Source: a virus
Reading direction: 5' to 3' (one strand)
Length of the DNA: 22,224 nucleotides
Virus record (IMG/VR): IMGVR_UViG_3300042905_002728
Span: 1 to 22,224 of that record
Shown here: piece by piece, positions 1 to 22,224 of the stretch
Position numbering within the stretch: position 1 is the first letter of the stretch
How the letters are laid out: each line of letters begins with the position of its first letter
Program-made: the position numbers and the translations under genes
Notes under the pieces: generated by a model
The model's database searches: none
Seen by the model: only the letters and a program-made list of their open reading frames with translations
What the model was told of the DNA's origin: nothing

Positions 1-129
1 TACCCAAGACCGAACCTGACCCTGTTGCGTAAGAGAAACAAGCAGCGTGAACAACGACAAATGTTCGTGAAGAAAAGAAACTTCTGGTGTCGGCTAAAAG
101 AAATTGGCTACGGCGACCAACCACAATAG
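1..129 (+). CDS. C-terminal end of an unidentified plus-strand gene, cut by the window edge
   Basis: Frame 1 is open from the first base to a TAG at 127-129 and gives 42 residues rich in Lys, Arg and Gln, with a segment reading KKRNFWCRLKEIGYGD. The codon pattern resembles the plus-strand genes downstream, which is why I think it is the tail of a real gene whose start lies to the left. No family is recognisable from so short a piece. The stop codon sits in the loop of a small hairpin (ACCAC-AATA-GTGGT). It could still be a chance open frame. Confidence 0.4.
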   Translation, partial: YPRPNLTLLRKRNKQREQRQMFVKKRNFWCRLKEIGYGDQPQ

Positions 130-582
130 TGGTGAACCGTGGGGGAAGACCATAACCGGAGACTAGATCACCAGTCACACTGGCTTCCTACTACCGCCCC
201 TCGCAAGCTCGGGTTGGTCACAAAGAAGTACGGCTAACGTCGAACCACACGTTCGGCCCAGATGCACACTTTTCTTTTTTGCCCTTTTTTCTTTTCCAGA
301 ACAAAAAACCACACAGAGTGGTCAACCACCACACACAGTCACCAACAAGCCCACCACACAAAAAGAGTGAATCCATAACTTTACAGTAATACAGTACTCC
401 CCCTACCCGCGCCTCGGCATACCCCCCGTTAGCAAGTTCGACCCTAATAATTACATAACTAGCATTATGGGCGGGCAAGTTTCGTAACAGATAGCGACGT
501 AGCACCCCCACCCCCCACCCCATACGGGCAGAAAATCGACAGGGGTACGGGTTGCGGGTGGTCGGGCCATCGCTCCGCCTTG

Positions 583-637
583 CCTCTCTCCTCTGTCTGT
601 CTGTCTGTCTCTGTTTCTCTGTCTCTGTCTGTTCTGT
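583..637. repeat. CTGT/CTCT microsatellite-like tract
   Basis: A pyrimidine tract built from CTGT and CTCT units, with four perfect tandem CTGT copies at 593-608. It lies directly upstream of the early promoter. Simple-sequence tracts of this kind are uncommon in compact phage genomes. They can vary in length by slippage, which could alter the spacing of upstream control sites. Confidence 0.7.
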
Positions 638-691
638 GGGTTGGGGTGTCCGGTGCTGCAATTTGATCAAAAAAAAATGTTTGCTAATGAC

Positions 692-720
692 TTGACAAGT
701 GTTGAACGGTTGGTCATAAT
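692..720 (+). promoter_or_regulatory. Strong sigma-A-type promoter for the plus-strand operon
   Basis: A perfect -35 hexamer TTGACA at 692-697 is separated by exactly 17 bases from CATAAT at 715-720, which matches five of six positions of TATAAT. A start near 727 would give a leader of roughly 37 bases carrying the Shine-Dalgarno AAAGGGG before the ATG at 764. An A/T-rich run (669-680) just upstream could act as an UP-like element. It is placed correctly to drive the whole 764-4957 operon, consistent with immediate early expression by host polymerase. Confidence 0.8.
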
Positions 721-763
721 CTCTCTGTTGGCAATTCCGCCGACACGCCGAAAGGGGCAAACA

Positions 764-1108
764 ATGAACAAATGTTCACGGTGCAATGATAAGAACTGCA
801 CCATCTGTATTGAATGTGATGAGCCTAAGTGCGGGTTCTGTGACTGTGATGAGGCACCAATCTCATACCGTTTGCTAGTCGGTTACGGCGACTATTCCGA
901 TATAGCTAACTGTTGGGGTGTCGAATGGGCCACCGATGATGATGGCAATGAATACACATTCTCCGATGAGAACGATGCTCTTGAGTTTGCCTCTACTGTT
1001 TATGAGGCGAAGATAGAGAACAACCCTGAGTGGCAGTCTTATTGGTGCTACGTCACCGACTCCGCCACCATTGATGAGGCAATGAATGAATGGGACATGC
1101 GAGCATGA
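764..1108 (+). CDS. Small Cys-rich, probably zinc-binding early protein
   Basis: 114 residues. The open frame extends upstream to 641, but the ATG at 764 is preceded by AAAGGGGC at a good distance and lies downstream of the promoter, so it is chosen. Eight cysteines fall in the first 28 residues: C4-x2-C7, C12-x2-C15-x2-C18 and C23-x2-C26-x-C28. This spacing suggests two small zinc knuckles. The remainder is acidic and aromatic (about residues 30-114) with no family I recognise. It is the first gene of the early operon and its stop overlaps the next start as ATGA. A role binding a host protein or nucleic acid is inference. Confidence 0.72.
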   Translation: MNKCSRCNDKNCTICIECDEPKCGFCDCDEAPISYRLLVGYGDYSDIANCWGVEWATDDDGNEYTFSDENDALEFASTVYEAKIENNPEWQSYWCYVTDSATIDEAMNEWDMRA

Positions 1109-1245
1109 TGTACCGCATTACGGGCAACCGCAAGCACGGCTACGCCGTCACTATTGACGGTCTCACGGTGTCGGGGTTCGCTACCCGTGCCGATGCTCTC
1201 GCCTATGTGGTCGAAATGGCCAACAGAAAGAATGGAGACAAGTGA
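1105..1245 (+). CDS. Hypothetical 46-residue protein
   Basis: A short frame beginning with ATGATG, whose first ATG overlaps the TGA of the preceding gene and whose own TGA overlaps the next ATG (TGATG). The protein has a compact beta-strand-like N-terminal half (residues 3-22: YRITG, then HGYAVTIDGL) and an Ala-rich helix-like second half (ATRADALAYVVEMANRK). This is a fold seen in many tiny phage proteins but not assignable. The overlaps on both sides are the main support. Function unknown. Confidence 0.6.
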   Translation: MMYRITGNRKHGYAVTIDGLTVSGFATRADALAYVVEMANRKNGDK

Positions 1246-1427
1246 TGCACCGCGAACATCTCTCCCAATTAGAGGCGCAAGGGTTCACCATTGTTGGTGA
1301 GTATGCACCTCTCAAGTATTTAGGCGGGGTGGTGGTCATCACCCCCAACGGGAACCGAACAGTAATCACCTCAGTGTGTGGTCACTGTTGCCACCCGTGG
1401 AGCGGTTGCGTATGTGAGGAAGATTAG
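1245..1427 (+). CDS. Hypothetical 60-residue protein with a C-terminal Cys cluster
   Basis: The start is taken as the ATG at 1245 (overlapping the previous TGA) with GGAG about ten bases upstream; a GTG at 1242 is possible. An N-terminal part with beta-strand-like character leads to a cysteine cluster near the C-terminus: C45, C48, C49, C55 and C57, with His50 between. This could bind one zinc ion, although the C-x2-CC-x5-C-x-C pattern matches no family I know. Its stop codon TAG (1425-1427) lies in the 5' arm of a hairpin that begins the structured leader of the next gene. Confidence 0.65.
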   Translation: MHREHLSQLEAQGFTIVGEYAPLKYLGGVVVITPNGNRTVITSVCGHCCHPWSGCVCEED

Positions 1428-1520
1428 AACCTAATCGGGCGGGGTGCTGCACCGCTTGAGAGTCACTCTCTCACCGCCCACGATGGCCCGCACGGGGTCA
1501 CAACAACAGAAAGGGAACGC
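1422..1520 (+). promoter_or_regulatory. Candidate structured leader RNA, copy A
   Basis: Successive complementary segments predict: a stop-codon hairpin GATTAG/CTAATC (1422-1427 with 1431-1436); a three-way junction closed by GGGCGG (1437-1442) with CCGCCC (1474-1479); inside it a 4-bp hairpin GGTG-CTG-CACC (1443-1453) and a 5-bp hairpin GAGAG-TCA-CTCTC (1458-1470); and a further hairpin GGCCC/GGGTC (1485-1489 with 1495-1499, one G-U pair). The Shine-Dalgarno CAGAAAGGG follows. The same layout with different stem sequences recurs at 2080-2186. This is a prediction by eye; the function is unknown, perhaps translational control or transcript processing. Confidence 0.5.
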
Positions 1521-1524
1521 AACT

Positions 1525-1695
1525 ATGCGAAACGATGAGATAGACCTACGTGCTGCGGTGGTCGAAGAAATAGCGGGAGAGTACGACAATGTCCCCTTGT
1601 GGATTATCGCTAGAACGCTCACGGCGTTGGAAACAGTCCTTGCCTCTAATGGGTTCGCCATCGTTGACGGCGACCTCGGGATTATTGAACTATGA
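1525..1695 (+). CDS. Hypothetical 56-residue protein
   Basis: The ATG at 1525 is chosen because CAGAAAGGG lies at a suitable distance upstream and the gene follows a predicted structured leader. An in-frame ATG at 1483 would add 14 residues, but it lies inside the conserved leader structure. The protein is short, acidic at the N-terminus and mostly helical in appearance (about residues 7-43), ending in a beta-like segment FAIVDGDLGIIEL. No family is recognised. Its stop overlaps the next ATG as ATGA, indicating translational coupling. Confidence 0.62.
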   Translation: MRNDEIDLRAAVVEEIAGEYDNVPLWIIARTLTALETVLASNGFAIVDGDLGIIEL

Positions 1696-1904
1696 ACCGC
1701 CCAGATAGCCGGATACCCGCCCCAGATCTAGAACGGCTCACCGATGAGGTAGAGGAGGTGCTTGTGGCGGGGTGGCGTGATGATAGTCGGGAGGCGTGGC
1801 AAATTGCCGCCGACATCGTTGCCGTTATCCTTGACAAGTGTCTAACAGTTTGCAATAATGACACCAACGGGGCGCAAGCTCCCAAACAGAAAAGGGGCAA
1901 CTAA
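1692..1904 (+). CDS. Hypothetical 70-residue helical protein
   Basis: Starts at an ATG overlapping the previous stop (ATGA) and has no clear Shine-Dalgarno of its own, so translation is probably coupled. Residues 12-52 look like two amphipathic helices (DLERLTDEVEEVLVAGW and REAWQIAADIVAVILDKCL). The C-terminal QKRGN tail is encoded by bases that also form the AGAAAAGGGGC ribosome-binding site of the next gene. No family is recognised. Confidence 0.62.
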   Translation: MNRPDSRIPAPDLERLTDEVEEVLVAGWRDDSREAWQIAADIVAVILDKCLTVCNNDTNGAQAPKQKRGN

Positions 1905-2086
1905 TGCCGATTACCGTCACACTCTTTACCGATACGGGCGGAGGGTTCACTAAGACATTCACCGATGCTGCTACGGCGGAGGAGTTTCTATTCGGCTCTA
2001 TGGGTCTTAGCACCTCTAAGGGTCTTATCGTTGAGGGTTATTTTGCAGACCCAGAAACGGGCGAGCAGACCTACGCTGAGTACTAA
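1904..2086 (+). CDS. Hypothetical 60-residue protein
   Basis: The start overlaps the previous stop by one base (TAATG) and is preceded by AGAAAAGGGGC. The N-terminal part alternates as in beta strands (residues 3-20), followed by a helix-like DAATAEEFLFGSMGL and another beta-like segment. The motif TAEEFL and overall size are common in small phage proteins that lack known function. Its stop codon TAA (2084-2086) lies within a predicted hairpin that opens the second structured leader. Confidence 0.62.
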   Translation: MPITVTLFTDTGGGFTKTFTDAATAEEFLFGSMGLSTSKGLIVEGYFADPETGEQTYAEY

Positions 2087-2186
2087 CTAAGTACGGGGCG
2101 GGGTTAGACCCTCGATAGGTTCGCCACCTATCCGCCCACTATGCCCACAAGGGGCAGAACCGCTACGGCGGGCAAACAGAAAGGGG
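2080..2186 (+). promoter_or_regulatory. Candidate structured leader RNA, copy B
   Basis: Same order of elements as at 1422-1520. Stop-codon hairpin GTACT/AGTAC (2080-2084 with 2090-2094). Junction closed by GGGCG (2096-2100) with CGCCC (2133-2137), enclosing a 4-bp hairpin GGGT-TAG-ACCC (2101-2111) and a 6-bp hairpin GATAGG/CCTATC (2114-2119 with 2127-2132). Then TGCCC/GGGCA (2142-2146 with 2152-2156), an extra small hairpin CCGC-TACG-GCGG (2160-2171), and the Shine-Dalgarno CAGAAAGGGGG. Stems differ from copy A while pairing, loop sizes and unpaired blocks are kept, which is what compensatory change would produce. Confidence 0.5.
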
Positions 2187-2195
2187 GCGGGCGTA

Positions 2196-2711
2196 ATGTC
2201 TGCTTATCAAGTGAACAAGGACACCATAGATCTAATGGTGTCGGTATTGGTGGAGTGGAACGGGGCGCATAGAACCCCTACTACGTACACATACGGGGAA
2301 CACCCAACAGATCCGGAGCTGCCTTTCGCGGTTGGTGGCGGTTTTGCAATTGTGGACACCAACCACAACACCGCCGATGCCCTAGGGCGGGAGTTGATTG
2401 TTGCCAATGTGCGGAGCCTTACGGCACGGTATAGCGACGGCATCGAGATGGTTAGCTACTTTCCGAATGACTACACCTGGCGACGGGTCACAACAGATGA
2501 GGCAACCGTTGCGCAAGCTATGGGGGCGGTCAATTGTTACCGTTACCAGGCTTGTGAGTTTGACGGGTGGCGGGGTTCTTTCGCTGGCGAGCTTTCGCAA
2601 CGTTGCCTAGACAAGCTCGTTGACATGGTGGCCGATGGTTGGGATTATGAACGCCCCGCCAACCGTGGCACCGTTGTTTCCATTTTTGACATGGCTAGAG
2701 GGGAGGCATAG
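2196..2711 (+). CDS. Conserved phage-type hypothetical protein with a YRYQACE motif
   Basis: 171 residues, the largest product of the early operon. The ATG at 2196 follows AAAGGGGGCGGGCG. About residues 112-125 read CYRYQACEFDGW. From memory, a family of phage proteins of unknown function carries a similar Y-x-Y-Q-x-C-E-x2-x-W segment near the C-terminus after a helix-turn region, but I cannot confirm this. Residues 45-57 (FAVGGGFAIVDTN) and the LIVANVRSLTARY segment look like strands and a helix of a mixed domain. No catalytic motif is evident. It is the first gene after structured leader B and is probably regulated with it. Confidence 0.72.
   Translation: MSAYQVNKDTIDLMVSVLVEWNGAHRTPTTYTYGEHPTDPELPFAVGGGFAIVDTNHNTADALGRELIVANVRSLTARYSDGIEMVSYFPNDYTWRRVTTDEATVAQAMGAVNCYRYQACEFDGWRGSFAGELSQRCLDKLVDMVADGWDYERPANRGTVVSIFDMARGEA
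2220..2242. repeat. Perfect inverted repeat, 8-bp arms around AGATCTA
   Basis: GACACCAT (2220-2227) and ATGGTGTC (2235-2242) are exact reverse complements separated by AGATCTA. It sits 25 bases into the coding region of the 2196 gene. It may be a protein-binding site or an RNA hairpin just after the start codon. The right half, AGATCTAATGGTG, recurs exactly at 3200-3212 without its left arm. Confidence 0.65.
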
Positions 2712-2713
2712 TG

Positions 2714-2989
2714 ATGTCCACCTACGCATTAGAGGCTAGAACCTGGCTAGACCGCACCTACGGCAACACGTACTATTCCCTCCGGATTATGGGAGAGGGG
2801 CTAGACCTAGTTGTGCCTATGACATACGGTCACGGGACTCTAACGTTCCGCCACCGTGCCGCCACCGTGCTAGGTATTGACCTATACACACTCTCCCATG
2901 ATCAGAGGCGGGAGATGTTCCCTATTACAGAGTACGCAGTACCTCGAAAGCGTGACCTACACCAACTAGAAACAGAGGCGGGGCGATGA
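2714..2989 (+). CDS. Hypothetical 91-residue protein
   Basis: ATG at 2714 is preferred to GTG at 2711 because GGGGAGG lies seven bases before it. The protein has a helix-like N-terminus, beta-like segments (YYSLRIMGEGLDLVVPM) and a basic middle (TLTFRHRAATVLGIDLYTLS). The LGIDLYTLSHDQRREMFP part could be a small helical domain, but no family is recognised. It overlaps the next gene as ATGA. Its stretch of DNA is especially rich in CTAG. Confidence 0.62.
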   Translation: MSTYALEARTWLDRTYGNTYYSLRIMGEGLDLVVPMTYGHGTLTFRHRAATVLGIDLYTLSHDQRREMFPITEYAVPRKRDLHQLETEAGR

Positions 2990-3171
2990 ATAACCCATAC
3001 CGCTATCTAGTCAAGGCCGACACCGTAAAGGGTTACACCTATTGCGGGTCTATCTACTGCCTCGATTGCTGCCCGCCGTCGATCACGGGCGGAGCCGATG
3101 ACCCCGCGCCTATCTTCGCTAGCGATGACTACACCGGCGACGGTTGCGATGAGTGCGGGCGGGAGATCTAA
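2986..3171 (+). CDS. Small zinc-ribbon-like protein
   Basis: 61 residues starting at an ATG that overlaps the previous stop. Cysteines at 20, 25, 28 and 29 near the N-terminal half (YCGSIYCLDCC) and a C54-x2-C57-G pair at the end (CDECGREI) make a plausible two-knuckle zinc ribbon. A PIFASDD segment lies between them. This arrangement (CxxC, then P-I/V-F-x2-D/E, then CxxCG) is known from small phage and archaeal proteins of unknown function. A nucleic-acid or protein-binding role is inferred only. Confidence 0.65.
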   Translation: MNNPYRYLVKADTVKGYTYCGSIYCLDCCPPSITGGADDPAPIFASDDYTGDGCDECGREI

Positions 3172-3173
3172 CG

Positions 3174-3452
3174 ATGTACGAGGGCTACAGATATAACCCA
3201 GATCTAATGGTGCGCAAGCGTGTCGGCGGGTGGCAGCTCCAATGGCACCCCTCTCGACCTGACCTATGTTGGGCGATCCCTGAATACCTGAAAACATTCC
3301 GCCGGTGCGAGTCGGCGGTGATGTACGACGATGGCACACTAGGTTGGGATACCCAATGGGGCGTGCCGCAGTATGTCAAGAGCAAGGTGTCGGCGTTCAT
3401 TATTGAGTGCCAACAACAACACAACACAACAACAGAAGCAGAAAGGGGCTAG
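3174..3452 (+). CDS. Hypothetical 92-residue Trp/Tyr-rich protein
   Basis: The ATG at 3174, two bases after the previous stop, is chosen over the upstream start at 3153, which lies inside the preceding gene; GGGAG is upstream. The protein is basic and rich in Trp and Tyr (VGGWQLQWHPSRPDLCW, LGWDTQWGVPQY). The final residues NTTTEAERG are encoded by the A-rich stretch and the AGAAAGGGG ribosome-binding site of the next gene. No known domain. Confidence 0.6.
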   Translation: MYEGYRYNPDLMVRKRVGGWQLQWHPSRPDLCWAIPEYLKTFRRCESAVMYDDGTLGWDTQWGVPQYVKSKVSAFIIECQQQHNTTTEAERG

Positions 3453-3454
3453 CG

Positions 3455-3664
3455 GTGATCATCGCAAGCATCAGAACAGAACACCCCGATAACGGGGTCG
3501 AGATTTGGAAACGCACGTTTCCCCAATGGGCAGAGGCGCAAGCGTGGGCCGATCTAGTTATCGGGTTACCCGACAATAGCAACAGAACGCCGGTATTCAT
3601 CGGGTTGTTCGACACTGAAACACACACAACGCAGGACTACTACCTAGAAGGGGCAGAACAGTGA
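3455..3664 (+). CDS. Hypothetical 69-residue protein
   Basis: The GTG at 3455 is chosen because GCAGAAAGGGG ends about six bases before it; the frame is open to 3407 but that part overlaps the previous gene. The sequence begins with a hydrophobic strand (MIIASIRTE), then an aromatic helix-like segment (WKRTFPQWAEAQAWADLVIGL), and a beta-like end. This resembles other one-domain early proteins here, for example the one at 3900-4052, which also joins a strand to a Trp-rich helix. Its stop overlaps a GTG start (GTGA). Confidence 0.6.
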   Translation: MIIASIRTEHPDNGVEIWKRTFPQWAEAQAWADLVIGLPDNSNRTPVFIGLFDTETHTTQDYYLEGAEQ

Positions 3665-3900
3665 CTAGCGAAGAATTAGCAGCGATAACCGAGCAACTAT
3701 CCGCCACGTATCGCCAACTAGAAACAACACTGAACGGCCTAAACACTCTCGACAGTGTTTCTAGCCGTTATGTTTGGCGCAAGCTTGACAATGTGCGGTG
3801 GTTGTTGGGTGATCTCATAGCCGATATGACCCCAACAATGGAACCGGCAGATATTGACGGGGCGGTAGCGTTCACGACAGCAGCCGAGAGGGGGCAGTAA
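3661..3900 (+). CDS. Hypothetical 79-residue helical protein
   Basis: GTG start overlapping the previous stop as GTGA, with GAAGGGGCAG just upstream. Residues 3-60 look like a helical hairpin with heptad-like spacing (LAAITEQLSATYRQLETTLNG; then WRKLDNVRWLLGDLIADM), so it may form a small coiled coil or dimer. The tail AAERGQ is again encoded by the ribosome-binding site (GAGAGGGGGC) of the following gene. No family assigned. Confidence 0.6.
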   Translation: MTSEELAAITEQLSATYRQLETTLNGLNTLDSVSSRYVWRKLDNVRWLLGDLIADMTPTMEPADIDGAVAFTTAAERGQ

Positions 3901-4052
3901 TGAACTACGACAACGCACAAGTGTGGAGCGTTTGGGTTGGTGGCAGTGAGGTGAATTCTCACTATGTCACTAAAACAGAGGCGCAACGGGTAGCTAAGTG
4001 GTGGAAACAACAAGGTTACCGAGATGTAGTAATTAGGCAGGAGGTCTGGTGA
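3900..4052 (+). CDS. Hypothetical 50-residue protein
   Basis: The ATG at 3900 overlaps the preceding TAA by one base (TAATG) with GAGAGGGGGC upstream. The protein reads as strand, turn, strand, helix: VWSVWVGGSEVNSHYV, then TKTEAQRVAKWWKQQGY, then a strand DVVIRQEVW. This is a recurrent layout in tiny phage proteins (a strand pair followed by an EAQ-type helix and a last strand). No function is known. Its stop overlaps the next ATG (TGATG). Confidence 0.6.
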   Translation: MNYDNAQVWSVWVGGSEVNSHYVTKTEAQRVAKWWKQQGYRDVVIRQEVW

Positions 4053-4219
4053 TGAAACATGGAGCATTTGTTATCCCTCCACACGGCCTACGCCGTGTGT
4101 GGCGTGTCGAGATCTGGGAACACGGCACCTATGTGTGCCGACGCAACTACCGCAGAAAACTTGACGCTATTACGGCGGCATCGGTCTATAAAACACAAGT
4201 AGAAAGGGCGGAGCAATGA
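4052..4219 (+). CDS. Hypothetical 55-residue basic protein
   Basis: The start overlaps the previous TGA; GGCAGGAGG lies about ten bases upstream. The product is strongly basic (GLRRVWRVEIW, CRRNYRRKLDAITAA) with the same strand-then-helix layout as its upstream neighbour. The two may be diverged copies of one small domain. The last residues VERAEQ are encoded by GTAGAAAGGGCGGAG, the ribosome-binding site of the next gene. Nucleic-acid binding is possible from charge only. Confidence 0.57.
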   Translation: MKHGAFVIPPHGLRRVWRVEIWEHGTYVCRRNYRRKLDAITAASVYKTQVERAEQ

Positions 4220-4500
4220 CCCGCAAACATTCACCCAATCACCCCGCGGTTAGATCGTGGCAGGGAGAGCCACGGCAGACAGTGAGACAACGCACCCAGG
4301 CGGTACACGCCAGGCGAGGTAGAACATACCGTGACGGCAAGACCGGTGACCGTGTTGTGATCGGAGCTAGTGCGTTCATTCTCGCTATCGGCCTAGTCGA
4401 GAGCTACCCGTGGGTAGCAGTGTTGTTGGGCGGCGTGACGTTCGTGTGTGCGTGGCCGTGGATCCGTGAAACTATCGAGGAGGTCAAACAGTGGCACTGA
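4216..4500 (+). CDS. Small membrane protein
   Basis: 94 residues. The N-terminal 45 residues are highly basic and polar with several Arg and His, and two hydrophobic segments follow (about 47-61, VVIGASAFILAIGLV, and 66-82, WVAVLLGGVTFVCAWPW), separated by ESYP. A short amphipathic tail IRETIEEVKQWH ends the protein. This fits a two-helix inner-membrane protein with a basic cytoplasmic N-terminus. Early-expressed phage membrane proteins sometimes act in superinfection exclusion, but nothing here proves that. ATG overlaps the previous stop (ATGA). Confidence 0.66.
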   Translation: MTRKHSPNHPAVRSWQGEPRQTVRQRTQAVHARRGRTYRDGKTGDRVVIGASAFILAIGLVESYPWVAVLLGGVTFVCAWPWIRETIEEVKQWH

Positions 4501-4676
4501 TTATCCGTTTATCGTGCGACAAGTGCGAAGGTGAAAGCTTGACCGTTACCATCGGAACCTCAACCGATGCCCGCGTCGATGCGTTCAAGTACGGGTGGTA
4601 CTGCACCGGCAAAGAAGATCTCTGCCCCGTGTGTATGGGCAAGAACCCCGACTACTACACCGCAGAGCCGTTCTAA
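4491..4676 (+). CDS. Zinc-ribbon-like small protein
   Basis: 61 residues from a GTG with an excellent GAGGAGG eight bases upstream, overlapping the previous gene by ten bases. C9-x2-C12 near the start and C45-x2-C48 (DLCPVC) form a classic four-cysteine ribbon; C38 is extra. Small phage proteins with a leading xxCDKC and a later LCPxC are common and usually lack an assigned function. The stop overlaps the next ATG as TAATG. Confidence 0.68.
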   Translation: MALIIRLSCDKCEGESLTVTIGTSTDARVDAFKYGWYCTGKEDLCPVCMGKNPDYYTAEPF

Positions 4677-4957
4677 TGCGTCTCCTAGCCCGTCTCAGGC
4701 GGCCAACGGCACCGCGCGACCCTATCCAACCTAACCCCAGGCAGAAACTAGGGCATACCGGTTGGGTGATTGTTCAAGAGTCTTTATCGGGGCGACCAAT
4801 GCGATGGTTCGGTTATCATCGGAACGACGTGTGGCGGTGGTACGGCAACCCCGCACGGGCAGAAGTGTTTGATACTCGACACGCTGCTGTGACCGCCGTA
4901 GAGAATTGTTCTGTTCAGTATCGGAGTGTGTATCACATCACGAAACTAGAACCGTAG
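4676..4957 (+). CDS. Hypothetical 93-residue protein, last gene of the early operon
   Basis: The ATG at 4676 overlaps the previous TAA; an upstream in-frame start at 4595 would lie inside the preceding gene. The first 30 residues are Arg and Pro rich (MRLLARLRRPTAPRDP) and probably disordered; the rest looks like an alpha/beta domain (GWVIVQESLSGRPMRWFGY, then AEVFDTRHAAVTAVE). Two stem-loops follow the stop within 60 bases, marking the end of the operon. No family is recognised. Confidence 0.6.
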   Translation: MRLLARLRRPTAPRDPIQPNPRQKLGHTGWVIVQESLSGRPMRWFGYHRNDVWRWYGNPARAEVFDTRHAAVTAVENCSVQYRSVYHITKLEP

Positions 4958-4979
4958 CGGTATGCTACCCTTAGATCGG

Positions 4980-5020
4980 CCCCGCCTAGCGTTCCCCCTT
5001 CCGCTAGGTGGGGCTTTCTA
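4980..5020 (+). terminator. Rho-independent-type terminator at the convergent junction
   Basis: An 11-pair stem (CCCCGCCTAGC at 4980-4990 with GCTAGGTGGGG at 5003-5013, one G-U pair) has a 12-base loop and is followed by CTTTCTATTT. It ends the plus-strand operon and reaches into the last codons of the minus-strand WhiB gene. A smaller GTAGC-GGTAT-GCTAC hairpin precedes it at about 4954-4968. The T-rich side faces the plus strand; the stem could also slow polymerase arriving on the minus strand. Confidence 0.75.
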
Positions 5021-5302
5021 TTTGCGCCACTTGATTGGTTGGGCTACCCGCACGTGTTGTTCGCGTTCTTTCGGGGTTAGGTTGCCCCAATACCCCTCTC
5101 GACGGCCTGTTTCCGCCTCAAATGCGAGCTGATAGTTCAAGCATTGGAGCGTGACCGTGCAAGCATCGCAGTATTGTTTCGCTGCTGACCAATGGATACG
5201 CCGTACATCACCGGAAGGTATCTCAGGGAAGAACACTTCAGGTTTGTTGATGCCGTGGCAGGCACCTTTGGTTTTCCAGGAGTCGTCGTGTTCTTTAGCC
5301 AC
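5018..5302 (-). CDS. WhiB-family Fe-S transcriptional regulator
   Basis: 94 residues from a GTG start. It has the full WhiB signature: C15, then C45-x2-C48-x5-C54, which in this family hold a 4Fe-4S cluster, followed by a GYWGNLTPKER turn (residues 70-80) matching the family's G-[VI]-W-G-G loop. A basic end (KWRK) could contact DNA. WhiB proteins are confined to Actinobacteria and their phages and act with the housekeeping sigma factor. In mycobacteriophage TM4 such a protein interferes with host WhiB2 and septation. Here it is the last gene of the minus-strand DNA block, 11 bases after the C5 methyltransferase, with only a weak ribosome-binding site. Confidence 0.9.
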   Translation of the reverse strand: MAKEHDDSWKTKGACHGINKPEVFFPEIPSGDVRRIHWSAAKQYCDACTVTLQCLNYQLAFEAETGRREGYWGNLTPKEREQHVRVAQPIKWRK

Positions 5303-5313
5303 GGGGCGACCTG

Positions 5314-6828
5314 TTAGTTAGCATCGGGGTGTGTTGCGAGGATGTGTTTGGCTATCCATTGGGCGACTGGTGAGGCGATGCCGTTGCCGCACATTTTGTA
5401 TCGGTTGGTGTCTGATACTGCACCGTTGGTTCCTTGTGCGGTGTGGTTGTCGGGCCAGCCCATTAGTCGTTCACATTCGAGTGGTGTAAGGCGACGAACG
5501 ATGAGGGTTGGTTCTCGTAGGTCGGCTATGAAGTCTGATAAGTCTCTCCCGATGCGCCATGATCGGTGGATTTCTTCTTCGATGGTTTGGTTGTAGCCGT
5601 CATACGAGATTGCTTGTGTTTGTTCAGAAATAATTATTGTTTCTGAACCACCACCTAAGTCGCCGCCATGCGCTTTAAGTGTCCCGACACCTTCAACGTA
5701 TTTTGCAAATGAAGTTGCTGTATAACCGACTTCTTGTTGTGTAACGCTTGGTGGTTGTTGGCTAGCTTTCAATGTTGGTGCCTGGTCTTCAAACACGTTT
5801 GCGTTTGACCCGAACTGTGTGTCAAAAGACAGTGTGGTTTGGAACAATGTTTGATCGTTGGATGTACCCAATGTCAAACTAATGTCTTCACTAATCAATG
5901 GGCCTTTGCCGCCACCTGGTTTTCCTTCACGGTTGCGGAGAAGAATTGTGTCTTGTGCTACGACAGGGACATTGTTCCCGCCGGTACCCATCCGTTCCTG
6001 AAGTGTTTGGACAGGTTCGCTATACACCCGTACGTCATCAACACGGCGACCATCCAACAGGATTGGTTCAACTATCAAATCAGTAGCGTCTTTGTAGTCT
6101 CGTTGTTTCAACGCCGAAGCTGTACCATCATCGTTGTATTCACCAAAAGAAACTAATCGGAATCCTTCTGAGCTACTTGTTCCAACGCAATCCGCAGTCT
6201 CTCTGGCAACTCCTTGTTTCTTCTTGCCGCCCTTCGCAGAATCCCCTGACACGCTTTCGCAGACAGGAAATAACGGCGATCCACATCGTTCGCTTGTTGC
6301 AGAATCGAAACAAGACGTGACGAACACGCGCCGTCGTCGTTGGGGTACTCCAAAGTATTGTGCATCCAGCACGGTCCACTCACTGAAACACGCCCCTGCT
6401 TCATCCATTTCGTGGAGGACTTCCCCGAAGTCGGAACCTCCGTTGGATGATAAGGCCCCGACGACATTTTCCCAAACAGACCAGGTTGGTGATGTTCCAT
6501 TAGATAACTCCCTCAATTCTTTGATGATACGGATTCCTTGGTGAAACAACCCTGAGCGTTCACCGGATAAACCAGCTCTTTTGCCAGCAAGCGATAGGTC
6601 TTGGCAGGGTGAACCCCACGCAACAACATCAACACCACCTGTGACTTCAAGGATGTGCGCCCCTGTGAGGGTGGAAACATCATCCCATTTCGGTACATCA
6701 GGCCAGTGATAGTCAAGTACGGAGCGAGCGTGTTTGTCAATTTCGCATTGGAAAACAGTGGTCATACCTGCTGCTTCCAACCCCATGTCGAATCCACCGA
6801 CCCCCGAAAACAGTGAAAGGACACGCAT
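5314..6828 (-). CDS. C5-cytosine DNA methyltransferase with a repeat-filled recognition region
   Basis: 504 residues. Conserved motifs in order: I, LFSGVGGFDMGLEAAG (6-21), binding S-adenosylmethionine; IV, GSPCQDLS (72-79) with catalytic C75; VI, ENV (120-122); VIII, QRRRR (163-167); IX, RRLTPLECERLMGWP (445-459); X, CGNGIASP (480-487). Between VIII and IX, where target recognition is made, there are about 275 residues, longer than in single-specificity enzymes. These are built of repeated TL-containing units. No partner restriction enzyme is seen, so it probably protects phage DNA from host nucleases. The start overlaps the SSB stop (TGATG). Confidence 0.93.
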   Translation of the reverse strand: MRVLSLFSGVGGFDMGLEAAGMTTVFQCEIDKHARSVLDYHWPDVPKWDDVSTLTGAHILEVTGGVDVVAWGSPCQDLSLAGKRAGLSGERSGLFHQGIRIIKELRELSNGTSPTWSVWENVVGALSSNGGSDFGEVLHEMDEAGACFSEWTVLDAQYFGVPQRRRRVFVTSCFDSATSERCGSPLFPVCESVSGDSAKGGKKKQGVARETADCVGTSSSEGFRLVSFGEYNDDGTASALKQRDYKDATDLIVEPILLDGRRVDDVRVYSEPVQTLQERMGTGGNNVPVVAQDTILLRNREGKPGGGKGPLISEDISLTLGTSNDQTLFQTTLSFDTQFGSNANVFEDQAPTLKASQQPPSVTQQEVGYTATSFAKYVEGVGTLKAHGGDLGGGSETIIISEQTQAISYDGYNQTIEEEIHRSWRIGRDLSDFIADLREPTLIVRRLTPLECERLMGWPDNHTAQGTNGAVSDTNRYKMCGNGIASPVAQWIAKHILATHPDAN

Positions 6829-7235
6829 CAGAACGGGTCTTCGTCTGCCTGAATTTGACGTGCGCCAGGGAACACCTGACCAACTTGTGCCATTACCTTT
6901 TCGGTTTGGTCAGCAACCCACGAATTCCAACGGCAAGACATACCAACTTCGTCAGCAATCAACTTGACTGACTTACCTTTGGTGCCGTCTTTGGTGGTGA
7001 ATTCTTCCTGTTCGTAACGACCAACAACAATGACAGTTGATCCTTTAGCGATGCTGTTCGCGGTGTGTTCTGCAAGCTTGTTGAACACGGTGATGTTGTG
7101 CCAGGTTGTTTTCTTCTTCTCATCTTTGCCGTATGTGTCAGCAATCGAGAATGTCAGAACAGCCATCCCGCTTGGGGTGTATCGCAGTTCAGGATCTTGT
7201 CCGACCTTTCCGGATACGGTGATGTGGTTACTCAT
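6828..7235 (-). CDS. ssb: Single-stranded DNA-binding protein
   Basis: 135 residues with a typical N-terminal OB-fold: GKVGQDPELRYTPSG (9-23), FSIADTYGKDEKKKTTWHNITV and the GSTVIVVGRYEQEEF strand. The C-terminus ends in acidic DEDPF, the tip that in bacterial SSBs recruits replication and repair proteins. Length is slightly shorter than host SSBs. AGAGGGGG lies before the ATG. It sits in an operon with the methyltransferases and recombination genes, fitting a role in replication and in strand annealing with the Rad52/Erf-like protein. Confidence 0.93.
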   Translation of the reverse strand: MSNHITVSGKVGQDPELRYTPSGMAVLTFSIADTYGKDEKKKTTWHNITVFNKLAEHTANSIAKGSTVIVVGRYEQEEFTTKDGTKGKSVKLIADEVGMSCRWNSWVADQTEKVMAQVGQVFPGARQIQADEDPF

Positions 7236-7257
7236 TGGGTTCCCCCTCTTTCTGTAG

Positions 7258-7281
7258 TGGAAGTATTCTTCCAGCTTTTTT
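7258..7281 (+). terminator. Terminator-like hairpin on the strand opposite the SSB leader
   Basis: TGGAAG (7258-7263) pairs with CTTCCA (7268-7273) across a TATT loop and is followed by GC and six T on the plus strand, a minimal intrinsic terminator shape. No plus-strand gene lies here, so it might stop antisense transcription entering from the left. On the minus strand it would be a hairpin just 5' of the SSB ribosome-binding site. Short stem, so low confidence. Confidence 0.35.
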
Positions 7282-7345
7282 GTGACAACTGTGTGTCGGC
7301 GGGTGTATGACCGCTACGAACAAGGTTACTCTAATGTCGCAACGA

Positions 7346-7765
7346 TTACAAGACCAAACGGTGTTTTCGTTCTTTCCTGCACGTGCGACATTCACGCCCG
7401 TTGTTCGGTCTTCTGTATGTGTTTTCTTCTGTGTATTCATGTCCGTGTGGGCAGTGGGTTCTGTTTGCATAATAGTGGCGGCCTCTGTCAACAACATCTT
7501 TCATGTTGTCGGTTTGGGTTCCGCCTTCAAGGTGGTGTGGGTTGCAGCATCGGCGGTTGTCGCATTTGTGGCGTACCACTGGCGGTGTCTCGTATGTGGA
7601 GATGTAGTGCGAAAAGCGGTGGACTGAACGGTGTTTGCCTTGGGCGTAGAACTGTCCGTAGCCGTCTCCTCTGAGTGATCCTTGCCATTCCCAACAGTCT
7701 TCGGGGTTGCCGATGTTGACTCTTGCCCAGAATCGGGTTGTGATTTTGTATAGAAACGTTTCCAT
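7346..7765 (-). CDS. Free-standing HNH endonuclease
   Basis: 139 residues. The sequence follows the small phage/intron HNH_3-type pattern: CWEWQGSLRGDGYGQF (24-39), the first His in SVHRFSHY, then HKCDNRRCCNPHHLEGGT with the HNH core Asn and His plus Cys pairs for zinc. A C-terminal CPHGHEYTEENTY / CRTCRKERKHR segment is a second zinc-binding element often seen in homing endonucleases. ATG is preceded by AAGGGCGG. It lies between the TSPPY methyltransferase and ssb with about 30 and 110 bases of flanking sequence, typical of a mobile cutting gene inserted between phage genes. Confidence 0.92.
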   Translation of the reverse strand: METFLYKITTRFWARVNIGNPEDCWEWQGSLRGDGYGQFYAQGKHRSVHRFSHYISTYETPPVVRHKCDNRRCCNPHHLEGGTQTDNMKDVVDRGRHYYANRTHCPHGHEYTEENTYRRPNNGRECRTCRKERKHRLVL

Positions 7766-7795
7766 ACGCCGCCCTTGGTCAGCCCCGCCTGTGTT

Positions 7796-8761
7796 TTACG
7801 ATAACACAACATCGTTGATTAGCCCCCCAACTGCTTCTGTTATACGGTTTATTGCTATGTCTGCGTATTCAGGGTTGAGTTCTGTGCCGACATAGTTACG
7901 GCCATGGCGTAGTGCCACGACAGCTACAGTTCCTGAACCCGTGAACGGGTCTAGAACGGTGTCTCCTGGTCGGCTTGACGCTAGTACGCATGGCTCGACG
8001 ATTGCTTCTGGCATGACAGCAAAATGTGCGCCCTTGAACGGTTTAGTAGGGATAAACCAAACATCGCGCTTATTTCTTTTTCCACTATCGGTGTATTCGT
8101 TTCCTGATTTTGTGGCGTGTTTGGGATCGTCACTATCACCGTATTTGCTTCCACCAAATTTGATTTTTGTTGATCCAAGATTTGCCGATGGTTCTTTGAT
8201 TGCTTCGTTATCAAAAAAGTACCGGCTTGATTTGGTCAGCATAAAAATGTATTCATGTGATTTAGTACAACGGTCACGCACTGATTCCGGCATTGGGTTT
8301 GGTTTCGCCCAAATAATGTCTTGGCGTAGATACCATCCGTCGTCTTGAAGTGCGAACGCCAGTCGCCACGGAATACCAACAAGATCTTTAGGTTTTAACG
8401 GTAGTTCTCCTTTATTGACTTTTATTGGGTCAAACGCTTGGAAGTTGGCTTTCCCTTTTATTGCATTTTTGGGAGATGTTTCGGGATTCATCCCACCAGT
8501 GCCACGGGTTGTTGAATAGTAGCTGTCCCCCACATTGAGCCATAGCACCCCATCATCAGACAACACGCGCCATACTTCGCGGAATACGGACACCATTTCA
8601 GCAATGTATTCCTGCGGGGTTTGTTCTAAACCGATTTGACCATCGTTTCCATAATCACGCAACCCCCAATACGGCGGGCTAGTTACGACACACTGCACCG
8701 ACTTGTCAGGTATTTCTGCTAGGCGAGAACGAACATCGCCAACAAGGATTTCTGCTTTCAT
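7796..8761 (-). CDS. TSPPY-type DNA methyltransferase (N4-cytosine or N6-adenine, beta class)
   Basis: 321 residues. The catalytic motif IV, TSPPYWGLRDYG (27-38), lies near the N-terminus and the S-adenosylmethionine motif, DPFTGSGT (271-278), near the C-terminus. This is the beta-class order. TSPPY is more usual for N4-cytosine enzymes, but N6-adenine enzymes such as those for GATC-like or CANNTG sites can also have it. The middle region (100-240) would hold the recognition domain. AGAAAGAAGTGGG precedes the ATG. It is an orphan; together with the C5 enzyme it would give the phage two modification patterns, probably to evade host restriction. Confidence 0.93.
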   Translation of the reverse strand: MKAEILVGDVRSRLAEIPDKSVQCVVTSPPYWGLRDYGNDGQIGLEQTPQEYIAEMVSVFREVWRVLSDDGVLWLNVGDSYYSTTRGTGGMNPETSPKNAIKGKANFQAFDPIKVNKGELPLKPKDLVGIPWRLAFALQDDGWYLRQDIIWAKPNPMPESVRDRCTKSHEYIFMLTKSSRYFFDNEAIKEPSANLGSTKIKFGGSKYGDSDDPKHATKSGNEYTDSGKRNKRDVWFIPTKPFKGAHFAVMPEAIVEPCVLASSRPGDTVLDPFTGSGTVAVVALRHGRNYVGTELNPEYADIAINRITEAVGGLINDVVLS

Positions 8762-8786
8762 AATCCCACTTCTTTCTAATAAACCG

Positions 8787-9203
8787 TCAGCAACGGTATT
8801 TCCAGCGTTGTACTTTGGGGTGTCGAGACTTGCAGATCAGGTCTTTCAACCCGTTGCAGTTCGCTTTGATGGCTCCCCATCCCCACGGGCCGACAGGCCA
8901 CTTGTATTTGGTTCCTTGCCAGTGTCCATCCCAGGCGATGTTGTCAACGACGCGAGCTTGTTGTAGTGAGTTCAGTCCTGTGGCGGATGAGGTGTTGGAC
9001 CATGATTGCCAGGTGCCACGGGCTATGCCGAACATTGATGTGTAGGACTTGGTGGAGTGGTTCACGTTGGAACCGGTTTCGCATTGTGCGAGGCGGCGGT
9101 AGAACGCCCACGGCATTACGAGTTCTTCGCCGTATGCCTGTGTTGTGGTTGGTGTGAGGGTGGATAGGGACAAGATGATGAGGGTTACTGCGAGTTTCCG
9201 CAT
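8787..9203 (-). CDS. Secreted Rpf-like transglycosylase domain protein
   Basis: 138 residues. The N-terminus (MRKLAVTLIILSLSTLTPTTTQAYG) is a typical signal peptide. The mature part has the lysozyme-like fold pattern of actinobacterial resuscitation-promoting factors: WAFYRRLAQCETGSN with the catalytic-type Glu after Cys, then SMFGIARGTWQSW, and a QQARVVDNI helix before a Trp-rich C-terminus with further cysteines. It would cleave glycan strands of peptidoglycan outside the membrane. AAAGGAAACC precedes the ATG. It is located in the DNA-metabolism block, well away from the lysis cassette. This suggests a role other than the main endolysin, such as an auxiliary wall hydrolase or host-derived cargo. 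Confidence 0.82.
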   Translation of the reverse strand: MRKLAVTLIILSLSTLTPTTTQAYGEELVMPWAFYRRLAQCETGSNVNHSTKSYTSMFGIARGTWQSWSNTSSATGLNSLQQARVVDNIAWDGHWQGTKYKWPVGPWGWGAIKANCNGLKDLICKSRHPKVQRWKYRC

Positions 9204-9271
9204 TGGTTTCCTTTCGACAGGGGACAGGTCAAGTAGGGGTCATAGTCCTCCCATGGGTACTGTTATACGGA

Positions 9272-9775
9272 TTAGGTCAGTCTAGCCTGAACAGTCTCAG
9301 ACCAAAAGATTGGGTCATTCCAATCCGCAAAAGAATTCAAATCCTGCTGCGAAACCCAATAAGTATCAGCACTTCGTAGCTGTCCAACACTCATACCGGT
9401 AGCCAAATCAATCCAGCCAACCAGTAAAACCTTGTTCTCTTTCACGATGCACAAGATGTAGTCGGCAGGTTTGTCTTTCGGATGTAGAAACAGATGACCG
9501 TCTCGATGTTCTGTTGAACGTATCTGGTAGTGAGCGACATCACCTGGTAGGTCAGCTAGGTGTTTGTTGGTGGCGGGTTGCCAATGCCTATCGAACGCTT
9601 TCGCTACCGCATACTCGGCAATCATCCCGATGATGTCTATTTGCCAGTAGTTCTTACGTTCGTCTGATCCGTAGAACTGTGGCCGTTCTTTCGCGATGGA
9701 TGCGATACGCCGTTGACAGCCTGCCATTGCTGCGTGGGCGAGTTCGTATTCATCTAGGGTTACGACGATTTGCAC
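9272..9775 (-). CDS. Nuclease-fold-like protein of unknown function
   Basis: 167 residues, GTG start directly abutting the previous stop (TAGGTG). Residues 47-60 (DIIGMIAEYAVAKAF) and LPGDVAHYQIRSTEH (76-90), followed by DYILCIVKENKVLLVGWIDL, resemble the core of PD-(D/E)XK-type domains: helix with Glu, Asp before a strand, then a strand where the usual E-x-K is Q-I-R. This could be a diverged or inactive nuclease, or a family using Arg instead. The neighbour upstream is another PD-(D/E)XK protein, which supports a nucleic-acid role. The assignment is by pattern only. Confidence 0.6.
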   Translation of the reverse strand: MQIVVTLDEYELAHAAMAGCQRRIASIAKERPQFYGSDERKNYWQIDIIGMIAEYAVAKAFDRHWQPATNKHLADLPGDVAHYQIRSTEHRDGHLFLHPKDKPADYILCIVKENKVLLVGWIDLATGMSVGQLRSADTYWVSQQDLNSFADWNDPIFWSETVQARLT

Positions 9776-10111
9776 CTAGTAACCAGCCTGCTTCAACAAC
9801 CCAACAAGAACCCGTGTCGGCAACACCGCATACCATTCACCAGGGTCAGTAGTGCCACGCTTCTTAGCGATAACAGCACCCGTGTCTGCTTTAGCGTTGA
9901 CCATTTCCACTTCTAGTTCTTTGATCCAGCCAGCCAAATCTATTGTCTTGTGGTTCTTTACCTCAAACACGATAGGCCCACAGCCGGTGATGTCGCCCTT
10001 GTCCACGGTGCCGTGCAAAGCTCGACGCTCCGCATAGGGGAAACCGTTCTCTCGTAGGAACTTCACTACCGCAGTCTCAGCAGCAGTGCCTTTCTGTTTT
10101 GCTTTACTCAC
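9776..10111 (-). CDS. PD-(D/E)XK endonuclease, probable Holliday-junction resolvase
   Basis: 111 residues from the GTG at 10111, with GAAGGG eight bases upstream; the open frame reaches 10210 but that part overlaps the previous gene. Motifs: KGTAAETAVVKFLRENG (helix with Glu), GTVDKGDITG with the metal-binding Asp, and VFEVKNHKTI carrying the E-x-K pair. This D...E-x-K layout and size match small archaeal and phage Holliday junction resolvases and VRR-type nucleases. It would resolve branched recombination or replication intermediates before packaging, consistent with the nearby exonuclease and annealing protein. Confidence 0.78.
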   Translation of the reverse strand: MSKAKQKGTAAETAVVKFLRENGFPYAERRALHGTVDKGDITGCGPIVFEVKNHKTIDLAGWIKELEVEMVNAKADTGAVIAKKRGTTDPGEWYAVLPTRVLVGLLKQAGY

Positions 10112-10409
10112 TATGGCACCCTTCGTAAAACTTCTGACCCCAAATCTCGATGGGGTGATACCCAAGCCTGATGCACATACGGTCAGCGTTATACACATCA
10201 ATGCCTTCATGTATCCAACGTTGAGCAGAGCGTTTCCCGACAGCGTTCAAACGGTCATCAGCACGGAGACGCTCCACCAAGACAGACCCATCAAGACGCA
10301 ACTGAAATGTGGCGACAGGTCGGCGGCTTTTCTTGTAGTCACTGTTTGCTTTACGGCAAATCTCGCACCGGCATTTGTATTTCACATAGCCGTTTCTTCC
10401 GTGGATCAT
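10104..10409 (-). CDS. Small Cys-containing protein with a helix-turn-helix-like C-terminus
   Basis: 101 residues; the ATG at 10409 overlaps the previous TGA (TGATG). The N-terminal HGRNGYVKYKCRCEICRKANSD segment (C-x-C-x2-C) resembles a Cys-rich N-terminal segment I recall from small proteins of actinobacterial phages. The C-terminal part, with VGKRSAQRWIHEGIDVYNADRMCIRLGYHP, looks like a short helical DNA-binding unit. No family is certain. The gene is in a run of overlapping frames between the ribbon-helix-helix gene and the resolvase, so a role in control of this block or DNA handling is possible. Confidence 0.62.
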   Translation of the reverse strand: MIHGRNGYVKYKCRCEICRKANSDYKKSRRPVATFQLRLDGSVLVERLRADDRLNAVGKRSAQRWIHEGIDVYNADRMCIRLGYHPIEIWGQKFYEGCHSE

Positions 10410-10621
10410 CAGACATTCCACCAATCTTTGTGTTTGTTTTCCCAACGGCGGTAATACTCCTGAACCCACTGCTTGTCCTTGTTGGGTTTATTGAGCAGGG
10501 CTACAGCGTGGGCAAGGCCGTTCATTATCTCGCGCAGTTCCTTGACTTCTGCTTTCATCTCTTTCAGTTGATGTCGAAGCAAAGTGATGCGGTCTTCTAA
10601 CGAGTCAATGTCATGCGGCAT
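10409..10621 (-). CDS. Coiled-coil small protein
   Basis: 70 residues starting at the ATG at 10621, with GGAAGG about ten bases before it; a longer frame (to 10648) would run deep into the previous gene. Residues 6-45 have clear heptad spacing (LEDRITLLRHQLKEMKAEV, then ELREIMNGLAHAVALL), followed by an aromatic basic tail WVQEYYRRWENKHKDWW. It is probably a dimeric or oligomeric helical protein. Its stop overlaps the next start. Function unknown. Confidence 0.65.
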   Translation of the reverse strand: MPHDIDSLEDRITLLRHQLKEMKAEVKELREIMNGLAHAVALLNKPNKDKQWVQEYYRRWENKHKDWWNV

Positions 10622-10823
10622 CGTGTACAGCCTTCCAGTATTTCTCAACTACACCAGCACAGTTAGGGCATCCGGTGTCATCTGTGATGCCTGCCAAACG
10701 AAGACCCTTCTCACATTCAAGAGCAAGGTATAAAGCCTCAGCAATCTCTTTCCAGGTGTCACGTTCGTTGGCTACTTCTGTCATCGCATTGTCGTGGTCG
10801 TCGATGTACACATAGTCCCTCAC
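10611..10823 (-). CDS. Hypothetical 70-residue protein with a CPNC pair
   Basis: GTG start overlapping the upstream stop (GTGA) and preceded by GGAGAAG. It has an acidic N-terminus, a long helix-like DTWKEIAEALYLALECEKGL, and C52-x2-C55 (TGCPNCAGVVEKYW). With the earlier cysteine (C37) this may be a half zinc site. Small phage proteins with an N-terminal helix and a CPxC pair are frequent and uncharacterised. It overlaps the following coiled-coil gene by 11 bases. Confidence 0.6.
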   Translation of the reverse strand: MRDYVYIDDHDNAMTEVANERDTWKEIAEALYLALECEKGLRLAGITDDTGCPNCAGVVEKYWKAVHDAA

Positions 10824-11002
10824 TTCTCCAACTCCTTCTCCATCGCTTGTCGAACAAGATCACGAAGCAACTGTGACCGCTTGATGCCACGGGCCTGACA
10901 AAGCAAACCAATTTCTTCTAACTGTTTCGGTGTCACACGGATACCGATGATGTGTGCTGAAGCCTCTGATGCGTCAGGGTCAACTGTTCTTTTGTTAGCC
11001 AT
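10820..11002 (-). CDS. Ribbon-helix-helix DNA-binding protein
   Basis: 60 residues. The ATG at 11002 is chosen because GGAGG precedes it and it overlaps the stop of the annealing-protein gene (TAATG). The sequence HIIGIRVTPKQLEEIGLLCQ, then ARGIKRSQLLRDLVRQAMEKEL, has the Arc/CopG layout: a short strand followed by two helices with the S/R-x-LLR-x-LV pattern of the second helix. These proteins dimerise and bind operators through the strand. It probably represses its own block or neighbouring genes; the operator is not identified. Confidence 0.8.
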   Translation of the reverse strand: MANKRTVDPDASEASAHIIGIRVTPKQLEEIGLLCQARGIKRSQLLRDLVRQAMEKELEK

Positions 11003-11652
11003 TACATAGCCTCCGACATCTTCTTGTATGCGGCACGAAGCTTGACAAGATCTGCTTCTGTCCATTCGTCTTCTGCTCCAAGGCCAGCATCAAATGCCAC
11101 CTTGTCGGGGTCAATGCCACGTGCTTCACAGGCGGAACGAAACTGGTTAACCTGGCTAGGCGACAAACGCTTTGACGGGTCATGCTTAGATGTTTCCTTC
11201 ACCACAGGCTTTTGTGCTTCTGTGATATTTCCGGTCTTAGGTGCAGGTGTGTGGCTAGGGATGTCATCCCATTCCTGCTTAGTCCACAACGACAGACAGA
11301 TACCGAAACGCATAGCAGCATTACGAATGAAGTCCGATGCGAGTTCTTTCAACAGGTCAGGCTTGTTGTGTGCTACTGATCCGATACCGAGACGGCGTAC
11401 ACCGTGAACGGTGAGCCAGCCAGCCATATGTGCCAGCCCGTTCTCGACGCGGTATGCGGGCAGGCCGTCAGCGTCAAACGCTACTGGTTCCCACGACCAG
11501 CACGGGTCAATCTCGATAAGCATTTTTGTTACGTCGGCGTGACCAACGAAGTCAAGTTGGATTCCACCCTTAGGTAGTTTGCCAACGATGCGCGGGTCAG
11601 GCACACCGTATGTGGCGAGTACATCGCCAAGTCCAATAGTTTTCTTTTCCAT
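11002..11652 (-). CDS. Probable single-strand annealing protein (Rad52/Erf-like)
   Basis: 216 residues. The N-terminal region carries the features of phage annealing proteins: GHADVTKMLIEIDPCWSW, a strand pair (AHMAGWLTVHGVRRLGIGS) and then LLKELASDFIRNAAMRFGICLSLW. This last part matches the conserved helix in which an alpha-helical A-x-R/K-A-x-x-x-FG segment packs against the DNA groove. The C-terminal third (145-216) is charged with a low-complexity linker and an ACEARGIDPDKVAFDAGLG helix pair. The gene follows the exonuclease with a one-base overlap (TAATG), the usual exonuclease-annealing pair. It would anneal complementary strands in recombination. Confidence 0.75.
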   Translation of the reverse strand: MEKKTIGLGDVLATYGVPDPRIVGKLPKGGIQLDFVGHADVTKMLIEIDPCWSWEPVAFDADGLPAYRVENGLAHMAGWLTVHGVRRLGIGSVAHNKPDLLKELASDFIRNAAMRFGICLSLWTKQEWDDIPSHTPAPKTGNITEAQKPVVKETSKHDPSKRLSPSQVNQFRSACEARGIDPDKVAFDAGLGAEDEWTEADLVKLRAAYKKMSEAM

Positions 11653-12608
11653 TATTTTTCTCCCTTCAAGAGAAAGCTTCTTGTTGTTGTTGTTTTGACG
11701 AACTGGCTATGCAGTTCAGGGTGCGCTTCCTTGAACGATTTAGCGTCAAAGGTGGTGCGTTCTTGTGCCTTCCAAGTGGCAACTGTTGTACCGTTGATGG
11801 TAGCGGTGTCACACTCGCCTATCAACTCACAAATCTGAGATTTCAAATCATCTTCCAACTGCTTGTATGAATCCAGTTCGCTACGCACATGACGAAGACG
11901 ATCAAACAATTCAGCAGCAGTCTCAGGTAACTCTTGAATCTTGCTCACGCTTTTCTTGTATCGAGTAGCGGTTGTTTCATACGACCACTTCACACCAGTA
12001 GGCATCATGCCTAATTCGATAGCGTTCAGCCAAGCTTCAACAGCAGAGATATGTTCAGCCATTTCCGCCGGTGTAATCACCTGCTTGTGCAGATGCAGAA
12101 TCATTGACGGATCAAAGACAGCCCACAGCACTTCGTTAGTGTCGGCACAGATGGCCTGTTGAATACCTTGGATGCGCCAGTAGTCAGGCAGGTTGCCTTC
12201 CCATTTGCGGGTGGTGGTTTTGATTTCCAAAATCATGCGGGTGTCACCGTCTTCGTAATACCCGTCGAGTGTGGAAACCATCCGCGCACCGTTTGGTGAA
12301 TCAGCGGCGAACATTTCTTCGGGTGTGATGTACGGAACACCAATCTTGTCGGCGGCCCATTCAAGAACGAATGGTTCTAAACGGTTGCCACGTTCCATTG
12401 CAGGGTTCGGTGGAATTGGTGTAGGTGCAACATCACCTAATAGTTCTGCTGCGTATGCGTCTTTCTTGACGAATGGATGCAACCCGTAGATTGCTGCCAC
12501 AGCTGATGCGGATACACGCTTGTTTCCTTCTTCATCTCGGAAACGAATGTTCAGCCAGTCTTGCCCACCGTGTTCTGGTTTGGCAATCCGATAACGATGT
12601 AGAGCCAT
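11652..12608 (-). CDS. YqaJ-type phage recombination exonuclease
   Basis: 318 residues. The N-terminal domain has the lambda-exonuclease pattern: SASAVAAIYGLHPF (33-46), MERGNRLEPFVLEWA with the G-x3-E motif, STLDGYYED with a metal-binding Asp, and MILEIKTTTRKW with E-x-K. The following YWRIQGIQQAI helix is also usual. It would resect 5' strands of double-stranded DNA. The C-terminal third is a coiled-coil-like helix (TAAELFDRLRHVRSELDSY) and an unknown end. AGGAGGGGC lies before the ATG, with a promoter-like site 35-61 bases upstream. It is translated with the annealing protein as a pair. Confidence 0.88.
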   Translation of the reverse strand: MALHRYRIAKPEHGGQDWLNIRFRDEEGNKRVSASAVAAIYGLHPFVKKDAYAAELLGDVAPTPIPPNPAMERGNRLEPFVLEWAADKIGVPYITPEEMFAADSPNGARMVSTLDGYYEDGDTRMILEIKTTTRKWEGNLPDYWRIQGIQQAICADTNEVLWAVFDPSMILHLHKQVITPAEMAEHISAVEAWLNAIELGMMPTGVKWSYETTATRYKKSVSKIQELPETAAELFDRLRHVRSELDSYKQLEDDLKSQICELIGECDTATINGTTVATWKAQERTTFDAKSFKEAHPELHSQFVKTTTTRSFLLKGEK

Positions 12609-12642
12609 AGCCCCTCCTTGTTGTATAACGATTGACCGTCAC

Positions 12643-12669
12643 ATTATCGGCGGGGTGTATCAAAGTCAA
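12643..12669 (-). promoter_or_regulatory. Promoter-like site for the recombination/DNA-metabolism block
   Basis: Read on the minus strand, TTGACT (complement of 12664-12669) and GATAAT (complement of 12643-12648) are separated by 15 bases, shorter than the ideal 17. Both hexamers match the sigma-A consensus at five of six positions. The site lies in the 71-base gap between the 12680 gene and the exonuclease start. This is the largest gap in the middle of the minus-strand array, so a separate transcription start for the recombination block is plausible. Confidence 0.5.
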
Positions 12670-12679
12670 GCAGAAATAT

Positions 12680-12946
12680 TTAGTCCTCAAAATGAATGAC
12701 GGACATAGACCGAACCATCCCCGCGGGGATACGGAAAATGTGGATTCCTTCGCCATCATGGAAAGATTGCATCAACGTGATGTGATTTTTTTTGGAACCT
12801 GGTTCGTCTTGCGGTATAAGAAAACCGACACTGTTGACGATTACTTCGCCGTCATCTTCGAGTGTGTCAAGAGATAACCAACCTGGTTCTTCTCCACAAG
12901 CATCAGCCCATTTGACAAGAACGATGGGGTACTCAGTCTTCTCCAT
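12680..12946 (-). CDS. Hypothetical 88-residue phage protein (W-x-D-A / SVGFLI type)
   Basis: The ATG is preceded by GAAGGAGAATCAG. The protein has beta-strand-like segments YPIVLVKWADACGEEPGWLSL, then VIVNSVGFLIPQDEPGSKKNHITLMQS and a closing FRIPAGMVRSMSVI. This all-beta pattern, with WxDA near the start, SVGFLI in the middle and an IPxxxI end, resembles a small family I know only as conserved phage proteins of unknown function. It is the last gene before the gap that leads to the recombination block. Confidence 0.65.
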   Translation of the reverse strand: MEKTEYPIVLVKWADACGEEPGWLSLDTLEDDGEVIVNSVGFLIPQDEPGSKKNHITLMQSFHDGEGIHIFRIPAGMVRSMSVIHFED

Positions 12947-13049
12947 CTGATTCTCCTTCTGTGCGGCATTGCGGGCAGTGACGGCCTTCGTTCACATCCC
13001 ATCCGTAGTCACAGTTAGGGCAGGTCAGCCAGTTCTTTGGTGCGGTCAT
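12933..13049 (-). CDS. Tiny zinc-ribbon protein, 38 residues
   Basis: A short frame ATG...TGA encoding MTAPKNWLTCPNCDYGWDV and then NEGRHCPQCRTEGESDGED. The CPNC / CPQC pair, 14 residues apart, is a minimal zinc ribbon. It overlaps the next gene by 14 bases, and that gene's ribosome-binding site lies inside it. The upstream Shine-Dalgarno is weak. Support comes from the Cys pattern, which is unlikely by chance in so short a frame. Confidence 0.6.
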   Translation of the reverse strand: MTAPKNWLTCPNCDYGWDVNEGRHCPQCRTEGESDGED

Positions 13050-13069
13050 AGCCCGATATTAGTAGGGGT

Positions 13070-13204
13070 TTATGCGACTTTCTTAGCCTTATGTAGCAAG
13101 GATTCCAACCGTTCAACAGCTCGGATGAAGTCGTCGTGGTCTGCCGGTGGCACCACTACTTTCACTAGATACTTCAGCAGGATTTCGATGTCGGCGTGTG
13201 TCAT
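13070..13204 (-). CDS. Hypothetical 44-residue protein
   Basis: A short open frame filling most of the gap between neighbouring genes. The product begins MTHADIEILLKYLVKVVVPPA and continues with a basic helix-like segment (FIRAVERLESLLHKAKKV). The two helix-like parts could be an amphipathic pair. The ribosome-binding site is weak (no clear AGGAG), so the case rests on lack of other features in this stretch and codon pattern. Function unknown. Confidence 0.42.
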   Translation of the reverse strand: MTHADIEILLKYLVKVVVPPADHDDFIRAVERLESLLHKAKKVA

Positions 13205-13224
13205 AGGACTGCCGACTTTATCAC

Positions 13225-13455
13225 CTACTTTGGTTTGGTGATGTAGTCCTCGACTGTTGTTAGACGCTTCTCGATGCGGTCAATCGCATCACGCATAGAT
13301 GTACCGCCGTTGTTCTTCATGTTTAACTCAACGTGGCTGACAGCGTGTTCAATGCGTTGTCCCCATTTGAAAATTGGATACACCACTGCGCGATGGATGA
13401 CACCAATAGCGGCGACAACTGCGCCTACTGTGATGATCCATTCTGCGACAGTCAT
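13225..13455 (-). CDS. Small membrane protein with a coiled-coil tail, holin candidate
   Basis: 76 residues. One hydrophobic segment (about 5-22, EWIITVGAVVAAIGVIHR) is followed by a basic turn and a heptad-like helix (MRDAIDRIEKRLTTVEDYI). This single N-terminal helix plus charged coiled-coil tail resembles a class of proteins found beside lysins in actinophages, but is not specific. It overlaps the 39-residue membrane protein by four bases (ATGA), and together they follow the M15 endolysin. A lysis or lysis-timing role is inferred from the neighbours. Confidence 0.65.
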   Translation of the reverse strand: MTVAEWIITVGAVVAAIGVIHRAVVYPIFKWGQRIEHAVSHVELNMKNNGGTSMRDAIDRIEKRLTTVEDYITKPK

Positions 13456-13571
13456 TGGTCGTCTTTGTTACTGATGCGTACTGCTTCGCCCCACGCCATC
13501 AATAGAAAAGCAGAGACACCGAGGACTGCACCGATACTTACCCAGATCAGTACACCCACGGTTCTCATCAT
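13452..13571 (-). CDS. 39-residue single-span membrane protein
   Basis: Starts with ATGATG, the first ATG overlapping the endolysin TGA. It encodes MMRTVGVLIWVSIGAVLGVS followed by AFLLMAWGEAVRISNKDDQ. Nearly all of residues 4-27 are hydrophobic, so it is a one-span membrane peptide with a short polar tail. Its stop overlaps the next start (ATGA). Position between the M15 endolysin and another small membrane protein makes it a candidate holin, antiholin or spanin-like peptide. No sequence family is recognisable at this length. Confidence 0.6.
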   Translation of the reverse strand: MMRTVGVLIWVSIGAVLGVSAFLLMAWGEAVRISNKDDQ

Positions 13572-14092
13572 GCCTTTTCTTTGGCCTGTAGTTCAGCCCA
13601 TACCGCAGCGAACTTGTTTGGATTGTCTGCCATAGCGGGAGAAAGTTCAAAATGCAACCACTTCCCACCTTGCGAACCGGCATTGCTTTCGCTGTCATAA
13701 ATCTTTACCGATTTAGAATCGCTACCTTCGCCACGGGAGCAACGATAGCCACGGCCCCATCCAAGTTTTCCGTCTTCTTTGTTGGCATCAAAGGCATAAT
13801 CGTGTGCTTCTTCAAGCCCCAATGCAGCACTGTTCTTCAACATGAAATGCCACAGTTCCATTGCTTTTGTGCGGTTGGTGTACCCCAAATCGCAAGCTCG
13901 CCCAGTTGCGTGAACGCTTAACCACTTAGGGTCGCCTTTCTTTGCCTTCGGGTTATTCATTGAGCGATTAGCAAAACCACCAAGGTTGGTCAGGCCGTAT
14001 TCCTTCATCGCTAACTGCATGAACTTTTTTGTGCCTGGTCGAAGACCTGTACGTGAAAGCCCGTCACTGTTGCCTGTGTACTTGCGTGGCAT
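13568..14092 (-). CDS. M15-type peptidase, endolysin
   Basis: 174 residues. Motifs of the D-Ala-D-Ala carboxypeptidase / L-Ala-D-Glu peptidase family are present: SVHATGRACDLGY (59-71), with zinc ligands H61 and D68, and WLHFEL (145-150), with H147. It has no signal peptide, so it needs a holin to reach the wall. A strong AGGAGG lies within the previous gene's end and the ATG overlaps that stop (TAATG). Two small membrane proteins follow. No separate cell-wall-binding domain is obvious; the whole protein is taken up by the catalytic domain. It would cut peptide crosslinks at lysis. Confidence 0.86.
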   Translation of the reverse strand: MPRKYTGNSDGLSRTGLRPGTKKFMQLAMKEYGLTNLGGFANRSMNNPKAKKGDPKWLSVHATGRACDLGYTNRTKAMELWHFMLKNSAALGLEEAHDYAFDANKEDGKLGWGRGYRCSRGEGSDSKSVKIYDSESNAGSQGGKWLHFELSPAMADNPNKFAAVWAELQAKEKA

Positions 14093-14505
14093 TATGGCCT
14101 CCTGAGAGAGATAGACATTAGATCAACAACAAAGAATAGCAGGCAGATTAGCAGGGATATAATCTGTAACGCACCGGATAGCGTGAGTACCACGATGATC
14201 ATACCTGCAAGGGTCCAGGCTGCACCCACTAGATGCCTCACCAGACGCGACAGGACACGCCTACGCAGGGTGTGAGGTCCGTAACCTAGCAAACCTATGA
14301 GATGTGTCGATGCGACTGGTTCTTCTGCGTCAAACACGATGACAATTTCGGTGTTCATCAAAGCTTCTTCTCCGACTTCAACACCGATGATTGTTCGGCT
14401 TAGTTCGGGTAAGGCGATGGCGTACTTGGGCAGGGACTTGTCTTCATCAAACACGATGTAGGAGGTGGGGGCTTTGAAGACGCTACGAAGGAACCGTTCT
14501 ATCAT
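14092..14505 (-). CDS. Membrane protein with two C-terminal spans
   Basis: 137 residues. Residues 1-60 form a polar beta-rich part (TSYIVFDEDKSLPKYAIALP, TEIVIVFDAEEPV). Two hydrophobic stretches follow (about 90-108, LVGAAWTLAGMIIVVLTLS, and 112-130, ALQIISLLICLLFFVVDLM) separated by one turn. The ATG overlaps the upstream stop as ATGA. It lies between the Thr-rich PA14 protein and the endolysin, so it may take part in lysis or anchor its neighbour in the membrane. No family recognised. Confidence 0.66.
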   Translation of the reverse strand: MIERFLRSVFKAPTSYIVFDEDKSLPKYAIALPELSRTIIGVEVGEEALMNTEIVIVFDAEEPVASTHLIGLLGYGPHTLRRRVLSRLVRHLVGAAWTLAGMIIVVLTLSGALQIISLLICLLFFVVDLMSISLRRP

Positions 14506-15587
14506 CTTCTTCTCCTGCTTGATGTGCTGCTACTGCTTGTGGTGGATACCCCCGTGGCAGACATTGTAGCCACAGCGGTGATTTGTACGATGGCGGCGGC
14601 AACCACGGTTTTACGTTGGGCTTCGGTGGCTGTCAGTTTGATTTTGATGGGGCCGATGCCAACTTCACGGGTATATGTTTTACCATTCTGATTCGTCGTC
14701 TCCTGAGTCTGGGGTGTCAGGGTGCTTGTCGTCGTCTCCATCGCCGTAGGAACGCTTGTAGAAGCCTCTGAGACGATTGTAGAGGTAGAAGTAGGGATCG
14801 TCATAAGGGTCGTAGTCGGTGAAGGCTTCAATGTTGGCGGAACCACCGGCACCGAAGTTGAAGATGACGACACCGTAGAGGGTGACGGGTTCACCGTCGT
14901 CGTCGAATTCGGCAGAGTCGTAGTCGGCTGGAGTGAAGTCGATGTCGTCGTGGGCGGGTCGGGCAGTGTCGTCGTAGTGCTGGACAATGTTGGCGAACTC
15001 GTGGTAGATGGCTCTGTTGTAGGCGGCAGAGTGTTCGTCGTCGTCGTAGTTGTCCATGTCTCAACTGTACTAAAAGCTGTCGCTGGAATTATCTCCCAAG
15101 TTGCGTCAAGCATCCAATACAGTTTCACCCAGGCTCCGCCACCGTTCTCGTAAAACCACAGCAACATTTGTTTCGGGACACCGTATTCAAACGGGATAGG
15201 ATTACTAACGGAACCACCGCCACCTTTGTCAAACCAGTCGTAGGTAATCAAAGCGTTATCTAAATACAGGATTGTTCCGTCATCGGCTTGGGCCATAAAC
15301 CTGACATCACACGTGCATGGTGCAGTCAGATACGAGTCGTAGCGAACCACAAAATCTTCATACATATTGAACAACGGTTCAGCATCAAAGTTCTGATCAA
15401 CTTGTGCAACTTGTATCGTGCCAACTATCGGTCTGTTCGGTGGCACTGGTGGGGCGTTGTTGTACCAGTAGTTGTTATAAACCGTGACCGTGATACCAGG
15501 GGTGGGTGTTGCTTTTGATGTGGCGGCAAGGAAAAGAACCGATGCCCCAATCAGGATTAGCGCGTAACTAGCCTTCCGACTTGTCAC
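14502..15587 (-). CDS. Secreted PA14-like domain protein with long Thr/Ser/Pro linker and C-terminal hydrophobic segment
   Basis: 361 residues from a GTG. Signal peptide-like start (residues 1-26: SYALILIGASVLFLAATS). Residues 33-170 have the PA14 pattern: a strand VTVYNNYWYNN, FVVRYDSYLTAPCTCDVRF, ADDGTILYLDN, DWFDKGGGG, LLWFYENGGGAWVKLYW, then WEIIPATAF. PA14 domains bind carbohydrates or act in adhesion. Residues 178-300 are almost only Thr, Ser, Pro and Val, a mucin-like linker that could be glycosylated. A C-terminal hydrophobic helix (about 324-346) and RRRR tail suggest membrane anchoring. It is an unusual gene between holin and endolysin. Confidence 0.72.
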   Translation of the reverse strand: MTSRKASYALILIGASVLFLAATSKATPTPGITVTVYNNYWYNNAPPVPPNRPIVGTIQVAQVDQNFDAEPLFNMYEDFVVRYDSYLTAPCTCDVRFMAQADDGTILYLDNALITYDWFDKGGGGSVSNPIPFEYGVPKQMLLWFYENGGGAWVKLYWMLDATWEIIPATAFSTVETWTTTTTTNTLPPTTEPSTTSSPTLSSTTTTLPDPPTTTSTSLQPTTTLPNSTTTVNPSPSTVSSSSTSVPVVPPTLKPSPTTTLMTIPTSTSTIVSEASTSVPTAMETTTSTLTPQTQETTNQNGKTYTREVGIGPIKIKLTATEAQRKTVVAAAIVQITAVATMSATGVSTTSSSSTSSRRRR

Positions 15588-15837
15588 GCTTCACACCGAA
15601 AGCAGCATCTACTTCGTGTGCTTCAAGCCTGCCGTCAAGGGATGCTTTGGCAAGGTTCACGAGAACGTCTGCGATGGCGTGGAATCCACCAAGGGCTGCG
15701 GAGTACCACAGTGGGATTTGTACATCGGTGCCGACACTGTTGATGATGCTTGAACCGGTGATGATGGTAAGGCTTGACATGATGAACAAGGCCACGATTC
15801 GACTTGCTACGTCTTTGGCGATTTTCAATGACAACAT
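15568..15837 (-). CDS. Probable holin (r1t-like)
   Basis: 89 residues with ATAGGAG before the ATG. The first hydrophobic segment (about 13-32, IVALFIMSSLTIITGSSIIN) is followed by a second weaker one (44-65, WYSAALGGFHAIADVLVNLAK) and an acidic/basic tail (SLDGRLEAHEVDAAFGV). This size and layout, with an A-x-x-D-G-x-L-x-x-x-E-x2-x-AF end, resembles the holin family of phage r1t and many actinophages. It would form membrane pores for release of the M15 endolysin. It overlaps the PA14 gene by 20 bases. Confidence 0.72.
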   Translation of the reverse strand: MLSLKIAKDVASRIVALFIMSSLTIITGSSIINSVGTDVQIPLWYSAALGGFHAIADVLVNLAKASLDGRLEAHEVDAAFGVKRDKSEG

Positions 15838-15877
15838 GGGGTTCTCCTATTGGGTTCCCCTACATTGGTTGAGTGTA

Positions 15878-16306
15878 TCAGGCGGTGGCTGTGCCTGATG
15901 AGTTGGTGGCGGTTACGGTGTGCATGTTGGCGGGGTCATAGTCGCCAACAACAGCCCTACTGCTAGTTACTGCCACAGTTCCGTCAACACTAATTGTTGA
16001 TTGGCTGAAGGTTGCTCCACTAGGGCTGCTTGTCAGGGTGGTTTCAAATCCGTTAGCCGCCACCGTGAAGTTCTTGTTGTAGGTGGTAACAGGAACAAAG
16101 GGGTCAGAAGTGTCAGTGGAGTAACTGGTTGTCACGTTGGTGATAACAGGCACCTCATCCCATACCTCAACCCAAGACCCGCTTGATTTGACAAACACAG
16201 AAACAGGTCGCTTCCAAGTGCCACCGTCTTTAGCCCAAAACTTAGACCAGTTCTTCCAAGTTCCTGCGTCTTTAGCCTGTGGAACATGAGAGCCGACAGA
16301 AGGCAT
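15878..16306 (-). CDS. Tail-associated protein with WxxW repeats and Ig-like C-terminus
   Basis: 142 residues, ATG overlapping the previous stop by one base. The N-terminus has repeated G-T/S-W-x-x units (GTWKNWSKFWAKDGGTWKRP, then SGSWVEVW), a pattern frequent in phage minor tail proteins. The C-terminal half (52-142: PVITNVTTSYSTDTSDPFVP, NKNFTVAANGFETTLTSSPS, HTVTATNSSGTATA) looks like a beta-sandwich Ig-type domain. Such domains often decorate virions and bind surfaces weakly. The gene follows the fibre-like gene, with the holin next. Confidence 0.66.
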   Translation of the reverse strand: MPSVGSHVPQAKDAGTWKNWSKFWAKDGGTWKRPVSVFVKSSGSWVEVWDEVPVITNVTTSYSTDTSDPFVPVTTYNKNFTVAANGFETTLTSSPSGATFSQSTISVDGTVAVTSSRAVVGDYDPANMHTVTATNSSGTATA

Positions 16307-17205
16307 TAGACAACCTTCACCCAGATGTCGCCGTTCTTACCGCCAGTAGGGTCAGAAGTCGAGACAGTTACCAATGCAACGTCACCCGATGCGCCGTTAT
16401 TGATTTTGGCGTTCGTCACATTCGCATTGAGAATCTTCGCTGTGGTCACCGAGTCAGAAGCCAAATCTTCAGCAACAATCGTGCCGTTCACAATGTTGGC
16501 TGATGCCACCGTAATAGCTGTGGGCAAAGCACCCGTCGCCAACTTAGATAATGCGATAGCAGCCGAAGCATTGATGTCTCCATCAACGATGGTGCCGTCA
16601 AGAATCTTTCCTGATGTCACAGCACCATCAAGAATCTTGGCTGTCGTTACAGCGTCAGATGCAATCTCCGTAGCAGTCACAGCGTTAGCGGCAATTTCGG
16701 CAGATCCAACAGCGTCAGTAGCAATCTTGGCGGCAGTTATCGCATCGTCAGCGATACCGGCGGTAGGTACCTGACCCCATTCGGGAGCCGTGGCACCACT
16801 GTTCACCTTCAACACTTGACCTGCTGTGCCGATGGTCAACTGTGCAAAAGTCGAAGCCCCCTGATAAACGATTCCACCTTGGTTTGCGTACGTTGATGTC
16901 AGTTCGTTTGCTTCGTCAGCGTCAATAGCGGTGAAGACAGGGTAGATGGTGCAACCTGAAGCGTGGGTTTGGTCGGATGTGTCATCCACGCCACGGGTAA
17001 TGCTTGAAATGCTTGTACCTGAGATAGCCCCAATAAGAATCTTTTCTTCAGATGATGTCCCAGGGCTGACAACACAGTAGAACGGTGCCGTTGTCGGCCA
17101 GCCTGTGTTTGCGGCGATAGTGGCTGAAGTCGCACCAGCAGCCAAGCCAGCACCGATGGTGGTGGTGGTTGCGTTACCTTTGTATTTTCTGCGTGTCTTA
17201 GGCAT
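16306..17205 (-). CDS. Tail-fibre-like protein with decapeptide repeats
   Basis: 299 residues, ATAGGAGC before the ATG. Residues 13-95 carry a beta module (ATTTTIGAGLAAGATSATIA ... SITRGVDDTSDQTHASGC). About 150-240 hold imperfect ten-residue units such as ADDAITAAKI, ATDAVGSAEI, AANAVTATEI, ASDAVTTAKI and LDGAVTSGKI, with further units after a break (VNGTIVAEDL, ASDSVTTAKI, LNANVTNAKI). Such repeats form elongated fibrous shafts in phage tail proteins. The C-terminal GGKNGDIWVKVV is a common phage tail-tip closing motif. The repeats probably make it prone to length change by recombination. Confidence 0.8.
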   Translation of the reverse strand: MPKTRRKYKGNATTTTIGAGLAAGATSATIAANTGWPTTAPFYCVVSPGTSSEEKILIGAISGTSISSITRGVDDTSDQTHASGCTIYPVFTAIDADEANELTSTYANQGGIVYQGASTFAQLTIGTAGQVLKVNSGATAPEWGQVPTAGIADDAITAAKIATDAVGSAEIAANAVTATEIASDAVTTAKILDGAVTSGKILDGTIVDGDINASAAIALSKLATGALPTAITVASANIVNGTIVAEDLASDSVTTAKILNANVTNAKINNGASGDVALVTVSTSDPTGGKNGDIWVKVV

Positions 17206-17212
17206 GATGCTC

Positions 17213-19054
17213 CTATTCGGTGATCGTTCTCATAATAACAGTCGCGGTTCCTTCCCATAGCCAGTCACGGCTAGAGGCATCCAACGCCTGCCATTCAATG
17301 TCTTCGACGATTACTGAGTATGTGTCGCCTCGTTCTTGGTAGGTGACGATACGGGGGTTGGCAACAAGGTTGTCCAGCACGTCTCGTTCAGCTTCGACAT
17401 CCATAAAGTATTCCTTGCCGTGGACATCAAGAACATTGTGCAGTAAGACGGGGACACTGATGAGGCGGGAACGGATAGGGGCGGCATAGGCGCGAGCCAT
17501 CCAACGGCTGAAGGTTGGGCCTGTGGTGGCGGTTTGACGGGTGAATGTCAGTCTGTATGAGGCTTCAATGAACTTGTCTTCGGGGGCTAGGAAGGTGTGT
17601 TCGGTGTCTGCCTGGTCGGAGTGGGTGCCGATTGATTCGTATTCTCCTGAGTCAAATGAGACGGATGTGGAGACGGAGCCGACGAGTGGTTGTACACGGA
17701 TGTCAAATCGTGGGGCGAACTTGCGATCTGGGATACCCCAACGGTATGTGCCTGTCTCGATAGAGCCTGAAGTGACGAGGTTGGCGGTGTCTTCTGCGAT
17801 AACGCCAACACCTGATACAACGAAGCAGTGTTTGTCTTCAAACGTGACAACGTTCAGCACATTGGCTGTGGATGTGTACATAAGATCCGTTGCGAACGCG
17901 GGTGTGTTGGGAGCGATGAAGTTAGACAGGTCAAGGCGACCTAAACCTGTTGATACACCGTCATAGTTTGACCAGGTGAACCACGTGTATTTGTCTGCCG
18001 ATGTGAACTTCTTGACATCACCTGATGTGGGGATGATTGCACCGGCAACAAGGTTGTTGTTGGAGTCGGTGGTGCAATATCGGACACCTTTGTTTGTGCC
18101 GACAAGGATTGCGCCTAGATACCCAGAAAGAGCTGTGGCTACTTCACCAGTAGGAAGTTCTAATGCGACCACGCCTTTGTCTAGAGTGCCGTCAGATTTG
18201 ATTGTGACCTTGTAGATGTAGGATTTTTTGTTGGCGTACCCTGATGCGTACACAGCGTTCTGACCAGTGGCAACACCAGTCCAAACAAACCCTGTATCAA
18301 TAGGGCTAATAATTTTTGACTTGCTACCTGTTCCGTCAATGTTGTACAACTCATGGTCGTATGCGCCGAACATGAAACCTTTAGCAAAACCCAACAGGTA
18401 GTAGTTGTCGGTTGTGTTGATGAACTTTGTTCCACTGATAGCAGAGATGGATACAGCAGGGTCTAGTTTGCGGATGCCGTCATTAGCGAAACCGAAGTAA
18501 ATGACATCGCCGTTAGTTGCCATTGTGTTGCAGGTTGCAGCGGGTTCACCCGTCACATCTGTCCAAGTGGGGCTAGACGCATAAGGATCGGTGGTGTACT
18601 TGACATTGCCGTTCAAAGACACATACACACGCCCGTCTTGCACAACCATATTGGATGTTGTCGAAGCGTCAGACAACGACACCTTCGTACCGTTCAACAA
18701 AGTCAACTGGCCTTTAGTCCAAACATTCACGCCTTTAGACTTATAAAACCTGAAGTCCTGCGCTGCTGCATCATCAGCGTATTTCTGTCCCGCACCAAAA
18801 TGCCAAGAGTTCTGCCCACGCCGCCACAAACCCTGAGGGCTGATAGCAGACTCGCCAGGTGCAGTCGAAGTGTCCTGCGAATCACGCACACGTTGGTCAA
18901 ACTGGCGGGTGAACTTCCCTGACCGTGAATCAATCATGTATGGGCGACCATTGATAGCCACAGGAAAAACATCAGGGACAAGAGAAGTGGTTCCTGTACC
19001 TGTGAAGAACGACGGGCCACCCTTGAAGGATGTCGTGAAATCAATCAACGGCAT
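17213..19054 (-). CDS. Large beta-rich tail protein, possible beta-propeller
   Basis: 613 residues. The N-terminal 60 residues are polar, followed by many short beta segments with recurring shapes such as VVQDGRVYVSLNGNVKY, TNGDVIYFGFANDGIRKLDP, YLLGFAKGFMFGAYDHELYN and LSGYLGAILVGTNKGVRYCT. This periodic pattern (G-x-hydrophobic-x-x-G-T-x-x-G-hydrophobic) is typical of a beta-propeller or similar repeat fold. The C-terminus (450-613) is another beta domain. AAAGGA precedes the ATG. Located between a head/neck-like gene and the fibre, it is probably a baseplate or tail-tip component that contacts the host surface. Confidence 0.7.
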   Translation of the reverse strand: MPLIDFTTSFKGGPSFFTGTGTTSLVPDVFPVAINGRPYMIDSRSGKFTRQFDQRVRDSQDTSTAPGESAISPQGLWRRGQNSWHFGAGQKYADDAAAQDFRFYKSKGVNVWTKGQLTLLNGTKVSLSDASTTSNMVVQDGRVYVSLNGNVKYTTDPYASSPTWTDVTGEPAATCNTMATNGDVIYFGFANDGIRKLDPAVSISAISGTKFINTTDNYYLLGFAKGFMFGAYDHELYNIDGTGSKSKIISPIDTGFVWTGVATGQNAVYASGYANKKSYIYKVTIKSDGTLDKGVVALELPTGEVATALSGYLGAILVGTNKGVRYCTTDSNNNLVAGAIIPTSGDVKKFTSADKYTWFTWSNYDGVSTGLGRLDLSNFIAPNTPAFATDLMYTSTANVLNVVTFEDKHCFVVSGVGVIAEDTANLVTSGSIETGTYRWGIPDRKFAPRFDIRVQPLVGSVSTSVSFDSGEYESIGTHSDQADTEHTFLAPEDKFIEASYRLTFTRQTATTGPTFSRWMARAYAAPIRSRLISVPVLLHNVLDVHGKEYFMDVEAERDVLDNLVANPRIVTYQERGDTYSVIVEDIEWQALDASSRDWLWEGTATVIMRTITE

Positions 19055-19057
19055 CGG

Positions 19058-19945
19058 CTAATCCTTTGACAAGAAAGTGGGGTACTGCTTTATCAGTCGA
19101 GTGGCTTCTGCTTGGATACGGTCACGGCGCATACGAACAAGTTGAGTGATGCTGTTAGTGACCGCACCGGCACCCACTTCTTCGGCACGGCGAGTATCGC
19201 CTTGTGATTCGGTGAAGTTACGTTTGATTTCGCGGGATGCCATCAAACGGATTTGGACACCCATGTTGATGATGTCTTCACAGGATGTCGGCAAACCTGC
19301 AATGTTGAGCAAGTTTTGTGATTCGTTCGTCAACGACGAGAACGGTGCTTTATAGACGATACGCAACCGGCCTGAACGGATGCGGTTCTCAAACTTCAGA
19401 CCGAACCCGCTAGAGAAGTCATCTGTTGGCAAGTCACGAAGCAGACGTACCTTGCGAACCCATTCGTAGTTGTCTCCCGTTACACGGATGTGGACACCCA
19501 CAAGGTCAATGATGGACAAGACAGGGGGAAGGTTGATGATGTCTGCTGATCCGTTGTAGTCAAAGTCAAAAGTTTTGACTTGGAACAAGCCGTGCATTGG
19601 GCTAGACAAATCCAACAGTTCATCGTTCAACGCATCAAAGATTTGGGAACGTGGGAAACGGGGGTTGGTTGTGACGACAGCACCAGCGGTGTGGGCTGCG
19701 GCTGTGGTGCCGTTCCAGCCTCGTTCCACTGTCAGTGTCTTCGTGCCAGCAGTAGCTTCCCACACGTAAAACAGTTCAGAGTCAATCTCAAAAACTTGCC
19801 CTGCGCGGATGCCGTCTAGTTCATACGACAAAACCACCGTGGTAACGGTGGCGTTGATTGTCGCAGACAACTTGTTGCGTTGCTCAATAACCCCCGATAG
19901 TAACTGTCGAAGGGTTCGATTGATTACAGCACTACCAGTGGACAC
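19058..19945 (-). CDS. Virion protein, possible neck or adaptor, with a shared beta module
   Basis: 295 residues from a GTG immediately after the previous stop. Residues 25-90 contain a beta module (LSATINATVTTVVLSYELDG, then FEIDSELFYVWEATAG, TLTVERGWNGTTAAAHTAGAVV), which recurs in weaker form in the fibre gene at 16306-17205. Phage virion proteins often carry it as an attachment domain. The rest is an alpha/beta region (IFDALNDELLDLSSP ... IINMGVQIRLMASREIKRNF) and a helical C-terminus. The order before the big tail protein suggests a connector, but no clear family name. Confidence 0.66.
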   Translation of the reverse strand: MSTGSAVINRTLRQLLSGVIEQRNKLSATINATVTTVVLSYELDGIRAGQVFEIDSELFYVWEATAGTKTLTVERGWNGTTAAAHTAGAVVTTNPRFPRSQIFDALNDELLDLSSPMHGLFQVKTFDFDYNGSADIINLPPVLSIIDLVGVHIRVTGDNYEWVRKVRLLRDLPTDDFSSGFGLKFENRIRSGRLRIVYKAPFSSLTNESQNLLNIAGLPTSCEDIINMGVQIRLMASREIKRNFTESQGDTRRAEEVGAGAVTNSITQLVRMRRDRIQAEATRLIKQYPTFLSKD

Positions 19946-20077
19946 TTACTTCATCTTCTTTTTACGGACAGAACCTTTGCCAGTTTGCATCTTCTTGCCG
20001 GTCTTCTTGGCTTCAGCCTTCGCCATAGCCATTCCCTTAGCGTTATACGGGAACTCTTTTTTTCCTACCTTGGGCAT
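19946..20077 (-). CDS. Small Lys-rich protein, 43 residues
   Basis: Starts at an ATG with an excellent TAAAGGAG upstream and ends directly against the following GTG start. The sequence is MPKVGKKEFPYNAKGMAMAK then AEAKKTGKKMQTGKGSVRKK and KMK, so more than one third of the residues are lysine. The MPKVGxKxFPYxAKG start is, to my memory, widespread in small phage proteins near structural genes and has no assigned function. Its strong charge suggests binding DNA or an acidic virion surface. Confidence 0.75.
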   Translation of the reverse strand: MPKVGKKEFPYNAKGMAMAKAEAKKTGKKMQTGKGSVRKKKMK

Positions 20078-20104
20078 GACGACTCCTTTATCTAGTCGGC
20101 TTTA

Positions 20105-21145
20105 TCATAGCCGATAGAAGCCGAGGTTGGCTTGGAGCCTTTCGTCGGTGGGGTTCAAGGCAATCGCTTCAGATCCATACTCGAAGGCTTTGTCTGTGTC
20201 ACCAAGATGATGCGCCGAGATAGCACCCAAGTCGTACGGTAGCCAGCCCCAAGCTTCAGCCTCACATAGATAGTCAAGTGGTTTCTCTTGTACAAGTAGT
20301 GCCGTCTCAACAGCCAGCAGGCACCGTTGCCAGTCTTGACGTTCGTAGTACACCTTCGCTAAATCCACCCAAGGTTCCCGTCGGTCAGGGGATTCCGCTA
20401 TCGCTTTGAACAAATGATGTACCGCTGCGGTGGGTCGCATCTTGGCCATGTAGCGGTGTGACGCTGCCCGTTCAGGGTGCCATTGTGACAGGCGTAGGTG
20501 CTGTGTGAAATGGTATTGGGCTAGTTCGTGTTTGCCGTGAAAGAAGTATTCACGGGCTAGGTAGAACTGGTTGCGATCATCGTTTGGTTCTTCTTCTACA
20601 GCCAATTTGAGTAGGTCAAAGTATTGCCCGCGTGACTTGGTGTGGTCAGGGTGGTGGTGGATTTCTAGGTTGTCAAGCCAGCATTGTTTCTCGACACCAG
20701 CAACGGGTTTGAGAACTTCATGTACGGGGTGTTTCCATCGGTAGCCATGACGGGCGTGGATTTTGTCGCCACCATACACAAGACCTTCTGACCCGTCTTT
20801 GTTCCATGACCAAACGTATTTGTATCGGGGTCGGGTGGTTCCTTCAGGGATGGCTTCTAGAGCTTGCCGCCAACCTGGTTGTAGCACCTCATCCATGTCT
20901 AAAGCGATACAGATGTCAATGTCTTCGGGGAGCAAAGAAAGAGAAAAGTTACGTGCCTCGTCAAATCGCCAAGGGGTGAACATCGCTATGCTTGTTTCCA
21001 CGCCACAGCCAAGGGCTGACCTGTATGTGCCGTCTGTTGAACCGGTATCTAGGATCAGTCGATAGTCAGCTTCTTTGCATGACTCGGACCAACGTGCCAC
21101 GAACTGTTCTTCGTTCTTGGCGATGGCATATACAGCTATTTTCAC
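20105..21145 (-). CDS. Family 2-type glycosyltransferase with TPR-like C-terminus
   Basis: 346 residues from a GTG with TTAGGAGGGG upstream. The N-terminal third has the GT-A signature: YAIAKNEEQFVARW (6-19), LILDTGSTDGT (30-40), then DICIALDMDEVLQPGW with the D-x-D metal site, and PVHEVLKPV near 140. The C-terminal half (180-346) shows helical pairs resembling tetratricopeptide repeats (FYLAREYFFHGKHELAQYHF, WVDLAKVYYERQDWQRCLLA, DKAFEYGSEAIALNPTDERL). It transfers a sugar from a nucleotide donor; the acceptor could be a virion protein or the Thr-rich product. Located among virion genes. Confidence 0.86.
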   Translation of the reverse strand: MKIAVYAIAKNEEQFVARWSESCKEADYRLILDTGSTDGTYRSALGCGVETSIAMFTPWRFDEARNFSLSLLPEDIDICIALDMDEVLQPGWRQALEAIPEGTTRPRYKYVWSWNKDGSEGLVYGGDKIHARHGYRWKHPVHEVLKPVAGVEKQCWLDNLEIHHHPDHTKSRGQYFDLLKLAVEEEPNDDRNQFYLAREYFFHGKHELAQYHFTQHLRLSQWHPERAASHRYMAKMRPTAAVHHLFKAIAESPDRREPWVDLAKVYYERQDWQRCLLAVETALLVQEKPLDYLCEAEAWGWLPYDLGAISAHHLGDTDKAFEYGSEAIALNPTDERLQANLGFYRL

Positions 21146-21153
21146 TGCCCCTC

Positions 21154-22194
21154 CTAAAGTTGACCTGCCGCCACCTTATCTAAAATCAAACGCTTATTAG
21201 CAAACACACGATGCTGAATAGCGATAACTGGGCGGTCTGCTTCAAATGTTTGTTTCAACATTTCAAAGATTTGCTCGTCAATAACCAGTTGCTCTTGCTC
21301 TTTTGATAGCAGTTCTTCAAGGTCCCACATACCAGGGTTCAAGTATTCCAATGCTGCTACTGAACAGGATGCAAGACGACTAAACAAAAGGTCTTTCACA
21401 TCATCAGTAATTGGTAGCACCCCGTCAGGGCGTTGACGTGCGTTGGTGTTACCCATGAGATAGTTGGCTATCTGCATAGGAATCTGCTGATCAATAACAG
21501 TTATTTCCTGTTCGGTCAGTTTCAATTCCCGAATGAACTGGTGGGCTTTATGGGCAACTGCTTCAGTGTTGTTGAACGGTTCCTTGTTGACGATTGCCCA
21601 TTCACGAATCAGTTTCAGCGTTTCCCACAATGTACGCCCTGTGACGGGTCGTGTATCAGAATTCAAATAAGCATTAGCCAAGTCTTGTTTTCCTACACCT
21701 TCTACATAAACAATGTAGCCAACACCGTTGACAGGGATGACAGGTTCATAAATAACTATCCCTGACGGTGCCTCGAATATGCCTTCAGGGTTAGCAAATG
21801 GCAATGGGCCGAACTTGCCGTTGTCGCATCGCCAATCAAGATGCGGTGCAAGAATCATCTCTGAACCAGTGAAACTAAAAACACCTAGCTGGGCATCTAC
21901 TGGTCTGTCATAAATGTCAATGACTCGCTCTAATGGAACAAGGTTGATGTTTTCTGTGGTTTGTCCGTGTACTGCTACGAGGTTGTGCATTGGGGCAATG
22001 TTGAGTGGTGCTTTCCAGCCAATGATAATTGCGCCGTTTGGCATTGAGAAAGCGTCTGCCACGTTTGTTTCTATGTGTCCAGCAGGGGTGTTGTGCAGGA
22101 TTTGTAGTTCAGACGCGCCTGTGATGTGGCGTAGAAGGTAGAAGCATTTGTGGGTTTTGATGACTTCTAGCGTGAATGGTTGTACGGTGATCAT
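21154..22194 (-). CDS. Unidentified 346-residue protein, possibly virion-associated
   Basis: ATG preceded by AGGGGACACA. The first 190 residues look beta-rich with repeated short strands (ASELQILHNTPAG, AIIIGWKAPLN, GVFSFTGSEMILAPHLDW, IVIYEPVIPVNGVGYIVYVE). The last 150 are helical and charged (LWETLKLIREWAIV, IDQQIPMQIANYLMG, LLSKEQEQLVIDEQIFEMLK). No domain or catalytic motif is recognisable. It lies immediately upstream of the glycosyltransferase (8-base gap) and may be co-expressed with it. A structural or host-surface role is possible but unproven. Confidence 0.62.
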   Translation of the reverse strand: MITVQPFTLEVIKTHKCFYLLRHITGASELQILHNTPAGHIETNVADAFSMPNGAIIIGWKAPLNIAPMHNLVAVHGQTTENINLVPLERVIDIYDRPVDAQLGVFSFTGSEMILAPHLDWRCDNGKFGPLPFANPEGIFEAPSGIVIYEPVIPVNGVGYIVYVEGVGKQDLANAYLNSDTRPVTGRTLWETLKLIREWAIVNKEPFNNTEAVAHKAHQFIRELKLTEQEITVIDQQIPMQIANYLMGNTNARQRPDGVLPITDDVKDLLFSRLASCSVAALEYLNPGMWDLEELLSKEQEQLVIDEQIFEMLKQTFEADRPVIAIQHRVFANKRLILDKVAAGQL

Positions 22195-22202
22195 TGTGTC
22201 CC

Positions 22203-22224
22203 CTATGCGAGTGCGCTTGCTGCG
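22203..22224 (-). CDS. C-terminal end of the next minus-strand gene, cut by the window edge
   Basis: On the minus strand the last 22 bases read ...GCA GCA AGC GCA CTC GCA TAG, giving an A-A-S-A-L-A tail and a stop just before the AGGGG ribosome-binding site of the 22194 gene. It is too short to prove, but fits the uniformly packed minus-strand array. Confidence 0.35.

Follow-up and report, generated by a model that had tools for sequence, protein, structure and literature searches.

The window analysed here is a 22,224-nucleotide stretch of virus DNA (IMG/VR record IMGVR_UViG_3300042905_002728, positions 1–22,224). As read from its open reading frames and sequence, its left part holds a rightward early operon, and inside this lie two structured leaders: a first element at 1437–1500, in the gap before a 56-amino-acid gene at 1525, and a second at 2096–2156, before a 171-amino-acid gene at 2196 (Table 1). 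The 56-amino-acid product has no protein family match and the 171-amino-acid protein no Pfam or PHROG match; the latter shares an invariant CYxYQxCE...W stretch with distant phage proteins in contigs L012–L016. Elsewhere (5317–8761 and 11655–12608, minus strand), the window encodes C5-cytosine and N6/N4 DNA methyltransferases, an SSB and a RecE-like (YqaJ) exonuclease.

Table 1. Features of the early operon and its two leaders in the window
Feature	Position	Strand	Basis or remark
Sigma70-like promoter TTGACA-17-CATAAT	692..720	+	Sequence; early operon, both leaders downstream
First leader, P0 hairpin GATTAG aac CTAATC over TAG stop of preceding gene	1422..1436	+	Abuts the element
First leader, P1 5′ strand GGGCGG, acceptor-stem-like	1437..1442	+	Fold, core parsing
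First leader, P2 hairpin GGTG(ctg)CACC, D-arm-like, G is last loop base	1443..1453	+	Fold, core parsing
First leader, P3 hairpin TGAGAG(tcact)CTCTCA, T-arm-like	1457..1473	+	Fold, core parsing
First leader, P1 3′ strand CCGCCC	1474..1479	+	Fold, core parsing
First leader, tail ACGA (R-C-N-A)	1480..1483	+	Core parsing, descriptor
First leader, P4 hairpin TGGCCC(gcacg)GGGTCA	1484..1500	+	Fold
Ribosome-binding site AGAAAGGG of gene 1525–1695	1508..1515	+	Sequence
Second leader, P0 hairpin GTACT aacta AGTAC over upstream stop	2080..2094	+	Fold; close to the element
Second leader, P1 5′ strand GGGCG	2096..2100	+	Fold, core parsing
Second leader, P2 hairpin GGGT(tag)ACCC	2101..2111	+	Fold, core parsing
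Second leader, P3 hairpin GATAGGT(tcgcc)ACCTATC, T-arm-like	2114..2132	+	Fold, covariation alignment, core parsing
Second leader, P1 3′ strand CGCCC	2133..2137	+	Fold, core parsing
Second leader, tail ACTA (R-C-N-A)	2138..2141	+	Core parsing, descriptor
Second leader, P4 hairpin TGCCC(acaag)GGGCA	2142..2156	+	Fold, covariation alignment
Extra hairpin CCGC(tacg)GCGG after second element	2160..2171	+	Fold; also present in L002, L003, L010 and L011
Ribosome-binding site AGAAAGGGGG of gene 2196–2711	2178..2187	+	Fold, sequence
171-amino-acid early protein, synteny anchor	2196..2711	+	Protein searches

An earlier note on this DNA had proposed that the two leaders share one RNA architecture, and the coordinates and sequences it gave for the stop-codon hairpins (1422–1436 and 2080–2094), the 3-nt-loop hairpin and the second hairpin, the AC(G/T)ATG, the final hairpin and AGAAAGGG are correct. 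When 1434–1500 and 2092–2160 are folded alone, the proposed structure is both the minimum-free-energy and the centroid structure of each (−32.4 kcal/mol with a z-score of −2.2, and −28.6 kcal/mol with a z-score of −2.5), values around −2.3 that would not by themselves be compelling. The fold of the whole of 2080–2200 prefers an alternative in which the P1 3′ strand pairs with the region of the ribosome-binding site (2185–2192, the Shine–Dalgarno region of this gene, can pair with 2131–2137); the first leader has no such pairing between its P1 3′ strand and its Shine–Dalgarno region. The stop-codon hairpin, present at both leaders of the window, is not general in the wider RNA family.

It is mainly the homologs that exclude chance. 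Searching a viral collection with the 171-amino-acid protein and inspecting the sequence that precedes the genes of its relatives, a route that uses no RNA model, we found the same RNA before the gene in L002, L003, L010 and L011, the same architecture in unrelated sequence in L008 (GTGCTAGT-CCGC(gtag)GCGG-caa-AGGT(tcatg)ACCT-ACTAGCAC-GCTA), and further-diverged versions before remoter relatives in L004, L006, L111 and L114. A covariance model built from 12 sequences (R1) added divergent copies on these contigs, usually three to a contig, and pattern scans aimed at two more sub-families, together with models R2 and R3, widened the set. At E < 1 × 10−8, R3 matches one 75-kb contig seven times and an 8.7-kb contig six times, and strong copies reach about seven per contig.

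The stems of these copies covary. In the 12-sequence alignment, pairing is seen in 94.8% of cells and covariation scores 0.324, compared to 0.100 ± 0.019 for shuffled alignments, none of 500 shuffles equalling it. The alignments of the other two sub-families score 0.475 against 0.188 and 0.490 against 0.171, the structure again standing above every shuffle, and structures slid along the alignment score far lower. In the R3 alignment P1, P2, P3 and the Shine–Dalgarno hairpin all include pairs altered on both sides. The compensatory stem changes read by the earlier note from two copies are thus borne out in three separately aligned sub-families, and its view of a repeated cis-acting RNA holds, given homologs with the same architecture upstream of the same gene and strong covariation.

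A structural descriptor, which required an R-C-N-[AG] tail and a 10–13-bp stack, identifies 37 elements across 283 kb from related contigs and 0 in ten dinucleotide shuffles (2.8 Mb); because of these two requirements, independent support for tail and stack length is limited to the copies found by synteny, the initial 12 sequences and R1's type-B matches. Run on all fetched sequence, and with four doubtful matches set aside, it gives 62 distinct cores with 19 P1, 22 P2 and 34 P3 sequences, drawn from related virus contigs through covariance models, gene synteny and pattern scans. Both leaders are members of a large RNA family without earlier description, which uncultured phages carry in repeated copies ahead of many early genes. 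Within type-B contigs a third copy (ACGCGG GGCCA..TGGCC GTCACG TTCGATT CGTGAC CCGCGT) is almost invariant (L019 5006, L024 9786, L026 6785, L082 9325 and L133 5395), whereas the other copies diverge.

The earlier note knew of no matching motif, and the comparison with Rfam that it had suggested returns no family of release 15 at the gathering threshold; permissive E-values give only sub-threshold noise and weak matches to mascRNA and tmRNA. The best of these, at L082 7582–7630, is to mascRNA-menRNA (RF01684; 24.9 bits, E = 0.033, gathering threshold 42.5 bits), and the next for the same copy is to the 3′ part of tmRNA (E = 0.11), both families being tRNA-like.

In tRNA, the acceptor/T stack has 12 bp, the T-loop C lies at a spacing of 16 from R73 and the 3′ end reads R73-C74-C75-A76. 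In divergent copies of the phage element, P3 is a T-arm with a TTCGAYY, TTCGAT or TTCAAT loop (for example GTCACG(TTCGACC)CGTGAC, GCGGGG(TTCGATT)CCCCGC and CCCG(TTCAAT)CGGG), whereas in the window copies the T-loop equivalent is shortened to a UCRYN pentaloop, so the likeness to an acceptor/T-arm, visible from the homologs, is hidden in these two alone. Zero or one base separates P3 from the P1 3′ strand, placing the T-arm on the acceptor-like stem, and although the division between P1 and P3 varies from 5 + 7 to 8 + 4 bp, their stack measures 11 bp in 50 of the 62 cores, 12 in 7 and 13 in 5. Counting from the loop C (C56), the base (R) that follows the P1 3′ strand is 14–16 nt away in all 62 descriptor cores. 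P2 resembles a D-arm, with a G as last loop base or next base in 60/62 cores, and the P3 loop carries a UC. Parsed without sequence constraint, 46 of 53 cores have R-C-N-A directly after P1 and almost never at neighbouring offsets, and the synteny-only copies end in GCTA (L008), GCGA (L111) and ACGA (L114). An exact ACCA occurs once (L133), position 75 not being conserved as C, and R-C-N is the safer consensus because the fourth tail base is G, or paired within P4, in some type-D copies. These comparisons make it well supported that the leaders are tRNA-like, with a fold imitating the acceptor/T-arm (upper) half of a tRNA.

Such a T-arm, as found in real tRNAs, could also be a relic of decayed tRNA genes or part of a mobile repeat, and the T-loop pattern did match many tRNAs as well. 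The elements, however, have no anticodon arm and a fixed position before genes, ARAGORN and Rfam at its gathering threshold call no tRNA or tmRNA, and the stems are kept by compensatory change in dozens of copies; contradicted by this covariation, a decayed or mobile origin is hardly credible. A leader that forms a three-way junction and recurs within a genome would fit a metabolite riboswitch or an RNA that acts on RNA polymerase to cause antitermination, but we regard both as very unlikely: the junction strands are short and vary in length and sequence (tc, tt, gt, ta, cg, tg, ggc) with no conserved unpaired pocket, the conserved bases are those of the tRNA elbow and 3′ end, antitermination does not call for as many as about seven strong copies on a contig, every one linked to a start codon, and Rfam offers no match. 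Two further candidates were rejected, a flavivirus-like xrRNA, which has the same helix order but whose P3 loop would have to be complementary to the strand after P1 and is not, and a leader peptide, as the AUG within ACNAUG opens different frames and stops from copy to copy and is absent from some.

The elements, encoded on the coding strand, come shortly before the ribosome-binding site, with tails 34–66 nt from the start codon. P4 stands ahead of the start codon, joined in about half of the cores by a small hairpin that contains the Shine–Dalgarno sequence and has covarying outer pairs. Partial R3 matches in L236, L223, L268 and L285 (G025:7245–7282, G032:2865–2902 and others) cover the 3′ part only, as if some genes had P4 and the Shine–Dalgarno hairpin without the tRNA-like domain; the most divergent leaders (L004, L006, L111, L114 and L167, before 171-amino-acid and similar genes) carry a further hairpin after P4 whose loop holds AGCGG or CGGAGGCG. 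Proximity to the start codon, the covarying Shine–Dalgarno hairpin and the alternative pairing of the full-length second leader would all suit a translational regulator, in which the tRNA-like domain is the binding site of a factor that handles tRNA (the ribosome, a synthetase, a modification enzyme or a phage protein) and the Shine–Dalgarno region, held in its hairpin or paired to the P1 3′ strand, is opened or closed. Yet the first leader does not have this pairing, no switch is conserved across the family, and the downstream genes, which include a sliding-clamp relative (phrog_947) and many small proteins without assigned function, have no function in common; we consider such a regulator unlikely.

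On the upstream side, P1 of most internal copies starts 4–11 nt past the preceding stop codon. At promoter copies (L008, L010, L011, L019, L024, L045, L133 and L136) the −10 box ends 6–11 nt before P1, and transcription should therefore start at or close to P1. At L111 3508–3545 and in L004 upstream of 6001, the P1 3′ strand itself falls on a good promoter (TTGACA-17-TAATCT or TAGTCT), and one DNA stretch may therefore act as both RNA stem and promoter. A transcript that begins near a GC-rich, stable helix could simply be protected by it, the tRNA-like fold blocking RNase E, RNase J and pyrophosphohydrolase without any role for RNase P, and internal copies serving as roadblocks that shield the downstream operon. 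A plain hairpin would suffice for that, however, leaving the T-loops, the constant 14–16-nt spacing and R-C-N-A unexplained, and we think a stabiliser of this kind improbable.

RNase P gauges the distance from elbow to acceptor end and accepts any RNA that offers this stack (PMC4919913); the bacterial enzyme pairs with R73-C74-C75, and further phage RNAs as well as operon mRNAs are among its known substrates (PMC11143913). Constant spacing and tail are what such an enzyme would select, whereas neither feature would be required of a riboswitch or an ordinary hairpin. As internal copies start just past a stop codon and promoter copies near the transcription start, their placement suggests that a message with a tRNA-like helix as its 5′ end is the purpose.

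We propose that a phage gene's message carries, in each leader, a tRNA-like structure at its 5′ edge. P1 and P3 would form one coaxial acceptor/T-arm stack, P2 would be a short D-arm substitute whose loop G could contact the UC in the loop of P3, as happens in the tRNA elbow, and the R-C-N-A at the end of P1 would correspond to the tRNA 3′ end. Host RNase P would cut the polycistronic early transcript just 5′ of P1, leaving the gene with a separate mRNA whose 5′ monophosphate is sheltered in a stable helix; promoter copies, with transcription starting close to P1, would reach a nearly identical 5′ end, and mRNA stability or translation would presumably be affected. Such a tRNA-like punctuation element cut by RNase P is in our view the best explanation, with a probability of about 0.48. 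Whereas the structural claim is firm, the functional one stays at about even odds because the stack is usually 11 bp rather than the 12 of tRNA, position 75 is not C, and hairpins stand on both sides: P4, directly after the tail, could hinder the enzyme, and in the window P0 abuts (first leader) or nearly abuts (second leader) the 5′ side of P1. Promoter-proximal copies, moreover, would need no cut. That minimal tRNA mimics serve a widespread group of dsDNA phages as mRNA punctuation across the genome, RNase P cutting before each to release separately capped messages and the mimic doubling as a 5′ cap behind promoters, is a tentative extension that we place somewhat short of an even chance.

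tRNA mimicry is already known as a kind. MALAT1 mascRNA/menRNA (RF01684), the tRNA-like domain of tmRNA and the phage M3 and C4 RNAs likewise have a tRNA-like fold with a T-arm and are processed by RNase P (PMC4919913, PMC11143913), but the phage element differs from mascRNA-type substrates in being repeated in mRNA leaders, in having no anticodon arm and in being followed directly by P4 and a ribosome-binding site, with cleavage here a prediction. The 3′ tRNA-like structures of plant RNA viruses are also viral mimics of the acceptor/T-arm half, yet they sit at the genomic 3′ end, whereas these elements lie 5′ of individual dsDNA-phage genes and offer no free 3′ end for aminoacylation. Among phages, the closest precedent for a repeated element associated with gene starts is SAS/ESAS (start-associated sequences), motifs that recur at the starts of non-structural genes in cluster K mycobacteriophages and cluster EF Microbacterium phages, in which the 13-bp SAS places the Shine–Dalgarno sequence between complementary ends, much as the Shine–Dalgarno hairpin of our leaders does (PMC3203893, PMC7302621). 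These nevertheless differ from our leaders: in TM4 and AnnaSerena the ESAS have no likeness to tRNA, the descriptor has no match in TM4, Edmundo, Stella or AnnaSerena, and neither SAS consensus can be read in the two window leaders. In mitochondrial tRNA punctuation, too, structured tRNA units between genes mark cut sites in polycistronic RNA, but those are real tRNAs, whereas here a minimal mimic would be kept as the mRNA 5′ end. Single incidental RNase P sites were known from phage mRNA before; a search of open-licence full-text literature turned up no account of tRNA-like leaders in front of phage genes, which is not proof of novelty.

Weak protein similarity to Streptomyces and Arthrobacter phages makes an actinobacterial host likely, though not established. 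These phages have no close isolates: among isolate phages, blastn gave no match spanning most of an element and tblastn none for the 171-amino-acid and clamp proteins. In bacterial genomes a type-A pattern scan yielded no element, many of its matches being fumarase-like coding sequence, and R3 matched nothing in 398 genomes of two actinobacterial groups, a weak negative given the small share of candidates scored.

If the proposal is right, phage mRNA contains a dedicated, repeated tRNA mimic, through which the phage would set the 5′ ends and lifetimes of single messages by means of a host enzyme that cannot be lost. The family makes an old question, whether tRNA-like structures in bacterial operon mRNAs have any function, directly testable, and it would put compact, sequence-tolerant processing elements on offer.
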